From Sediminispirochaeta smaragdinae DSM 11293 (GTDB lineage: Bacteria > Spirochaetota > Spirochaetia > DSM-16054 > Sediminispirochaetaceae): 64,000 bases of DNA. Every line of letters starts with the position of its first letter. The stretch's first letter is position 1. Location: positions 2,418,001 to 2,482,000 of the forward strand of contig NC_014364.1 in NCBI RefSeq assembly GCF_000143985.1, written 5' to 3'. Position numbers and translations under genes: made by a program. Below the pieces are notes generated by a model that was given only the letters and a program-made list of their open reading frames with translations, had not been told where the DNA came from and did no database searches. Shown here piece by piece: positions 1 to 64,000 of the stretch.

Positions 1-609
1 CTCCTCCGGAGATGAAGCAAAGCGCAATTGTGCATCTCTATTTATTGCGGTTCCCGACAGGACATTCTCCAGGCATGCCGTTTTTCCGCAGTAACAGAGG
101 ATATCTGCATCAACTCCTACCGGAATGTGGCCTATCTCAGGATGCACTCCGCCTGGAAGGCGAAAGATTTTTCCATCAAGGCGGATCGAACACCCCACTC
201 CAGTTCCGAATGTCAACATGATGGAGTTCCCCGGTGGGGTATCCATGCTTTCAATTTCCCCCAGGTGAGCCGTGTTCGCATCATTCTCAAGCAGGACGGG
301 AACCTGCAGGCGTTCCCGAAGTGCCATAGTGAGGCTGTGCCCTTCAAAACCTGGGAGGGTATAGGGATTTTCAATAACACCTGTCTTGATATTAAGCGGC
401 CCGGAGCATCCAATACCAAGCGAACAAAGCACGCCTCCGGAGTTCTTGAGCATCGTGCCGATCTCTTCAGAAATGGTATCGACGGCTCTTTCCATCCCGT
501 CTATCGAACAGGTCGGAAAGCTTGCAGTATCGATAGGATGCTTTTCGGCATCAAGCAACATGCATTTCATTGATGTTCCGCCTATATCCAAACCGGCATA
601 CACTTTCAA
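1..609 (-). CDS. ROK family sugar kinase, C-terminus cut by window edge
   Basis: Cytoplasmic sugar kinase of the ROK family, likely phosphorylating the sugar brought in by the adjacent ABC importer. About 203 codons are present and the C-terminus lies beyond base 1. The N-terminus reads MKVYAGLDIGGT, the ATP phosphate-binding loop. Further on are the catalytic region LENDANTA, then FGTGVG, HPEIGH and the zinc motif CYCGKTACLE, the ROK CxCGxxxCxE signature. No N-terminal helix-turn-helix precedes the kinase domain, so a kinase is favoured over a NagC/XylR-type repressor. The preferred start is TTG at 609, which overlaps the TGA of the upstream permease and sits 9 nt after GGAGG. A GTG at 603 is the alternative. 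The exact sugar cannot be read from sequence. Confidence 0.9.
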   Translation of the reverse strand, partial: MKVYAGLDIGGTSMKCMLLDAEKHPIDTASFPTCSIDGMERAVDTISEEIGTMLKNSGGVLCSLGIGCSGPLNIKTGVIENPYTLPGFEGHSLTMALRERLQVPVLLENDANTAHLGEIESMDTPPGNSIMLTFGTGVGCSIRLDGKIFRLPGGVHPEIGHIPVGVDADILCYCGKTACLENVLSGTAINRDAQLRFASSPEE

Positions 610-1451
610 TCCTTTACGCCTCCCATCATCAAACCTCTTACAAGAGAACGCTGAAGAAGCAACCCTATGCAGACCGGAGGAAGCGACGCCAAAACGCCCC
701 CTGCGGCGATAAGGTTGTAATTTGATTGTCGACCAGAAGCAAGATTGGAAATCACAACCGGCAAGGTAATTGCATTTTGGCTGTTGGTATAAAGCATTGC
801 ATAAAAATACTCATCCCATGCCATGAGAAGAGAAAGAAGTGCAACGGTACCGAGCGCCGGAAGTAAAAGCGGCAAGACAATAAGTGAAATTCGCTTGGTA
901 AAACCTGCCCCGTCAATGATGGCGGCCTCCTCTAAGTCATAGGGAATGGTATCGATATTTTCTTTGATAAGCCAAACGCAGAAAGGAAGGATGATTGTGC
1001 AATACACAAGGGCAAGTGAAAGAGAGTTATCCAACAATCCTATTCTTGAAAGGATGCGGTATAAGGGCAGCGCATATGCGATAGGCGGCAACATAAAGGT
1101 AAAGATTGAAATCTTGAGAATGATATTCTTCTTTCCCGGATAGCGTGAAAATACCCAGGAAGCGGGAATGGTAACAAACATGGAAATAATGACCGCCGAT
1201 AATGCAGTTTTGAGACTATTTCGGAGGCCGTAGAGAAAAAGTGTGCCTCGACTGTTCAGCCCGACTATCAATAGCCTTTTATATGATGCAATATCAATTT
1301 TCTCGGGAATCCAGTGGAGGGGTTTTGTGGTGAGATCTGCAGATGAGCTCAGCGACATGATGATCAACCAGAGAAAAGGCGAAAGAATATACATCACTAA
1401 AAGGATTACGGCAGCATACTTTAAAACGATGAAAAGTCTATTGGTCCGCAT
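606..1451 (-). CDS. Sugar ABC transporter permease, MalG/CUT1 type
   Basis: Inner-membrane permease of a carbohydrate ABC importer (CUT1 family), 281 aa. It starts with a membrane helix (about residues 10-32) and has five more hydrophobic segments. The cytoplasmic EAA loop that docks the ATPase reads EEAAIIDGAGFTKRISLIVLP (about residues 188-208), matching the EAA-x3-G-x9-I-x-LP pattern. It lies 9 nt downstream of the MalF-like gene, and its stop overlaps the start of the ROK kinase, so the four genes are one operon. No ATPase gene is visible here. Spirochaetes often share one MsiK-type ATPase among importers, but that is inference. Confidence 0.92.
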   Translation of the reverse strand: MRTNRLFIVLKYAAVILLVMYILSPFLWLIIMSLSSSADLTTKPLHWIPEKIDIASYKRLLIVGLNSRGTLFLYGLRNSLKTALSAVIISMFVTIPASWVFSRYPGKKNIILKISIFTFMLPPIAYALPLYRILSRIGLLDNSLSLALVYCTIILPFCVWLIKENIDTIPYDLEEAAIIDGAGFTKRISLIVLPLLLPALGTVALLSLLMAWDEYFYAMLYTNSQNAITLPVVISNLASGRQSNYNLIAAGGVLASLPPVCIGLLLQRSLVRGLMMGGVKD

Positions 1452-1460
1452 GGTACTATC

Positions 1461-2339
1461 CTATGATGATCTTTTTGTCGTGAGTACACGAAGGTACATA
1501 CATATCAATATCATGATCAGAGCGACCATAATAATTGCAAAGGCCGCACCAGATCCCATTCGCGAATTGGTAAAAGCCTCCTGATAGACGAAAATACTTC
1601 CCGATCTTGTCTTATTTGCAGGTCCTCCCTTTGTCATAATGTAGATGATGTCGAATACCTTGACGGTTTCTATGATGCGTAAGACCAGGGCAACCTGGAG
1701 GGAAGGTATGATATGCGGCAGTGTTATATAAAAGAAACGTTGGCCGGCCCCGGCCCCATCGATCTTTGCAGCTTCGATTTGTGACAAGGGTAATGTTTGT
1801 AAGGCGGAAAGCGTGATCAAAGCCACCAAGGAAAAATTTTTCCAGACATCGGCAAACATAATCGACGGTAAAGCCCTACCTGCATTGCTAAGCCAGCTGG
1901 TGTACTCTTTCATAATGCCAAGTTGAAATAGTAGGGAGTTCAGCGCTCCATATTCGGGATTATAGATCAATCTCCACATGATGGCGTTTACCACAGTAGG
2001 AACGGCCCACGGCAAAATGAGCAGTGCCCGTACAAAGCTTCTTCCGACAAAAGGCTGGTGTACCAACAACCCGACAGATGTTCCCAGAACCATTTCTGAT
2101 GTGACAACAACTAAGGCAAACAACAAAGAAACTTTCAAGGAGCTCAGGAATCCATCATCGTGGAAGGCATCTATAAAATTCCGCCATCCAACAAAACTGG
2201 CAGGTTCAAGCCCCATGAGCGTCGTATCCGTAAAGCTGAGAAAAAATGTTTGCAGCAAAGGCCAGCCTATCACTGTCCCCATGATTACAACCATGGGGAC
2301 AATAAGTACATTATACTTCCGAGCTTCTGCGATACTCAT
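1461..2339 (-). CDS. Sugar ABC transporter permease, MalF/CUT1 type
   Basis: Partner permease of the sugar importer, 292 aa, forming a heterodimer with the MalG-like protein in the inner membrane. It has six hydrophobic segments, the first at about residues 9-30. The EAA loop reads IEAAKIDGAGAGQRFFYITLP (about residues 198-218). The ATG follows the binding-protein stop codon with no gap (TAA then ATG), so translation is probably coupled. There is no strong ribosome-binding site of its own. The N-terminal region is short, as in CUT1 permeases for oligosaccharides other than maltose. Substrate unknown. Confidence 0.92.
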   Translation of the reverse strand: MSIAEARKYNVLIVPMVVIMGTVIGWPLLQTFFLSFTDTTLMGLEPASFVGWRNFIDAFHDDGFLSSLKVSLLFALVVVTSEMVLGTSVGLLVHQPFVGRSFVRALLILPWAVPTVVNAIMWRLIYNPEYGALNSLLFQLGIMKEYTSWLSNAGRALPSIMFADVWKNFSLVALITLSALQTLPLSQIEAAKIDGAGAGQRFFYITLPHIIPSLQVALVLRIIETVKVFDIIYIMTKGGPANKTRSGSIFVYQEAFTNSRMGSGAAFAIIMVALIMILICMYLRVLTTKRSS

Positions 2340-3608
2340 TTATTTAATTTCCGAAATTTTCTGCACTGCCTCCTGCAGGGCCTTTTGTGGGGACATGTCA
2401 CCATAAAGTGCAGACTGGATATATTGCTGAAGAATAGCACTTGCTTCCTGATAATTGGGCTCACTGGGGCGAACATTCATAATCGAGAAAGCCTTTTTTG
2501 AGGCCTCGACCAACAGTTCCCTCCCTTCACGAAGCTTGGGATCGTCATACGAGGCTGTCCAAACAGGAAGCTGCAAATTTGAATACGTGTCCTGTACTTC
2601 CTTGCTTGACAGATACAAAATGTACGCTAAGGCTTCTTCGAAATGAGGTGACTTTGCTAAAACGCTCAAGCCCATCGAACCGCTCATTGCTGCAGATTCT
2701 TTGATACCGGAAGCCCCCGGCAGAACCATGACTCCTACATCTTCTTTTTTCAGGCCACTCTCTTTTGGGTCGGTCGCCAAAGCAAACATATACGCCCAGT
2801 TCAATGTAAATGCCGCGTCTCCGCTGGAAAAAACGCGACGTACATCTTCTTCCAGATATTCGAGAGAGTTCGGATTTAATAATCCGCTCTCCTTCAAGTG
2901 TAGAAGGAATTCCAGGGCTTGGACGCCAGTCGTGTCTAAAATATAGTTTCCGTTTTTATCTTGAAAGGAGGCTCCGTAGGCTTCCAGAAAATTGGAATAG
3001 ACACACATGAGGGCCTCTGCTTGGGCAAGACTAAAAACGAAGGGATATTCTACAATCCCTTTTTCCTTTAACGCCTTACCCATGGCTACCATGTCCTCGA
3101 TACTGGTAGGCGGTTGCTGAAAACCCGCAGCTTTCAGCATTGTCGTATTGTAGTAGAGGTACATGGTATCAAGAAACCAGGGAACCCCATACACTTTTCC
3201 CTTCTTTGTTGTAAAGTTCCAGCCGCCTGCCAGAACTCCCTCTTTATATGAAGTAGGTATTTGATCGGTTATATCGCGTAACATCCCTTTGGAAACGTAT
3301 TCGGCGAACCATATATCATCTACGAGTACCGCATCGTAAGGTCTGTTCGACCCATATGCAAGTAGGGTTTTATTTCTCAATTCCTCGTACGGTACAAACT
3401 CTGTATACACCTTGATATTCGGATGTTCCTTCATAAAATCGGCTGTCATATCATTTACGTTTTGTTCCGAATAGGCGGCCTGGGCCATACCCAGGAACCT
3501 CAGCTCAATCTGCTCAGGCCCCTGAGACTCTTTGGAACCGGCCGCAAAAACAGGAGAGAGCGTAAGAGAGCAAAGCAAGCAGACCAGAAATAAACCACCC
3601 TTTTTCAT
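2340..3608 (-). CDS. Sugar ABC transporter extracellular solute-binding protein
   Basis: Periplasmic substrate-binding protein of the importer, family 1 (CUT1 type), 422 aa. A signal peptide covers about residues 1-22: KK at the start, a hydrophobic core, and a likely cut after VFA. Cysteines at 10 and 13 lie inside the core and do not form a clean lipobox. Typical family features include the segment around VDDIWFAEY, and PWFLDTMYLYYNTTMLKAAGF in the hinge region. AAAGGAGG lies 6-7 nt before the ATG. It is the first gene of the operon with malF-like, malG-like and ROK kinase. Ligand not determinable from sequence. Confidence 0.93.
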   Translation of the reverse strand: MKKGGLFLVCLLCSLTLSPVFAAGSKESQGPEQIELRFLGMAQAAYSEQNVNDMTADFMKEHPNIKVYTEFVPYEELRNKTLLAYGSNRPYDAVLVDDIWFAEYVSKGMLRDITDQIPTSYKEGVLAGGWNFTTKKGKVYGVPWFLDTMYLYYNTTMLKAAGFQQPPTSIEDMVAMGKALKEKGIVEYPFVFSLAQAEALMCVYSNFLEAYGASFQDKNGNYILDTTGVQALEFLLHLKESGLLNPNSLEYLEEDVRRVFSSGDAAFTLNWAYMFALATDPKESGLKKEDVGVMVLPGASGIKESAAMSGSMGLSVLAKSPHFEEALAYILYLSSKEVQDTYSNLQLPVWTASYDDPKLREGRELLVEASKKAFSIMNVRPSEPNYQEASAILQQYIQSALYGDMSPQKALQEAVQKISEIK

Positions 3609-3888
3609 CTAATTTCCTCCTTTAGATTTTGATGTATCAATCAAAAGAAGTAAAAACACAATTTTGTTAAGTTGTATTTTATATCCACACAATACACATG
3701 TAAAGGATATTTTATCCATAGCTTATTTTATAATTTTCTTTTGGTGGTTTTTTAATACCATCTCCAAAAAACTTGCGGAAACGATAATGCACGTCTTATA
3801 CTTTTGTATACTTATTTTTACTTCCGCAAAGGCCTCACTCCACATATGGACGGCCGATCTACGGATAGTTACTTCATGGAGTGTGGAT
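3609..3888. promoter_or_regulatory. Divergent promoter region with inverted repeat and candidate MCP promoter
   Basis: This 280-bp AT-rich stretch separates the leftward sugar-import operon from the rightward chemoreceptor gene. I see no convincing gene in it. On the plus strand, TTGCGG (3773-3778) and TTATAC (3796-3801) are 17 nt apart and make a plausible sigma-70 promoter for the chemoreceptor. The -35 is part of TTGCGGAA (3773-3780), whose exact reverse complement TTCCGCAA lies at 3822-3829. This spaced inverted repeat brackets the candidate start site and could be a pair of operator half-sites. The promoter and operator roles are inference. Confidence 0.35.
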
Positions 3889-5970
3889 ATGTACTTAAAG
3901 CATGCGACAATTGGAAACAAGCTTATTCTGGTCATTGTATTATTGCTGCTGGTGATCTGCGGCGGCATGGGCTGTGTGGCCTATCTCAGCGCCGCAAAAG
4001 AGATACAATCAAGTGTCTCGGAATCTCTCGAGGAGATTGCAACGGATTCCGCCAGGTATATTCGTACGGTAATCGACAATAAGCTGCTCGAAATCGAACT
4101 TCTCGCAAGTCAGGAGGCGCTACGCAGCAATAACTGGACAGAGCAAACATCTATTCTTAAGGACAAAGCAACTCAACTCGGATATTTGGGGATGGGGATT
4201 GTCGGGCTGGATGGCACAGCACGCTACCCCGATGGCAGTAGCGCAGATCTCAGCGACCGTGAATATATCAAGAAGGCTTTTACCGGAACAAGCGTAATCT
4301 CCGATGTGATTATCAGCCGAGTCACGAAGCAACCGGTTATCATGTTGGCAACGCCAATCAAGGATGCAAAAGGAGAGATCTCTTCGCTTTTGATCGCCAG
4401 ACTCAGCGGTATCATTCTTTCCGATATTGCAGAAAAAGTCTGTTATGGTGAAGATGGATATGCATACATTATAAATAATCAGGGCATACTTATTGCCCAT
4501 CCCAATAGTGACTGGGTCATTCAGGAACGGAACTTTCTGAAAGAGGGGAAGAACAATCCCGAATTTAAGCGTCTATCTGAAACGATGGAGCGCATGGTTG
4601 CAGGAGAGACGGGCTTTGATGAATATCCCTTTATGGGGGCCGTTCGTTTTTTCGGTTTTGCTCCCATCGAGAAAAACGGTTGGTCCATAGCCATTGTTGC
4701 GTCACGCAAAGAGGTTATGACGGGGACAATAGTGATGGCCAAAAGAATGATCATTCTCTTTCTCGTTTTTCTCCTTGTCGGGATAACGGCGGCTCTCTTT
4801 TTTGCAAGAGGAATCAGCAGGCCCATACAGAAGGTGATGCGTACCTTAAAAACGGTAGCCGAAGGCGATCTAACGCAAAAAGTTTCCGTAAATACCGGGG
4901 ATGAAATCGGCCGTATGAGCAGCAATTTGAACAGCACCATCGATAACCTTAGCGAAATTGTCTCTACCATTCGAGGCAGCGTGGAAGAAACGCAGGGGTC
5001 GATTCAGGAACTGCTTGCAGCAATGGATAAGGCCCAAATTTCTTCCGACGATATTGCTTCACTTGCCGAGAAGGTAAAACAAGCAACCATGAATCAATCA
5101 ACGGTGGTTCAGGAGGTTTCATCCACCATCGAAGAGATCAGCCAGACCATAGAAGCACAAGATATAAAGATCAATTCGCAGGCCGCCAATGTAACGGAAA
5201 GTTCTGCGGCTATCAAACAGATGATCGTCAATATCCGAACCATTGCAGAGGGTCTGGCGGCCACCTCAAAAGAGTTCGAGAGGCTGAACGAGGTTGTCTC
5301 ATCGGGGAGCAGCAATGTACATGCACTTAAAGAGATTATCACCAACCTTTCAAGCCAATCGGAAAGCATTGTTGAAGCAAACGACACGATCACCAATATT
5401 GCTTCACAGACAAATCTTCTTGCCATGAATGCCGCCATTGAGGCCGCTCATGCCGGTGAGGCAGGAAAGGGCTTTGCTGTGGTTTCCGATGAAATAAGAA
5501 AGCTCGCGGAAGTTTCCAACCAGCAATCTCATGTCATATCAGAAGGGTTGACGCTCTTTCGGAATGCGATCGTCTCCTCCGTTTCCGTATCAACGGAGGC
5601 CCAAAGTTCATTTGAGGCCATCGTCGAATCAGTGCGAAGGGTGACACAGATTGAAAAGGAAATACAGGCTTCTCTTGACGAACAAGCGGGGGGAAGTTCT
5701 CAGGTATTGGAAGCTTTGTCGGATATTAGTCAAATTACGGAAGAGGTTCATGCCGGTTCAAACGAGATGCTTACAGGCAGCAGATCCATTCTTCAGGAAA
5801 TAAGTAAACTGGTGGAGATTTCCGCCAACGTCAGGGAATCGGTTCTGGCCGTAGCGGAGAAATCAAAGCAGGTGGATACCGTTGTTCATCAAGCGGTCGA
5901 CCTGCTGAATTCCAGTAACACCGGCATCGCCTCAATGGAAGAAAAGGTATCGCTCTTTAAGACATGCTGA
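3889..5970 (+). CDS. Methyl-accepting chemotaxis protein with extracellular Cache-type sensor
   Basis: Transmembrane chemoreceptor, 693 aa, signalling to CheA/CheW. TM1 is at about residues 10-32. It is followed by a periplasmic sensor of roughly 270 residues with dCache-like features, such as [27 protein letters not shown] and [17 protein letters not shown]2 (about residues 285-310) leads into HAMP (GISRPIQKV...). The C-terminal coiled coil carries the conserved hairpin tip [20 protein letters not shown] and ...[16 protein letters not shown]. The ATG at 3889 is chosen because it begins a normal [14 protein letters not shown] start and has GGAG 7 nt upstream. The open frame continues upstream without coding character. 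No CheR-binding pentapeptide is seen at the C-terminus (ends SLFKTC). Ligand unknown. Confidence 0.95.
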
Positions 5971-5991
5971 CAGGATGCTGCTGCGTAAAAG

Positions 5992-7251
5992 TTACAACAG
6001 CCCGGTAAGAATTTTTGCAAGTTCCTCAAAGGAGAGTTTTGCCGGGCTGTTTTTCATGGAGGCTTTGGCCGCCAAAGCCGTAAGCTCTTCCTCGGTGAAA
6101 CCGTAGTCGGAAAGTCCGGACAGGGGGTAGCTACGTTGCCACGAAGTAAGGGTTTCGTTGAGAAGTGCAATTCCGCTGTCGACGGCTTCCCGTGCCGCAG
6201 AAAATGCTGCTTCCCGCCCTTTTATATGCCCCGAAAGCAGATAACCGCAGGCGGCATAGCGAATCTTTCCATCGTTTGAAGGTATACGCATCGTTAGCGC
6301 CTTTGTGACAGGTGGAAGCAGCAGACCGCAGGCAACCCCGTGAGGAATAGCGCGATTTCCGCCCAATACTCCGGCAGCACCATGAACGAGGCCTAATCCG
6401 GCGCTTGCAAGGGCTATACCGCTGTAAAAAGCGGCAAGGGCCATATCCGAACGTACCCGGTAGCGCGCCTGTCGATCCTCTTCGGAGAGGTCCTCCCCAT
6501 CCGCTTTTGAAAATTCACAGGCCGAAGGAAAGGCCGTGGAGGAAAGAGAAAGACCGGCAAAGCTATATAAATCGGTAAGTATAGTTGCTTTTGTAGAGAC
6601 CGCAGCCTCGAGCAATTGCGTAACTGCATCCCAACCGGCAGGCGCTGTTACGCCGTAGGGGGCGGCATCAAGGAGCATGGGGTCAAACATTGCCATATCT
6701 GGAATAAGGGCCGGATGACGCATCGATTTTTTAAAGCCCGCTGTTCCGACGGAGGAAAGAACGCTATTTTTCGTGGCCTCGCTACCGGTACCGCTGGTGG
6801 TGGGAATGGCAATGAAAGGAAGACGCGTTCCGGTCGGAATCAGGTCCCCGACCCCTTCAAGATAGCGTCGGGATGGCTCTTCCATCGTTGCACAGGCGGC
6901 AGCAGCCTTAGCCGTGTCGATAACGCTTCCCCCTCCGATGCCGACGACAATAAGTTCGGCTCCCCGCTCTTGCTGATTTTTCTTTATATCGGCGACACAC
7001 CGATCGACCAGCGCAGGCGAAGGCTCGCCGGAAACATGAAAACGTAAAAGTCTAAGATTTTCTTCGTATAGCCCTGCAATGATACGGGAAGAAAGGGGGG
7101 TGCGATCGAAAGAGGAACCGCCGCTTATGAGCGCAACGGTGGAAATAGAATTACCCCACCCTTCTCGAATCACTCTTCCAAGTCGGAGCACACTACCGGC
7201 ACCCATGAGGGTTCGAGGAATGGCTTCCAGCGCAGCAGCTTCTTCATGCAT
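5992..7251 (-). CDS. Iron-containing (group III) alcohol dehydrogenase family protein
   Basis: NAD(P)-dependent alcohol dehydrogenase-like enzyme of the iron-type family, 419 aa, cytoplasmic. The family motifs are clear: the dinucleotide-binding GIGGGSVIDTAKAAA, then PTTSGTGSEAT, and the metal-ligand region with GLVHGAAGVLGG and IPHGVACG. In the first metal segment (GWDAVTQLLEA) the aspartate is kept, but the usual histidine four residues later (DALTH) is glutamine. That may alter metal binding. The ATG lies 2 nt beyond the stop of yhbY, so the two are co-transcribed. The exact substrate (butanol, propanediol, lactaldehyde) cannot be assigned. Confidence 0.88.
   Translation of the reverse strand: MHEEAAALEAIPRTLMGAGSVLRLGRVIREGWGNSISTVALISGGSSFDRTPLSSRIIAGLYEENLRLLRFHVSGEPSPALVDRCVADIKKNQQERGAELIVVGIGGGSVIDTAKAAAACATMEEPSRRYLEGVGDLIPTGTRLPFIAIPTTSGTGSEATKNSVLSSVGTAGFKKSMRHPALIPDMAMFDPMLLDAAPYGVTAPAGWDAVTQLLEAAVSTKATILTDLYSFAGLSLSSTAFPSACEFSKADGEDLSEEDRQARYRVRSDMALAAFYSGIALASAGLGLVHGAAGVLGGNRAIPHGVACGLLLPPVTKALTMRIPSNDGKIRYAACGYLLSGHIKGREAAFSAAREAVDSGIALLNETLTSWQRSYPLSGLSDYGFTEEELTALAAKASMKNSPAKLSFEELAKILTGLL
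5996..6051 (+). terminator. Possible terminator of the chemoreceptor gene inside the ADH 3' end
   Basis: AACAGCCCGG (5996-6005) and its exact complement CCGGGCTGTT (6042-6051) can pair across a 36-nt loop, and the second arm runs into TTT. Read on the plus strand this follows the chemoreceptor stop by 25 nt. The loop is long for an intrinsic terminator, and the sequence also encodes the C-terminus of the dehydrogenase on the other strand, so the function is uncertain. Confidence 0.25.
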
Positions 7252-7253
7252 GA

Positions 7254-7562
7254 TTAGCTCCGAAAAAAAGGAAGTTTTATCTGACGACGATCAGGATCAC
7301 GAGCCTGTCTGAAGAGTATTGCAACATTTCCAATGACGGAGATAAGTTCGGCAGAACATTCATCGGCAAGATAGCGACTCATTTCCCGTTTTTCCTGCTT
7401 GTGATCTACGAAGCGAAGCTTCAGCAACTCGTGCTCATCGAGGGCACGCTCGGTCGCACGAACAATATTATTATTCATTCCCTCTTTTCCCACCATCACC
7501 ACGGGATTAAGGTCGTGGGCCAGCTTGCGTAGATAGGCCCGTTGTTTACTACTAAGTTCCAT
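7254..7562 (-). CDS. yhbY: YhbY/CRS1-type RNA-binding protein
   Basis: Small CRS1-YhbY (CRM) domain protein, 102 aa, the usual full length. YhbY proteins associate with pre-50S ribosomal particles. The N-terminal LSSKQRAYLRKLAHDLNPVVMVGKEG matches the family, and GKEG is the GxxG RNA-binding loop. HELLKLRFVD follows, as expected. It lies between the transglutaminase-like gene (9 nt upstream) and the alcohol dehydrogenase (2-nt gap), inside a leftward operon headed by an acyl-CoA synthetase. The neighbours share no obvious pathway. Confidence 0.92.
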   Translation of the reverse strand: MELSSKQRAYLRKLAHDLNPVVMVGKEGMNNNIVRATERALDEHELLKLRFVDHKQEKREMSRYLADECSAELISVIGNVAILFRQARDPDRRQIKLPFFRS

Positions 7563-7571
7563 CTTTGAAGA

Positions 7572-8747
7572 TTAGCGCGAATGGCGGAAAAAGTCGATCC
7601 CTATCCACTTTGCAGGATCGGCCATCGATGCATCGATCATACCGATAGCAACCTTTGCCGTTGTTTCCGCCACAAGGTAGTTCTTCCCGCCAAAGGCAAA
7701 GCGTGCACCATTTCCTACAACATCGGTACCGACAAGGCTATGGCCATAGACATCAGATACCATGAGAACAGAATCGATCCCGAAATGGTTGAGTACGGCG
7801 GCAAGCAAAAGCCCCCTGCTGTCACAGTCGCCTTCCCCTGATACTGCCACGGCAAGGGGACCGTCGAGATCACTCACCCCCCCACTTCTGCGATAGGAAA
7901 ACCCCTGGACCCAGCCAAGCAGGCGAGAGGCAAGTTCCCGTTTGGTAAGCCCTCCGTCATTATCAGAACGGGAAATCACTCGATCGAGAACCCGATAAAG
8001 GGGATCAAGCCTGTGATAGGAATCCCGGTAAATAATCCGATAGTAACGCTGCCACGCCTCTGCCGCCAGAGGGGTACCGGCATAGGTAACAAGGAGGTTC
8101 GCCTCCCTCTCAATGACCCATGCGGCCGCCTCAATATCCACGCTGTCGTAGACAAGGCTCTCGTGGGAATCCTCAAAGGTGAAAGAACTTAGCCGTTTTT
8201 CGCCTCCATGTTCGTCGAAAAGATAGCTTGTCACAGGTCCCGGGCGAAGCCTGTCATCATCACTCATACTAAAAGAATCAAGTCCTGATAAAAGTACCGT
8301 CGACATCGCCGAAAAACGATCGGGATCGGTTAAGGCCATCAAAACAATATCGAGGCGAGCTCCCTCGATGGCAATCAGATAGCCGTGAAAAGCAATACCA
8401 TCCCCCGGAAAAATGAGAATATCGGAAAAACGTGCATTTCTTTCCCGATAGGAGAAGGCGTCGGTTTGTTGCTCATCCGCGGCCAAAAGTTCGATCAGAT
8501 CATTGACCATGGTATCGGCATCATCCCAGGTATCTCCCTCGTAGATCTTCAGACGAAGGTAACCGCCCTCCCCGGAAGGTGCAAAGGTTACGCTTTGGTC
8601 GTCTCCTCCCACATACTCCCAGCCCGTCGGAGGATCAAGGCCGAGGTTGTTTCCCAAATGTATCGGCCCGGCCCCAACGTGGGGGAGCACAGAAAGAAAG
8701 AAAAGGGCGAGCAGAAGCCATAAAGGGAAGCTTCGGCCCGATTTCAT
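7572..8747 (-). CDS. Secreted transglutaminase-like domain protein
   Basis: Exported protein of 391 aa. A signal peptide covers about residues 1-26 (hydrophobic LWLLLALFFLSVLPHVGA). Residues 1-180 form an unassigned beta-rich domain. The C-terminal part has a transglutaminase/cysteine-protease-like core: GEGDCDSRGLLLAAVLNHFGI carries the candidate nucleophilic cysteine and YGHSLVG the histidine. The acidic third residue is not certain. The ATG abuts the stop of the acyl-CoA synthetase gene (TAG then ATG), so translation is coupled. It may be a periplasmic protease or transpeptidase-like enzyme. Substrate unknown. Confidence 0.75.
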   Translation of the reverse strand: MKSGRSFPLWLLLALFFLSVLPHVGAGPIHLGNNLGLDPPTGWEYVGGDDQSVTFAPSGEGGYLRLKIYEGDTWDDADTMVNDLIELLAADEQQTDAFSYRERNARFSDILIFPGDGIAFHGYLIAIEGARLDIVLMALTDPDRFSAMSTVLLSGLDSFSMSDDDRLRPGPVTSYLFDEHGGEKRLSSFTFEDSHESLVYDSVDIEAAAWVIEREANLLVTYAGTPLAAEAWQRYYRIIYRDSYHRLDPLYRVLDRVISRSDNDGGLTKRELASRLLGWVQGFSYRRSGGVSDLDGPLAVAVSGEGDCDSRGLLLAAVLNHFGIDSVLMVSDVYGHSLVGTDVVGNGARFAFGGKNYLVAETTAKVAIGMIDASMADPAKWIGIDFFRHSR

Positions 8748-10481
8748 CTACGCTTCTCCTTCCACCGCAAATCGCTTTATCTTCTTGGTAGTCGTCATTT
8801 CCATCGCCTCCTCGGTTATTATAACCCTTGCGATCTTTTTATATGAGAGGAGGTCACGGTTGACTTCATCAACGATCTCTTGAATCCTCGCCTTAATTTC
8901 CTCAGGCGTATATGCGCTCCCCCGTTTTTTGCCCAAAGCTTCGAAGGCATCCTGGCTCGGATAAACAAGTGCCTCGATCCCCTCGCTCTTCATCTTCTTG
9001 TCGATAACAAAGCCGCGCACAAGAATCTGTTCTATCTCGTCGAAAAGCTGGAATCGATCCTCAATTTCTTCGGGAAAGACATTTTTTCCACCTTCGGTAA
9101 CGATGAGATTCTTCTTTCGGCCGGTAAGATAAAGGTAGTTATCATCATCGAGGTAGCCGACATCGCCGGTACAGAACCATCCGTCATCGGTAAAAACCTC
9201 ACGGGTGGCGGCCTCATTGTTGTAATAGCCCTGCATGACTACCGACCCCTTAACGACGATCTCGCCGATGCCGCTTTCGTCTGGATTAAGGATTTTCATT
9301 TCAATATGAGGAATGATCTGCCCCACGGAGTTCTCTTTGTAGGCCTCTTTAGGGTTGAGATTGATGATCGGCGAGGTCTCGGTCAATCCGTAGCCCTGGA
9401 CGAAATCGATCCCAAGCTGGTTGAAAAGACTAAAGGTCGATGAAGGAAGCGGTCCTCCGCCACAGATACAGATGCGGTTGGTATCCAAAGAAAGCTTGGC
9501 GAGCAGCCCCTTAAACATCGCCTTTCCCGGGTTTACCTTAAAAATCTTTTTGATAAGGCCACTGAGATACATGAGGCCCCGAATAATTCCGTATACAAGA
9601 ACCCCTTTCTCCCGAATGCCCCGTAAAAGCCCCTTGAGCATCTTGTTAAAGAGCATGGGAATGGCAAGAAACATGGTTACCTTGCCCTCTTTCAAATCAT
9701 GGAGAATTTGTTTGATGGCAAGTTTTTTTGCAAAAATGATCTCGGCCCCCACCGACAGAGACTCTATAAAGACCGCAAGCATGGTGTAGCTATGGTGCAG
9801 AGGAAGAAGGGCATAGAAGACGTCGGTGTCGAAAATATTCATATTGCCCTGAGCCAGGTAACAGTCGGAGACAAGGTTTTTATGTGTCAGCATAACCCCC
9901 TTGGGATCTCCCATGGTTCCGCTGGTGAAAAGGATGGCGGCGAGATCATCCTCTTCGGGATACGCTCTCGGAAGAGATTCCGGCTCCACACATTCGAAGA
10001 CATACCCCGGTTTCCGTGGCGAAAGGCTGATCTTATCTTCTTTCGAAAGGATCCCGTTTCCGTCAAGCTGATCAAATTTTTCTTCATCAGAAAAAAGAAG
10101 CTTTACATCGGCAAATTTCATCAGTGCATTAAGTTCAGGCACATGCAACTGATAATCAAGGGGAACAACAATTCCGCCGGCAAAAAGCACGGCAAGGTAG
10201 GCAACGGCCCACTCCGGACTATTTTTTCCGGTTACAGCCACCTTATCGCCCTTACCTATTCCCAGTTTGACAAGATAATTTCCTACCTTCTCGACCACAT
10301 CCAGGGTTTCACGGTAATTAAGAAAGATATTGTCAGGTTCGTATATGGAAAGACAGCGATGCTCAGGGTACCTGCTTACCGTTATACGGAACATTTCGAC
10401 CAAGGTTGGCCATTCTCCCATAAAAACGGTGCCCCTGTATGTATCGAGAAATTTCCACGGTTCTTTGTTTCGTTTCTTCAT
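8748..10481 (-). CDS. Long-chain fatty acid-CoA ligase (AMP-binding)
   Basis: Adenylate-forming enzyme that activates a fatty acid to acyl-CoA through acyl-AMP, 577 aa. The motifs are in the usual order: phosphate loop ILFTSGTMGDPKGVMLTHKN (about residue 190), GYGLTETSP (about 370), and DGWFCTGDVGYLDDD with TGRKKNLIVTEGGKNVFPEEIE (about 430-475). The C-terminal subdomain has the lysine-rich TTTKKIKR end. AAAGGAG lies 6 nt before the ATG. It is the first gene of an operon with the transglutaminase-like, yhbY and ADH genes. A paralogue lies at 62022-63758 in this window. Chain-length preference is not inferable. Confidence 0.92.
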   Translation of the reverse strand: MKKRNKEPWKFLDTYRGTVFMGEWPTLVEMFRITVSRYPEHRCLSIYEPDNIFLNYRETLDVVEKVGNYLVKLGIGKGDKVAVTGKNSPEWAVAYLAVLFAGGIVVPLDYQLHVPELNALMKFADVKLLFSDEEKFDQLDGNGILSKEDKISLSPRKPGYVFECVEPESLPRAYPEEDDLAAILFTSGTMGDPKGVMLTHKNLVSDCYLAQGNMNIFDTDVFYALLPLHHSYTMLAVFIESLSVGAEIIFAKKLAIKQILHDLKEGKVTMFLAIPMLFNKMLKGLLRGIREKGVLVYGIIRGLMYLSGLIKKIFKVNPGKAMFKGLLAKLSLDTNRICICGGGPLPSSTFSLFNQLGIDFVQGYGLTETSPIINLNPKEAYKENSVGQIIPHIEMKILNPDESGIGEIVVKGSVVMQGYYNNEAATREVFTDDGWFCTGDVGYLDDDNYLYLTGRKKNLIVTEGGKNVFPEEIEDRFQLFDEIEQILVRGFVIDKKMKSEGIEALVYPSQDAFEALGKKRGSAYTPEEIKARIQEIVDEVNRDLLSYKKIARVIITEEAMEMTTTKKIKRFAVEGEA

Positions 10482-10514
10482 GAAAACTCCTTTGGCCCCA
10501 TGGCCGTAGGGAAA

Positions 10515-10543
10515 ACTATAGCTTATCTATGCGGTTGAAACAA
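10515..10543 (-). promoter_or_regulatory. Candidate sigma-70 promoter of the acyl-CoA ligase operon
   Basis: On the minus strand TTGTTT (10543-10538) and TATAGT (10520-10515) are separated by exactly 17 nt. The -10 box lies about 34 nt upstream of the acyl-CoA ligase ATG at 10481, leaving room for a leader that includes AAAGGAG. This is pattern evidence only. Confidence 0.45.
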
Positions 10544-10549
10544 CCATTC

Positions 10550-10578
10550 TTTACATTTATCCCGTTCTTAGCTATTTT
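10550..10578 (+). promoter_or_regulatory. Candidate ftsH promoter directly abutting the start codon
   Basis: TTTACA (10550-10555) and TATTTT (10573-10578) are 17 nt apart. The -10 hexamer touches the ATG at 10579, and no Shine-Dalgarno sequence is visible before either ATG (10579, 10585). If this promoter is used, the message would be leaderless or start at the second ATG. Confidence 0.3.
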
Positions 10579-12519
10579 ATGATCATGGCAGGAAAAAAGA
10601 AAGATAACAATTGCTGGAATAAAGAAAGCCCCAAGGGAAGTTGTAAAGATGATGATAAACTCTTCGGCCGATTTCCCAAGGGACAATTTCACTTTTCCAT
10701 AGGGTATTTCCTTATTGTCTTCATAGTATTGTCAATGATAAACACGATGCTGGCGAAAACCCCGGCTACCCAGGTACCTTTTAGTCAATTTAAAAGCCTC
10801 ATTGCTGACGGAACTATCGACAGGGTACAGCTGGGTGAGCATGAATACCTCGGCTTTCCCGAGGCACGCGGAACCAATGGCCCCGGTGTCGGACAACTGG
10901 GTGGACAAACCTATAAAACTGTACCGGTGAACGACCCCAGCTTCATCAAGCTGATGGACGAGAAAGGGGTGAGCTACGCTGCTGTCGATAACAGCGGAGG
11001 TCAAAGCATCATGGTTCTCCTAAACTGGATTATCCCCATTGCCCTGCTCTTCTTCCTCTGGCGTTACGTCCTCAAAAAAATGGGGAATGTAGGCGGCAAT
11101 GTAATGAGCTTCGGCCAAAATCGTGCGCGTATTGTTGCCGAAAGCGAGACAAGAACCACCTTCAACGATGTCGCCGGTGTCGAAGAGGCAAAAGACGAGT
11201 TGGTGGAGGTCGTTGATTTTCTCAAGAACCCCACAAAATACACGGCAATAGGTGGCAAGATTCCCAAGGGTATTCTTTTGGTCGGCCCTCCAGGGACAGG
11301 AAAAACCCTTCTTGCAAGGGCCGTGGCTGGTGAAGCAGGCGTCGTCTTCTTTCGTATGAGCGGAGCCGATTTCGTCGAAATGTTCGTGGGCGTTGGTGCT
11401 GCAAGGGTTCGAGATCTCTTTCGCCAGGCACGAGAGAAGGCTCCCTGCATCATCTTTGTCGATGAACTTGATGCCATAGGGAAAAGCAGAGCGAACAACA
11501 TCGGAGGTAACGACGAACGGGAGCAGACCCTCAATCAACTATTGGTTGAGATGGACGGTTTTGATGCGACCAGCGGCGTCATCCTTTTGGCCGCCACAAA
11601 CAGGCCCGAACTTTTGGATCCCGCACTTCTGCGCCCCGGCCGGTTCGATCGCCAGGTTCTTGTCGACCGTCCCGATCTCGAAGGGCGGGAGGCTATTCTT
11701 AACATCCATGCAAAGGATGTTAAACTCGACAAATCTGTTGATTTGAAGGAGATTGCCGCATCCACTCCCGGTTTTGTAGGTTCCGATCTTGCAAATATCA
11801 TCAACGAGGCCGCTTTGCTTGCGGTACGAGGCGGCCGTAATCTTGTCACCATGGCCGATCTCCATGAGGCGATCGAAAAGACGGTGGCGGGACTACAAAA
11901 GAAAAACCGCCTCATCAACCCGAAGGAACGGCGAATCGTTGCCTACCACGAAACGGGTCATGCCCTTGTTGCCGCCGCAACCCCCGGTTCCGATCCTGTA
12001 CAAAAGATATCTATTGTACCCCGAGGTCTTGGGGCCTTAGGCTATACCCTTCAAATGCCGATTGAGGATCGTTATCTCATGAGTCAGGGAGAACTCATCG
12101 GCAAGATCGATGTTCTTCTTGGGGGAAGAGCCGCCGAACAGATCATATTTAACGAAATATCTACCGGTGCATCAAATGATTTGGTAAAAGCAACGGATCT
12201 TGCCCGTAATATGATCACCGAATACGGGATGAGTGAGCGCTTCAAGAATGTAGCCCTCACGAAGCGGGCACACAGCTATCTGGGCGGTGAGACGAATCAG
12301 AGCAGGGAGTATTCCGAATCGACCCAGCAGTATGTGGATGAGGAGATTGCACGAATCATCGATGAGCGCTATGAGATAGTTCTCAAACTTCTTGAAGAGC
12401 AGCGGCCTGTACTTGAAAAATGTGCCGCTCAACTCCTGGAGCGTGAGGTGATGGAATCGGATATCTTCATCGACTTACTTAAAGAAGAAAACTTTCCCGT
12501 AAAGAATCTTCAACAATGA
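10579..12519 (+). CDS. ftsH: ATP-dependent zinc metalloprotease FtsH
   Basis: Membrane-anchored AAA+ protease that degrades misfolded membrane proteins and regulators, 646 aa. A charged, lysine-rich N-terminus precedes TM1 (about residues 37-53). A short periplasmic FtsH_ext domain and TM2 (about 140-160) follow. The AAA domain has Walker A GPPGTGKT, Walker [12 protein letters not shown], the pore motif with [10 protein letters not shown] and the second region [20 protein letters not shown]. The protease domain has HETGH (HExxH zinc site; most homologues have HEAGH) and a downstream acidic ligand region [11 protein letters not shown]. The start is ambiguous between ATG 10579 and ATG 10585. 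It is a single gene, converging on bpt with a 41-bp overlap of coding ends. Confidence 0.97.
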
Positions 12520-13285
12520 AGAGCGGGTGCTCCGGAGCACCCGCAATACAATGACCCTCCGCATCAAGCCAGTCGAACCATACTCCGGGTCTTGTCGAGA
12601 CCTGGAGCGGTGAGTATCCCTTTTTATAGATCATCGATCGGTTTTCTTCGATCAGATAGCCAAGGCAGAGGTAACGCATGCCCCGGCTTTTTGCGAGAAG
12701 TACTTCGTGAAGTATTGCTACGCGGCCCGGGCTGTAAATCGCGTATTCCTCGTCCCAGTAACAGTAGACGGCCGAGCAGGTATCTCCAACAAGGTCGATA
12801 TGACTCACGGCAACGGTTCGTTCCTTATCACGAATACGGAGCAACGCAGCTCCTGGAGTTGCCGCGAAAAAGGAGTCGACAAAAGAATCATAATTTTCCT
12901 GCTCATCTTCAGCAGGAAAGGGAAAACGCTTTTTGTGCCGCAAGTAGAGTTCGAAAAGAGCAGGGTCCGGCAGCGGGTGTCTCTCGAGAGAAACCTCAAA
13001 CCCGGCCCGTTCGCTTTTTCTCAGAACCCGTCTGTCGGAGCGGGAAAAGCAGTATGCCGATGCATCGATACGGACGGGAACACATTTCCCGCACCAGAGG
13101 CAACGTGGCCTGAAGAGAAAGCGACCAAAATGGCGGAAGCCCTGCTTTAAAAGATAGTTAATTCCCGATTCGGAGAATTCAACTGCAATAGCCCTCTCTG
13201 TTTGCGCACGAATGCCGGGGAGATAGGGGCAAGGGGTTTGGACCTCGGGAAGAGGAATAAGCGTAACATTCACGAGAGCTATCAT
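12479..13285 (-). CDS. bpt: Aspartate/glutamate leucyltransferase-like N-end rule transferase
   Basis: Leucyl/arginyl-tRNA-protein transferase family (Bpt/Ate), 268 aa. It transfers an amino acid from tRNA to N-terminal acidic residues and so tags proteins for degradation. The N-terminal ATE domain has CPYLPG and CLWCGKCVPVRI (cysteine cluster), and the C-terminal ATE domain has CYWDEEYAIYSPGRVAILHEV and MIYKKGYSPLQV. The protein runs about 20 residues past the usual end, and this tail overlaps the 3' end of ftsH on the other strand. Part of the tail (AGAPEHP) is encoded by a perfect palindrome. The weak ribosome site leaves the start somewhat open. Confidence 0.85.
   Translation of the reverse strand: MIALVNVTLIPLPEVQTPCPYLPGIRAQTERAIAVEFSESGINYLLKQGFRHFGRFLFRPRCLWCGKCVPVRIDASAYCFSRSDRRVLRKSERAGFEVSLERHPLPDPALFELYLRHKKRFPFPAEDEQENYDSFVDSFFAATPGAALLRIRDKERTVAVSHIDLVGDTCSAVYCYWDEEYAIYSPGRVAILHEVLLAKSRGMRYLCLGYLIEENRSMIYKKGYSPLQVSTRPGVWFDWLDAEGHCIAGAPEHPLFIVEDSLRESFLL
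12523..12544. terminator. Perfect 22-bp palindrome after ftsH, inside the bpt 3' end
   Basis: GCGGGTGCTCC is followed directly by its exact reverse complement, starting 3 nt after the ftsH stop codon. It could form a strong GC-rich hairpin in the ftsH transcript. No T-run follows on the plus strand (AATACAATG), so it is not a classic intrinsic terminator and may instead stabilise the mRNA 3' end. On the minus strand it is coding sequence for bpt. Confidence 0.4.
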
Positions 13286-13321
13286 ACTGCTTTCAAAGCC
13301 TTTCGACGAGGGGTGCCGTCG

Positions 13322-13350
13322 TTGACTGAACGCCTATGGTTGGCTACATT
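13322..13350 (+). promoter_or_regulatory. Candidate promoter of the hisD-folC-hisC operon
   Basis: TTGACT (13322-13327) and TACATT (13345-13350) are 17 nt apart in the 87-bp gap between bpt and the hisD-like gene, about 22 nt before the chosen ATG. The layout fits a sigma-70 promoter for the rightward gene run to 21106. Confidence 0.45.
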
Positions 13351-13372
13351 GTGGGTCTGAAGGAGTATGCGC

Positions 13373-14671
13373 ATGATGATTCGTTACTGGAAAGAGTTGA
13401 ATAGTGCCGAGCAGGCGAAGCTGTTTCGCCGCTCGGAAATCGATATTGAAGCGGTAAGTAATTCGGTACACGCAATCATAGAACGTGTAAAAGCCGAAGG
13501 AGACGAAGCTGTTTTATCCCTGACCAGAGAGTTTGACAGGGTGGAACTCTCTGCCGGGCATCTTCGCGTTTCGAAACAAGAGATAGCGGACGCAAAGCAG
13601 CTACTCAAGCCGCCGGTGAAAGGCGCCATAGAACACGCCATCCGTAACGTGAGAAGATTCCACGAGGCCCAGAAACCGGAGGCCATGAAGGTGGTGGAAG
13701 TTGAGCCGGGCCTGTTTGTCGGAGAACGGGCCACAGCCATAGAGAGTGCCGCCCTCTATGTTCCCCGCGGACGGGGAAGCTTTCCCTCCATGCTTTACAT
13801 GCTTGCCGTTCCGGCGGTCATTGCCGAGGTACCGAGAATCGTCATCACCACTCCACCGGGAGAAGATGGCAGTGTTGATCCCGCCTGCCTCTACGCCGCC
13901 GAGCTTCTGGGTATCGATGAAATCTATCGAGTCGGAGGTGCCCAGGCCATAGCCGCCCTCACCTTCGGAACGAAAACCATACGACCGGTAGAGAAGATCG
14001 TAGGCCCCGGCAGTATGTATGTAACCGCAGCAAAACGGCTTCTCTACGGAACGGTAGACGTCGGCCTTCCCGCCGGTCCCTCGGAATCCATCCTGATAGC
14101 CGATGAAACCGCCGATCCTGAGCTGGCGGCAAAAGATATCCTGGTGGAAGCCGAACATGGCTCAGACTCCTCGGCCCTGCTCATTACTCCAGACAGGAAG
14201 CTTGCGGAAAGGGCTGCAGACATCATACAAGAGCGTATTGCCGACCTGCCCGAGCCGAGGAAAGGGTTTGTCAGCGATGTACTCGACGGAGGCTACGGCG
14301 GAATCATCGTTACGGAAACAATGGATGAGGCAGTCTCCATCACCAACCAATTCGCTCCCGAGCACCTGGAGTTGATGGTATCGGAGCCCTTTTCCCTTGT
14401 GGGCAAGATTCGCAATGCGGGAGAAATCCTTCTTGGCAGAAACATCCCCTTCAGCTGCGCAAATTATATGGCGGGAGCAAACGCCGTATTGCCCACCGGC
14501 GGTAAGGCGAAAACCTATTCCGCCGTCTCGGTACGCGATTTTATGAAATACTCTTCGGTGGTGTGGTCCACGAGAGACGGCTACGATCGTATCGCGGACG
14601 ATACCCGTAATCTTGCCCTCTACGAAGGCTTTATCACCCATGCTGCAGCCGTAGACCGGCGGTGGAGCTAA
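13373..14671 (+). CDS. hisD: Histidinol dehydrogenase family protein, noncanonical active site
   Basis: 432-aa protein of the HisD fold; HisD oxidises histidinol to histidine using NAD. Recognisable stretches are YRVGGAQAIAALTFGT, KIVGPGSMYVTAAKRLL, VGLPAGPSESILIAD and QFAPEHLEL, which holds the catalytic Glu-His pair. However, the canonical zinc ligand Gln in QAEHG is Glu259, with His262 kept. The GDYxxGxNHVLPT block reads ANYMAGANAVLPT, so the zinc aspartate is Asn364 and the substrate histidine is Ala371. The C-terminal THAAAV histidine is kept. It may belong to a HisD-like dehydrogenase subfamily acting on another diol, although hisC two genes downstream favours a histidine link. ATG 13373 is chosen because GGAG lies 7 nt upstream; ATG 13367 is only 1 nt from it. 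Confidence 0.8.
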   Translation: MMIRYWKELNSAEQAKLFRRSEIDIEAVSNSVHAIIERVKAEGDEAVLSLTREFDRVELSAGHLRVSKQEIADAKQLLKPPVKGAIEHAIRNVRRFHEAQKPEAMKVVEVEPGLFVGERATAIESAALYVPRGRGSFPSMLYMLAVPAVIAEVPRIVITTPPGEDGSVDPACLYAAELLGIDEIYRVGGAQAIAALTFGTKTIRPVEKIVGPGSMYVTAAKRLLYGTVDVGLPAGPSESILIADETADPELAAKDILVEAEHGSDSSALLITPDRKLAERAADIIQERIADLPEPRKGFVSDVLDGGYGGIIVTETMDEAVSITNQFAPEHLELMVSEPFSLVGKIRNAGEILLGRNIPFSCANYMAGANAVLPTGGKAKTYSAVSVRDFMKYSSVVWSTRDGYDRIADDTRNLALYEGFITHAAAVDRRWS

Positions 14672-14674
14672 AAA

Positions 14675-16009
14675 ATGTTCCAAACTGTAGATCAACTTTT
14701 CTCGTACTTTGAAACCTTTACCAATTTTGAAAAGAATCGGATCTCGGCATTGCGGCACGAACGGCTCGATCGTATGAGGTTGCTGCTTGCCCATGCAGGC
14801 ATGCCTCACGAAGGGAAAAAGATCATACATATTGCAGGCTCCAAAGGAAAGGGCTCGACGGCAGCCTTTATCGGCTCCGGGCTTTCGGCACTTGGCTATA
14901 AAACAGGGAATTACCTCTCCCCTCATATCAGCAACTATCGTGAGCGTATAACCTGCAACGGCAGCTTTTTTCCCGAAGAGAGCTATCTTCGGGCAGGAAA
15001 AACCATCATGGATTTACTGGATTCAATCGACGACCCAGAGTTTCAATCCCCCTTCGGCCCGACCGCCTTTGAACTGCTTACCCTTCTTGCCCTTCTCGTT
15101 TTTCGGCAAGAAGGGTGTGATCGCTTCGTTCTCGAAACAGGCCTGGGAGGACGACTGGATGCGACCAATGTAGTTACTCCGATTGCATCTGTCATTACAC
15201 CGATAGAGATGGAACACGCCGATGTTCTGGGTGATACCATAGAGAAAATCGCCGGCGAAAAGGCGGGGATCATCAAACCGGGTATACCTGTTTTCTCAAG
15301 CAAACAAGAAGACGCTGCTTTGGAAGTTCTCCGAAAACGGGCGAAAGAGCTGGGAAGTCGGTTTTACTATCTTCCGGAAATATATCCTGTAGTTCGCTCC
15401 CGCTGCAGCCTCTATGGTTCAGAAGTGGAAATAGAAGGGGCAGAAGAGAAGAAGCATTTTTCGATAGCCATGACAGGCGATTTCCAGGCCGAAAACGCCG
15501 CCCTTGCCTATTTGGTTTTGCGTACCGTAGAAACAGACAGCGAGGCGCTCTTCTCCGGATTCGCCTCCGCGACCCTCCCGGGGCGAATCGAAACAATCTC
15601 CTCCGATCCCCTGATTATTGTCGATGCCGCCCATACGGAAAGTTCGGTGAGAAGAGTCATAGCCAATTTCAGAAATATGTTTGACGACGGGGTCATTATC
15701 TTTGGATCGATCAGTGGAAAACGCAGTGATGCCATGGCTGCTCTTATAGCCCCCCATTTCCATGATATTATCATTTCGCGCCCGGGGACCTTCAAGAAAA
15801 GCGATCCCAAGGCACTTTTAGAAATCTTCAGGCGTTTCAATAAAGATGTTATTTTACAAGAAGATCCCACACAGGCCTTGGAGACGGCAAAAAAGCTTGC
15901 CGGTGGCAAACGGCCGATTCTTGTACTTGGCTCCTTTTATATGGCCGGAGAAATACGCTCTCGAGTGGTGCACAAGAGTACCCAGGAAAAGGTAAACGTG
16001 TTAAGATAG
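14675..16009 (+). CDS. folC: Folylpolyglutamate synthase / dihydrofolate synthase
   Basis: Mur-ligase family enzyme that adds glutamate to (dihydro)folate using ATP, 444 aa, cytoplasmic. The P-loop is HIAGSKGKGSTAAFIG (about residues 47-62), slightly different from the usual GTNGKGS, with Ser in the first position. Family blocks follow: NYLSPHISNYRERI, FELLTLLALLVF, ETGLGGRLDATNVV (LGGRLDATN is diagnostic) and GDFQAENAALAYLVL. It starts 3 nt after the hisD-like stop and ends 4 nt before hisC, so it belongs to the same operon. It is about 15-20 residues longer than many FolC proteins. Confidence 0.92.
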   Translation: MFQTVDQLFSYFETFTNFEKNRISALRHERLDRMRLLLAHAGMPHEGKKIIHIAGSKGKGSTAAFIGSGLSALGYKTGNYLSPHISNYRERITCNGSFFPEESYLRAGKTIMDLLDSIDDPEFQSPFGPTAFELLTLLALLVFRQEGCDRFVLETGLGGRLDATNVVTPIASVITPIEMEHADVLGDTIEKIAGEKAGIIKPGIPVFSSKQEDAALEVLRKRAKELGSRFYYLPEIYPVVRSRCSLYGSEVEIEGAEEKKHFSIAMTGDFQAENAALAYLVLRTVETDSEALFSGFASATLPGRIETISSDPLIIVDAAHTESSVRRVIANFRNMFDDGVIIFGSISGKRSDAMAALIAPHFHDIIISRPGTFKKSDPKALLEIFRRFNKDVILQEDPTQALETAKKLAGGKRPILVLGSFYMAGEIRSRVVHKSTQEKVNVLR

Positions 16010-16013
16010 TTTC

Positions 16014-17108
16014 ATGATAATATCCCGAAAAGCACGAGAGTTGACCCCATATGTTCCAGGAGAGCAGCCGGGACAGCAGGGCCTCTATGTGAAACTGAAC
16101 ACCAACGAAAATCCCTATCCTCCATCCCCGGCGGTGGAGGATGCCCTTCGCCGCTACAGATGGGAGGATCTTAGGCTCTATCCTGATCCCTGCTCGCTCG
16201 CCCTTCGGACAACCATCGCCGCTCGTTTTGAACTTCCGGTCGAACAGATCTTCGTCGGCAACGGTTCGGACGAGGTATTGAGCTTTGCCTGGTACGGCTT
16301 TTTCGACCCCGAAAATGGTCCGGTACTTTTCCCCGAGCATACCTACAGCTTCTATCCCGTTTATTGCGATTATTATGGCCAACCCTATGAACGAATACCC
16401 CTGGCATCCGATTTTTCGGTTGATATCTCGCTTTACCTGGAGCGCATGAAGGAAGAGTATGCCGGAATTGTTATTCCCAATCCCAATGCTCCGACGGGAA
16501 TCGCTATTTCCCTGCAGGAGATCGAAACCCTCCTTCAGGCCACCGAAGGTAAACGTCTTGTCATCATTGATGAGGCCTATGTCGATTTCGGAACAGAAAC
16601 CAGCGTCGGGCTGATTGAGCGCTTCCCCAACCTGCTGGTCGTTCATACCTGTTCGAAAAGCCGTTGCCTCGCGGGCCTCCGGGTCGGATACGCGATAGGA
16701 AGTAAAGAGGTCATACAAACAATTACCGCGGTAAAGGATTCCTTCAACAGCTACCCTCTGGATCGTCTTAGCCAGAAAATAGCGGATATTGCCATCCAAG
16801 ATGATGTCTATTACGACAAAATTCGTGATATGATTATGGCAACTCGAAGGTGGTTTGCCGAGGCCATACGCAAAGAGGGATGGGAAGTACTTCCCAGTCA
16901 GGCAAATTTTATCTTTGCACGATATCCCGGGGCATCCGGGGATGCTGTCTACCACGAATTAAAAAGCAAGGGTGTCTTGGTCCGTCATTTCGGGCATCCG
17001 GGGATTGAGGATTTTCTTAGAATCACCATAGGAACGGATCGTGAAATGGAACGGCTTCTTCTTTTAATGAAAGACCTTACCTGTACCGCAGGAGTAAGCA
17101 AAAGGTGA
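16014..17108 (+). CDS. hisC: Histidinol-phosphate aminotransferase
   Basis: PLP-dependent class I/II aminotransferase, 364 aa. HisC converts imidazole-acetol phosphate to histidinol phosphate in histidine synthesis. Key blocks are LNTNENPYPPSPAV near the start, VGNGSDEVLSFAW (cofactor phosphate), IPNPNAPTGIAI, DEAYVDFG and HTCSKSRCLAGLRVGYAIG, where the Lys of SKS is the PLP Schiff-base lysine. The final Arg-containing region is FLRITIGTDREMERLL. GTGA overlaps the next gene's start. Related aminotransferases (CobD, aromatic) share this fold, but the N-terminal LNTNENP and the GSDE motif favour HisC. Confidence 0.88.
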   Translation: MIISRKARELTPYVPGEQPGQQGLYVKLNTNENPYPPSPAVEDALRRYRWEDLRLYPDPCSLALRTTIAARFELPVEQIFVGNGSDEVLSFAWYGFFDPENGPVLFPEHTYSFYPVYCDYYGQPYERIPLASDFSVDISLYLERMKEEYAGIVIPNPNAPTGIAISLQEIETLLQATEGKRLVIIDEAYVDFGTETSVGLIERFPNLLVVHTCSKSRCLAGLRVGYAIGSKEVIQTITAVKDSFNSYPLDRLSQKIADIAIQDDVYYDKIRDMIMATRRWFAEAIRKEGWEVLPSQANFIFARYPGASGDAVYHELKSKGVLVRHFGHPGIEDFLRITIGTDREMERLLLLMKDLTCTAGVSKR

Positions 17109-17650
17109 TCGAAGAGATCAAAAGCCTTGCAGAAGGTCGGATTATCGTCTGCCACGGGGATATCACCACCTTCAAAGGCGATGCAATTGTAAACGCCGCA
17201 AACTCGACGCTTCTCGGAGGCGGGGGCGTTGATGGAGCAATCCACCGAGCGGGTGGGCCTGAAATTCTTGCCGAATGTAAACGAATCAGATCAGAAAGGC
17301 TGCCCGGAGGGCTTCCCCCGGGTGAGGCCGTTCTCACCGGTGCTGGAAAACTGCCGACCCAAAAGGTTATTCATACCGTCGGGCCAATCTGGCACGGCGG
17401 AAAGCAGGGGGAGAAAGAAACGCTTTCGAATGCTTATCGCAACGCTCTTCGCCTTGCCGCCGATAGCGGTGTGGAACGTGTGGCCTTTCCCGCGATTTCC
17501 ACCGGAGTATATGGTTTCCCAAAAAAACTTGCCGCTTCCATCGTCTATGATACGGTAACGGACTTTCTTCGCCATGAACAGCTTCCCCACACCGTTTTTC
17601 TTCTTTTTTTCGGACGGGAGGATGCAGAGCTCTTTCTGCGGGAGATCTAA
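17105..17650 (+). CDS. Macrodomain protein, O-acetyl-ADP-ribose deacetylase type
   Basis: 181-aa single macrodomain (MacroD/YmdB-like). Members bind ADP-ribose and remove acetyl or ADP-ribose groups. The diagnostic blocks are VCHGDITTFKGDAIVNAANSTLLGGGGVDGAIH, with the NAAN and GGGGVDGAI loops, and AISTGVYGFPKKLAA. The start is GTG at 17105, overlapping the hisC stop as GTGA, which implies translational coupling. Its place between hisC and an RqcH-like gene has no obvious pathway logic; a housekeeping or repair role is inferred. Confidence 0.93.
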   Translation: MIEEIKSLAEGRIIVCHGDITTFKGDAIVNAANSTLLGGGGVDGAIHRAGGPEILAECKRIRSERLPGGLPPGEAVLTGAGKLPTQKVIHTVGPIWHGGKQGEKETLSNAYRNALRLAADSGVERVAFPAISTGVYGFPKKLAASIVYDTVTDFLRHEQLPHTVFLLFFGREDAELFLREI

Positions 17651-19102
17651 ATGTCGCTCAATTGGAAAGAGATAGCGTGTATCCTTAGCGAACTTCCCCT
17701 CGCAGGAAGCCATGTCCAGAAGATTGAGCAGCCCGACTTTTCCTCTCTTATTCTTAGGTGCTATGCACCGGGAAATAGATTTGCTCTTTTGGTGGCGCTT
17801 TCCCAGGGAAGAACTCGGCTTCATCTTCTTACCGAAAAGCGGAAGCAAGAGGTCGGGCTTCAGCGTTTCGCCCAGTTCCTTCGTTCTCGAATCAACGGAG
17901 GAAAAATCGTAGAAGCAAAGCAAATAGGTCGTGAGCGTATTGTCGAAATAACCATTCTTCGAGGTGGGGAGACTACCCGGCTTTTTGTCCGTTTATGGGG
18001 TGGAGCAGGTAACATCATTGCATGCGACGAAGATGGGGTGATTCTTGACGCCTTTTATCGACGGCCTGCGAAAAAAGAGATGTCGGGAGAACGTTATCGG
18101 CCAGAGGATCTCATCGCACGTTCCGGTACCCAAAAATCTGAGCGTAGTTTTGAGGTGCGAAGCTACCCAGCCACCGAGGGGCCCTATCCGTTCAATCGCT
18201 ATATTGAAGCCGTTTACCATGAGCAGGAGATCGGTGAAGAGAGGCTCCGTCTACAGAAAAGAGCAAAAGCAATCCTTGATAAACGAATCATTCATTACGG
18301 CAATGCAGTCCGAAGCCTTGAGAAACAAATGACGGAATCCGCATCCAGTGAGAGACTCAGGGAGTATGGTGACCTGCTCATGTCCAACATACACCTCATT
18401 GAGGAGGGTGCGGAGAAATTTGTCTGCTCCTCTTTTGCCGATCCTGACATCACCATCGAAATCCCCCTTGATCCGACATGCTCTCCATCGGAAAACGGAA
18501 CACGTTATTATCAGCGCTATAAAAAGGAAAAAACGAAACGAGGTTTTCTTGAACAAGATCTTGCATCGGCCCGCAGAGAACTGATTCGTTACGAAGAGTT
18601 TTCTCGCAAGCTTTCCGCAGAGCTCCCCGATGAAGAGGTAATTGAGTTTCTGAACGACTTTCTTCGGGGTGAAAAAAGCAGAAACAGCAAAGAGGCGGAA
18701 CGTGAGGCCCCTGGATCGGGGCTTCGGTTCTTTAGCGGAATTTTCACCTTGCTTGTCGGACGAAGTGCAAAGGAAAATGATCAATTACTGCGAACATCGG
18801 TTCGGGGCAACGATTACTGGCTTCATGCACGGGATTTTCCGGGAGCATACGTCTTCATCAAGAATATGCCTGGTAAAAGCATTCCGCTGGATGTCCTCCT
18901 TGATGCGGGAAATCTCGCACTTTTCTTCTCTCAGGGAAAAAACGGGGGAAAGGGAGAGCTTTACTACACGCAGGTCAAATATCTGCGGAGGGCCAAACAC
19001 GGGAAAACAGGGCTGGTTATTCCTACCAGAGAAAAAAATCTCTCGGTAGTACTTGATCAAGGTCGACTTGACAGACTTCTCGGAAAGGAGAAGGAACCAT
19101 GA
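17651..19102 (+). CDS. rqcH: RqcH/Rqc2-type NFACT ribosome quality-control protein
   Basis: NFACT-family protein, 483 aa. In bacteria RqcH binds stalled 50S-peptidyl-tRNA and recruits alanyl-tRNA to add Ala tails; older names are FbpA and fibronectin-binding. The N-terminal NFACT-N core (LNWKEIACILSELPLAGSHVQKI...) is followed by a coiled-coil segment (about residues 195-345). The C-terminal NFACT-R domain has RGNDYWLHARDFPGAYVFIK, close to the conserved DxWLHA(R)DxPG(S)H motif. At 483 aa it is shorter than Bacillus RqcH (about 570 aa), and no NFACT-C-like tail is apparent. It starts directly after the macrodomain stop. The stop overlaps the next ATG (ATGA). Confidence 0.88.
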   Translation: MSLNWKEIACILSELPLAGSHVQKIEQPDFSSLILRCYAPGNRFALLVALSQGRTRLHLLTEKRKQEVGLQRFAQFLRSRINGGKIVEAKQIGRERIVEITILRGGETTRLFVRLWGGAGNIIACDEDGVILDAFYRRPAKKEMSGERYRPEDLIARSGTQKSERSFEVRSYPATEGPYPFNRYIEAVYHEQEIGEERLRLQKRAKAILDKRIIHYGNAVRSLEKQMTESASSERLREYGDLLMSNIHLIEEGAEKFVCSSFADPDITIEIPLDPTCSPSENGTRYYQRYKKEKTKRGFLEQDLASARRELIRYEEFSRKLSAELPDEEVIEFLNDFLRGEKSRNSKEAEREAPGSGLRFFSGIFTLLVGRSAKENDQLLRTSVRGNDYWLHARDFPGAYVFIKNMPGKSIPLDVLLDAGNLALFFSQGKNGGKGELYYTQVKYLRRAKHGKTGLVIPTREKNLSVVLDQGRLDRLLGKEKEP

Positions 19103-19635
19103 TAGAAAAAAAGGAACAGGATATTTTACTAAAGGATGTTCGAGAGCAGATCTCCGCCGTCCTTGAACATCGGGCACCGCAGTTTCTTCCTGTCGACTCT
19201 CCCCAACTGGCACGAAAGAGGGGTGCCTTTGTCACTCTTCGCAGGAACGGAGCCTTGCGTGGCTGCATCGGGCACATCAGGGCCATCGCTCCCTTGAGAG
19301 AAACGATCAGAGAACTCGCATGTTCCAGTGCTTTTGAGGATCCCCGATTTCCGGCCCTTACTCTTGCCGAACTCGGAGATCTTGAAATAGAAATATCTGT
19401 ACTCACCACGTTAAAGGAAGTGGCGGGGCCTGAAGATTTTCATCCGGGGCACGACGGGATTCTTATCGATAATGGTCGAGCCTCAGCCGTGTTCCTTCCT
19501 CAGGTCGCAGAAGAACAGGGATGGGACCGCAACCAAACCCTTTCGCACCTTTGCCTGAAAGCAGGACTACGGCCCATGGCATGGGCCGAATCAGGAATGC
19601 ATTTCTTCACCTTCCAGGCTCAAGTGTTTTCTTAA
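19099..19635 (+). CDS. AMMECR1 domain protein (AmmeMemoRadiSam system A type)
   Basis: 178-aa AMMECR1-domain protein, of unknown enzymatic role. The hallmark LRGCIGHIR is present, along with AFEDPRFPALTLAEL and LEIEISVLTTL and the C-terminal VAEEQGWDRNQTLSHLCLKAGL. AMMECR1 genes often sit with a Memo-domain and a radical-SAM gene, but neither is in this window, so this copy stands alone beside rqcH. The ATG at 19099 overlaps the rqcH stop as ATGA. Confidence 0.92.
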   Translation: MIEKKEQDILLKDVREQISAVLEHRAPQFLPVDSPQLARKRGAFVTLRRNGALRGCIGHIRAIAPLRETIRELACSSAFEDPRFPALTLAELGDLEIEISVLTTLKEVAGPEDFHPGHDGILIDNGRASAVFLPQVAEEQGWDRNQTLSHLCLKAGLRPMAWAESGMHFFTFQAQVFS

Positions 19636-19648
19636 AAAAGGAGCATCT

Positions 19649-21106
19649 ATGATCACCCACTCGGCTGAGCATCTTCTCATCCCCATTGCAAAACGGGGAG
19701 CACTTTCTTCCCATCAAATTGTACAAAAAGAACGATCTTCCGGAACAATCATCGACCTGGACGGGAAAAAACATCAATGGAACTGGTATGGGTTTATCGA
19801 AATTGATGGGATGCTCTATGTAAAAGGCGATCCGATGGATGTTGAGGTCGTAACGGTATCGGATAAGGATGCGCTCTATGAGAAGGCAGCCCTTCTTTAT
19901 CATGCCTTTCTCTATGCCTCAAGCGAAACGAGCCACGGTTTTTTTTATACCCGGGATGAAGGTTCCAGACTTACCGGAATTCTTGTTCTTCCCCAGCTTT
20001 TACGGGAGATGGCCGAGGCAAACAGCGACGAGGATGACGCCTTATATCCGGTAATCCAGATCCCCCCTTCCCGGCTTTCCCGGACGGAATGGAAAAACGA
20101 ATATGCAGCCTTTTTGTCAGCCTGTTTCCTTTATCGCTTTCTTCTTGGGGTTAATCCCTTTCCGTCGACGGAATTCTCCTCATCCTATGAGCGCGCCGAA
20201 CTCTCCGGCCCTCTCTTTCCCGATTCAATTCGGCCCGAACTCTCAAAGGACGTATCTCATCTGCTGGATGTCTCTCTTTCGCTTCCTGCTGCATTGAAGA
20301 AACGCGGCTCCTATGAGCTCGAAGAGGTTCGCCGGACCCTCAAGGAATATCCCGCAAGACTTGCAACGATTGAGAACACTGAGAATGATGATGCGAATTT
20401 CGGGATCTCAGGGGTAGAGGCTGCACGTAAAAACGAAAATGTGCAGGAAGCCCATACCATTGAAGAAAAGAGATCTGCCCCTCTGCGACGAAGGATATAC
20501 CTACGAAGGCACAAAAAGCGGTTAATCATTATTGGTTCGGCGGCTGCCGTCTTTCTTTTCCTTGCCTCGTTTATTGGGAATCTTCTTTTTCGTGCTCGAC
20601 CTACCGACGGATTGCCTCCTGAGCAGGTGGTAGAGCATTTTTATCAGGCAAGGAACAACCTCGATCATGAGACCCTCGATGCCTGTCTGGAAGGGTCCAC
20701 AGGTTCCTATCTTGTCGATGAGGTAACGACGCTGTTTGTTATTACAAGGGTTCGCCTCGGATATGAAGGCAGTGATGTGCTCATACCTGCCGAAAGGTGG
20801 CTCTCCACCGGAGCAAAAGAGCCCAAGGAGGGGGCAATAATCTACGGTGTTGCAGCCGTAGCTATCACCCCGATTTCACGTGATGAGGAGACGGCACAGT
20901 TTCAAAGTTCCTATCTGCAGGTGGTACCGAGCTCGGGAGAAGAACAAGACGTGGGTTCCGAACCTTATAAGATAAGCAGAATAAACGAAAAACTTTCTCT
21001 CGAAAAGAAAAGCCGCAGATGGGAAATCAATACGATAACGCCCATCGAGAGCTCCCCGATATCACGGCAGGAAGCCCTCGACTATGTTAGTCGCCAAAGC
21101 CCATGA
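19649..21106 (+). CDS. Unknown single-pass membrane protein, probably lineage-specific
   Basis: 485-aa protein that I do not recognise. AAAGGAG 6 nt before ATG 19649 makes the start firm. Residues 1-280 look cytoplasmic and globular. A basic stretch (RRRIYLRRHKKR) leads into one membrane helix (about residues 290-312), with the C-terminus probably outside. The C-terminal 170 residues have an alpha/beta pattern beginning EQVVEHFYQARNNLDHETLDACLEG, reminiscent of small NTF2-like folds, but this is only an impression. It is the last gene of the hisD-like operon and its end overlaps the fecR-domain gene by 20 bp. Confidence 0.8.
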   Translation: MITHSAEHLLIPIAKRGALSSHQIVQKERSSGTIIDLDGKKHQWNWYGFIEIDGMLYVKGDPMDVEVVTVSDKDALYEKAALLYHAFLYASSETSHGFFYTRDEGSRLTGILVLPQLLREMAEANSDEDDALYPVIQIPPSRLSRTEWKNEYAAFLSACFLYRFLLGVNPFPSTEFSSSYERAELSGPLFPDSIRPELSKDVSHLLDVSLSLPAALKKRGSYELEEVRRTLKEYPARLATIENTENDDANFGISGVEAARKNENVQEAHTIEEKRSAPLRRRIYLRRHKKRLIIIGSAAAVFLFLASFIGNLLFRARPTDGLPPEQVVEHFYQARNNLDHETLDACLEGSTGSYLVDEVTTLFVITRVRLGYEGSDVLIPAERWLSTGAKEPKEGAIIYGVAAVAITPISRDEETAQFQSSYLQVVPSSGEEQDVGSEPYKISRINEKLSLEKKSRRWEINTITPIESSPISRQEALDYVSRQSP

Positions 21107-22073
21107 CAGCACTGATGATCGCCGTAGAGACAAGCCATCCACCGGTAACTGCAAGCCCTGTTGAAATCTTTTCTCTGTCGTCCATACCAGAGAAGAGATT
21201 GTCGTCCTGAGCAATGAAAAGCGCCGAACCGAGTAAAAGTGTTCCTGTAATGCCGCTGACAGCGGAAAGCTTCCGTGCTTTTGCTTTATTGAGTGCAAGA
21301 AAATCATCGGTTTCATCTGTATCTTCGGCTTCAAGGGCGGTTACAAACTCATATTTCTGCCAATAATCAATTCTCGATGAATCGATTGGAAGCACGGAAG
21401 AAAATATCCTCCCCTCGGGAGAAGCCTTTTCGGTCGTTGTCTCGTTGAGAAGTACCATGGTACCGGCATCAAGAACAAGCTCTTCATGACTCTCGGCCGA
21501 GACAACATCGACGGCCCCCTCGAAACAGTAGACCGCTCCTCTGGCTGTCGCTTCAAGCGAATCGCCTGTTTTCTCCGCTATGACATCGAAACCGAAGTCC
21601 GTTCCGCGGACTCCAGCCGTTGCCGATGGTCCCTGCACCTCAAAAGAGCGTCCCCCCGCAAGCTTTGTTACCCTGGCGCGAACCCTGCCGTAGGTAAGAC
21701 GAAGAGAACCGACATCCTCTGCACTACTTCCTTTCGGAATGGAAAAGCTCGTTTGTTCGGAAACCTTTATAATACGATCCCCCGGTTCAAGTAAAATCTC
21801 AAGAAAGGCATGCTCATAGGTATTGATATAATCACCGAAATGCAATTCGGTCCCCTCGACATAATCGACCAACGGGTCATAGTAGCGCTTTTGCCCATCT
21901 CGAACGATCTCAAATCCTCCGCCGTCGGAGAAAACGATGTAGCCGGCTCTTGCTGAGATTCCTGTCGAATTTCCAGCAGTCGTTTCTTGTCCCCATACCG
22001 TCCATGGTGGCATCATCCATGCCAGGCAGATTACAAGAATCAGGATGTTTCTTTTTCGGTCTTCTTTTCTCAT
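21087..22073 (-). CDS. Secreted FecR-domain protein
   Basis: 328-aa exported protein. ATG 22073 is chosen because it lies 5 nt after the miaA stop and opens a signal sequence: RKEDRKR, then a hydrophobic ILILVICLAWMM core, with a likely cut near VWG-QE. The longer upstream frame would overlap miaA. Residues about 75-170 form a FecR-like beta domain: LEPGDRIIKVSEQTSFSIP, GRVRARVTKLAG and FEVQGPSATAGVRGTDFGFDV, the last block being typical. A short hydrophobic stretch near the C-terminus may be a second membrane segment. No sigma factor or TonB receptor is nearby, so this is a free-standing FecR domain rather than an anti-sigma regulator. Confidence 0.82.
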   Translation of the reverse strand: MRKEDRKRNILILVICLAWMMPPWTVWGQETTAGNSTGISARAGYIVFSDGGGFEIVRDGQKRYYDPLVDYVEGTELHFGDYINTYEHAFLEILLEPGDRIIKVSEQTSFSIPKGSSAEDVGSLRLTYGRVRARVTKLAGGRSFEVQGPSATAGVRGTDFGFDVIAEKTGDSLEATARGAVYCFEGAVDVVSAESHEELVLDAGTMVLLNETTTEKASPEGRIFSSVLPIDSSRIDYWQKYEFVTALEAEDTDETDDFLALNKAKARKLSAVSGITGTLLLGSALFIAQDDNLFSGMDDREKISTGLAVTGGWLVSTAIISAVMGFGD

Positions 22074-22078
22074 AACAG

Positions 22079-22999
22079 TTATACTATCGGCAATTTTTCG
22101 GCAAAGAGAAAATTTCTTACACATTCTTCAATCTTGGAGCGTTCATCGGGATGAAACCACCGGACATCCGGAAGGGAAGCGAAAAATGTGATCTGTCGCT
22201 TTGCATATCTTCGGCTGTTTCGTTTGATACTCTCCCGTTCATTTCCCGGATCGGTAAAAAACTCTCGATATCCGATCCCTTTCATGGCCGGGGTCTTGGC
22301 ATTGAAGCCAGCGGCGATGAGGCTTGCAACCTCCTGTTCAAGGCCATAATCAAACATGAGATCGACACGCTGATTGATTCTTGCATAGAGTTCCTGCCGA
22401 TCACGCCGTAAGCCGAGACAAAGGAAGCGGTATCCCTCCCTGGGATCCATGGAAGGGGCAAAAGAAGAGTGAGGCTTACCCGTAATGCGGAAAATCTCCA
22501 AAGAACGTTGGATACGGACAAGATCGTTGGGATGAAGCTGTGATGCTCGCTCAGGGTCGACACGCTGTAGCTCGCAATAAAGCGCCTCATGTCCCTTTTC
22601 CGCACACTCTTGGTCCAGCTCATCGCGAATCTTAGAATCTGCAGACGGTAACTGGGGCAAACCGAACATGAAACTTCGGAAATAGAAGGCCGTTCCTCCG
22701 CTCATAAGGGGGATATGCCCATTTTCCAGGATCTTCGAAACAGCCTCATCGGCGAGACGGACAAAATCACCGGCGCTAAAGGGAAGAATAGGATCGATGA
22801 TATCGATTAAATAATGGGGAAGCCTATCAAGCAGATCCCTATCAGGTTTCGCCGTTCCGATTGAAAAACGACGATACACCTGCATCGAATCTGCACTGAT
22901 TACTTCAAAACCGCGGGAAAAGGTAGAGGCGAGCAGATCCGTCTTTCCTACCCCTGTAGGTCCGAAAAGGAATACCAGAGGAATGGCATCGATCGAGAT
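22079..22999 (-). CDS. miaA: tRNA dimethylallyltransferase MiaA, non-AUG start
   Basis: Enzyme that adds a dimethylallyl group to A37 of tRNAs reading UNN codons, about 306 aa. The P-loop LVFLFGPTGVGKTD, the ISADSMQVYRRFSIGTAKP block, HYLIDIIDP, LMSGGTAFYFRSF and the C-terminal YAKRQITFF all fit. No ATG, GTG or TTG exists in frame between the TGA upstream and the P-loop. ATC at 22999 lies 8 nt after GGAGGAG (the rpoZ tail) and would give a normal-length protein; ATT at 22984 and CTG at 22978 are alternatives. ATG at 22989 is one frame off. The rpoZ stop at 23005 is only 5 nt upstream, so coupling is likely. Confidence 0.85.
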   Translation of the reverse strand: MSIDAIPLVFLFGPTGVGKTDLLASTFSRGFEVISADSMQVYRRFSIGTAKPDRDLLDRLPHYLIDIIDPILPFSAGDFVRLADEAVSKILENGHIPLMSGGTAFYFRSFMFGLPQLPSADSKIRDELDQECAEKGHEALYCELQRVDPERASQLHPNDLVRIQRSLEIFRITGKPHSSFAPSMDPREGYRFLCLGLRRDRQELYARINQRVDLMFDYGLEQEVASLIAAGFNAKTPAMKGIGYREFFTDPGNERESIKRNSRRYAKRQITFFASLPDVRWFHPDERSKIEECVRNFLFAEKLPIV

Positions 23000-23004
23000 A
23001 GGAA

Positions 23005-23196
23005 CTACTCCTCCAGGCGATATTTCACCTTTTCCTCAAGTATCTGTCCCATGGCATAGGTAACAACCTTCTCATGTTCCCTCTCGAGATTTTCATCACC
23101 GGTCATGGTAATCTGTCGCGCCCTTTTAATGGCGGCGGACGTAAGCTCATATACATTGCCTTGATGGCTAATGAGTTTATCAAGGGGAAATGGCAT
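23005..23196 (-). CDS. rpoZ: RNA polymerase omega subunit
   Basis: 63-aa omega subunit, which helps assemble beta-prime into RNA polymerase. The sequence has the family pattern PLDKLISHQGNVYELTSAAIKRARQI and a C-terminal GQILEEKVKYRLEE helix. AGGAGA lies 5 nt before the ATG. In other spirochaetes and Firmicutes, omega is also found near gmk/yicC-like genes, and yicC and a nucleotide-kinase-like gene are immediately upstream here. Confidence 0.9.
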   Translation of the reverse strand: MPFPLDKLISHQGNVYELTSAAIKRARQITMTGDENLEREHEKVVTYAMGQILEEKVKYRLEE

Positions 23197-23247
23197 ATAG
23201 ATCTCCTGAGTATAATGCGTTTATCTTAATCTTTGTTATTATAGCGA

Positions 23248-23808
23248 TCATATAAGAGTCTGTAAAGCACGCTCGACAATCATCTTGGCTATCTCTTCAG
23301 GGAAAAGATTTTCAACATTGATGACCATATCGGCAAATTCGTAGTCATCGTTGTCTATATCGTAAATTTTCAGGTAGCGATCATGATCCCGTTGATCACG
23401 CTGATGAGTCTCTTTTATATTCTTTTCCAGGCTTCCGCCCTCCCGGCGCAGAATTCTTTCGGCCCGAACCAGCAAGGAAGCATAAAGGTAGACCTTCAGA
23501 TGAGCCGAATTAAACATCCAGATGGCAAGTCTTGATCCCAATACCGACGGACGCTCTTTCGCCATCTCGACCTGACGTCTGTCAAGTTCGCGATCAATGT
23601 CGAAATTCGTCTCTGCCATTTTGCAAAGCTCGGCAAAGGTGACACCCCGCTCCTCGGCAAGCTGCCGAAAGGTGAAATTCACCAACTGGATGCCCAATTT
23701 TTCCGCACAAAGGGCACTGACGGTACTGTTACCGCATCCACTTTTCCCTGAGACGGCAATGCCGAACCCCTTTGGAAAAGAGAGAAAGGAATCGCTGTTA
23801 TTCGACAT
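23248..23808 (-). CDS. Cytidylate kinase-like P-loop kinase
   Basis: 186-aa P-loop nucleotide kinase of the cytidylate-kinase-like family (short form). The P-loop GIAVSGKSGCGNSTVSA has Asn where Lys is usual in Walker A GKSGCGKST, and the lid region is IKETHQRDQRDHDRYLKIYDID. The Asn at the Walker lysine position would normally weaken ATP binding, so activity is uncertain. The ATG at 23808 is preferred because GGGAG lies about 10 nt upstream. A longer start would overlap yicC by 38 nt. It sits in the yicC-rpoZ-miaA operon where many bacteria have gmk. Confidence 0.8.
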   Translation of the reverse strand: MSNNSDSFLSFPKGFGIAVSGKSGCGNSTVSALCAEKLGIQLVNFTFRQLAEERGVTFAELCKMAETNFDIDRELDRRQVEMAKERPSVLGSRLAIWMFNSAHLKVYLYASLLVRAERILRREGGSLEKNIKETHQRDQRDHDRYLKIYDIDNDDYEFADMVINVENLFPEEIAKMIVERALQTLI

Positions 23809-24664
23809 TTCGTAACTGCTCCCTAATATTCTCAATAGCTTCTTTCATCTCTACCACGGCATGACCAATTTCCGCTATCGTATTCTTTGAACCAATGGTA
23901 TTCACCTCTCTGTTCATTTCCTGGCAGAGAAAATCGAGCTTTTTCCCCACAGCGCCCTGTTGCCCGGCAATGGCTTCAAAATGGGCAATATGCGTATCAA
24001 GCCTGTTTATTTCTTCGGCAACACCATATTTCATCAAAAGAACAGCAACCTCCGATAGTATTCTGTTTTCATCAAAGGTGCCGTCGGTAAGCTGTTTGAA
24101 TCGCTCAAGAAGTGCATCGTAGAGCTTTTTTTCAAGTGCCGCTGCACCGGATCTGACTATAGTCAGTCCTTTTTTCACCCGTTCAAGATTGGAAAGGATA
24201 TGGGCCTTTGTCGCCGTTCCCTCACTTGCTCTGGAATGTTCGAAAGATTCGAGGATCTCATCTAATAGGGGAATAATAACACGACGGTAGCGCTCGATAT
24301 CCCGATTTTTCACCGACTTCAGTACGCCATCCATATTGAGCAAAAGAGGAAACAAAGAAGAAGATGACTCCCCAAGCGTATCGGCAAGGGTTCGCAAGGC
24401 TCCCATGTAACTCTCGGCAACCTTGAGATCGGGAATGACCTCGATCTCTTCTTGAAGTTCCTTGAGACGGACAGAAAATTCAATCTTTCCTCGTTCGGCC
24501 CTTGCCTTGATCCTATCACGGAAGTCGCTTTCAAGGGGAGAAAGGAAAGGAGGAAGGTTGACGGAAATATCAAGATATCTGTTGTTCCAGGATTTGAGTT
24601 CAACGCTAAGCTGCAAGGCATCGTTGCTGAACTCGGAAAAACCATAGCCGGTCATGCTTTTCAT
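23798..24664 (-). CDS. yicC: YicC family endoribonuclease-like protein
   Basis: 288-aa YicC/YloC family protein; family members are linked to RNA turnover and stationary-phase survival. It starts MKSMTGYGFSEF, the hallmark MTGYG, and ends GSKNTIAEIGHAVVEMKEAIENIREQLRNVE, as the family does. Another conserved block is ELKSWNNRYLDISVNLP. ATG 24664 overlaps the murC stop as ATGA, with AAAGGAG 8-9 nt upstream. The next gene overlaps its end by 11 nt. Confidence 0.93.
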   Translation of the reverse strand: MKSMTGYGFSEFSNDALQLSVELKSWNNRYLDISVNLPPFLSPLESDFRDRIKARAERGKIEFSVRLKELQEEIEVIPDLKVAESYMGALRTLADTLGESSSSLFPLLLNMDGVLKSVKNRDIERYRRVIIPLLDEILESFEHSRASEGTATKAHILSNLERVKKGLTIVRSGAAALEKKLYDALLERFKQLTDGTFDENRILSEVAVLLMKYGVAEEINRLDTHIAHFEAIAGQQGAVGKKLDFLCQEMNREVNTIGSKNTIAEIGHAVVEMKEAIENIREQLRNVE

Positions 24665-26106
24665 TGCTGATTGCTCCTTTGAAGAAAATGGTTGTACAGT
24701 GCCTTTCCCAGCTCCCAATTGTTTCCGGCTCCCATCGTTACAAACAGATCCCCCTGCCGCAAACTTTGAGATAAAGGTTCAAAGGCATCAAGAGGATGAT
24801 CGTAGTAGCGTACCGCTGAGGAGTGTTGTTTCACCCGGTCGAAGAGGCTTCTTCCGTCGACATTTCCTTTTTTTTCACGGGCGGATGCGTAGATTTCATG
24901 AAGGATGACCTCATCGGCATCCGTAAACGCTTCGGCGAACTGATCAAGCAAGGCTTCGGTCCGTGAATAGGTGTGGCTCATAAAATCGATCACGATACGC
25001 CGTTCCGGATAAAACTCACGAAATCCGGCAAGTGTTCGTCTGATCTCCGTGGGATGATGTCCGTAATCATCGAGAAACAGCACACCGCCTGCCTCTCCCA
25101 GGATTTCCGAGCGTCGCTTGCTTCCCGAAAAGCCCTCCAGCTCCCGACGAACAGATTCCATCCCATAGGTATCGAATGATTCCCTGTCGCTCATTTCGCG
25201 AATCAAGGCAAAGGCCGCAAGCGCATCTTTGGCTATATGTTCTCCGGGAATGCGCAGGGAAAATTCCCCATCGATACAGGCGACGGTAAACCGATTTCGT
25301 TCGTCCCTCACCGACCTGCCGGTCATCCTATAATCCCCTGGAGCCGATATACCGTAGGGAACCAACCGCACGTCCTCCCGTATTGCAGAGAGCCTTCGAG
25401 CGACCTCACAGGCCCCTTCGTCATCGTGACAATAAATAAGTACGCCTCCCTTTGATAAACGAAGAGCATATTCAACAAAAGCGCTCATGATATCATCGAT
25501 ATCCCTGAAATAGTCGAGATGATCGGCCTCGACGCTGGTCAGGACGATCCATTGAGGATAAAAGCTGAGAAAATGACGTCGATATTCACAGGTTTCGGCG
25601 ATAAAAAACGAATCGCCGCCAAAAAAAATAGAGCCTCCGCCGAAAGCCGGAACAGCGGAACCGGCGAGGACAAAGGCAGGAAGCGCGGCAGCTCTGGCCA
25701 TCACCCCGGCAAGGGCAGATGTGGTGGTCTTTCCGTGAGAACCGGCAATACCTGCAAAGGGTACGGTTTCACTGATTGATCCGAGCGCTTGAGTATAGGA
25801 AAGAACAGGTATACCTTGCCCAAAGGCGGCAAGGATCTCGGGATGTTTCTCAGGATCGTAGGCCGCGGAGTAGATGAGCCCAGCCGCATCTTTTGGGAGA
25901 TTTTCTTTGCGAAACTCCTCGAAAAAGGGGATTCCAAGTCGTTTTAGAACATCATCGGTGTAAAAGTGTTCGGCCGTATCGCTACCGGAAACAATAGCAC
26001 CCTGTCTTAGCAGAAGTTCGGCGAGAGCGGCCATTCCGGTACCCTTTATGCCGACCAAATGAAATTTAAGACCGGATATATCCCCGCACAGTGATATTCG
26101 TTGCAT
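24661..26106 (-). CDS. murC: UDP-N-acetylmuramate-L-alanine ligase
   Basis: Cytoplasmic peptidoglycan-synthesis ligase that adds L-Ala to UDP-MurNAc, about 481 aa. It has the N-terminal UDP-binding LVGIKGTGMAALAELL, ATP loop GIAGSHGKTTTSA, VLTSVEADHLDYF, and FLDDYGHHPTEIRRTL with MSHTYSRTEALLDQF. The glycine-rich first loop (GIKGTGM instead of GIGGIGM) is a small variation. ATG 26106 gives the usual N-terminus, with no clear Shine-Dalgarno; ATG 26121 is the alternative. It is the first gene of a leftward operon to fecR. Confidence 0.92.
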   Translation of the reverse strand: MQRISLCGDISGLKFHLVGIKGTGMAALAELLLRQGAIVSGSDTAEHFYTDDVLKRLGIPFFEEFRKENLPKDAAGLIYSAAYDPEKHPEILAAFGQGIPVLSYTQALGSISETVPFAGIAGSHGKTTTSALAGVMARAAALPAFVLAGSAVPAFGGGSIFFGGDSFFIAETCEYRRHFLSFYPQWIVLTSVEADHLDYFRDIDDIMSAFVEYALRLSKGGVLIYCHDDEGACEVARRLSAIREDVRLVPYGISAPGDYRMTGRSVRDERNRFTVACIDGEFSLRIPGEHIAKDALAAFALIREMSDRESFDTYGMESVRRELEGFSGSKRRSEILGEAGGVLFLDDYGHHPTEIRRTLAGFREFYPERRIVIDFMSHTYSRTEALLDQFAEAFTDADEVILHEIYASAREKKGNVDGRSLFDRVKQHSSAVRYYDHPLDAFEPLSQSLRQGDLFVTMGAGNNWELGKALYNHFLQRSNQQ

Positions 26107-26358
26107 GATAGGATCATACATTTTGAAAAAAAGATGTGCAACCGCCTATTAAACGTGTAACTATTCTCCCCCTGTGTTGTTTCTATTTTCAGAAAGGGCG
26201 TCGGAATTATCAGGACGAACCGCCTTATGACGGTGATAAACCGACAACGACAGGCACCGTGGCCGTTGGCCAGGATCGCATGCTTCTTTCACTCCTCCTC
26301 TCTTTTGGCTCCGACCATTTCTCTGGTCGGAGCCGCTTTTTTCTGATACAGTTTTTTC
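26107..26358 (+). other. Leader region before yihY with orphan intrinsic terminator; possible ncRNA
   Basis: About 250 bp with no convincing protein gene. On the plus strand it ends in a strong intrinsic terminator (26307-26342), yet no plus-strand gene precedes it because murC points the other way. Either a small RNA of up to about 200 nt is made here, or the terminator attenuates yihY. A 40-codon frame (26227-26347) spans the terminator but has no ribosome site. I do not recognise a known RNA family or riboswitch. Confidence 0.4.
26307..26342 (+). terminator. Strong intrinsic terminator upstream of yihY
   Basis: GGCTCCGACCA (26307-26317), loop TTTCTC, then the exact complement TGGTCGGAGCC (26324-26334) and GCTTTTTT. 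The T-run is only on the plus-strand side. It lies 17 nt before the yihY ATG. Confidence 0.85.
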
Positions 26359-27585
26359 ATGAATTGGAAATCAATCTACCGCACCATTCGTACGGTTATA
26401 CGCGAGTTTCTGAAAGATTCCTGTACCCTGAGGGCATCGGGACTCGCCTTTTCCACCCTTTTGGCCCTTGTTCCCCTGAGTGCCACCGTCTTCGGTATCT
26501 CCACCGCCTTCGGGGCATTTTCCTCCACTGAAGCTCAGATTAAGAATTTTCTCATAAACCAACTACTTCCCACACGCCAACAGGAAATTCTCAGCACCAT
26601 CGAGGTTTTCGTGGAAAATGCGAATACCCTTGGTATCGTAGGCTTCATGGTCTTTGCAGTCACATCGGTTTCCCTGTTAAACGGCATTAATGTGAACTTC
26701 AATGCGGTCTGGGGAAGCCCAATCAAAAAAGGTATTCTCCTTTTTTTTACCAATTACACATCCATCATCGTATTCGGAACTATTTTTCTTGGTGCTAGTT
26801 TTACCCTAACGAACACAGCTACCCAGATTATAAAGGGAGTCCCAGAATTATTTTGGCTTCTAAAAATCGGCCTCCGCATTGCTCCCTATCTTTTTACCTT
26901 TCTTCTCTTTCTTATCATGATCTATGTTATTCCCACCGGTGTCGTTCGAAAAAAAAGCGCTCTCGTTGGGGCTCTTATCGGCTCGATTCTCTGGGAAGTG
27001 GCAAAATACGGATTTGTAAAGGGTACCAATTATATACTCAGGGCCTCAATCATTTACGGTTCCATCGCAACGATTCCTATCTTTCTATTCTGGCTCTACC
27101 TCATATGGATGATCATTTTTTTCTCCCTTGAGGCTTCCTACGTTCATCAGCACTACAGCGCCGAGGTCTCCTTTCTCGACGGGAAAATGGATAATCCCGC
27201 CATTTCAGTATCTCTTTCGCTTCGCATCTATTTTATCTGTGCAGAGGCTTTCCTAAGGGGAAAAAGTCCGATAGATACCGATGAACTGGTTCTTCGATTC
27301 TCTTTGGACCAGAGTACGTTCTATCGCGCCATAGAACCTCTCACGCGCTCCTCCCTCATCTACGAAGTACAGCCGCATCATCTTATCTTTCCGGGAAAAG
27401 ATCTTTCAGGAGTAACGTTGTCGTCACTTATTGCAAGCCTATTTTCCTACGACGAAGAGGGTGCGACTGCTGGAGCGGTACATCCTCTCGTTGCCCAGTT
27501 TATACAATCGGGAAGTTCCAGCTTCAATGAAACATCGGTTCTGGATTATCTTAATGAACATAGAGATGGGGAATCTGTCAGGTGA
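26359..27585 (+). CDS. YihY/virulence factor BrkB family membrane protein
   Basis: 408-aa integral membrane protein of the YihY family (formerly annotated RNase BN). Six membrane segments lie in residues 20-290. The typical motifs are LRASGLAFSTLLALVPLSATVFG and the segment around KYGFVKGTNYILRASIIYGSIATIPIFLFWLYLIWMIIFF, where YGSIAxIPIFLxWLYLxW is family-specific. A C-terminal extension of about 110 residues resembles a small winged-helix-like cytoplasmic domain. No Shine-Dalgarno is visible before ATG 26359, which directly follows a terminator. The stop overlaps the GTG of capA. Function unknown. Confidence 0.87.
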   Translation: MNWKSIYRTIRTVIREFLKDSCTLRASGLAFSTLLALVPLSATVFGISTAFGAFSSTEAQIKNFLINQLLPTRQQEILSTIEVFVENANTLGIVGFMVFAVTSVSLLNGINVNFNAVWGSPIKKGILLFFTNYTSIIVFGTIFLGASFTLTNTATQIIKGVPELFWLLKIGLRIAPYLFTFLLFLIMIYVIPTGVVRKKSALVGALIGSILWEVAKYGFVKGTNYILRASIIYGSIATIPIFLFWLYLIWMIIFFSLEASYVHQHYSAEVSFLDGKMDNPAISVSLSLRIYFICAEAFLRGKSPIDTDELVLRFSLDQSTFYRAIEPLTRSSLIYEVQPHHLIFPGKDLSGVTLSSLIASLFSYDEEGATAGAVHPLVAQFIQSGSSSFNETSVLDYLNEHRDGESVR

Positions 27586-29108
27586 AAAACGGACACAGGC
27601 TTTTTTCCCTCATGATCCTTGTTACATCCCTGAGCTCCTGTACCCTTCCTCCTTCTTCGATCGTCGCGGAAGGGCCTTCCCTGACCGATGAGAAGATTGA
27701 AGAGCTCCTATCTTCCGCCCCCTTTGCCATTACGACCTCCGATTCGGAGAATGTACCCCTGACGAAACTTTCCTTTCGCTATGTAGAGCCCTTTCAAGAG
27801 CTCCCCCCGGATTCCTTGATTATTCGAAGAGAGGAGCTTGCTTTTACAACAGAACTGCATGATTCCCGCTTTTCTCTTACCAGAAAGGAGGCAAAAGAGG
27901 CGACGGCATCGAAATCGGATGATCTGATCCAATCGACGGACCTCCGTCTTCCGCGTCGGGCCCTCAGCATCGACGGGAGCTATCTGGGAGATCCCGGCTA
28001 TCCCCTTATTCGTTATCTCGTGCTTTTGGTTCATCCCCTTTCCGAGACGAAACCTGAGAGCTTCTTTCAAAAGGTTTCGTTTCTCATCACCAAGGGAAAA
28101 AGAGATGAGCGCTTACGCGCTCATCGCAAGGCTGTGGAATCTTGGGTAAAAAAGATAGCAGCATCGCAACCCTCTGCTGCGGAAAAAACGATCTGGATAG
28201 ATTCTGTAGGTGATATGATCTTCAGCAGAGGTGTGGAGCCACTTCTCAGCCAAAGCGGGGGCCTATATAAGGTTTTCGATACAACCCTGCCCATCCTTCA
28301 ATCCGCGCATCTTAGTGCCGGAAATTTCGAGGGGACCCTCGCCTCTGCAAATAGAAAAGCGGAACCCAAAAGCTATAACTTTCGTTTTTCACCAAAGGTT
28401 CTTCCCTATCTGGAAAAGGCGGGCTTCGATTATCTTTCCATCACCAACAATCATATCTGGGATTTCGGTAAGGAGGGCTTTCTGGATACCCTGAAGGCCA
28501 TCGAATCTTCTCATCTTGCCACAAGCGGTGCAGGACGCAATTTTAAGGCTGCTGCCGTCCCGTGGAAAACCGAGCTCGAACATCAAGAAATTTCCATTCT
28601 GTCCGTCGGCGCCTATCCTCAGGAGCGCAACGGCTTCAACGGAAAAGATATTGCCTTTGCGGGGAATGATAAGCCGGGAATCCTTTTTGTCGACAGAGGG
28701 GCAAGGGAGGCCATCAAAGAGGCCTTTGACGATGATGCATTTCATGTGCTCTATGTGCACGGGGGGTGGGAGTGGCACCGAAAACCGGACGCATATTATC
28801 GGGAACTCTATCGTTCTTTTGTGGACCTGGGAGCCGACCTTGTTGTTGCAAGCCATCCCCACGTGCTTCAGGGGATGGAGGCCTATCACGGAGCTCTCAT
28901 CGCCTACAGCCTGGGAAATTTTATTTTTCCGGGGATGGAAGAGATGAAGTGGGCCACCGATTCCATGATTCTCCGGGTGGGTATACGGGAAGGGAAGATC
29001 TGCTACGTGGAGCCGATACCTGCGGTTTTATCCGGAAAAGGGGTTAAAAAAGATCCGGATGAGGCAAAGGCGTTACAGCGTTTTATAGAACTGCACGTGG
29101 AAGAGTAA
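27582..29108 (+). CDS. CapA/PgsA family lipoprotein (metallophosphatase-like)
   Basis: 508-aa lipoprotein; the lipobox SLSSC (Cys about residue 20) follows a short hydrophobic signal. The PGA_cap domain starts near DSVGDMIFSRGV and continues with AGNFEGTLA, FDYLSITNNHIWDFGKEGF, LYVHGGWEWHRKP and DLVVASHPHVLQGMEAYHGALIAYSLGNFIF. These histidine/aspartate blocks match the calcineurin-like CapA family, linked elsewhere to poly-gamma-glutamate synthesis. No capB or capC is nearby, so polymer synthesis is not supported. The start is GTG, overlapping the yihY stop (GTGA). Confidence 0.88.
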   Translation: MKNGHRLFSLMILVTSLSSCTLPPSSIVAEGPSLTDEKIEELLSSAPFAITTSDSENVPLTKLSFRYVEPFQELPPDSLIIRREELAFTTELHDSRFSLTRKEAKEATASKSDDLIQSTDLRLPRRALSIDGSYLGDPGYPLIRYLVLLVHPLSETKPESFFQKVSFLITKGKRDERLRAHRKAVESWVKKIAASQPSAAEKTIWIDSVGDMIFSRGVEPLLSQSGGLYKVFDTTLPILQSAHLSAGNFEGTLASANRKAEPKSYNFRFSPKVLPYLEKAGFDYLSITNNHIWDFGKEGFLDTLKAIESSHLATSGAGRNFKAAAVPWKTELEHQEISILSVGAYPQERNGFNGKDIAFAGNDKPGILFVDRGAREAIKEAFDDDAFHVLYVHGGWEWHRKPDAYYRELYRSFVDLGADLVVASHPHVLQGMEAYHGALIAYSLGNFIFPGMEEMKWATDSMILRVGIREGKICYVEPIPAVLSGKGVKKDPDEAKALQRFIELHVEE

Positions 29109-29142
29109 GCGAAACCAGTCCGGAAAGCAACCAGCAATAAAA

Positions 29143-29170
29143 AACCACCGAATAGCTCATCGGTGGTTTG
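29143..29170 (-). terminator. Intrinsic terminator of the zinc-ribbon gene
   Basis: AAACCACCGA (29143-29152) and TCGGTGGTTT (29161-29170) pair across an 8-nt loop. Read on the minus strand the stem is followed by TTTTTTATT. It lies about 43 nt after the stop of the small gene at 29213. Confidence 0.8.
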
Positions 29171-29212
29171 AAACTCATATCTTGTATCTTGATTTTGTGA
29201 AGATTGAAAAGG

Positions 29213-29398
29213 TTATGCCGAAAGAGAAACCTTTCCGTGAGCAACAGCCTTGTTGCATTCCTTACAGATCTTGATCTTCTTTCCCTCTTTCTCCACTTCA
29301 TACAGCAGTTTGATGCCGGTTCGATTGCAGAGGGGACATGTACCGCGACCACTTTTGATCAATTCCCGAATTCCACTGCCACGATGTGCTTTCGACAT
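29213..29398 (-). CDS. Small zinc-ribbon protein, function unknown
   Basis: 61-aa protein with two CxxC pairs (CPLC at residues 21-24 and CKEC at about 45-48) arranged as a zinc ribbon. The N-terminus is basic (MSKAHRGSGIRELIKSGRG). AAGGAG lies 7 nt upstream of the ATG, and a terminator follows, so it is a genuine one-gene unit. The basic tail, small size and zinc ribbon suggest RNA or ribosome binding, but no specific family is recognised. Confidence 0.82.
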   Translation of the reverse strand: MSKAHRGSGIRELIKSGRGTCPLCNRTGIKLLYEVEKEGKKIKICKECNKAVAHGKVSLSA

Positions 29399-29431
29399 AT
29401 TGTTTCTCCTTAAAGGCTGAATATACCTGGT

Positions 29432-30148
29432 TTAAGGGACTATATCGTCACCTTGTGAAAAAGTCAAGGCGCCGGAAACAACGGCTCTCCAGATATTGGG
29501 AAGCCTATCGTCAATAAAATTGCGAAGATTTTTCGGCCTTCCCTGAGTTACCGTATCACTCACAAGCCGAAGGACGGCAGAAGGAACAGAATAGCGGTTA
29601 AGTACCGTAAGGACAGCGGCACTCTCCATATCGATCACACCAGGAGAAGCGATACCATCTCTCCTTTCGCTGGCCAGAAAACGGTCACCTGTGCATGAAG
29701 TACCCGAAAACGCGGCAAGGTCTGCCTGAGCCATAGCCGCATGGATCACTCCGCTCAGCCTCTCGTCGGTGTACTCTATGCCTCCTCCGTCGGGATAGAT
29801 ACCGCTCTTTCCCCGTCCAGGCTGGACTTCGAGGTCCCACTGAAGCGTATCAGAGGCAATGAGAAGATCCCCTATCGATTCCTTGTCAGCTGCACCGCCG
29901 ATACCCAAGAGAACGGCGCAGTCGATTTTTTGCTTTGCGGCGATCGACCGTTCGAGAATAGCAACCGTCGTGGCGACCGAGCGAACCTTCCCCATCCCGG
30001 TGGTATAGGCTTCAATAAGAACATGCTCATTGTCGCTGATGATCGTCCTGTAGCCCTTTCCAAAGAGGCAATTTCCGGTTTCCTGAAAGGGGAAGAGCTG
30101 TAACAGGGGATGGAGCTCCATCGGCAAGGGCGATAACAAGAGTATCAT
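29432..30148 (-). CDS. Nucleoside phosphorylase-family nucleosidase (MTA/SAH or futalosine type)
   Basis: 238-aa PNP/UDP-family protein. Motifs are AVLLGIGGAADKESIGD (phosphate/ribose site region), GVIDMESAAVLTVLN (DMExA, with the ribose-binding Glu) and LRLVSDTVTQG, where the Asp is the purine-binding acid seen in MTA/SAH nucleosidases. Futalosine hydrolase (MqnB) has similar motifs, so the substrate is left open. ATG 30148 overlaps the HAD gene stop as ATGA. The operon includes a HAD phosphatase and pyridoxal kinase, fitting salvage metabolism. Confidence 0.78.
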   Translation of the reverse strand: MILLLSPLPMELHPLLQLFPFQETGNCLFGKGYRTIISDNEHVLIEAYTTGMGKVRSVATTVAILERSIAAKQKIDCAVLLGIGGAADKESIGDLLIASDTLQWDLEVQPGRGKSGIYPDGGGIEYTDERLSGVIHAAMAQADLAAFSGTSCTGDRFLASERRDGIASPGVIDMESAAVLTVLNRYSVPSAVLRLVSDTVTQGRPKNLRNFIDDRLPNIWRAVVSGALTFSQGDDIVP

Positions 30149-30990
30149 CCCGTCCCCCGGCTCTTGCCCGAGCTCAGCCATTCCATGACAGCCGATGCGG
30201 CGCCTCCCTCGGAAGCGGGAGGGAATGTGTGAAACCGGTATGCGTGTGATAAGGGAAAACCTTCGACCACCGCAGCACTTCCGGCCCAGCGCAGCATATG
30301 CAAGTCGTTGAAATCATTCCCCACCGCCAGAACCTCTTTCCGATCAATCTTCAGCCGATCGCAGAGCAAGGCCAGACCGCTCCCCTTGTCGACCCCCTTG
30401 GAAAAGAGCTCAAGCCAGAATGACCGTCCATCCAGAGGGCTTGTGGAACGAATGACCGAATAGTGTGAAGAAAGGGACATAAGGAGTTTGTCGGAAATCC
30501 GCTCCTCATCAGCTATGGCGATAATCTGGGTAAGCTCTCCGGGTAGCTCGATAGGGCCCTCTCCTGCCACGGCATAGGTATGATAGCGCTCTATCCTTCG
30601 TTCGAAGTCGGGATGACCTGCAAAACGTCGGTAAAAGAAGCGATGATTATCGGGAATCGGGAAATGGACCATGTAGTCGATTGCCTCGGCCTCGAGAAGC
30701 CGTAAGCCCCATTCGGTCTCACTTTTTTTCAGATGACGTTTCCAGCAAAGCCTCCTGCTTGAACAATCGTAGAGGCCTGCTCCGGAAGAGAAGATAAGAT
30801 AATCCAGGGGCCAGGGCTCCGGCCAGCTTTCCCGGATACTTGCAAGACTTCGCCCCGTTGCCACCACTCGGACCACATCACGAGGCAATCCACATTCGAG
30901 GAGTTTGACAACCGAGGCAACGGGGTTGCCGCCGACCGCCATGGTTCCGTCGAAGTCCAGGGCGATAAGCGATCTATTCGATGAGCTCAT
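30145..30990 (-). CDS. HAD superfamily (Cof/IIB-type) phosphatase
   Basis: 281-aa cytoplasmic HAD phosphatase. Motif I is ALDFDGTMAV (residues 10-19), motif II VVATGRS, motif III Lys within KGVDKGSGL, and motif IV VGNDFNDLHML. A C2B cap between II and III places it in the Cof/sugar-phosphatase group. The start at 30990 overlaps the end of the kinase gene by 17 nt, and its stop overlaps the next start as ATGA. The substrate may be a sugar phosphate or pyridoxal phosphate. The neighbouring pyridoxal kinase makes PLP turnover possible but unproven. Confidence 0.88.
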   Translation of the reverse strand: MSSSNRSLIALDFDGTMAVGGNPVASVVKLLECGLPRDVVRVVATGRSLASIRESWPEPWPLDYLIFSSGAGLYDCSSRRLCWKRHLKKSETEWGLRLLEAEAIDYMVHFPIPDNHRFFYRRFAGHPDFERRIERYHTYAVAGEGPIELPGELTQIIAIADEERISDKLLMSLSSHYSVIRSTSPLDGRSFWLELFSKGVDKGSGLALLCDRLKIDRKEVLAVGNDFNDLHMLRWAGSAAVVEGFPLSHAYRFHTFPPASEGGAASAVMEWLSSGKSRGTG

Positions 30991-31849
30991 AGCTGCCCGT
31001 CACTATGGGAATGTTAAGGTTGCCGAGGACCCGCTCCAGCAAAACCCCTTCCCTGTTCGGAATCTTGTAACCAAAGGTTGCACGAATGGCAACAGAGATA
31101 AACTGTACGGCCCTATCCAGGGCTATCGGCAGACTATCTCCCTGCAGTATGCTTCCCACCACGACGCTCGCAAAAATATCCCCGGTTCCCGGATAGAAGG
31201 CCGGAATATAGCTGCAATCAACCTTCCAAAATCGGCCGTCCTCCCTATCGTAGGCAACGACAGTGGAGAGCTGCGGTGTATCGTCGGTCCGAACGCTGGT
31301 AATGATTACCTGCCGGGGCCCCATATCTGAAAGGCGTCGAAGATAGCCCTTAACCGCTTTCAGGTCGGTTTTCTCACGATAGGTTTCATCCAGCAGGAGC
31401 ATGGCCTCAGTAAAATTGGGAGTAATAATATCAGCTTTCCCAACCAATTGCCTCATTCTGGATACCAGGCCGGGGCCTATCGGAGCATAGGTCGCACCGT
31501 CGTCCCCCATGACCGGGTCGACAAGGATAATCGTATCTTCACCACGAAACGAGACAATAAAATCCGATACAACCTCCACCTGCTTTTCACTTCCGAGAAA
31601 GCCCGAGTATATGGCCTGAAAATCGATATCAAGGCTTTTCCAATGCTTGATAATCTCGACCATCTGGTGGGTCAAATCAAAGAAGGCGTAATTTTCAAAG
31701 CCACTCGTCTGGGTCGAAAGCAGGGCCGTTGGCAAGGGACAGACCTGCACCCCCATAGTAGATAGTATTGGGCTGACGATGGTAAGACTTGAGCGTCCGA
31801 AACCCGAGAGATCATGGATGGCAGCCACCCGCGGTACAGGATTCTTCAT
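30974..31849 (-). CDS. pdxY: Pyridoxal/pyridoxamine kinase
   Basis: Ribokinase-fold kinase phosphorylating pyridoxal to PLP in vitamin B6 salvage, 291 aa. The N-terminus VAAIHDLSGFGRSSLTIVSP and LPTALLSTQTSGFENYAF fit PdxY/PdxK, and the ATP/anion-hole region is YPGTGDIFASVVVGSIL. VDPVMGDDG and ITPNFTEAMLLL are the other typical blocks. ATG 31849 has GGGAGG 6-7 nt upstream; the longer frame upstream has no coding support. It is first in the leftward salvage operon and lies 106 bp from the divergent phosphoglucomutase gene. Confidence 0.9.
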   Translation of the reverse strand: MKNPVPRVAAIHDLSGFGRSSLTIVSPILSTMGVQVCPLPTALLSTQTSGFENYAFFDLTHQMVEIIKHWKSLDIDFQAIYSGFLGSEKQVEVVSDFIVSFRGEDTIILVDPVMGDDGATYAPIGPGLVSRMRQLVGKADIITPNFTEAMLLLDETYREKTDLKAVKGYLRRLSDMGPRQVIITSVRTDDTPQLSTVVAYDREDGRFWKVDCSYIPAFYPGTGDIFASVVVGSILQGDSLPIALDRAVQFISVAIRATFGYKIPNREGVLLERVLGNLNIPIVTGSYELIE

Positions 31850-31955
31850 GTATTGCCTCCCTATTCGAAAAGAATACCATGTTCCATACCTCTTTTGCAA
31901 AAGGGCAGATTCCCTACTTCTTGTCCTAATTGGCCTCGCATGGTAGAACCTTTTC

Positions 31956-33803
31956 ATGATTGATTACGAACAACTGCTTACATCAGCACGCCCTCTTATT
32001 CTTTCCGCAAGCGGATGGAGAAAGATTTTTGCCGCAACAGGAGAGGAGGAGGATGCTTCCCCCAGGCTTTTACCGGAGGACAAGGCGCTTGTTGCCGTCA
32101 TGATTGCTGCTTTCTGCCGGTTTCTTACAGAGGAAGGCCTGTCTCCCAATGCTGCGACCATAGCAGTCGCTACAGATTCGAGGCCCACGGGTCCTGCAAT
32201 CATGGGGCAGGTTGTTGCATGCCTCGATGCCACGGGCTATAGCGTGGCAGTCGTCGGCATCTCCGCCGCTCCCGAAGTGATGGCCTGGGCCAAGGAGGAT
32301 TCTCAGGTAGATGCCTTTGTCTATATTTCCGCCAGCCACAACCCCATCGGACACAACGGCATAAAATTCGGACTGGCTACCGGAGGTGTCCTCGACGGAG
32401 AACAGGCATCAAGGCTTATTCTCCTTTTTAAACAACTGCTTGACGATAGGGAACAAGCCTTAGCGGCTATCGCCCGAAGCGAAAGCCGCGACGAGGAAAG
32501 GGTACGTTCGCAACTTGCCAAGGCTTCCTTTTTTAAGAAACAAGCCCTTGATTGCTACCATCGTTTTCTCCGCAGAACGGTCACCGGGAGCTCCAGCGAT
32601 CAGGAAGCCGATAAGATATTCAATCTGTTCGCTTCCCAGGCCGAAACCTATCCGGTCGGCGTTCTGGGAGAGCTGAATGGAAGTGCCAGAGCCCTTTCGA
32701 TCGACAAGAAAATTCTATCCGAGGCAGGGGCTTCCCTCTTTTTTGCCGGAGATAAGGTGGGGGTCATCGAGCATAGGATTGTTCCTGAAGGCGAAAGCCT
32801 TGATCCTGCGCGGAAACTTCTTCAGGAATTACACGCACAACGGGCCGAGTTTGCAATTGCTTATGTTCCAGACAATGATGGTGATAGAGGGAACCTTGTT
32901 TTTGCTGGAAAAGATGGGAAATGCAGGGCCCTTGAGGCGCAGGAGGTGTTTGCCCTTGCCGTTCTCTCGGAGCTGGCCTATACAAGGTGGCTGGAAGCGA
33001 GGACATCGGACAGGTCACCTTCGGCAAAGCTTGCCGTTGTCGTAAACGGCCCGACCTCTATGCGCATCGATTCCATTGCAAATGCCTTCGGGGCTGAAAC
33101 CTTCCGCGCCGAGGTTGGGGAGGCCAATGCCGTAAACCTTGCCAGGGAAAAACGCAAAGCGGGCTATACGATTCCCATCCTCGGTGAGGGAAGCAACGGT
33201 GGAAATATAACCCATCCCTCGGCGGTGAGAGACCCCCTTTGCACCGTTTTTGCGGTTCTCAAACTTTTGCTCATACGTGATAGGGATGAGAACCCCGGGC
33301 TTTTTCGACGTTGGCTCCGTGCCTCCGGCAGGCAAGAGCTGTATAGAGAAGATTTCACACTTTCGGATATCATTGCGAGCCTTCCAACCTATACCACCAC
33401 CAGCGCCTATGAAAAACGGGCCATCCTTCGCCTCGGAAATTTCGACCACGGTGCGCTAAAACGGGCATGGGAAGAAGAGTTTCTATCCCAATGGGAGACA
33501 AGGAAACAAGAACTTGCCGAACGCTTTGGTATCGTGGCATGGGAGGAACGCCAATATGAAGCCACGTATGAACGGAAGGAGCGGGGCGAAGCGGGGCGAA
33601 GCAGTAAGATGACAGGAGGCCTGAAGCTTGTGTTTTTCGGGGCGGACGGATTGGTGAGTGACTACATTTGGATGCGCGGTTCGGGAACTGAGCCCCTTTT
33701 TCGTATCCTTGCAGACTGCAGGGGAGACGACAAGGAGCGCGAAGAGTATCTTTTAGCGTGGCAGCGTTCCATGATCCTTCGTGCCTACGAAGGTATTCGA
33801 TAG
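31956..33803 (+). CDS. Phosphoglucomutase/phosphomannomutase family protein
   Basis: 615-aa alpha-D-phosphohexomutase. The catalytic serine is in YISASHNPIGHNG (about residue 128), and the metal loop DNDGDRGNL has the usual DxDxDR pattern (Asp-Asn-Asp-Gly-Asp-Arg). The sugar-binding loop is GEGSNGGNITHP, and the phosphate loop is WMRGSGTEPLFRI near the C-terminus. It is longer than most PGMs (450-580 aa), with inserts in the middle. No strong ribosome site is seen before ATG 31956. Its end overlaps the mutY-like gene by 19 bp. A 10-bp unit (GCGGGGCGAA) is repeated in tandem at 33581-33600. Confidence 0.9.
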   Translation: MIDYEQLLTSARPLILSASGWRKIFAATGEEEDASPRLLPEDKALVAVMIAAFCRFLTEEGLSPNAATIAVATDSRPTGPAIMGQVVACLDATGYSVAVVGISAAPEVMAWAKEDSQVDAFVYISASHNPIGHNGIKFGLATGGVLDGEQASRLILLFKQLLDDREQALAAIARSESRDEERVRSQLAKASFFKKQALDCYHRFLRRTVTGSSSDQEADKIFNLFASQAETYPVGVLGELNGSARALSIDKKILSEAGASLFFAGDKVGVIEHRIVPEGESLDPARKLLQELHAQRAEFAIAYVPDNDGDRGNLVFAGKDGKCRALEAQEVFALAVLSELAYTRWLEARTSDRSPSAKLAVVVNGPTSMRIDSIANAFGAETFRAEVGEANAVNLAREKRKAGYTIPILGEGSNGGNITHPSAVRDPLCTVFAVLKLLLIRDRDENPGLFRRWLRASGRQELYREDFTLSDIIASLPTYTTTSAYEKRAILRLGNFDHGALKRAWEEEFLSQWETRKQELAERFGIVAWEERQYEATYERKERGEAGRSSKMTGGLKLVFFGADGLVSDYIWMRGSGTEPLFRILADCRGDDKEREEYLLAWQRSMILRAYEGIR

Positions 33804-34591
33804 CCCTCGGGGCTTTCCGCTACGAACCCCTCTCGGACAAGGGCGGAAAGAAGCTGCATTGTCTTCTCCGGATCGGCATTGATATCGGTAGAAAGCTCCT
33901 CGCAGCTCCTGGCTCTGCCTTGGGAGGCCGTCAGCAAGCGGAGCAGAGCGCCTCTTTTCTGCCTGTCGGAGCCCTCAAAGGTCGATTGCCTGCTGTAATG
34001 TGCACTTCTTCGGTTCGGATTCTCAACGCCACGGAGGGCCGAACCATAATCCATTAAGGCATAATACCAGTTGCGAGGATCCTTTCGATCAAGGGTTTCC
34101 TCCACCAGGGGAAGGATCTGGCGGTCCGTTACCTTCTCCTGGTCAGGAAAAAAGTGGTGGATAAAGATTCTACGGATATTCGTTTCGATAAAAACCACCG
34201 GCCTGTTGTAGGCAAAGGCAAGCACCGCCTTTGCCGTGTAGGGACCGATCATCGGAAGCGCAACGAGCCCGTCGTAGGTATCCGGCAAAGAACCACCGGT
34301 TGAAACCACACGTTCGGCAATCTTTTTGAGGGCAAGGGCCCGTCTATTATAACCAAGGCCGCTCCACAGGCTAAGGAGCTCTGCAAGCTCAACATCTGCC
34401 ATAGTCTGAGGATTGGGAAAACGCCCGGCAAGGCTCTCCCATTTTGTAGCAACCCTGCTTGTCTGGGTCTGCTGAAGCATCATTTCGGAAAGCAGAATCA
34501 GCCACGGATCGTTTGTTTCTCTCCAGGGAAAGCTGCGCCTGTTTTTTTTGTAGAACTCGTAGATAAGACGGCGAAAATCATCCTTTTCCAT
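33785..34591 (-). CDS. MutY-like HhH-GPD DNA glycosylase without Fe-S cluster
   Basis: 268-aa helix-hairpin-helix glycosylase. MutY removes adenine mispaired with 8-oxoG. Visible blocks are FPWRETNDPWLILLSEMMLQQTQ (Glu36 matches the catalytic Glu of MutY), GLGYNRRA and the hairpin LPMIGPYTAKAV. In the GPD segment the catalytic Asp position reads IETNIRR, Glu136 instead of Asp. The four C-terminal cysteines of the [4Fe-4S] loop are absent; NPNRRSAHYSRQSTFEGSDRQKRG stands there instead. The last 60 residues look like a winged helix rather than the NUDIX-like MutY tail. It overlaps the phosphoglucomutase gene at the 3' ends. Confidence 0.85.
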   Translation of the reverse strand: MEKDDFRRLIYEFYKKNRRSFPWRETNDPWLILLSEMMLQQTQTSRVATKWESLAGRFPNPQTMADVELAELLSLWSGLGYNRRALALKKIAERVVSTGGSLPDTYDGLVALPMIGPYTAKAVLAFAYNRPVVFIETNIRRIFIHHFFPDQEKVTDRQILPLVEETLDRKDPRNWYYALMDYGSALRGVENPNRRSAHYSRQSTFEGSDRQKRGALLRLLTASQGRARSCEELSTDINADPEKTMQLLSALVREGFVAESPEGYRIPS

Positions 34592-34645
34592 GGCAGAAAT
34601 ATACCAAAACGAGGGTGCCTCGGCAAAGCCCGACAGGCATTTCCC

Positions 34646-35737
34646 CTATTTACCCATATCTTCGCCGTCGTAGAGGGTAAAAAGCTGATCTTCGGAAACA
34701 TTGGTATTATTCTTTCCGCTACCCATAAAGACCGCAATAAAGCGGAGCCCGGGGACATTCTGGCAGATAATCTGTATGATTACGGTAATGGGAACCGCAA
34801 GAAACATGCCGACTACCCCCCAGATCCATCCCCAGAGAGCCAAGCTAAAAAGGATGACGAAGGGACTCAAATTGAGTCGATGCCCCTGGAGCTTTGGATC
34901 CAGGAACTGGCCGATGATCGCTTGTATACCAATCATAGAGAGAGCAACGGCAAAAATCTTACCAGGTGAGGGGTAAAACTGAATGATTCCCATGAGGATC
35001 GTAATGATCATATGGAACGAGCTTCCGATGGAAGGGATAAAGTTCAGCAAGAACGCCAAGGTTCCCCATACCACTGCAAAGTCGAGGCCGATAATCTTTA
35101 AGGCAAACCAGACCGCTATGCCAGTTGCCAGGGAAAGAAAAAACTTTAAAGAAAGGTAGCGGGCCACCTGTTGATTAATATGCTCAATCATATTTCCGAC
35201 CTTTTTTCCAGTCTTCTCTTCAAAGGCCATCTGCAATTTTTTCTTAAAATAGGGCTTCTCGAGAAGAAGAAAGATCAGAAAAATCATAACGATGAGGAAT
35301 CTACTGATAAAGTTCATCAAATTTCCCGAAACCTTTACCAAAGATCCTCGTAAGGCACTGTTCCAGTTGATCTGCCCCAATAATTCCTCATAGGAAAGAC
35401 CAAAACGGTTCTCGACATTACGGAACAGCTCACGTATGATAATACGAAAACGTTCGGCATACTTGGGGAATTCGGCAATAAAGCTGTTTACACTTGTCTG
35501 AATGAAAAGGAAGATGAGAAACATCACTCCCAAAAGAAAGAGAACAACGATAGAAATGGCAATAAACCTTGGGACATGCATCCTGTTGAGAAAATTGATG
35601 AAAGGGGCGATGATAAACGACAAAAAGACAGAAATGATCAAGGGTAACAGAACATTTCCGGCAGCCTTTAACAAGGCTCCAACCATAATAACGACAATGA
35701 TGAAAAGGAGTCCAACAATAGCATTCTGTGTTTTCAT
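34646..35737 (-). CDS. AI-2E family transporter-like membrane protein
   Basis: 363-aa membrane protein of the AI-2E exporter (UPF0118/PerM) family. A paired N-terminal helix block (residues about 7-85), a soluble middle segment (about 85-150) and further helices from about 150 to 340 follow the family plan. Typical segments are PLIISVFLSFIIAPFINFLNR and VWGTLAFLLNFIPSIGSSF, with FLDPKLQGHRLNLSPFVILFSLALWGWIWGVVGMFLAVP towards the C-terminus. The transported substrate is unknown; members include AI-2 exporters and Na+/H+ antiporters. A 54-bp gap separates it from mutY-like downstream. Confidence 0.9.
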   Translation of the reverse strand: MKTQNAIVGLLFIIVVIMVGALLKAAGNVLLPLIISVFLSFIIAPFINFLNRMHVPRFIAISIVVLFLLGVMFLIFLFIQTSVNSFIAEFPKYAERFRIIIRELFRNVENRFGLSYEELLGQINWNSALRGSLVKVSGNLMNFISRFLIVMIFLIFLLLEKPYFKKKLQMAFEEKTGKKVGNMIEHINQQVARYLSLKFFLSLATGIAVWFALKIIGLDFAVVWGTLAFLLNFIPSIGSSFHMIITILMGIIQFYPSPGKIFAVALSMIGIQAIIGQFLDPKLQGHRLNLSPFVILFSLALWGWIWGVVGMFLAVPITVIIQIICQNVPGLRFIAVFMGSGKNNTNVSEDQLFTLYDGEDMGK

Positions 35738-35772
35738 GCTATGGGAACTATAGCACCGAGACGGACTTTGTC

Positions 35773-36297
35773 CTACCCGTCTTCCTCGGTCTGGGAAATT
35801 TTCTCATCTTCCTCTGAAACTTCTTCTTCTTCCTCTTCTTCTTGTACCCCGGTTTTTACCGCTGTAATCTCGGAGACAGAAAAGATCCGATCTATGGTCA
35901 GGATGATAATGAACTCATCGTCACGCTTTCCTATCCCTTCGATGAATTCGGTGTTGAGGGTTGTCCCAATACGGGGGGCAGGTTCTATTTGGGAGAGGTC
36001 GAGTTCAATTACCTCCCTGACGGAATCTGCCAGAGCCCCGACAACCACAAGATCACCGTTCACCTCAACCTCGAGAACAATGATACAGGTATTAACGGTA
36101 TTGACGATGGCATCCATCCCGAACTTCATGGCGAGGTCGACAACGGGCACCACCCCACCGCGAAGATTGATAACCCCACGCATGAAGGGTGGCATTCGGG
36201 GAACCTTGGTGATATCGATAACTTCCAAAACTTCCCTCACTTTGGAAACCTCAACACCATATACTTCTTCGGATAGCATAAAGGTAAGAAATTGCAT
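35773..36297 (-). CDS. cheW: CheW chemotaxis coupling protein with acidic tail
   Basis: 174-aa CheW that links chemoreceptors to CheA. The core reads FLTFMLSEEVYGVEVSKVREVLEV, RGVINLRGGVVPVVDLAMKFGM and VGALADSVREVIEL. The C-terminus carries an unusual, highly acidic tail of about 27 residues with a run of seven Glu (EEEEEEEV), encoded by a GAA/GAG-rich stretch. GGGGGA lies about 7 nt before the ATG. No cheA is adjacent, so this is an orphan CheW, as is the chemoreceptor at 3889. Confidence 0.94.
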   Translation of the reverse strand: MQFLTFMLSEEVYGVEVSKVREVLEVIDITKVPRMPPFMRGVINLRGGVVPVVDLAMKFGMDAIVNTVNTCIIVLEVEVNGDLVVVGALADSVREVIELDLSQIEPAPRIGTTLNTEFIEGIGKRDDEFIIILTIDRIFSVSEITAVKTGVQEEEEEEEVSEEDEKISQTEEDG

Positions 36298-36384
36298 ATA
36301 CGTTCCCCCGTTTCCTTTCTGTACCTTATACTATCGTGTAAATTCCCCCACCGATGCAAGAGCCCCAAAAATATTCCATGGGAA

Positions 36385-37380
36385 TTATCGCTTCTTCCGA
36401 CCGAAAAATCTATTAAGTATTCCCCCCTTTTCCTTTTGAAGAATCGAAAAGGCCTCACCACTCCGTCCGGCAATACTTCCCATGGAAAGGAGCCGGGCCG
36501 AACGATCGGAAACCAGCCGGGAGCTGTTTCGTCGGGTTAGGTAATCAATTCGTCGTTCCAGTAAAATGCGGATGTTTGCGGCAGTTGCCTCGGGGCTTTC
36601 GTGGGCGCCTCCCGGTCCTTCCGGAATAATGCCGGAGATCACACCAAGATCCAAAAGATCGGAAGCAGTCATTTTCATTAGTTCTGCAGCCAGCTTCGCT
36701 TTTGAAGCGTCCCGAAGAAGAATAGAAGCACACCCCTCAGGGGTAATGACGGAATAGACCGCATTTTCCAGCATGTAGACCTCATCCCCTACTCCGATCC
36801 CCAAAGCCCCTCCACTGCCTCCTTCCCCTATGATAATACAGATGATCGGAACGCTGACACGACTAAGCTCCTTCAGATTACGGGCTATGGCCTCCCCTAT
36901 TCCCCGCTCCTCGGAAGAAAGCCCGGGATAGGCTCCCGGCGTATCAATAAAGGTGATGACAGGTCTGCCGAATTTCTCAGCCTCCTTGATCAAACGAAGT
37001 GCCTTTCGATAGCCTTCCGGATTGGCCATACCGTAATTACGGTAAAGATTTTCCTTAAGATTTCTCCCTTTCTGGTGTCCGACAACAGTAACGGCCCTCC
37101 CGCTGAAAAAGCCAATTCCACCGATCATAGCAGGATCATCTCCCGACGAACGATCTCCCTTTAATTCAAGAAAATCGTCAAAGAGCATCTCTATGTAGTC
37201 GAGGCTGGTCGGGCGGGAGGAATTTCGTGCAAGCTCCACCCGTTCCCAGGCATTTCCCTGCCTGCCGTTTCCAAGATACTTGGTTTCGATTCGGGAAAGT
37301 TCTTCAAACACGCCCATATGCTCTTCCGCGGCAAGGCGTTTGAGCTCCTTTAGTTTCTTTTCAAAGGCTTTGTTTTTCAT
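36385..37380 (-). CDS. accA: Acetyl-CoA carboxylase carboxyltransferase subunit alpha
   Basis: 331-aa alpha subunit of acetyl-CoA carboxyltransferase, which moves CO2 from biotin-BCCP to acetyl-CoA to make malonyl-CoA. Conserved blocks are RPTSLDYIEMLFDDFLELKGDR, GHQKGRNLKENLYRNYGMANPEGYRKALRLI, FIDTPGAYPG and GEGGSGGALGIGVGDEVYMLENAVYSVITPEGCASILLRD. ATG 37380 has GAGAGG about 4 nt upstream; ATG 37392, overlapping the accD stop as ATGA, is the alternative. It is the last gene of the accBCDA operon. Confidence 0.95.
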   Translation of the reverse strand: MKNKAFEKKLKELKRLAAEEHMGVFEELSRIETKYLGNGRQGNAWERVELARNSSRPTSLDYIEMLFDDFLELKGDRSSGDDPAMIGGIGFFSGRAVTVVGHQKGRNLKENLYRNYGMANPEGYRKALRLIKEAEKFGRPVITFIDTPGAYPGLSSEERGIGEAIARNLKELSRVSVPIICIIIGEGGSGGALGIGVGDEVYMLENAVYSVITPEGCASILLRDASKAKLAAELMKMTASDLLDLGVISGIIPEGPGGAHESPEATAANIRILLERRIDYLTRRNSSRLVSDRSARLLSMGSIAGRSGEAFSILQKEKGGILNRFFGRKKR

Positions 37381-37388
37381 GAATCCTC

Positions 37389-38312
37389 TCATCCGCTCTG
37401 ACGGGACAAATCGTAGGGACGGTGAGCATCGATCAACAGAGTTATGGTCTTCCGTAGCTTGGAACGGGGACAAACTCGGTCGACAAACCCTTTCTGCTCC
37501 TGGAATTCGGCACGCTGAAACCCCTCCGGAAGTTTCTGGCGTATAGTCGATTCTATCACCCGTGGCCCAGCAAAGCCAATCAAGGCACCGGGCTCGGCAA
37601 GGATGACATTACCCAACATCGCAAAGCTGGCCGTGACTCCTCCTGTGGTCGGATGGGTAAGGACAATGAAAAAAGGAAGCCCCTTTTCTTCAAGAAGGGC
37701 AGCAGCATGACTGGTTCTTGCCATTTGCATCAGAGAGATGATCCCCTCTTGCATTCTTGCTCCCCCGGAAGCGGTAAAAAGTAAAAGAGGAATTTGTCGC
37801 TGAACCGCAACAGAGCATAACCGCACTATTTTTTCTCCGACAACGGCGCCCATACTTCCCCCCATAAAGGAAAAGCTCATAACGCCAAGGGCAAGTTCCC
37901 TGGAGTTGACGGAACAAACGCCGGTGACGATGGCCTCGTTCATCTTTGCTTTTTGCCTCGAAGCCGTTAGTTTTTCTGCATATCCCGGAAAAGCAAGAGG
38001 ATCGGCTGTTTCCAGAACATCATCACTCTCTCTAAAGGAATCGGGATCGGCAAGCATTTCGATTCTCTCCCACGCCGTGACTGAAAAATGGTGGCCGCAG
38101 CCGGGACAGACAAAGAGGTTCTTTTTCAAATCCGCCAATTCGATGTGAAGATGGCAGCTGGGACAGGAGTGCTGATTCTCTACAAAGCTGCGTTCATCTC
38201 GAACGGCACCGCTTTTTTCGCCTCCGCTGGGCTTCTGCTCGACCCTGTTTTTGCGCTTATCGCTTCCTTTTCCGGGCGAAAACAGCCCCTTAAACGCGTC
38301 AAGGAATTTCAT
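37389..38312 (-). CDS. accD: Acetyl-CoA carboxylase carboxyltransferase subunit beta
   Basis: 307-aa beta subunit partner of AccA. It has a Cys4 zinc ribbon, SCPSCHLHIELADLKKNLFVCPGCGHHF (CxxC...CxxC, about residues 51-78). Also present are SFSFMGGSMGAVVGEKIVRL and FTASGGARMQEGIISLMQMARTS (oxyanion-hole glycines), and THPTTGGVTASFAMLGN. ATG 38312 shares one base with the accC stop and follows AAGGAGG by 4 nt. GTG 38315 just upstream is less well placed. The N-terminal 45 residues are rich in Lys/Gly/Ser and may be a flexible tail. Confidence 0.95.
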   Translation of the reverse strand: MKFLDAFKGLFSPGKGSDKRKNRVEQKPSGGEKSGAVRDERSFVENQHSCPSCHLHIELADLKKNLFVCPGCGHHFSVTAWERIEMLADPDSFRESDDVLETADPLAFPGYAEKLTASRQKAKMNEAIVTGVCSVNSRELALGVMSFSFMGGSMGAVVGEKIVRLCSVAVQRQIPLLLFTASGGARMQEGIISLMQMARTSHAAALLEEKGLPFFIVLTHPTTGGVTASFAMLGNVILAEPGALIGFAGPRVIESTIRQKLPEGFQRAEFQEQKGFVDRVCPRSKLRKTITLLIDAHRPYDLSRQSG

Positions 38313-39631
38313 CACACCTCCTTAAGAATGGTCTCCAGGGCCGAAGTCCCGAAACGACCACTTTGGAAGATCGGACTGGATACGATTCGCTTCTGGGTTG
38401 CAAGGTTCACGGAAAGACCATCGATTACAAACTCGTCCAAAGCCCGAAGCATACGGTTGATCGCCTCTCGGCGAGTGGAGCCGTGGACAATCAACTTAGC
38501 AACCATTGCATCGTAATAGGGAGGAACCTTGTAGCCGGGATAAAGAAAGCTGTCGACCCGAACGGAAACTCCACCGGGAGGAAGATAATAGGAAACGGTT
38601 CCCGGAGCCAGTGCATTGATTCGGCATTCGATCGAAGAGCCTTTGATAGTAATATCCCTTTGGTTGAACCCCAACTCTTCCCCCACAGCGCCACGGATCT
38701 GTGCCTTTATAATATCCACACCACTCACCATTTCACTAACTGGATGTTCCACCTGTACCCTGGCGTTCACCTCCATGAAGTAATAGTTTTCACCATCGAA
38801 AAGGAATTCAATGGTACCGGCTCCCCTGTAGGAGAGCTTTTCAAAGAGACGAACCGAGTTGCTACACATATCTTCTCGTATTGCGGGCGATATACCGGGC
38901 GAGGGGCTCTCCTCAACCAGTTTTTGATGCCTGAGCTGCATCGAACAATCTCGCTCGCCGAGATGAACAACGTTCCCTTTTCCGTCGCCGAGAAGCTGAA
39001 CCTCGACATGACGAGGATTTTCCAGATATTTCTCAAGATAGAGGGTACCGTCGGAAAAGGCTGTTTCCGCTTCATGGCCGGCAATCTTCATGGCGGAAGC
39101 AAGCTGCGATTCATCACGAACGATGCGCATTCCCTTTCCGCCCCCTCCGCTGGCAGCCTTTACGATAACCGGAAAACCCACCTTTCGGGCAAAGGAAAGG
39201 GCTGCCTCTGCATCCTCAACGGCACCTTCGCTGCCGGGAATTACGGGAAGGCCTGCTTCCTGAGCGGTACGCTTCGCGGCGACCTTATCACCGAGAAAGG
39301 CAATCGTTTCGGGCCGCGGTCCGATAAATATGAGCCCCGCCTTTTCTACGTCGGCCGCAAAATCAGCATTTTCACTGAGAAATCCGACACCGGGATGTAC
39401 GGCATCACAACCACTGGCTACCGCCGCGGCTATCAGGTTCCTTTTGTTGAGATAACTACTTTTCGAATCGGCTTGTCCTATACAAACAGCCCTGTCCGCC
39501 ATTCGTACATGAAGAGAATCCTTATCGGCCTCAGAATAGACGGCAACGGCCTCTATACCGAGCTCTCTGCAACTTCGAATAACCCGAACGGCTATTTCGC
39601 CCCGATTTGCAATGAGTAAACGATGTATCAT
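38312..39631 (-). CDS. accC: Biotin carboxylase
   Basis: ATP-grasp biotin carboxylase of acetyl-CoA carboxylase, 439 aa. Family blocks in order are IHRLLIANRGEIAVRVIRSCRELGI, GFLSENADFAADV, IVKAASGGGGKGMRIV (glycine-rich ATP lid), ERDCSMQLRHQKLVEESPSPG, and EVNARVQVEHPVSEMVSGVDIIKAQI. The C-terminal domain ends KEV. It lies 17 nt downstream of accB, and its stop overlaps accD. At 439 aa it is slightly shorter than E. coli AccC (449). Confidence 0.96.
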   Translation of the reverse strand: MIHRLLIANRGEIAVRVIRSCRELGIEAVAVYSEADKDSLHVRMADRAVCIGQADSKSSYLNKRNLIAAAVASGCDAVHPGVGFLSENADFAADVEKAGLIFIGPRPETIAFLGDKVAAKRTAQEAGLPVIPGSEGAVEDAEAALSFARKVGFPVIVKAASGGGGKGMRIVRDESQLASAMKIAGHEAETAFSDGTLYLEKYLENPRHVEVQLLGDGKGNVVHLGERDCSMQLRHQKLVEESPSPGISPAIREDMCSNSVRLFEKLSYRGAGTIEFLFDGENYYFMEVNARVQVEHPVSEMVSGVDIIKAQIRGAVGEELGFNQRDITIKGSSIECRINALAPGTVSYYLPPGGVSVRVDSFLYPGYKVPPYYDAMVAKLIVHGSTRREAINRMLRALDEFVIDGLSVNLATQKRIVSSPIFQSGRFGTSALETILKEV

Positions 39632-39648
39632 CGGCTTCCTCCGTCCCT

Positions 39649-40086
39649 TTAGATTCGTTCGACGGAAAAAAGCGGCGTTCCATATTCCACCATCTGCCCG
39701 TTTTCCACAAGAATAGAAAGGATCTTGCAGTCATATTCAGCCTCCAGCTCGTTCATGGCCTTCATAGCCTCGATGATGCAGAGGGTTTGTCCGGACTTTA
39801 CAGTATTTCCCTCTTCGATGTAGGCCGGAGAATCGGGGCTTGGAGAACGATAGAAAGTGCCGACAATGGGAGAGGCTATATATTCCCCCTCCTGAGCTTC
39901 AGCCTCGTTTTCTTCCGTCAAATTGTGTTGCGACTGACCGGAAGTAACAGGGGCCCCATCTATGCGTTGGGCAAAAGCCTCTTTTTTACGAAGCGACAGT
40001 TGCGTATCGCCTGTTTTTAATTCCAACTCAACAAGTGAGGTTTTTTCAAGGTGATCTATTAACATGGTAATCTCTTTGATATCCAT
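39649..40086 (-). CDS. accB: Biotin carboxyl carrier protein (BCCP)
   Basis: 145-aa biotinyl carrier. The C-terminal lipoyl/biotinyl domain (about residues 67-145) has [12 protein letters not shown]; the Lys of AMKAM is the biotinylation site, with Ala where Leu or Met is usual. The N-terminal [25 protein letters not shown] is typical of AccB, and a Gln/Glu-rich linker joins the domains. GGAGGTAAAG lies before the ATG. It is the first gene of accBCDA, facing fabH across a 183-bp region. Confidence 0.95.
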
Positions 40087-40213
40087 TTTGCTTTACCTCC
40101 GTAAATCGATCGGACGCTACCACAGATTGTTTCGGCCGTCAACCGATATTATCAACTATTTACTTTTTTGACCAGATGTGTATAACTATAAGATTTTATT
40201 CAGATGTTGTATA

Positions 40214-40242
40214 TTGACAAAAGGGATAAAGATTCGAATCTT
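40214..40242 (+). promoter_or_regulatory. Candidate fab promoter with overlapping palindromic operator
   Basis: TTGACA (40214-40219) is a consensus -35 box. At 17 nt spacing the -10 position (40237-40242, AATCTT) falls inside AAGATTCGAATCTT (40229-40242), a perfect 14-bp palindrome. It lies 28 nt before the fabH ATG, with GGAGG between. The -10 match is weak, so a regulated promoter is plausible. The rest of 40087-40269 is AT-rich and presumably holds the accB promoter too. Confidence 0.4.
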
Positions 40243-40269
40243 CATCCAGTATTACTCGAAGGAGGATTC

Positions 40270-41259
40270 ATGCGAGTAAAGATAGCTTCGGTAGGTGCAT
40301 ATGTACCGGAAAAAAGAATAAGCAACGAAGAACTTGCGAAAAGCGTCGAAACGTCCGATGAATGGATTCGTTCCCACACTGGAATAGGGAGCAGACACAT
40401 CTGTGCAAAGGATGAAGCGACCTCAGATCTCGCGGTTAAGGCTGCAGAACAAGCCATCGCCTCTGCCGGTATAGACAAACAAGAGATAGAGACCATCATT
40501 GTTGCGTCCGCAAGCGGTGATTTTGTAGGCTTTCCCTCCACCAGCTGCATTGTTCAGGAAAGGCTTGGTATCACTTCCTGCGGAGCCTTCGACGTTGCTG
40601 CAGGCTGTACTGGCTTCGTCTATGCCCTTGAAATTGGCAAGTCGATGGTCGCATCCGGCAGCTCATCAACCATTCTTGTTATCGGTGTCGATACCTTATC
40701 CAAGATAACAAACTGGGAAGACCGAAATACCTGCGTGCTTTTCGGCGACGGAGCGGGTGCTGCCATATTGATGCCGGCAAGCGATGGGGAAAAAAGCGGT
40801 ATCATCGATTCGATTCTCGGAAGCGACGGGTCGGGGGCCGAATATCTGATGAGAAAAGCGGGAGGATCGCGCTACCCCATTGACGACCCCAAAACGGTGG
40901 AGAAGAAGGATCTGTGCATCGCTATGGATGGCCGAAAAGTGTACAACTTTGCGGTACGGGTCAACACCGAGCTGATAACTTCGATTCTCGAACGAAATAA
41001 GCTTAGCTTTGAAAATGTCGACTGGGTGATTCCTCATCAGGCAAACATCAGGATCATTCAGGCTGCAGCAGGTCGTCTTGGAATCGGTTTGGAGAAATTC
41101 TTCATCAATATCGAAGAGTATGCAAATACATCCGCAGCATCCATACCGATAGCCCTCAATCAGCTTGCCGGGAGCGGAAAACTGAAACGAGGCGACCTTT
41201 TGCTCTTTGTCGGCTTTGGTGCCGGTCTAACCTACGGCGCGAACCTGCTTCGCTGGTAA
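40270..41259 (+). CDS. fabH: 3-oxoacyl-ACP synthase III
   Basis: 329-aa FabH, which condenses acetyl-CoA with malonyl-ACP to start fatty acid synthesis. The active-site Cys is in FDVAAGCTGFVYAL, the His in VIPHQANIRII and the Asn in EYANTSAASIPIAL, completing the Cys-His-Asn triad. The start at 40270 has GGAGG 4 nt upstream and gives MRVKIASVGAYVPEKRISN, the usual N-terminus. It is first in the rightward fab operon; fabD follows 6 nt after its stop. Confidence 0.96.
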   Translation: MRVKIASVGAYVPEKRISNEELAKSVETSDEWIRSHTGIGSRHICAKDEATSDLAVKAAEQAIASAGIDKQEIETIIVASASGDFVGFPSTSCIVQERLGITSCGAFDVAAGCTGFVYALEIGKSMVASGSSSTILVIGVDTLSKITNWEDRNTCVLFGDGAGAAILMPASDGEKSGIIDSILGSDGSGAEYLMRKAGGSRYPIDDPKTVEKKDLCIAMDGRKVYNFAVRVNTELITSILERNKLSFENVDWVIPHQANIRIIQAAAGRLGIGLEKFFINIEEYANTSAASIPIALNQLAGSGKLKRGDLLLFVGFGAGLTYGANLLRW

Positions 41260-41265
41260 AAGAAT

Positions 41266-42216
41266 ATGGCACAGCGTACAACAACAGGCACGCTCATCTT
41301 TCTCTACCCTGGCCAGGGGGCCCAGTACCCCGGTATGATACGGGATATCTTCGAAGCGAGCAGCGGTGTCAAAGAACTTTTCACCCTGGCATCGGACTGT
41401 ACCGGTATCGATATGAAGGCCCTTCTGTTCGAAGCAGATGAGACGGAGTTAAAGAAAACGGAACATACCCAGGCGGCAATAACCCTTGCTAATATCGCCG
41501 TTCGAAAATTCCTCTCGGAATCGGGAATCGAATCCTCTGCCGTTGCCGGTTTCAGCCTTGGCGAATATGCTGCCCTTGCCGATGCAGGGGTTCTGACCGA
41601 AGAAGCCGTTTTCAGGCTTGTGGTCGAACGGGGGCGCCTCATGGCCGAAGCAATTGAAGAGGGAGCCGAAGGCGCCATGGCCGCGGTGATCGGTATCGAT
41701 GCACAAACAGTCGACAAAATAATCGAAGGGATAGAGGGCGTTTACCCTGCAAACTACAATGCCCCCCTTCAGACCGTCATAAGCGGGACACACAAGGGGC
41801 TTGAGAGCGCAGCTACACGGCTAAAAGAGGCTGGAGCGCGAAGGGTCGTCCCTCTTAAGGTGGCAGGGCCTTTTCACACACCACTTCTGGAAGGTGCAAG
41901 CGCCCGCTTTGCAGAGCTTATCGAATACTACCAATTTTCATCACCAGTAAAGCCTCTATTCTCCAACGTAACGGGGACAGTGGTGGTTTCTTCAGAAAAA
42001 ATACGAGGTCTCTGCGCAAGACAGATCATTTCGCCGGTACGGTGGACGACGGTTGAATCTTCTATTTGTGAAATGAAGCCGACTCTTGCGATCGAATCTG
42101 GTCCCGGGAAGGTCCTTTCCGGACTCTGGAAGAGCAGCTCTGCTTCCGTGCCCTGCCTCTCCGTTGACAACAGAGAAGCTGCTCTTGCCGCCCGAACGTT
42201 TATTGAGAATAGCTAA
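41266..42216 (+). CDS. fabD: Malonyl-CoA:ACP transacylase
   Basis: 316-aa FabD, which moves malonyl from CoA to ACP. Typical segments are FLYPGQGAQYPGM, GFSLGEYAAL with the nucleophilic Ser (the usual GHSLGE has Phe here instead of His), and the substrate-binding Arg in VVERGRLM. The catalytic His is in VAGPFHTPLL. It has close spacing on both sides in the fab operon. Confidence 0.94.
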   Translation: MAQRTTTGTLIFLYPGQGAQYPGMIRDIFEASSGVKELFTLASDCTGIDMKALLFEADETELKKTEHTQAAITLANIAVRKFLSESGIESSAVAGFSLGEYAALADAGVLTEEAVFRLVVERGRLMAEAIEEGAEGAMAAVIGIDAQTVDKIIEGIEGVYPANYNAPLQTVISGTHKGLESAATRLKEAGARRVVPLKVAGPFHTPLLEGASARFAELIEYYQFSSPVKPLFSNVTGTVVVSSEKIRGLCARQIISPVRWTTVESSICEMKPTLAIESGPGKVLSGLWKSSSASVPCLSVDNREAALAARTFIENS

Positions 42217-42228
42217 GGAGAAAAGCAC

Positions 42229-42954
42229 ATGAACAAGAATCAGGGAATCCTGAAGGGAAAAACGGCCATTGTAACGGGTGCCAGTCGGGGAATCGGTGCT
42301 GCAATCGTCGAAAGCTTTCTCGCCGAAGGTGCCGTTGTCTACGGTTTCAGCCGCAGCAAGGCGGAGTTCCAAGGAGACTTTCACTGGATCGAAGTTGATG
42401 TCGGGGATGCGGAAAGTATCGAACAGGGTTTGGAAAAGGTCTTCGAAGCCGTGGGTACTCCAGACCTTCTTGTCAACAACGCAGGAATAACCAGAGACGG
42501 GCTTGTTTTCCGGATGAAAGAGAGCGATTGGGAAGATGTACTGAGGATCAACCTTACCAGCGCTTTTAGGATTTCCAAGGGAGTCGCTCTGCGCATGGCC
42601 AAGGCCCGTTCCGGGGCAATAGTCAACATATCAAGTGTGGTCGGTATTACCGGCAACGGTGGCCAGACAAACTATGCGGCAAGCAAGGCTGGCCTGATCG
42701 GTTTTTCCAAAAGCCTTGCACGGGAATTGGCTTCCCGAGGGGTACGGGTGAATGTAGTTGCCCCAGGTTTTGTCGATACATCGATGACTGAATCTTTAAA
42801 CGATAAGGTCAAAGAGGAGCTGGCGGGTAAAATCCCCCTTGGGCGAACCGCCAAGCCGGAGGAAGTTGCAGAAGCAGTACTCTTCCTTGCCTCGGATCAC
42901 TCCTCATATATCACGGGTCAGGTTCTTGCCGTCGACGGCGGAATGACCATGTAA
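42229..42954 (+). CDS. fabG: 3-oxoacyl-ACP reductase
   Basis: 241-aa short-chain dehydrogenase/reductase that reduces 3-oxoacyl-ACP with NADPH. The Rossmann motif is TGASRGIGAAIV, the NNAG motif VNNAGITRDG, the catalytic Ser is in NISSV and the Tyr-x3-Lys is YAASKAGLIGFSKSLA. The C-terminal YITGQVLAVDGGMTM is standard. It lies 12 nt after fabD. Confidence 0.95.
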   Translation: MNKNQGILKGKTAIVTGASRGIGAAIVESFLAEGAVVYGFSRSKAEFQGDFHWIEVDVGDAESIEQGLEKVFEAVGTPDLLVNNAGITRDGLVFRMKESDWEDVLRINLTSAFRISKGVALRMAKARSGAIVNISSVVGITGNGGQTNYAASKAGLIGFSKSLARELASRGVRVNVVAPGFVDTSMTESLNDKVKEELAGKIPLGRTAKPEEVAEAVLFLASDHSSYITGQVLAVDGGMTM

Positions 42955-42976
42955 ACATAGAAAAGGGAGCAAAAAT

Positions 42977-44230
42977 ATGGAGAACCAGAAACGTCGAGTC
43001 GTCGTAACCGGTATGGGGGCGATTACTCCGCTCGGCAATGATGTCGAGTCTACTTGGCAGGCCTTGAAAACGGGGAAAAGCGGTATTGTAAGAAATGATC
43101 GCTTTGACATTTCCGAATTCCCCTCGAAGATTGCAGGGCTTGTAAGAGATTTTGAGCCAAACAACTATATGGAAAAAAAGGATGCACGGAAGATGGCCCT
43201 GTTTACACAGTACGGTGTAGCCGCAGCCAGACAGGCAATGGACCAGGCAGGTTTCACCAGCGGAAATTTCGACCCCGACCGTGCATCGGTGTTCCTGGGA
43301 AATGGCATTGGAGGCTTCGAAATCATCGAAAGCTCCTATCGGATCCTTTTTTCCAAGGGACCAAGCAGAGTCCCTCCCCTAACGATCCCCAAATTGATCA
43401 GCAACGAAGGACCGGCTAATGTCGCCATGGTTTTGGGGCTCAAAGGCCCCTGCCAAACCATTACCACCGCTTGTGCCAGCGGAAGCGACGCCATAGGTGC
43501 GGCTGTAGCGTCCATCCGCAGCGGAAGAAGCGATATTGCAGTCACGGGAGGAACTGAAGGATGTATCACCGAACTCGGTATTGCCGGCTTTTGCATACTC
43601 CAGACCCTCTCTACGAAATACAACGATGATCCGACAAGGGCCAGCCGTCCTTTTGACAAGAATCGAGACGGTTTTGTCATAGCCGAAGGTGCCGGTGTTT
43701 TAGTGCTTGAAGAACTCGAACACGCCAAGGCGCGGGGTGCAAAAATTCTTGCCGAGTTAGCCGGTTATGGCGCAAGCTGTGATGCCTATCATCTAACCTC
43801 TCCCGAGCCCGAGGGAGAAGGAGCGGCAAAAGCCATGAGGCTTGCCATGGAAGACGGAAATCTTCGACCAGAAGATATTGATTACGTGAATGCCCACGGT
43901 ACCAGCACGCCGACAAACGACCCAATTGAAACCAGGGCCATCAAAAAGGCTTTGGGAGAAAGGGCTCGCGACATACCGGTAACAAGCACAAAATCGATGA
44001 CCGGGCACCTCGTCGGTGCAGCCGGTGGCCTTGAAACCATTATATCCGTTCTTACCATTCGAGACGGCTTCGTTCCCGGTACCATCAACCTTGAGGAGGC
44101 GGACCCGGAATGCGATCTCAACTATCTTCCCGGTAAAGGGAAAGAGATGAAAGTGAGGGCAACCCTTTCCAATAGTCTCGGTTTCGGCGGTCACAATGCG
44201 GTAGTAGCTGTTAAGGAGTGGAAAGAATGA
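42977..44230 (+). CDS. fabF: 3-oxoacyl-ACP synthase II
   Basis: 417-aa elongating condensing enzyme KAS II. The active-site Cys is in TTACASGSDAIGAAV; the two His are in VNAHGTSTPTND and KSMTGHLVGAAGGLE. The N-terminus RRVVVTGMGAITPLGNDV is typical of FabF. It starts 22 nt after fabG, where many bacteria have acpP; none is present here. The stop overlaps the fabZ start as ATGA. Confidence 0.95.
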   Translation: MENQKRRVVVTGMGAITPLGNDVESTWQALKTGKSGIVRNDRFDISEFPSKIAGLVRDFEPNNYMEKKDARKMALFTQYGVAAARQAMDQAGFTSGNFDPDRASVFLGNGIGGFEIIESSYRILFSKGPSRVPPLTIPKLISNEGPANVAMVLGLKGPCQTITTACASGSDAIGAAVASIRSGRSDIAVTGGTEGCITELGIAGFCILQTLSTKYNDDPTRASRPFDKNRDGFVIAEGAGVLVLEELEHAKARGAKILAELAGYGASCDAYHLTSPEPEGEGAAKAMRLAMEDGNLRPEDIDYVNAHGTSTPTNDPIETRAIKKALGERARDIPVTSTKSMTGHLVGAAGGLETIISVLTIRDGFVPGTINLEEADPECDLNYLPGKGKEMKVRATLSNSLGFGGHNAVVAVKEWKE

Positions 44231-44688
44231 ACCCAAGCTTTGAACCAATGGCGGCTCCGGTCGATCTGGAGGGGGTAAAAACCCTCCTTCCCCATCGTGA
44301 TCCCTTTCTTTTTGTAGATAGCCTCCTCGCCTTTAATGAGGAGACAATCGTCGGAGAAAAACTTTTTGGTGACGATGAATTCTTTTTTCGCGGTCACTTT
44401 CCCACCTACCCTGTTGTACCTGGGGTCTTACTCGTAGAGTCGATGGCCCAGTGCGGAGGTGCCGGTGTGGCCGCCGCAGGTTTTATTCGTAATGCCATCT
44501 TCCTCCTTGCCGGCGTGGAAAAGGCAAAATTTCGGCGACAGGTGGTACCAGGGGACAAGGTCCGTTTCGAGATTGAAAACAAGCGGATCAGTAAGCTGAT
44601 GATTCGCCAGAAGGGCAAGGCCCTGGTCGGCAACGAGGTTGCTGCGGAAGCAGAGTGGTTCTGTATCATGAAGAATGAAGGAGAATAG
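44227..44688 (+). CDS. fabZ: 3-hydroxyacyl-ACP dehydratase
   Basis: 153-aa hot-dog fold dehydratase. LLPHRDPFLFVD, GHFPTYPVVPGVLLVESMAQ (catalytic His in GHFP and Glu in VESMAQ), and the end region around RRQVVPGDKVRFEIENKRI are typical. ATG 44227 overlaps the fabF stop, with AAGGAG 8 nt upstream. FabZ is the usual type; no FabA-like unsaturation signature was recognised. Confidence 0.94.
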   Translation: MNPSFEPMAAPVDLEGVKTLLPHRDPFLFVDSLLAFNEETIVGEKLFGDDEFFFRGHFPTYPVVPGVLLVESMAQCGGAGVAAAGFIRNAIFLLAGVEKAKFRRQVVPGDKVRFEIENKRISKLMIRQKGKALVGNEVAAEAEWFCIMKNEGE

Positions 44689-44691
44689 ACA

Positions 44692-45876
44692 ATGGAACCT
44701 AAAATCAGAGGAGCAATCTGCATGAATGCACACCCCAAGGGGTGTGCAGAGGAAACCCGTAGGCAGATACGCTGGACACAAGACTATTTTTCGCATCACA
44801 AGGCATCAAAGAAACTGGAAAGGGTCCTTGTCATCGGAGCATCAACGGGATACGGGCTTGCCAGCAGAATAGCCGCAGCCTTCGGCTACGGTGCCGCAAC
44901 CATCGGTGTTTCGTTTGAAAAAGAACCAAGCGAAAAGCGGCCCGCTACTCCTGGCTGGTATAATACCAGGACCTTTGACGAAGAAGCGAAAAAGGCGGGA
45001 ATCCCGGCCCTAAGCTTCAACGGCGACGCCTTCTCGAACGAAATGCGGGCCAAGGTCGGGGATGCCCTCAAAAGCCTGGGCGGCCCTGCCGACCTTGTTA
45101 TCTACAGCCTTGCCTCGGGAGTCAGAACCGATCCTGCCGACGGAACCCTCTATCGATCGGCTCTTAAACCCCTCGGAGAGGTGTACAAAGCCAAATCGGT
45201 CGATTTCATCAACGGTCGCCTCGGCGAAGTGGAAATCGCCCCGGCGACAGAAGAAGAGAGACGGGCCACGGTCAAGGTTATGGGCGGGGAAGACTGGCGT
45301 CTATGGATCGATTATCTTGGGGCACAGGGGCTTTTGGCCCCCGATGTAAAAACCGTAGCCTACTCATATATCGGTCCCGAGGTAACCCATGCAGTCTATC
45401 GTGAAGGGACCATCGGATCGGCAAAAAAGGATTTGGAAGAAACCGCAAAAGGGCTCAACAAGGAGCTTTCCGCATCAGGCGGAGGGGCCTATGTGTCGGT
45501 TAATAAGGCAGTGGTGACACGTGCAAGTGCCGTCATTCCCGTGGTATCCCTCTATATCAGCCTTCTCTTTAAGGTAATGAAGCAGAAGGGAGTACATGAA
45601 GGTTGCATCGAACAGATGGTCAGACTTTTTTCCCAGCGTCTTTATGGCAGCAACGAGGCAATGCCTGTCGATACAGAAGGTCGCATTCGAATCGACGACT
45701 GGGAGATGCGGGAGGATATCCAGAAAGAGGTCTCTTCCCTTTGGGAAAAGGTCGATGACGAAAATATTGATGAGCTGGCCGATCTTGCAGGCTATCGTGA
45801 GGATTTTCTGAAGATACACGGATTCTCAGTACCCGGCGTCGATTACGATGCCGAAGTAGATTTTCTGAATATATAA
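44692..45876 (+). CDS. fabV: Enoyl-ACP/trans-2-enoyl-CoA reductase, FabV/TER type
   Basis: 394-aa NADH-dependent enoyl reductase of the FabV/TER family, which completes each elongation cycle. It has the Rossmann loop VIGASTGYGLASRI, DLVIYSLASGVRTDP and the active-site Tyr-x8-Lys region within YSYIGPEVTHAVYREGTIGSAKK. The start MEPKIRGAICMNAHPKGC is typical. FabV replaces FabI here, and its cluster position favours a fatty-acid role over the butyrate-forming TER role known from a Treponema homologue. It starts 3 nt after fabZ and ends the fab operon. Confidence 0.95.
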   Translation: MEPKIRGAICMNAHPKGCAEETRRQIRWTQDYFSHHKASKKLERVLVIGASTGYGLASRIAAAFGYGAATIGVSFEKEPSEKRPATPGWYNTRTFDEEAKKAGIPALSFNGDAFSNEMRAKVGDALKSLGGPADLVIYSLASGVRTDPADGTLYRSALKPLGEVYKAKSVDFINGRLGEVEIAPATEEERRATVKVMGGEDWRLWIDYLGAQGLLAPDVKTVAYSYIGPEVTHAVYREGTIGSAKKDLEETAKGLNKELSASGGGAYVSVNKAVVTRASAVIPVVSLYISLLFKVMKQKGVHEGCIEQMVRLFSQRLYGSNEAMPVDTEGRIRIDDWEMREDIQKEVSSLWEKVDDENIDELADLAGYREDFLKIHGFSVPGVDYDAEVDFLNI

Positions 45877-45899
45877 GGGAAATTCTTTCTTAAACAGGT

Positions 45900-46475
45900 T
45901 CAGCGTGGGTGGTGGAAGCGCACCACCATATGCACTACCGCCTCACCTGAACCGATATTCTCTATACTATGCTTCACATCACTATGATAACTGACAAAGT
46001 CCCCCTTATGGAGTTCTCCCATATTTGTTCCAGCGTTTACCCGTACCGATCCCGAAATAACTGTTACGAACTCTTCGGTCTTCGGAATATGGGCTTGTGA
46101 ATGCAAGACTCCCCCTGCAGCAAGGCTCACCAGATAGATCTCAAGATCCTCAACCATGGAAAAAGGAGAAAGGACCTTAATATGGACCCCTTCTTCTTCG
46201 GCATCCAATGAGGTGATGTGTTCACTCCGGGATACATGGAAACGTCGTCCCTCATCGTTGTTGCTTTTTAGCAACGTGTTTAGTGATATCTGCAAGCCCT
46301 GCGCTATCTTCCATATCGTAGCGATGGTAGGGTTTACCTTTTCCGTTTCGATCTGACTCAACATTGCCTTCGACACTCCGCTGACCTGCGAAAGGTGCCC
46401 TAAGGTTAATCGTTTTTCTTTTCTAACCTTTTGTATATTTTTCCCTACCTGAGGAGGTTGTTGTTCAGGATCCAT
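45900..46475 (-). CDS. XRE family regulator with cupin domain
   Basis: 191-aa transcription factor: HTH_XRE near residues 11-66 (GKNIQKVRKEKRLTLGHLSQVSGVSKAMLSQIETEK) and a C-terminal cupin (about residues 110-185) with HSQAHIPKTEEFVTVISGSVRVN and GDFVSYHSDVKHSIENIG. ATG 46475 has GAGG about 10 nt upstream; TTG 46511 is a poorer start. It converges on fabV and diverges from the TrmJ-like gene across about 200 bp of AT-rich DNA. Such regulators often sense small metabolites. A link to the fab operon is only positional. Confidence 0.9.
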   Translation of the reverse strand: MDPEQQPPQVGKNIQKVRKEKRLTLGHLSQVSGVSKAMLSQIETEKVNPTIATIWKIAQGLQISLNTLLKSNNDEGRRFHVSRSEHITSLDAEEEGVHIKVLSPFSMVEDLEIYLVSLAAGGVLHSQAHIPKTEEFVTVISGSVRVNAGTNMGELHKGDFVSYHSDVKHSIENIGSGEAVVHMVVRFHHPR

Positions 46476-46675
46476 GTTCTGTGTCCTCTTATCGCAAGAC
46501 AAATAGTTCAATATAGCAAATTTCTAATTGATATATTGATCTTTTTTCGTTATAATGAATTATATTTAATATAACTTACTCTTAAAGCACATACTTGTCA
46601 ATTAAATAACGCTTTACCAAGCCATGTAAAGTGCTTACAGTATAACCTCTACATCATGCTCGGACGGAGGAAGCA
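46476..46675. promoter_or_regulatory. AT-rich divergent region between XRE-cupin and TrmJ-like genes
   Basis: About 200 bp, strongly AT-rich at 46501-46600, without a gene. It contains a tandem ATTGAT motif near 46527-46541 and an inverted CTTTAC (46612-46617) / GTAAAG (46626-46631) about 45 nt before the TrmJ-like start. Either could be an operator for the cupin regulator; this is inference. Confidence 0.3.
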
Positions 46676-47383
46676 GTGGGAAATCTGCGAATCGTATTGG
46701 TCGAACCCCAGACCGCGGGAAATATCGGTTCGGTATGTCGTGCAATGAAAAACATGGGAATTCATGATTTGGCGATTGTCGGAGCCCGGGATTACGATGA
46801 AAATAGGGTTCTGACACTTGCGCTTCATGCCAGGGATATATGGCACAATGCCTTACGATTTCCGGATATCGACGCCGCCCTCGAGGATTGCGTTTTTTCT
46901 GCAGGAATAACAAGACGAAGAGGAAAATTTCGTAAATACTTTTCTTTGCTCCCCGAAGAGTTCGCGAAACGGATTTCCGCGATAGAAAGCGGAACGGTGG
47001 CTGCTGTTTTCGGAAGAGAAGCAGATGGGCTTAGGGACGATGAACTTGCACGCTGTTCCGTGGCGGTTCACATTCCCTCAAGTCCTGACTTTCCGAGTCT
47101 GAATCTTTCCCATGCCGTGCAAATTATCTGCTACGAGCTCTTTCGCTGCAGGACCCCATCATCGGTTACCTTTCAGCCAATCAAGCGAAGGGATGTTGAT
47201 AAGGTTGCAGCCACAATCGTTGACAATTTCGACGCCATCGGCTTTTTTAAGCAGGACGAAAAAGACGAGGTCCGTATCTTCTTTCATGATATTCTTACAC
47301 GGGCAGCACTAAGCGCAAAGGAAGCGAAGCGAATCGAGAAAATGTTTCGAAAAATGGCGGGAATCAAACTTCACAAAGAGTAA
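46676..47383 (+). CDS. tRNA/rRNA methyltransferase, TrmJ-type SPOUT
   Basis: 235-aa SPOUT methyltransferase similar to TrmJ, which 2'-O-methylates position 32 of tRNA. Motif 1 is IVLVEPQTAGNIGSVCRAMKNMG, motif 2 AAVFGREADGLRDDELARC, and motif 3 IPSSPDFPSLNLSHAVQIICYELFR. The start is GTG 46676 with GGAGG 5 nt upstream. It has an extra C-terminal helical part like TrmJ. It is a separate unit, converging on the cyclase gene. Confidence 0.9.
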   Translation: MGNLRIVLVEPQTAGNIGSVCRAMKNMGIHDLAIVGARDYDENRVLTLALHARDIWHNALRFPDIDAALEDCVFSAGITRRRGKFRKYFSLLPEEFAKRISAIESGTVAAVFGREADGLRDDELARCSVAVHIPSSPDFPSLNLSHAVQIICYELFRCRTPSSVTFQPIKRRDVDKVAATIVDNFDAIGFFKQDEKDEVRIFFHDILTRAALSAKEAKRIEKMFRKMAGIKLHKE

Positions 47384-47400
47384 AAAGAGGGAGCGAGGCA

Positions 47401-49128
47401 TCAAACCTCTTCTAACTCTTCAAGGTTTTCCGTCATCTCATCTTCTATACGAGCTCTATGCTGGTATTCAAGAATACTTGTCCGGAAGCTGATAAAGACC
47501 ATGGGATAAATGTAATTGAAAAAGTGGCTTCGTTGATACGTCCTCTTTTCTCGATATGAGTTCTCCATCGTCATCCACTCCTGCATTTTTCTCATGTAGG
47601 AATCATAGTTTTCAAAATCGATTTTCGGCTTGGTAGGCAAATCATCTTCTTTGATAAGATCCTGAAGCGTTCCGAAAAGCTCGAACATGGAAAAAAGCGA
47701 ATAACCGTCTCCCATGGCCCGTTCTGCAGCCTTTTTGTCTCCGTCGAACTTGCCCAGAAGGGCTTCCCAACGCCGAGGCAGCATATAGCTCACCATCTCA
47801 CCAATTCTCAGATTGATTCCCTTATCTTTAAAGAGGAGACCGAGGCCGTTGATAACGAAACGATTGCCACGATAGTACTGGAGCATCGACACGATACGAT
47901 CGGCTCCCTCCTCACCCTTCTCCAAAAGCAGATTTGCCTGGTTTTTCAGAGCCTCGGGAAGCCCGGGGTTTACCTGGACGCTGTAGGTCTTAAATTCGGC
48001 ATTTCGTTTATCCTTGAGTCGAACCAGACTTTTTTGGAACAGCTCCTCTTTGGTGATATCCCTGAAGGCACCAAAAAGAGCCTCGGCCTCCCGCTTGAAT
48101 CGTCGGTAATATTCATCGGCGGTACCCGTCTTTTCCAGAATAGAAAAGAGGTCGTCACTGATTCGAAATCCGCCGATCGGGGCCGTAGATTCCATCCGTT
48201 TTGCCTTGATTACCGGCTCACCGATGACATCCCATTGTCTCGCCCCATCCGGTCCGAAGTTGCCGATGGTAACCTCTCCTATATTGGCCCCGATACGAAT
48301 TCGAATCTGGAAGAAAGCATTGATGGCCTGCCCCAAATCATGGCTTGTCCTCAAGGCACCGATAATATCAAAAGCCCGTTTGACAGACTCTCTTGTTTCG
48401 TCGTCGGCATCGAAAAGAAAGCGATCGTTTGCCTGGTTGAAGAGAAAGGCCACCCGCTGCATCTCCACACAGGTGTAAAACAGTTCCTTTGCAATGTAAC
48501 GTTCCGTCTGCTCATGATCCAGATCCCGCACCGAAGGGTCGATCAAGCCGCCGAAATGGAACATGATCGAATCTCCTTCGATCTTATTGAGAAAGCCTCC
48601 GTGACGTTTCAAGACGGAGTTGAAAGCCGCATAAAGGCCGTTAAGAACAATTTGATTTTCCTTCGGACTCAAGAATTTGCTAAGATAGGTGTAGTCGGCA
48701 ATATCAATAAAACCGATACCGATCACCTGTTCCTGACTTGAGCTGGGAATTTCTCCATTTTCGATTATTGCAGAGATCAACTGTTTTGGGAGATAAAACT
48801 CTTCAATCTCCTTTCGGAAACTGATTTCCCGACTTGCTTTTTCCAGAGCAAAAGCGGAATCTCTTGCAACGACCAGATTGTTAATGGCCTCAAGCTGCCG
48901 ATCCAGGGGCGGTTCACTCTTCTCGAGTTCGGCAATAATCAGTCGTATCTCTTCCACCCGATGGTCGTCGGCATCCGCAAGCCCGTTGTTCTTCAACAGT
49001 TCACGAAGATAGAAGATCGCATAGGAAGGGGCCGCTTGGTGTCTGCCTGCAACATCCTTGGCATGGGCAAGCAAATCGTCAAGATCGAAAAAGGTGGTAC
49101 CGCTCTGTTCGATTACATTCCCTTCCAT
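47401..49128 (-). CDS. Class III adenylate cyclase domain protein
   Basis: 575-aa protein with a class III nucleotidyl cyclase domain at about residues 130-300. Metal-binding aspartates lie in GFIDIADYTYLSKF and in KIEGDSIMFHFGG; the latter also supplies the purine-site Lys. The QWDVIGEPVIKAKRMES segment has the Asp and Arg typical of ATP-using cyclases. The N-terminal 120 residues are helical, and the last 250 residues match no domain I know. The ATG at 49128 is chosen because the frame upstream has no coding character; no good ribosome site is seen. cAMP synthesis is likely but unproven. Confidence 0.82.
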   Translation of the reverse strand: MEGNVIEQSGTTFFDLDDLLAHAKDVAGRHQAAPSYAIFYLRELLKNNGLADADDHRVEEIRLIIAELEKSEPPLDRQLEAINNLVVARDSAFALEKASREISFRKEIEEFYLPKQLISAIIENGEIPSSSQEQVIGIGFIDIADYTYLSKFLSPKENQIVLNGLYAAFNSVLKRHGGFLNKIEGDSIMFHFGGLIDPSVRDLDHEQTERYIAKELFYTCVEMQRVAFLFNQANDRFLFDADDETRESVKRAFDIIGALRTSHDLGQAINAFFQIRIRIGANIGEVTIGNFGPDGARQWDVIGEPVIKAKRMESTAPIGGFRISDDLFSILEKTGTADEYYRRFKREAEALFGAFRDITKEELFQKSLVRLKDKRNAEFKTYSVQVNPGLPEALKNQANLLLEKGEEGADRIVSMLQYYRGNRFVINGLGLLFKDKGINLRIGEMVSYMLPRRWEALLGKFDGDKKAAERAMGDGYSLFSMFELFGTLQDLIKEDDLPTKPKIDFENYDSYMRKMQEWMTMENSYREKRTYQRSHFFNYIYPMVFISFRTSILEYQHRARIEDEMTENLEELEEV

Positions 49129-49224
49129 ACGTTTAATAGTAACACAAGCCTCCTCTATTGGAAAGCATCTGATCTTCCTGTTCCCCTCTTGCCGAAAAAA
49201 GATTCTTACTGGTACATTCTTTCT

Positions 49225-49758
49225 ATGGATAAACAAGAAAATCAAACTGAATTTTACTCCCCTTTTGCCCATATTCCGGGGAAATATGAATGGTGCAGAA
49301 TACACAGCCACAGCCATGGAAGTCTTGACACCTTTATCGTGATTCAAAGTAGTACGGACCAGCCCGTTACCGTGTATGTAAACAGTGCAAATGGAGAAGC
49401 CTTCATGGCCGATCGCTATCCCGAAAGCTGCTGCATTCGAGTTTCCAAAGAGGATCTTCAAATTCACAGCTCGAACGGGGGCAGGGTAATAAGCGGCTTG
49501 CTCAACTCCGATCGGGGCGATATACGCGAAGCCTTTATGCTTTTTCATACCAAGCAGCACGTGCTTCCTGTAGAATCCGTTTACGGAGGGCAGAATTTCA
49601 GGGTATGGGGCAGTAGATGGACTTGCAGCGGAATCGATCTGGAATTAGAGGCCTGGGCAGAAGGGCGCATACGTTCAAAGAACGGAACAGTGGTTCTTGA
49701 AGGCGAAAAGGCGGTCATAACATGCGGAAGTTACGGGATTATCAACAAGCTCGCTTGA
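49225..49758 (+). CDS. Hypothetical beta-rich protein, start uncertain
   Basis: 177-aa protein from ATG 49225, divergent from the cyclase. It is rich in beta-strand-like segments (FIVIQSSTDQPVTVYVNSANG, GTVVLEGEKAVITCG) and has histidines in RIHSHSHGS. No signal peptide or known domain is seen. The open frame continues upstream with protein-like sequence (DSYWYILS), so translation might begin earlier, e.g. at TTG 49189. No ribosome site supports either. It ends 19 nt before the DUF445 gene on the opposite strand. Confidence 0.6.
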   Translation: MDKQENQTEFYSPFAHIPGKYEWCRIHSHSHGSLDTFIVIQSSTDQPVTVYVNSANGEAFMADRYPESCCIRVSKEDLQIHSSNGGRVISGLLNSDRGDIREAFMLFHTKQHVLPVESVYGGQNFRVWGSRWTCSGIDLELEAWAEGRIRSKNGTVVLEGEKAVITCGSYGIINKLA

Positions 49759-49777
49759 TCACCCTTTGCAGTGTGCA

Positions 49778-51124
49778 CTACATCAACAGCTGCAGTGCAC
49801 CGATTATTCCGCCCAAAAGTGCCCCGAATAGATTGATATATTTCAGGTGAGTTGCTATCACCACAAGCAGCAGGTTTTCCACCTGTTCTACCTCAAGTTC
49901 GTCGATACGCTGCACAACCAGTGCATTGACATCTATATGCTCAAGCAACACGGCAGCATGCTTTTGGAGAAACGAAATAATCTCACCGGTAATGAGCCGT
50001 GCAAGGTTATCCCGCCCGCTACTTTCGAGGGAGATAAAACGGGCCGGGGGATTCTCGGAAAGAAGGCGGGAGAGGATTCCCCTTTCATCACTATCATTAG
50101 CCCGACTAAAAAACTCCACCACGGCTTTGGGAGAGTCAAGGCCAATCCATGTTGCAAGTGCCGCAAGGGGTTGGTTTCTCAGCGAGGAAAAAAGCTCGTT
50201 CAAGACAAGAACGAGCGAGCCGTCCGATGAGGCATCTGCGCCATGTAGCGAAGTATAGAGCCGGAATACCGGAATTTGCCTAGCCCGCAGAAGCGATACC
50301 CTAAGCCATTGGACGATTTTCTTTTTGACATCGGAACTCTCAAGTCCCTGGTGCAACTGTTTCAGTCCGTCCTGAATAATTTCCGGCATACGCTCATGGA
50401 GCGTCCGGTCGTACTGTCCGGCCATCAACATCAGACGTTGAACACTGCTTAACCGGCCGATGACATCGGCAAGAAAAGAACGGCCATGCTGTTCCAATTG
50501 CCGTCGGATCGTTGGGCGATGGAGAAACATATCCAAAGCTCCGACCAAATCATCGTAGCGTGAATCAAAAAGCTCGCTTATAAGGATTACCGATCGGTAG
50601 GAAAGAAAGCTTCCAAGCGTTCGTCTTTCCGAGGAGAGGCTTTGGTCAGCCTTTTCTGCGAGAGAGGAAAGGAAATCACTTTTGCCGAAATCAAACGGCA
50701 AAAGCTCATCCAGGGGCTTGGCCCAGCACAACTCAAGTACGGCCTCGCCCACTCCTTTTCCCAAAAGAGGGGAAACCGCAGCCCACATTGCAGAATCATG
50801 AAGCGAAGGCGCAAATGGATGATCGAGAAAACGATCGATTCCCTCTCTCACGCTTTTCTCAAACCGATCTCCAAAATCGGGAGAGGAAAGCTGTTTGCGA
50901 ACCGCCTCCTCAGTAAAAAGGTGGGTACTTACCATTCTCCCGATGCTTCCGGAAAGTTTATAACGCTGCCTTGGAATGATCCCCGGTGTAAAAGGGATAC
51001 GCAAGCCAAAAAGCCGCTTTTCACGATAGGGGCGAAAAAGCATGCCAATGGCAATGCGATTAGTAATATATCCAATAAGAGCACCGATCAGGGGAGGCAG
51101 TACCAAGGGGATGAATCGTTCCAT
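49778..51124 (-). CDS. DUF445 family membrane protein
   Basis: 448-aa DUF445 (YheB/YjiN-like) protein. The N-terminal helix and LIGYITNRIAIGMLFRP, then the loop with PFTPGIIPRQRYKLSGSIGRMV, are the family hallmark, and a second hydrophobic helix closes the C-terminus (YINLFGALLGGIIGALQLLM). The middle is a long helical domain, probably cytoplasmic or peripheral. Its ATG follows the SH3 lipoprotein stop with no gap. Function unknown. Confidence 0.9.
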   Translation of the reverse strand: MERFIPLVLPPLIGALIGYITNRIAIGMLFRPYREKRLFGLRIPFTPGIIPRQRYKLSGSIGRMVSTHLFTEEAVRKQLSSPDFGDRFEKSVREGIDRFLDHPFAPSLHDSAMWAAVSPLLGKGVGEAVLELCWAKPLDELLPFDFGKSDFLSSLAEKADQSLSSERRTLGSFLSYRSVILISELFDSRYDDLVGALDMFLHRPTIRRQLEQHGRSFLADVIGRLSSVQRLMLMAGQYDRTLHERMPEIIQDGLKQLHQGLESSDVKKKIVQWLRVSLLRARQIPVFRLYTSLHGADASSDGSLVLVLNELFSSLRNQPLAALATWIGLDSPKAVVEFFSRANDSDERGILSRLLSENPPARFISLESSGRDNLARLITGEIISFLQKHAAVLLEHIDVNALVVQRIDELEVEQVENLLLVVIATHLKYINLFGALLGGIIGALQLLM

Positions 51125-51520
51125 TTAAAACTCCGGACTTCTGACAGCTTCCTCGGCAGCTTCCTTGCTACTGAAAAAACGAAGGTAGCCACCAAAAACA
51201 TAGCCTTGGAGCCCGTCGTAGGCGACCTGGTACCAATACCCTTCCTGATTATCTACGACGACCCTGGAAGAGGCCTTTCCTACAACCTCCATCACAGAGC
51301 CCTTCCATAATGTCTCTTTTACCTTACTTTCGATGCTTGGTCCACTTCGGAGTCTAAGATGACTGGAGATGATTACCGCATAACGAGCCCGACTTTCCAG
51401 AATGGGAGTCGGCGGTAATTCCAGGTTCGGCATAGGCTCTTCACTGCGGCCGCAGGAACCAAGAAAAATTCCGAACACAAAAACAGGTATATATAAAAGC
51501 GTCAAAAAATCTCTACGCAT
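51125..51520 (-). CDS. SH3-domain lipoprotein
   Basis: 131-aa lipoprotein. A short basic MRRD start and a hydrophobic core lead to the lipobox FLGSC. Residues about 50-105 form a bacterial SH3 domain (SSHLRLRSGPSIESKVKETLWKGSVMEVVG, then GYWYQVAYDGLQGYVFGGYLRFF). Such domains usually bind peptidoglycan or a protein partner. It shares an operon with the following DUF445 gene. ATG 51520 is preferred over 51529 because it gives a standard signal sequence. Confidence 0.82.
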   Translation of the reverse strand: MRRDFLTLLYIPVFVFGIFLGSCGRSEEPMPNLELPPTPILESRARYAVIISSHLRLRSGPSIESKVKETLWKGSVMEVVGKASSRVVVDNQEGYWYQVAYDGLQGYVFGGYLRFFSSKEAAEEAVRSPEF

Positions 51521-51556
51521 ATTGATCATACTCTCAAATCATTGCACGATTGGGGA

Positions 51557-52126
51557 ATGAGATATAGAAGGACTATAGCATGTTTTTTCCTTTTTGTCAT
51601 AGTCGTTCCACTACCGGTTGAAGCCAGAGAAATCATCTTCTCCACAGCTGGGGAGGGCTCTGTCGCTTTCCTTGATACCGATAAATTCGGTTCGGCTTGT
51701 GCAGGTCGACTGGGAGGGGGTGTTGGATCATGTTACGGTTTCCGCGAAAAGAAAGAGGAATTTACTCTTTCCCCTACCGTTACCCTATCCTATTTTGGAT
51801 CAAGCCGTTCAAGCGTCACCGATAATATTGTTATCTACCGGGGCTTTCACACTTTGCGTCTTGCGTTGGGATTGGATTTTTCCATTCCCACCATCCCCAT
51901 TATGATGAACATCGCCGTCGGCACAAACATTGCAAAGTACACAGATACGGCAAATTATTTCTTTTTTCCTGATCTGCAGTGCATATTTTTTCGGGAAATC
52001 GACGCTCTTTCTCGGAAGAAAAGCACCTGGGATATTGGGCTTCCCGTTCGGCTCTCCCTACGCAACGATATGGATGTAGACCTCTCGGCCGGTATTGCTT
52101 TCCGGCTCAATCTCTTTCTGTTTTGA
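51557..52126 (+). CDS. Secreted beta-barrel-like hypothetical protein
   Basis: 189-aa exported protein with a signal peptide at about residues 1-23 (RYRRTIACFFLFVIVVPLPVEA). The mature part alternates hydrophobic strands (TLRLALGLDF, NIAVGTNIAKY, GLPVRLSLRNDMDVDLSAGIAFRLNLFLF) and ends in Phe, as outer-membrane beta-barrels do. I assign no family. The chosen ATG 51557 lacks a spaced Shine-Dalgarno; TTG 51542 is possible. Confidence 0.7.
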   Translation: MRYRRTIACFFLFVIVVPLPVEAREIIFSTAGEGSVAFLDTDKFGSACAGRLGGGVGSCYGFREKKEEFTLSPTVTLSYFGSSRSSVTDNIVIYRGFHTLRLALGLDFSIPTIPIMMNIAVGTNIAKYTDTANYFFFPDLQCIFFREIDALSRKKSTWDIGLPVRLSLRNDMDVDLSAGIAFRLNLFLF

Positions 52127-52175
52127 GCTTTTTCGGCTATTGTTAGGAAGATAAAAACAGATCTTCGGAGGAGCG

Positions 52176-52367
52176 ATGACTGAACGAATAGGAGATTACT
52201 TTGTTCGCCTTGAGCTACTTTCTTTCGAGCAGGCGGAGCAAGTCCTGGCCGTGCAGCAAGAGCAGCCCAACCGACGTTTCGGCGAAATAGCCGTCGAACT
52301 CGGTTTCATCGGAGAGGAGGATATCGAATCCTACAAGCGCTACTGTGCGGAAAAGGATGGCTCATGA
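52176..52367 (+). CDS. Stand-alone MshEN/GspE-N-like mini-protein
   Basis: 63-aa protein with GGAGGAG 1-2 nt before the ATG. It is built from two half-repeats resembling the 24-residue motif of MshEN (RLGxxLVxxGxxxxxxLxxxLxxQ). The first runs from R5 to Q28 and keeps R1, G3, V7, L21 and Q24. The second begins RFGEIAVELGFIGEEDIESYK and keeps R1, G3, V7, G10 and Ile17. In MshE-type ATPases this module binds cyclic di-GMP. Here no ATPase domain follows; instead the stop overlaps the TrkA_C gene. The c-di-GMP role is inference. Confidence 0.65.
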   Translation: MTERIGDYFVRLELLSFEQAEQVLAVQQEQPNRRFGEIAVELGFIGEEDIESYKRYCAEKDGS

Positions 52368-53173
52368 TTGCGCTACTTTCTTTCTTCGTTATTCTTTTAT
52401 TATCGCTTTCGATCGTGCGGATTGCAGCAATCATGCTTCAGCTTACAGGTCTTTCTGCAGATACGGCACGATTCCAGGCCCGCTCCGCCTTTACCGGTAC
52501 AGGATTCACCACACGCGAATCGGAAATGATCATTGGCCATCCTGTAAGGCGAAGGATCATCATGGGACTCATGCTCATTGGTAATCTCGGACTTGTGACC
52601 TTCGTTTCGTCTCTTGTCCTTACCTTTTTAAGGGCTCAATCCGCACTTGAAATGGCAAGCACAGGGGCTATACTCATAGGAGGACTCCTGCTTCTCTTTT
52701 TCGTAAGCAAAAGCAGAATCCTTGATTCTCTTTTGAGTAAAATAATCACTCGATTACTCAGGCGTTGGACAAAACTTCATACGACGGATTATGATGGTTT
52801 GTTGAACCTTTCCGGCGATTATGAGGTGATAAAATCTCTTGTAGGTCCTGACAGTTGGTGTACGGAAAGAAGTCTTGCAGAACTTCAGTTGAGCGATGAA
52901 GGAGTTCTAGTACTTGGAATATACCGGCAGGACGGTTATTTCATAGGCTCGCCAAAGGGTTCGACCTTTATCTATGATGGAGACGAATTGATTCTCTACG
53001 GACGAGATGAACGGATTCGTACTCTTACAGACAGGAAGGCGGGAGAGAAAGGTGATACGGAACATCGTGAAGCCGTAGATGCTCAAAATAAGATCGAAGG
53101 GAAGCGACCGGCGCCCCTTACTATCTCCTCACGAAAGGGGTTTCGAGGTTTTTTTAGGAAACGAGAGTACTGA
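52364..53173 (+). CDS. Membrane protein with TrkA_C (RCK_C) domain
   Basis: 269-aa protein. TM1 lies at about residues 3-26, and two further helices at about 63-90 and 97-117. Between TM1 and TM2 is RSAFTGTGFTTRESEMIIGHPVRRRII, a conserved block of a widespread TrkA_C membrane family that loosely recalls Trk/Ktr pore loops. The C-terminal TrkA_C domain (about residues 165-230: SLAELQLSDEGVLVLGIYRQDGYFIGSPKGSTFIYDGDELILYG) binds ligands in K+ channels and transporters. It overlaps the mini-protein by 4 nt. Ion transport is suspected, not shown. Confidence 0.82.
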   Translation: MIALLSFFVILLLSLSIVRIAAIMLQLTGLSADTARFQARSAFTGTGFTTRESEMIIGHPVRRRIIMGLMLIGNLGLVTFVSSLVLTFLRAQSALEMASTGAILIGGLLLLFFVSKSRILDSLLSKIITRLLRRWTKLHTTDYDGLLNLSGDYEVIKSLVGPDSWCTERSLAELQLSDEGVLVLGIYRQDGYFIGSPKGSTFIYDGDELILYGRDERIRTLTDRKAGEKGDTEHREAVDAQNKIEGKRPAPLTISSRKGFRGFFRKREY

Positions 53174-53177
53174 TATA

Positions 53178-54884
53178 ATGATGCTGCCTAATATACACAT
53201 AAAGAGAAACAAGTTCTTGCTCCTTTGTTGTCTGCTCCTTCCTGTAATAACAGCTTCGGGTGATGAGCTTCGGAAGGTGCGAGTTCAACTTAAATGGACA
53301 CACCAGTTTCAGTTTGCCGGTTTCTATGCAGCGATAGATCAATGCTATTATGCAAAGAGAGGTTTAAAAGTAGAACTGAGGGAGGGAAACCCGGAGATAA
53401 GGCCAACCAATGAGGTAGTCTCTCGGAGAGCAGACTTCGGTATCAATACGACCGATCTTATTGTCCATAGGGCCCTTGGCAAGCCAATTGTTATTCTTGC
53501 ACCAATATTCCAACATAGTTCTCAGGTGGTAGCGGTCAGCGGGAAATCCGACATCTATGAACCCTGCAATCTTGAAGGGAAAAGCCTGATGCTTTCGGGA
53601 GACGGTGAGGCATCAATCCTGGCGATGTTTAGATCTCAAGAAATCACAGATATCAGGATCGTACCTCACAGTTGGGATATCATGGACCTGGTAAACGGAA
53701 AGGTCGATGCAATGAGTGTATACCTCACAGGGGAAGTGTACACTCTTCGTCGGTTAAAACTCCCCTTCCGCATTCTTCGCCCAGAAAACTACGGGATAGA
53801 TTTCTACGGCGATGTCCTTTTCACCAGTGAAGCACTAGCGACCGAGGATGCCGACCTCGTCAATCGATTTCTCACTGCAACCTTGGAAGGTTGGCAGTAT
53901 GCGCTCAAGAACAAGGAAGCCATGATGGATCTCATCATCGAAAAATACGGCTACCATGATAGTCTTGAACGCCTCAGATACGAATCGGATATGATTTCCA
54001 CCCTCATGGGTGAGGGAATCGTCCGACCAGGCCACTCCAGTACATCACGGTGGCAACATATCATCGATACCTATGACTCTCTTGGCATGCTCAGTCGACC
54101 GGTAGATATCAAGCAGATCCTTTTTCAGCGAAGTCCGAAACTTTCTCATACGCAAAGAACGGCAATATTTCTTCTCTTAACGGCATTGCTTGCTCTTTTC
54201 CTGTTTTTCGTATTGTCCAGGTTTTTTACCGCCACACTCTGGCGCGAGATGGAGCATAAGGTCGGAAGGCAAAACGAACTTGATACGTTCATTAAGTTCT
54301 GCCTTCTCACCAATACAGAGCTGCCGCAGACAGTACACCGTCGGGTTATCGATAATCTTCAGATTATCGATAATATCATTCCAGTTGCAGAATCAGTCAC
54401 GCAAAAAAACAGCCACCATGAAAATCGTAAAAATATAGAACACATAGATCTCTGTTCCTATCTGCATGATCTTGTCAGCCTGACCGACAGAAATTTCAAT
54501 GAAGAGGAAAGTAGAACAATAGTTAACGTTCCCCGTTTTCCGGTTATCGTACCCATCGAACTGGCTGTCCCCATAGGACTCATTACCGTCGAACTCCATA
54601 CAAACGCCCTGAAACACACCTCTGCCAAAGAGGGGAAAATCAGGATCACGTTAAAACAAGAAGAAAATGAGATTTGTACGCTTTCGGTCGGAGACAGGGG
54701 GGCAGGTATGGATGAAAAACTTTTTCATCATAAGCGGACAAAAACAACAGGACTGCCGCTCATCCAATTATTGACAAAGCAAATAGGCGGCAGCCTTGAA
54801 GTTTCCAGCCGCAACGGTACATCGATCACCCTTCGATTTCCCCTAAGAAAGCAGAAGGAAAAGACAATCGGTATCCGTTCTTGA
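53178..54884 (+). CDS. NMT1/THI5-like periplasmic sensor fused to HisKA_2 histidine kinase
   Basis: 568-aa sensor kinase. After a signal/anchor segment (about residues 9-26) comes an ABC-type NMT1-like binding domain (RVQLKWTHQFQFAGFYAAIDQCYYAKRGLKVELREG) through about residue 300. A membrane helix follows (about 330-350). The kinase has the HisKA_2 phosphoacceptor VHRRVIDNLQII with His387, and ATPase boxes VELHTNALKHT, VGDRGAGMD and the glycine-rich TTGLPLIQLL. No response regulator is adjacent, so the partner is unknown. ATG 53178 is 5 nt after the TrkA_C stop. Confidence 0.88.
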   Translation: MMLPNIHIKRNKFLLLCCLLLPVITASGDELRKVRVQLKWTHQFQFAGFYAAIDQCYYAKRGLKVELREGNPEIRPTNEVVSRRADFGINTTDLIVHRALGKPIVILAPIFQHSSQVVAVSGKSDIYEPCNLEGKSLMLSGDGEASILAMFRSQEITDIRIVPHSWDIMDLVNGKVDAMSVYLTGEVYTLRRLKLPFRILRPENYGIDFYGDVLFTSEALATEDADLVNRFLTATLEGWQYALKNKEAMMDLIIEKYGYHDSLERLRYESDMISTLMGEGIVRPGHSSTSRWQHIIDTYDSLGMLSRPVDIKQILFQRSPKLSHTQRTAIFLLLTALLALFLFFVLSRFFTATLWREMEHKVGRQNELDTFIKFCLLTNTELPQTVHRRVIDNLQIIDNIIPVAESVTQKNSHHENRKNIEHIDLCSYLHDLVSLTDRNFNEEESRTIVNVPRFPVIVPIELAVPIGLITVELHTNALKHTSAKEGKIRITLKQEENEICTLSVGDRGAGMDEKLFHHKRTKTTGLPLIQLLTKQIGGSLEVSSRNGTSITLRFPLRKQKEKTIGIRS

Positions 54885-54915
54885 AACAACGGTACTAAGG
54901 GAGCACATTGTAGAG

Positions 54916-55776
54916 ATGAATCAGCGTCGAATAAGCATTCTTTGTCTTTCGGTAGGTTTCACCCTCGTCTCCTGTAGCGTGGATATCAACTTTCCCGAGC
55001 GTTATGCCCTGGTCTACGGAGTGGCCGACTACCCCGATGGCTATAACGATCTCACCTATACCGTCAACGATGCCGATTCCATGGCCGATTTATTCGAAGA
55101 GAAGGGCTATATCGTTAGAAAGAGAACTGACAGCGAAGTTACCGCATCCGCCATACAGAGTGACATCGAGGCCCTCGATGTACCGAAAAACGCTCTTTTG
55201 CTCTTCTACTTTTCCGGGCACGGTACCTCCGACGATGATGAATCCTATATCGTCTGCTGTAATGATACAGGATCGGATGCAGCTTTTATCAGCGGCACCA
55301 CCCTCGCCTCCTGGCTCGCCAAGGTTCCCTGCAATAAGAAGGTGGTGATCCTCGATTCCTGCTATGCGGCAGGCCTTATCGGCGAAGGCTATTCTGAGGA
55401 TGGGTATCCCGACGACTGGGACGGGGGCAGCAGCTTTGCCTTCTCTCTCAGCGAAACCATAGAAAACTACTTCTCCTCTCCCTCGTCGAGCGGAATTTCC
55501 TATGATGATGCCATCGTACTTGCCGCTGCAGGAAGTGATGAAAAAAGCTTTGAAGGAGGGACCGTTGGCCACGGTTATTTTACCTACGGACTGCTTCGGG
55601 GAGCGGTTCACGGCGACGACGATGGGGACGGCTACCTATCGACCCTGGAGCTCTACGACTATGCCAGAGATTACATCGAAGGACTATCCTTTCTCACTAC
55701 CGATGGAACAGTTCACTATTACCTGCCCCACATTTCGGGAGGCCCTGTCGACTTTATTCTTTTCGAGATGAAGTAG
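54916..55776 (+). CDS. Caspase-like (C14) lipoprotein with EF-hand
   Basis: 286-aa lipoprotein (lipobox TLVSC, Cys20). The caspase/metacaspase fold has ALVYGVADYPD near the start, the catalytic His102 in YFSGHGTSDDD, and Cys149 in VVILDSCYAAG. A C-terminal loop DDDGDGYLSTLE (residues 234-245) has the EF-hand spacing (Asp 1, 3, 5; Gly 6; Glu 12), suggesting calcium control. Both catalytic residues are intact. Location outside the inner membrane is predicted from the lipobox. It may be co-transcribed with the sensor kinase 31 nt upstream. Confidence 0.9.
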   Translation: MNQRRISILCLSVGFTLVSCSVDINFPERYALVYGVADYPDGYNDLTYTVNDADSMADLFEEKGYIVRKRTDSEVTASAIQSDIEALDVPKNALLLFYFSGHGTSDDDESYIVCCNDTGSDAAFISGTTLASWLAKVPCNKKVVILDSCYAAGLIGEGYSEDGYPDDWDGGSSFAFSLSETIENYFSSPSSSGISYDDAIVLAAAGSDEKSFEGGTVGHGYFTYGLLRGAVHGDDDGDGYLSTLELYDYARDYIEGLSFLTTDGTVHYYLPHISGGPVDFILFEMK

Positions 55777-55804
55777 GAAATCCCTTTTTTAGAAAAAGCA
55801 TAAG

Positions 55805-56443
55805 CTACAGCGGTTTGCCATCAGAAAGGGAACGGACCAACTCTTCCAGCGTCTCATTCCACATCCCATCCTTGTACCAAAGCGCCATCTCTTCAAGAAA
55901 ACTACGGTACAGTCGCCCGAACTCCTTCTCCGCCTCGCGATCACCATCTTTTATCGCATAGAGTTCCATCATTCTGGGATGCTCTTCTTTCCAGCGCACC
56001 TTCATTTCGTCCACCTTGGCAGGAGCCTCAACCCATCTGGCAAGCTCCTTCCCCTGACCGTCCCAGAGCGATATGACAGGTATATGGTCTACCCCGTCGG
56101 CAAGATAGCTTTTATGTAGTTCAGGGGCCTTCTCCCGGCTGAAAAGGCGGAAGGGAATCCCGCATTTTTGAAAGAAGCTTCTCAGGATGGGGAGATTACA
56201 GGCCCAGTCACCACACCACGGTTCACTAAATGCGGAAGCCCGGACCTCTCCCATTCGGAGATTTCTTGAAGCCACAGCTTCTCTTAGTTTGTCGACAAAG
56301 CGCTCCGGTGCATCTGCCTCCCGGACAAGGGAACGGACAAGAGATCGATAAAATCGGAGCGTTTCGAGGTAGTCATCTATCTCCACACCGGTAAAAAAGA
56401 AGTCATCGGTCATATAGCTAAGTGGTTTCATGACGTTAATCAT
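55805..56443 (-). CDS. Thioredoxin-family protein with CxxxC
   Basis: 212-aa cytoplasmic protein of the thioredoxin-like group. The redox-type motif SEPWCGDWACNLPILRSFF contains CGDWAC, so the two Cys are separated by four residues instead of the normal two. The segment DHIPVISLWDGQGKELARW carries the cis-Pro. The last 65 residues are helical. ATG 56443 has AAAGGA 4 nt upstream. The spaced cysteines may indicate a different role, such as bacillithiol-type or scaffold function, but this is speculation. Confidence 0.78.
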   Translation of the reverse strand: MINVMKPLSYMTDDFFFTGVEIDDYLETLRFYRSLVRSLVREADAPERFVDKLREAVASRNLRMGEVRASAFSEPWCGDWACNLPILRSFFQKCGIPFRLFSREKAPELHKSYLADGVDHIPVISLWDGQGKELARWVEAPAKVDEMKVRWKEEHPRMMELYAIKDGDREAEKEFGRLYRSFLEEMALWYKDGMWNETLEELVRSLSDGKPL

Positions 56444-56470
56444 ACTATCCTTTGGCGTAGAAAAATATAC

Positions 56471-56492
56471 CTACTGTCCGGAATCGTGGTGA
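56471..56492 (+). repeat. IS left inverted repeat
   Basis: It begins CTACTGTCCGGAATC and pairs with the right end with one mismatch. Confidence 0.85.
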
Positions 56493-56517
56493 AAAATGAA
56501 TAAAATCTCCTTTTCTC

Positions 56518-56541
56518 GTAGTTACTTATAGTAAGAACTAC
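56518..56541 (+). other. Hairpin between IS left end and transposase start
   Basis: GTAGTT (56518-56523) pairs with AACTAC (56536-56541), and CTTA with TAAG, around a 3-nt loop. There is a single bulged A. It lies just upstream of the transposase ribosome site AAGGAG and could hinder read-through translation from outside. Confidence 0.35.
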
Positions 56542-56559
56542 CAGAAAAAGGAGTTTCCC

Positions 56560-57678
56560 ATGTTCCATCCTCCCTTCTGCCCCAACCCCCATTGCCTCAA
56601 CCACTTCTCTCCCTCCGGCCACTGGTTCTTTAGAACAGGCTCCTACTCTACCCAAACCTCTCCCCGCATCCAAAAGTTCAAATGCAAAACCTGCCACCTC
56701 TCCTTCTCCACTCGCACCTTCAGCATCGACTACTGGACCCATTTCCACCTCCCCTACACAACCATCCTCTCTCACCTCGTCACCAGCTCCGGTATCAGAG
56801 ACCTCTCCCGTATCCTTAAGGTCTCATGCTCCACCGTCTCAGACCGTATCCGTCGTCTTTCCCACCAGTGCATCGCATCCTCTGCCTCCCTCACCTCAGA
56901 CATGAACATCCACGAAGACCTGGTCGCAGACGGCTTTGAAAGCTTCGTCTGTTCCCAGTACCTCCCCAACAACATCCACATCCTGGCAGGAAAAGACTCC
57001 CAGTTCTGGTTTCTCTCCGACTATGCACAGCTGACCAGAAAGGGACGTATGACCTGGTATCAGAAGAAGAAAAACAGGGTGATCAAGGAGAAGCTAAAGG
57101 TCTATAGAGGAAGTGTTTATCAGTCCTTTCAGAATGTCGTGGCAAAGGTGCTTGCCCTGACCGAGCAATCGGAGAGGGATAGGGTGAAGTTGTATACCGA
57201 TGAGCATGCGCAATACAAAAGGGTGATGAAGGGACTACCGGCAGGGGTGGCAGGAATGATAGAGCACCACAGGATCAGCTCGAAGAGGGTTCGGGATCTG
57301 TGTAATCCCCTCTTTAGTGTGAATTACCTTGACAGGGAGATCCGGAAGGATGACTCGGATCATGTGAGGCAGACGGTCCAGTTTGCAAGGAGTACGGTGA
57401 ACATGCTGGAGCGGCTTGAGATCTACCGGTATTATCACAACTTTATGAAGCCCTATCGGGTTGGGGGAAAGGATGAGAAGCGGGGGCAGACACATGGGGT
57501 GGTGGCTGGGATAGAGGGAAAGAGGATAGCGTCCGAGCTGAGGACTCTTTACAGTAGGCGGAGGTTTTTCTTACGGAATCAGCCCATGAATCGGAGTGGG
57601 AGGGAGCTGTGGGTCAGGTGTATTCCTACACCCTTACGGTGGATGATTGACTATCTTCCTTCTTATGCATGGGCATGA
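56560..57678 (+). CDS. IS transposase, zinc ribbon plus DDE type
   Basis: 372-aa transposase. The N-terminal zinc ribbon has Cys7, Cys12, Cys42 and Cys45. A helix-turn-helix (about residues 78-102: IRDLSRILKVSCSTVSDRIRRL) precedes the DDE-like domain with VADGFESF (Asp124) and LYTDEHAQYK (Asp214). The third acidic residue is uncertain. AAGGAG lies 6 nt before the ATG. The frame is intact, so the element may still be active. The base composition is peculiar: pyrimidine-rich early and purine-rich late. Confidence 0.88.
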   Translation: MFHPPFCPNPHCLNHFSPSGHWFFRTGSYSTQTSPRIQKFKCKTCHLSFSTRTFSIDYWTHFHLPYTTILSHLVTSSGIRDLSRILKVSCSTVSDRIRRLSHQCIASSASLTSDMNIHEDLVADGFESFVCSQYLPNNIHILAGKDSQFWFLSDYAQLTRKGRMTWYQKKKNRVIKEKLKVYRGSVYQSFQNVVAKVLALTEQSERDRVKLYTDEHAQYKRVMKGLPAGVAGMIEHHRISSKRVRDLCNPLFSVNYLDREIRKDDSDHVRQTVQFARSTVNMLERLEIYRYYHNFMKPYRVGGKDEKRGQTHGVVAGIEGKRIASELRTLYSRRRFFLRNQPMNRSGRELWVRCIPTPLRWMIDYLPSYAWA

Positions 57679-57683
57679 TAATA

Positions 57684-57705
57684 TCACCATGATTCCGGAC
57701 AGTAG
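57684..57705 (-). repeat. IS right inverted repeat
   Basis: Read on the minus strand it begins CTACTGTCCGGAATC, matching the left end with one mismatch. It ends 30 bp before the asnB start codon. Confidence 0.85.
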
Positions 57706-57734
57706 TAGAATATTATCGTAGTGAGGTGATTTTA

Positions 57735-59237
57735 ATGTGTGGAATATGCGGCATATGGAATGCAGAAGAAAGACCAATGGTGGAAACGATGGTAGAGCGT
57801 ATGCACCATAGGGGACCAGATGAAGAGGGATTTTACGACTGTGCAAACGGAACGCTCGGTCATGCACGTCTTTCAATTATGGATCCGACAGGGGGGCACC
57901 AACCTATTTTTAACGAGGACAAGAGTCTGGCGGTCATTGCAAATGGAGAGATCTACAACTATCCGAAGCTAAGGAAGAAACTTGCTAGCAAGCATAGCTT
58001 CAAAACCAATAACGACAGCGAAGTGCTCTTGCATCTTTTCGAAGAAGAGGGTCCCGAAATGGTAAAACAGCTTGATGGAATGTTTGCCTTTTGCATCACC
58101 AATGGAAAGTCGATCTTCTTAGCTCGAGATCCCATCGGCATAAAGCCTCTTTACTGGGGTCGGAAAAAAACGGGAAAGGTACTATTCACATCTGAACAAA
58201 AAACAAGTGCAGGAGAGGATTGCCTCCTCTCAGAATTTCCTCCTGGTTGTACCTATTCCACAACAAGAGGGATGGAACGCTATTTTACCCTGGCTTCAAA
58301 ACAAGCCGAACAGCTTCCCATTAAACAGCATGTATCACTGCTGCGCAATGATCTCGACAAAGCAGTACATAAACGACTGATGAGCGATGTACCAGTGGGT
58401 TGTTTTTTATCCGGAGGACTCGATAGCAGCATCATATCGGCCATAGTTGCCCAGGAAAAGCCGGACCTCCACACTTTTTCGGTTGGTCTCGAGGGAAGCA
58501 GCGATCTTGAAGCCGCCAAACTTGTTGCCTCACATATAGGATCGAAGCATCATCAATATATCATCACCAAAGAAGAAATCGTGGCTGAGCTGCCACGTAT
58601 TATCTATCATCTGGAATCATTTGACCAAGATCTGGTACGAAGCTCTATTCCCACCTATTTCACCGCAAAACTGGCCGCTCAAGAGGTCAAGGTGATTCTG
58701 ACAGGGGAAGGAGCCGATGAACTTTTCGGAGGTTATACCTATTACAGGTCGATCCCCGACCATGCACAACTTCATAAGGAACTACTGCGATCAATCAAAA
58801 CTCTTCATAATATCAACCTACAACGGGTTGATCGTATTACTATGGCCCATTCTATCGAGGCAAGAGTTCCCTTTCTCGATTTAAAAGTAATCGAAACGGC
58901 ACAGCGCATTCCCGTAGAACTGAAATTGAACGGAAAGCCCCCGGTCGAAAAGTGGATATTACGAAAAGCATATGAAAAACTTTTACCAGAAAAAATCGTG
59001 TGGAGACCAAAAGAACAATTCGACGAAGGGACGGGAATGACCGACCTTTTGCCGCAATTGACATCCGAGCTTTTCTCGGATGCACAAACAGCAAGGCTCA
59101 TAAAAAAATATCCCGAGGCTCGGCTACGATCGAAAGAAGAGGCCTATTACTTCTTCCTTTTCCAGAATCTTTTTCATCATGATGAACAAATGGTGCGGCA
59201 GGTCGCCCGCTGGGGAGAGCGTCCCAATCTTGAGTAA
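57735..59237 (+). CDS. asnB: Asparagine synthase (glutamine-hydrolysing)
   Basis: 500-aa AsnB, making asparagine from aspartate, glutamine and ATP. ATG 57735 puts Cys at position 2 (MCGICGIWN), the Ntn nucleophile of the glutaminase domain, and HHRGPDEEGF and LGHARLSIMD follow. The synthetase domain has the PP-loop LSGGLDSSIISA. GAGGTGA lies 5 nt upstream. The IS right end lies 30 bp before the start, so any native promoter has been displaced; transcription may come from the IS or from TAGAAT/TATTAT elements at the junction. The stop directly abuts that of the facing kinase gene. Confidence 0.95.
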   Translation: MCGICGIWNAEERPMVETMVERMHHRGPDEEGFYDCANGTLGHARLSIMDPTGGHQPIFNEDKSLAVIANGEIYNYPKLRKKLASKHSFKTNNDSEVLLHLFEEEGPEMVKQLDGMFAFCITNGKSIFLARDPIGIKPLYWGRKKTGKVLFTSEQKTSAGEDCLLSEFPPGCTYSTTRGMERYFTLASKQAEQLPIKQHVSLLRNDLDKAVHKRLMSDVPVGCFLSGGLDSSIISAIVAQEKPDLHTFSVGLEGSSDLEAAKLVASHIGSKHHQYIITKEEIVAELPRIIYHLESFDQDLVRSSIPTYFTAKLAAQEVKVILTGEGADELFGGYTYYRSIPDHAQLHKELLRSIKTLHNINLQRVDRITMAHSIEARVPFLDLKVIETAQRIPVELKLNGKPPVEKWILRKAYEKLLPEKIVWRPKEQFDEGTGMTDLLPQLTSELFSDAQTARLIKKYPEARLRSKEEAYYFFLFQNLFHHDEQMVRQVARWGERPNLE

Positions 59238-60272
59238 TTAGGGATCTCCGGGAAAAAGGAGACGAAAACGAGTTCCCTTTTCTTTGTTTCCTTCCCAGCA
59301 GCAGTTACCTCCAATTTGTTTGGCCAAGCCGGTAATGACCACAACGCCGAAGGTATTACAATTTTGTACTTCGAAATCGCGAGGGAGCCCCTGACCGTCG
59401 TCATAAACAGAGAGTTCTATCTCATGTTCCGAGGGGGATAGGAGTTCAACGCTTATATTCCCTTCTTCTCCACCGGGAAATGCGTGTTTGAGCGCATTGG
59501 TAAACAGTTCGACGGCGATAAGACCAAGAGCAATGGCCCGGTCGGTTTTAATAGTAAGGGGAGCAAGAGAAAGATGAAGAGAAATCCGAGAGGTATTCGA
59601 TAGTGTTGATTGGAAAAGATTTTCGATCAGCTCTTCCAGGTATTCTTTCAAATCAATACTGTTGGTTACCTTCCCCTTATAGAGCTTTGTATAAAGCAGC
59701 GAAAGAGAATCAATCTTGGCACGTAGTTCATCAAGAATGGGTGCCAATTTTCTTTCCGTTTTTTTTAGATTTTCAGCCTGTAGTCCAATCAGGCTCGACA
59801 CAAGATTGAGATTATTCTTTACCCGATGATGGACCTCACGAATCAAGAGTTCCTTTTCCTTTATGCTACCATCAAGTTTTTTTAACGTTTCGGTATGGGG
59901 AGTCACATCGATGACGGTAAAAAGTGCCAAAGGTTCCTCCTCCCTGCCGGAAAGGGGACTCACGATCGTCTGTTCGGTGCGCCATGTCCCATTCACCAGC
60001 CGAGAAGGAAAAAGATGGGGATGAAACTGGCTGGAAAAAATCACAGGCACCCCATCGCTAAAGAGCGGTTCCAGACGAGATGCATAAACAGGATTTTTGA
60101 AACAGGGAAGTAAAATACGAAGGTCACGTCCAAGAGCATCTATGCGACTAATATCCGTCCACTGCTCCATAATGCGATTCCAGAATCGAATTTGAAACCG
60201 ACGATCAAGGATCAAAATAGCCTCGGGTAGAGCATCGAAGAGTTGAAATTGATTATCGCCTTCGCCGATCAT
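59238..60272 (-). CDS. PAS-domain HisKA_2 histidine kinase
   Basis: 344-aa soluble sensor kinase. Residues 1-130 form a PAS-like domain (ALPEAILILDRRFQIRFWN). The phosphoacceptor region EVHHRVKNNLNLVSSLIGLQ (HisKA_2 type, about residues 148-167) and ATPase boxes (VELFTNALKHAF, VYDDGQGLPRDF) follow, as in LytS/blue-light-like kinases. There is no membrane segment. The start overlaps the CheC-like stop as ATGA, and the receiver gene is just upstream, so the three form one operon and the receiver is the likely partner. Confidence 0.9.
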   Translation of the reverse strand: MIGEGDNQFQLFDALPEAILILDRRFQIRFWNRIMEQWTDISRIDALGRDLRILLPCFKNPVYASRLEPLFSDGVPVIFSSQFHPHLFPSRLVNGTWRTEQTIVSPLSGREEEPLALFTVIDVTPHTETLKKLDGSIKEKELLIREVHHRVKNNLNLVSSLIGLQAENLKKTERKLAPILDELRAKIDSLSLLYTKLYKGKVTNSIDLKEYLEELIENLFQSTLSNTSRISLHLSLAPLTIKTDRAIALGLIAVELFTNALKHAFPGGEEGNISVELLSPSEHEIELSVYDDGQGLPRDFEVQNCNTFGVVVITGLAKQIGGNCCWEGNKEKGTRFRLLFPGDP

Positions 60273-60883
60273 TGTGTCAGCCTTCCAAATGAATCCACCA
60301 ACTCTTGATAGCTAGAAATCCCTAAGAAAAAAATGAGATCACCCTCAAGATCAAGGCTCTCTGCCCGAAAGCGGGTTTTGGCAATGATCAAAATCGTAGC
60401 ATCATCATCCTTTCTCATCTTGTCGATAATTTGCTTGATATTTCCTTCAAGATAAGCGGGAATCGAATAATTGAGTTTTAAATGGAGAATATTGCTCAGA
60501 GTCCCGACAACCCCGTTAATGACAACATTTCCAATCTCAAGAAGGCTTCCTGTACGTAAACTTTCCATATCGATGCCGGTATCTGCCTCCCCGCCTCCCG
60601 TGGCAAGAATCACCAGCTTATCTACATCGCCTGCACGGAAAACAAGATTTACCGTACCGGCGAGGGCTCCGAGAAATTCCATATTAACAGCCGCAAGAAG
60701 CGGATCGTTGGGCCGCAAGAGGAAATCGAGAAAATGTTCCTCCTCGACAATGGTAACGTCGGGAACATCAAGTGTGATATGAGAACCAAGCATCTTGTTG
60801 AGTATCTCTCCGCCTTTTCCCACCCCAATGTTTATCAACTCCCGCAACAACTCAAGATGCTCTTCTTTAATGGAAATACTCAC
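60269..60883 (-). CDS. CheC-like phosphatase
   Basis: 204-aa CheC/CheX/FliY-family protein. CheC dephosphorylates phospho-CheY. Two active-site-like repeats are visible: LRELINIGVGKGGEILNKML near residues 13-32 and LLEIGNVVINGVVGTLSNIL at about 114-133, both with the E-x-x-N core. It sits between the receiver (6 nt upstream) and the kinase, where it may set the phosphorylation state of the receiver. Confidence 0.87.
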   Translation of the reverse strand: MSISIKEEHLELLRELINIGVGKGGEILNKMLGSHITLDVPDVTIVEEEHFLDFLLRPNDPLLAAVNMEFLGALAGTVNLVFRAGDVDKLVILATGGGEADTGIDMESLRTGSLLEIGNVVINGVVGTLSNILHLKLNYSIPAYLEGNIKQIIDKMRKDDDATILIIAKTRFRAESLDLEGDLIFFLGISSYQELVDSFGRLTQ

Positions 60884-60889
60884 AACAGG

Positions 60890-61255
60890 CTACCTCGTCG
60901 ACTGAAAAAGCATGGCAACAGCAGGAAGAAGGGTATCGGGATGAGGAGGCTTACTGACAAATCCATTGGCCCCCGATCGTATACAACGTTCCCGAGTAGT
61001 TTCCTGGATATCAGCAGAGAGGACAATCACCGGGAGGGAAGGAAAATGTTTCCGAAGTCTCAAAAGGACCGCTTCACCTGACTCCCCCGGCATAAGAAGA
61101 TCCAGGAGAACCGCATCCGGCTTCTTTTCTTCTATCAAAATCATGCCCTCGTTACCATCAGAAGCTTCCAACACCTCGTGATCGGCAGATTCAAGGACCT
61201 TCCGAATCATCATACGTGCCACAAAAGAGTCGTCGATTATCAGTAACTTTGCCAT
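60890..61255 (-). CDS. CheY-like single-domain response regulator
   Basis: 121-aa receiver domain with no output domain. Conserved residues are IIDDS (acid pair), LLDLLMPG with the phosphorylated Asp, VLSAD (Ser switch) and VSKPP with the Lys. GAAGGA lies before the ATG. It is the first gene of the receiver-CheC-kinase operon. The lack of a DNA-binding domain suggests protein interaction output. Confidence 0.94.
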   Translation of the reverse strand: MAKLLIIDDSFVARMMIRKVLESADHEVLEASDGNEGMILIEEKKPDAVLLDLLMPGESGEAVLLRLRKHFPSLPVIVLSADIQETTRERCIRSGANGFVSKPPHPDTLLPAVAMLFQSTR

Positions 61256-61348
61256 GGAAGATTCCTTCTCGTACTTGCATCAAAATGTCAGTAAATACTA
61301 TCATATTCCAAGTAATTAATTAAAGAGGCAGCCGAAGGAGAAAACCTT

Positions 61349-62017
61349 ATGTCAGTAAACAGTTGGCTGGAACAGCACATAACGCTCCACGACCATGACA
61401 ATCGTCGGGAAGAAGCGGCGAATGCCCTCACCCATTTTCTCGGCGCCATTCTTTCCGTCGGGGCCATTATCTGGATTTTCCTGCGCATTCCCTACTTTTC
61501 CAGGAGATCCATGATTACCGGCGCGTTTGTCTATGTTGTTTCGATGTTTGTTCTCTACACAGCATCGGGACTCTACCATGCACTTCCAAAGAATAATCTG
61601 AAGCGGATATGCAGGATCCTTGATCATGCAAATATCTACTTTCTCATTGCGGGAACCTATACGCCCATCTTTATTTTTCTTAATTCGAGGATCGGCTGGA
61701 TTCTGCTTGCTTCCGTATGGATCATATCCGCTCTCGGTGTCCTTTTTACCCTGGTTTTCTGGGGGCGTTACGGAGCTTTGCACGTTGTTTTTTATCTTGC
61801 TATGGGCTGGATGATTGTTTTCTTCTGGAAAGATATCATTCCCTTTCTTCCCAGCGGGCTTATCTTCTGGATTCTTGCCGGGGGCATTACCTACTCCGCT
61901 GGCGTTATTTTCTACGCCATGAAGAAGTTGCCATACTACCACGCAATTTGGCACCTTTTTGTTCTCGGCGGCAGTATCTTGTTTTTTATCGGATTTGCAG
62001 AAAAATTGTTTGGGTAG
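61349..62017 (+). CDS. Hemolysin III (HlyIII/YqfA) family membrane protein
   Basis: 222-aa member of the PAQR/HlyIII family with seven membrane helices. Family residues are EEAANALTHFLGA near TM1, LYHALP after TM2, LDHANIYFLIAGTYTPI around TM3-4 and HAIWHLFVLGGSILFFI at the end; the histidines form the proposed zinc site. GAAGGAG lies 8 nt before ATG 61349. Hemolytic activity is not implied; the role is probably membrane-lipid related. The acyl-CoA synthetase follows 4 nt after its stop. Confidence 0.93.
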   Translation: MSVNSWLEQHITLHDHDNRREEAANALTHFLGAILSVGAIIWIFLRIPYFSRRSMITGAFVYVVSMFVLYTASGLYHALPKNNLKRICRILDHANIYFLIAGTYTPIFIFLNSRIGWILLASVWIISALGVLFTLVFWGRYGALHVVFYLAMGWMIVFFWKDIIPFLPSGLIFWILAGGITYSAGVIFYAMKKLPYYHAIWHLFVLGGSILFFIGFAEKLFG

Positions 62018-62021
62018 AATA

Positions 62022-63758
62022 ATGTTGCAGATTGAGAAGTATATTGCGGATTGGCCTGACATCGAGTTTCCCAATTTCATTGCCTGGCTTGAGGAAAGCG
62101 AAAAACAGTGGTCAGGAAGAGAGGCTCTCAGATACCGAAGAGGCAACGAACGAAATTTTACTGTCTGGACCTATCGACATCTTGCAGAAGAAGCGAGAAG
62201 AATCGCACGAGGGCTTTTGGATTTGGGACTCGAAAAAGGCGACCGGGTTGCCTTATGGTCGGAAAATCGTCCCGAATGGTGTGCCATATGGCTTGGAAGC
62301 GTGATAGCGGGACTTGTCATCGTTCCCATCGATTTTCTATTGCATGATCATGAGTGCAAAAATATCATCGATTTCGCCGAGCCGAAAGTGGTATTCCTCC
62401 CCTCCCGAAAAAAAATATTGGCAGATATGTTCGCGGATACGGCCTTTCGGCCCAAGCGATTTGTCCTTATCGACGATGATTATCTTCTTTTTGGACAGGG
62501 GGCTGAAAATCATCGATTACCCAAGTCCTGCGATATTCTCCCTGATGATCCCGCTTCCCTTATTTTCACCTCCGGTACCACAGGATTGGCAAAGGGGGTC
62601 ATGCTCAGTCACCACGGCATCATTGCCAACGCAAACGCCTCTATACTTGCTCTTCCAATATATAAAGATGATGTTTTCATGACGATACTTCCCCTCCACC
62701 ACACCTATCCCACAACCTGTTCCTTTATTTCCCCCCTTTCGGTTGGGGCTTCCTGTACCATTGTTGAAAAACTGGTCGGTAAGAAAATTATTGCGGATGT
62801 CAAAGATTCGGGGGGAACCATCATGATTGCGGTTCCTCTTCTCTATGATAAAGTAAAGGCCGCCATCGCCCAAGGTTTCAATGCCCTTCCCGCTCCCCTA
62901 AGGACACTGCTTTCTCGGTTACAATGCCTTTCTCTTCGCTTTGTCCAAAGGGGAAATCGTAATTTTGGAAAGCGGCTGTTCTTCGGACTGAGAAAGCGCA
63001 TAGGCCTTTCGTCGGTCAGATTGATGGTGGCAGGAGGGGGGCCTTTGAACGGAGAGACCGCCGATTTCTTCGATTCCCTCGGATTCTATATCGTCCAAGG
63101 CTATGGAATGAGTGAAAATGGGCCCTTGATCACGACCAACACCATGAAATATAAGAACAATAAATCGGCAGGCTTGGCTGTCAAGTATACAACGATAAAG
63201 ATAGTGGATCAGAATGAGGAGGGAGTTGGAGAAATCTGCGTAACATCGCCCTCACTTATGCTTGGGTACTTTAAAAATCCCGAAACAACTGAGCAGATGT
63301 TCACGTCGGACGGCTATTTGAAAACTGGAGATTTGGGCTATCGTGACCACGATGGTTTTCTATTCATTACCGGTCGAAAGAAAAATCTTATTGTAACTAT
63401 GGGCGGAAAAAATATCTATCCGGAAGAGATTGAGGTGCAATTCGAACAGTCGCGTATAGTCGCGGAGATTCTCGTGCTGGGCCGGAAAAGCGAGGAACAC
63501 GGGGGAGAAGAGGTCTTTGCAGCCATTGTTCCAGGCTATGAATACATTGCAGAGACCTTTCCTGAAATCGCAGGGCAGCGGGAAGCCATCAGAGCGTTGG
63601 TGAAAAAAGAGGTTGAACAGGTCAACAGAGGCCTTGAGTCCTACAAAAAGATATCCGACTTTATATTGAGAGACGAGCCTTTTGAGAAAACATCTTCACA
63701 AAAAATAAAACGCTACCTCTATCGAGAATATGAGATGACAACGAGTAACGGCGATTAG
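62022..63758 (+). CDS. Long-chain fatty acid-CoA ligase (AMP-binding), second copy
   Basis: 578-aa adenylate-forming ligase, paralogous to the protein at 8748-10481. Its loop is SLIFTSGTTGLAKGVMLSHHG, with VQGYGMSENGPL and SDGYLKTGDLGYRDHDGF. TGRKKNLIVTMGGKNIYPEEIE matches the other copy almost word for word, and the C-terminal Lys is in SSQKIKRYLY. ATG 62022 lies 4 nt after the hemolysin III gene stop. Long insertions around residue 300 are shared with the paralogue and suggest the same FACL subfamily. Confidence 0.92.
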   Translation: MLQIEKYIADWPDIEFPNFIAWLEESEKQWSGREALRYRRGNERNFTVWTYRHLAEEARRIARGLLDLGLEKGDRVALWSENRPEWCAIWLGSVIAGLVIVPIDFLLHDHECKNIIDFAEPKVVFLPSRKKILADMFADTAFRPKRFVLIDDDYLLFGQGAENHRLPKSCDILPDDPASLIFTSGTTGLAKGVMLSHHGIIANANASILALPIYKDDVFMTILPLHHTYPTTCSFISPLSVGASCTIVEKLVGKKIIADVKDSGGTIMIAVPLLYDKVKAAIAQGFNALPAPLRTLLSRLQCLSLRFVQRGNRNFGKRLFFGLRKRIGLSSVRLMVAGGGPLNGETADFFDSLGFYIVQGYGMSENGPLITTNTMKYKNNKSAGLAVKYTTIKIVDQNEEGVGEICVTSPSLMLGYFKNPETTEQMFTSDGYLKTGDLGYRDHDGFLFITGRKKNLIVTMGGKNIYPEEIEVQFEQSRIVAEILVLGRKSEEHGGEEVFAAIVPGYEYIAETFPEIAGQREAIRALVKKEVEQVNRGLESYKKISDFILRDEPFEKTSSQKIKRYLYREYEMTTSNGD

Positions 63759-63784
63759 CCCCTCGCGGTCGCACACAGCAAGGT

Positions 63785-64000
63785 CTATGAGGCAGAAAGT
63801 TCGATTTCGATTCGTTCCTTACCCTTACCGATATTTTTGCGGCCGAGTTGCAACGGACCGATCTCTCCTGTCCGTTTGAGATGGGTTCCGCCGCAGGGAA
63901 GAGAGCCGAAGCCGGCTATACGCCAAAAGCGCCTGGCCGCCGTTTTATCCGAGAAGTCACTAATAATGGGAACATCTTCTGCTACAAGGGCTAAAGCCTG
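63785..64000 (-). CDS. AlaX-type alanyl-tRNA editing protein, C-terminus only
   Basis: The last 71 codons of a gene extending past the right edge. The sequence LPCGGTHLKRTGEIGPLQLGRKNIGKGKERIEIEL matches the zinc-binding CGGTH and KGK block of AlaX proteins, which hydrolyse Ser or Gly mischarged on tRNA-Ala. The same block occurs inside AlaRS, but here the protein stops 15 residues later, as AlaX does. The N-terminal HxxxH motif is not in the window. Confidence 0.85.
   Translation of the reverse strand, partial: QALALVAEDVPIISDFSDKTAARRFWRIAGFGSLPCGGTHLKRTGEIGPLQLGRKNIGKGKERIEIELSAS

Follow-up and report, generated by a model that had tools for sequence, protein, structure and literature searches.

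A free-standing MshEN-type mini-protein encoded upstream of a TrkA_C membrane protein in Sediminispirochaeta: a candidate c-di-GMP-sensing subunit for potassium transport

Most descriptions of MshEN concern a regulatory domain joined to others in one polypeptide. Isolated MshEN_N (residues 1 to 62) binds c-di-GMP with a KD of 0.35 µM (PMC5013675), so that a protein of the size considered here would be sufficient in principle. Studies of PilF, which binds with high affinity, allow R, K or L at position 1 and give an extended consensus, (R/K/L)LG; changing either Gln alone gives a KD of 0.46 to 0.95 µM, and changing both abolishes binding (PMC11731258). Binding has been lost in two MshEN-type domains, PilF GSPII-A and XpsE (PMC12002112, PMC5013675). 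In Leptospira interrogans, a 2026 survey reports a single MshEN protein, GspE (PMC12943098).

The window, by which we mean the whole 64-kb stretch of DNA that was analysed, carries an open reading frame for a 63-aa protein on the plus strand at 52176 to 52367 (stop included), preceded closely by a strong ribosome site of the AGGAGG type. The first-pass annotation had described this frame as made up mostly of two MshEN-like motifs, and both are present. Judged against the motif defined in PMC5013675, motif I (RIGDYFVRLELLSFEQAEQVLAVQ; residues 4 to 27, plus strand, 52185 to 52256) and motif II (RFGEIAVELGFIGEEDIESYKRYC; residues 34 to 57, plus strand, 52275 to 52346) form a tandem of 24-residue motifs, separated by a spacer of six residues versus the canonical five. 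Motif I keeps R1, G3, V7, L21 and Q24, motif II keeps R1, G3, V7 and G10, and Glu stands at position 10 of the first and Cys at position 24 of the second, all as originally described. That description omitted the longer spacer, the Ala at L17 of motif I, and the Phe at L2 (a family-wide change) and Lys at L21 of motif II. Because of Ala at L17 in motif I and of Lys at L21 and Cys at Q24 in motif II, the mini-protein departs from the strict c-di-GMP-binding MshEN consensus of six contact residues in both motifs.

The mini-protein scores 38.9 bits against NCBIfam NF053729 (MshE-related c-di-GMP domain; curated cut-off, 38) and has no match in Pfam. A sequence search of the PDB returns MshE (5htl) with an E value of 0.003, and profile matches to PilF, PilB and MshE reach 1.5e-8 at best. 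From a 38-row alignment, AlphaFold2 predicts an MshEN_N-type four-helix bundle with a mean pLDDT of 93.9. The top Foldseek match of this model in the PDB is c-di-GMP-bound MshE (5htl_B; TM 0.83, rmsd 1.0), and MshE or PilF GSPII-B, each with bound c-di-GMP, accounts for every one of the first 11 matches, the E values being weak, as expected at 63 residues. The suggestion of a free-standing MshEN-type protein is borne out by the curated model and the predicted fold, and the 63-aa protein is, on its sequence and modelled structure, a complete solitary MshEN_N domain belonging to a spirochaete family.

Codon comparison with the second Sediminispirochaeta species finds one residue of the 63 replaced, along with eight synonymous substitutions (dN 0.007, dS 0.22, dN/dS about 0.03), and the gene is under purifying selection. 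The reading that the frame is spurious or its motifs a product of chance draws on the short length, the imperfect motifs and the missing Pfam match; it is refuted by the NF053729 match, the confident fold, the presence of the family in more than 100 genomes and the dN/dS ratio, which reduce its probability to a negligible level. The stop of the mini-protein does overlap the start of the membrane protein, as had been claimed: TGA at 52365 to 52367 and the ATG beginning at 52364 share the 4-bp ATGA at 52364 to 52367 on the plus strand, an arrangement from which translational coupling of the two genes would be expected. This overlap is conserved in both Sediminispirochaeta species, and the 49-nt leader before the mini-protein start is identical in the two. 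A search of the 64-kb window at gathering thresholds gave no match to known RNA families, c-di-GMP riboswitches included.

Relatives of the mini-protein were found in 74 of 198 genomes of the class by a single-sequence search and in 104 of 395 by a profile search, with up to eight copies per genome, and nearly all of them are free-standing frames of 55 to 100 aa. In one genome with eight copies, two same-strand mini-protein genes lie within about 1 kb of each other (L207, G237). A degenerate-pattern scan of the genomes of 84,980 species recovered free-standing forms only in spirochaetes, all other matches being parts of larger proteins; this restriction is based on that one scan and on class-level searches, which may miss rarer forms elsewhere. 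All 38 aligned family members match NF053729 at an E value of 0.01 or lower. A set of 68 free-standing members sharing less than 80% identity shows no variation at G3 and Q24 in motif I or at F2, G3 and A6 in motif II. At position 1, 60 of the sequences have R or K in motif I, and 57 have L, K or R in motif II. Q24 of motif II is mostly missing throughout the 68, and Lys at L21 of motif II occurs in a single member, the 63-aa Sediminispirochaeta protein. None of the 43 genomes with one GGDEF gene or fewer encodes a mini-protein, against 74 of the 155 with at least two, a trend that holds inside genome-size classes and for which genome size and lineage are confounders.

The invariant ligand residues, a position 1 that fits the extended consensus, and the binding retained by single-Gln PilF make the family a plausible c-di-GMP receptor as judged from its sequences. 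The 63-aa member would be weaker than most of the family, with a weakened second half-site, and its binding may be weak or absent, given Lys at L21 and Cys at Q24 of motif II and Ala at L17 of motif I. We consider it improbable that the protein is a degenerate MshEN fold that has lost c-di-GMP binding and serves its partner without any ligand, as an assembly factor or an adaptor between proteins. Such a loss has a precedent in PilF GSPII-A and XpsE (PMC12002112, PMC5013675) and would suit a family that mostly lacks Q24 of motif II, with Lys at L21 in the member studied here. However, folding alone is a poor explanation for the invariance of motif I Q24 and of both G3 residues in 68 sequences, single-Gln variants retain binding (PMC11731258), and mini-proteins are missing from genomes that have fewer than two GGDEF genes.

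The overlapping gene (52364 to 53173, plus strand) encodes a 269-aa membrane protein with a C-terminal TrkA_C (RCK_C) domain, in agreement with the first-pass annotation: PF02080 matches at 37.1 bits against a cut-off of 27, and all 12 orthologues match as well. The domain spans residues 150 to 226 (52811 to 53041, plus strand) and resembles RCK_C structures with Z scores of about 8.6 to 11.8, several of these structures containing c-di-AMP. Residues 1 to 91 (52364 to 52636, plus strand) comprise a helix, a FQARSAFTGTGFTT segment and a second helix, an order reminiscent of an M1-P-M2 pore. This part superimposes on the S5-P-S6 region of SthK with a Z score of 8.7 and an rmsd of 1.8, values within the range of common helical arrangements, and hhalign places residues 29 to 88 on the P-loops of TrkH with low probability. 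The partner segment FQARSAFTGTGF is nearly invariant. Taken together, the resemblance to a K+-channel-like M1-P-M2 pore is suggestive only. A TrkH/KtrB match (PF02386) was absent from the partner at E values up to 1, with one orthologue at 0.0076, and identification of the partner as a TrkH/KtrB transporter was dropped for want of a family match. That the partner functions in K+ transport is supported by an operon in another genome (G054), where the gene for TrkH begins 5 bp downstream of that for the partner's orthologue (L233:7578 onward) and a KtrA-like protein is encoded next.

Orthologues of the TrkA_C partner occur in 12 of 395 genomes of the class, and a mini-protein stands beside the partner at two of these 12 loci, both in Sediminispirochaeta species. 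At the ten other loci, no mini-protein was found within the stretches examined (5 to 17 kb). Searched for in other spirochaetes, as the first-pass annotation had suggested, the pair recurred in the second Sediminispirochaeta species and was missing from the ten remaining orthologous loci, and conservation of the pair across spirochaetes is ruled out. Upstream of the mini-protein, a 194-aa, probably secreted protein is encoded at 51542 to 52126 (plus strand), and in the sister genus (G046) the gene for its homologue comes immediately before that for TrkA_C. The order there is DUF445, secreted protein, TrkA_C protein and caspase-like protein, with about 30 bp in place of the mini-protein. Since the sister genus keeps this gene order without the mini-protein, sequence comparison points to a probable gain in Sediminispirochaeta, with loss in the sister genus as an alternative. 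On the 3' side of the TrkA_C gene, positions 53175 to 54884 of the window encode a protein in which an NMT1/THI5-like substrate-binding domain is combined with an ATPase domain of the histidine-kinase type, and this gene is missing from the sister-genus locus; positions 54916 to 55776 encode a putative caspase-like (C14) lipoprotein that is conserved there.

This history allows a possible, though not our favoured, explanation: a solitary MshEN gene whose product acts elsewhere in the cell, as seems to be the case for many family members, would by chance have inserted in front of the partner gene in the ancestor of Sediminispirochaeta, and the overlap would do no more than place both genes on one transcript. 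The sister genus, with the same gene order but no mini-protein, fits this account. So do the nearest relatives of the 63-aa protein (54 to 62% identical), which adjoin unrelated genes, for example those for a tRNA synthetase or a MATE-like transporter, and the diverse partners found in other branches of the family. Insertion by chance does not readily account for the overlap and the 49-nt leader, fully conserved in two species, or for the two other cases in which mini-protein genes came independently to precede K+ channel genes directly, with no K+ channel elsewhere nearby.

These further placements involve SthK-type and MthK-like channels in two unrelated families. An SthK orthologue lies 6 to 9 bp downstream of a mini-protein in five species of one genus (relatives at an E value of 4e-117), and an MthK-like RCK channel overlaps the mini-protein stop in one genome. 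In one of the SthK operons (G061, L241:2298-6050), the order is receiver domain, CheC/CheX-like protein, PAS-GGDEF protein, mini-protein and SthK orthologue. Channel profiles detected no further K+ channel among about 777 other genes (783 genes in all, from 109 mini-protein loci). With the window pair excluded, at least two channel contexts among 11 independent directly-downstream contexts would be expected by chance with a probability of about 8e-4, a rough figure that uses a background upper bound of 3/777 and hand-counted contexts and was calculated post hoc. The three channel-linked branches occupy separate parts of the family tree; from these separate TrkA_C, SthK-type and MthK-like placements, pairing with K+ channel or pore-like genes arose independently at least three times. 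Each K+ channel pairing is lineage-specific, since a mini-protein neighbours five of the 30 best SthK relatives and one of the 30 best MthK-like relatives. The SthK-branch mini-proteins score 27 to 28 bits against NF053729, below its curated cut-off.

Neighbours of the family were surveyed at the first 40 mini-protein loci and then in about 60 regions. A lack of conserved context, as read from the first 40 loci, was overturned by the second set, in which conserved neighbours differ from branch to branch of the family. Of the partners found, the most widely conserved is a bifunctional nuclease (BFN_dom plus UVR motif), encoded directly downstream of the mini-protein at 11 loci in four spirochaete families. 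An inositol-phosphatase-like gene adjoins the mini-protein at eight loci in one family, and FliG lies directly upstream at six loci in one family, overlapping it in four, which makes a link to flagellar motor control possible. Malic enzyme is encoded upstream of the mini-protein at two loci (L282, L283), and a mini-MshEN is fused to the C terminus of NAD malic enzyme in three related genomes (L130:1548-3098, L201, L202). As a clue to function, the fusion is explained by the adjacency of malic enzyme, mini-protein and nuclease in relatives, and it is silent on ion transport. Other mini-proteins have no conserved neighbour.

Our main reading, to which we assign a probability of roughly 0.42, is that the mini-protein is a dissociable MshEN domain acting on its TrkA_C partner. 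Solitary MshEN domains would act in trans, without fusion to their targets, and the 63-aa protein would be co-produced with, and most likely act on, the adjacent K+-pore-like/RCK_C membrane protein. Occupancy by c-di-GMP would alter its contact with the cytosolic side or the RCK ring of the partner, and the altered contact would tune K+ flux; what we infer here is the binding of the ligand, the contact between the two proteins and the direction in which the effect would go. A sensor for ion transport is supported by the finding that mini-protein genes came to lie immediately before K+-pore or pore-like genes three times independently, by the PAS-GGDEF cyclase immediately 5' of the mini-protein in one SthK operon and by the tracking of diguanylate cyclases by mini-protein occurrence, the last of these weakened by the confounding noted above. 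The sensor model is also weakened by the restriction of the pair to one genus and by the TrkA_C, SthK and MthK-like relatives that mostly lack a mini-protein. The many mini-proteins beside nuclease, inositol-phosphatase-like, FliG or malic enzyme genes, or beside no conserved neighbour, count against it too, as do the deviant motif residues of the 63-aa member, the low scores of the SthK branch and the weak pore similarity. The earlier idea of an ion-transport sensor subunit thus emerges weaker for the TrkA_C pair and stronger, on indirect support, as a general pattern. In its broadest form, in which spirochaetes control K+ channels by a dissociable c-di-GMP-sensing MshEN subunit recruited to K+-pore proteins of at least three unrelated kinds (the TrkA_C pore-like protein, SthK and the MthK-like channel), we regard it as rather unlikely.

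If true, such control would link c-di-GMP, best known for the control of biofilm formation and motility, to membrane potential and osmotic state. Roughly one in four of the sampled Spirochaetia genomes encodes separate MshEN domains, which provide candidate c-di-GMP receptors in a group for which few are known. Their recurrence beside K+ channels, once together with a diguanylate cyclase, offers a testable link between c-di-GMP and ion transport, for which the many solved structures of SthK would be useful. In the collection of papers searched, none joins c-di-GMP, a potassium channel and MshEN.

Compared with known channel systems, the partner shares its C-terminal RCK_C/TrkA_C domain with KtrA, KhtT and MthK (PF02080; Z up to 11.8), but it lacks RCK_N/TrkA_N and joins RCK_C directly to a short membrane part. 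SthK is a cyclic-nucleotide-gated K+ channel of Spirochaeta thermophila whose relatives lie downstream of mini-proteins in five species; a cNMP domain is part of SthK itself, and the partner of the 63-aa mini-protein in the window is another protein. We know of no use of c-di-GMP by SthK. With Vibrio cholerae MshE (5htl) and Thermus PilF GSPII-B (8pdk), the mini-protein shares the four-helix MshEN_N fold, the tandem 24-residue motifs and most ligand residues of motif I. Unlike them, it is free-standing, with neither an MshEN_C subdomain nor a fused ATPase, and its motif II lacks Q24, has F for L at position 2 as in the whole family and, in the 63-aa member, lacks L21. MshEN domains fused to EpsG kinase, NfrB glycosyltransferase and CheA give profile matches over approximately the same 48 residues, but there the sensor lies within the target polypeptide, whereas the mini-protein is a separate gene product. 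A CheA-like kinase of the same genome (contig position 1967761) has an MshEN domain inserted before its kinase part. Single-domain PilZ adaptors are stand-alone c-di-GMP receptor domains that act in trans, as proposed here for the mini-protein, although their fold is unrelated.
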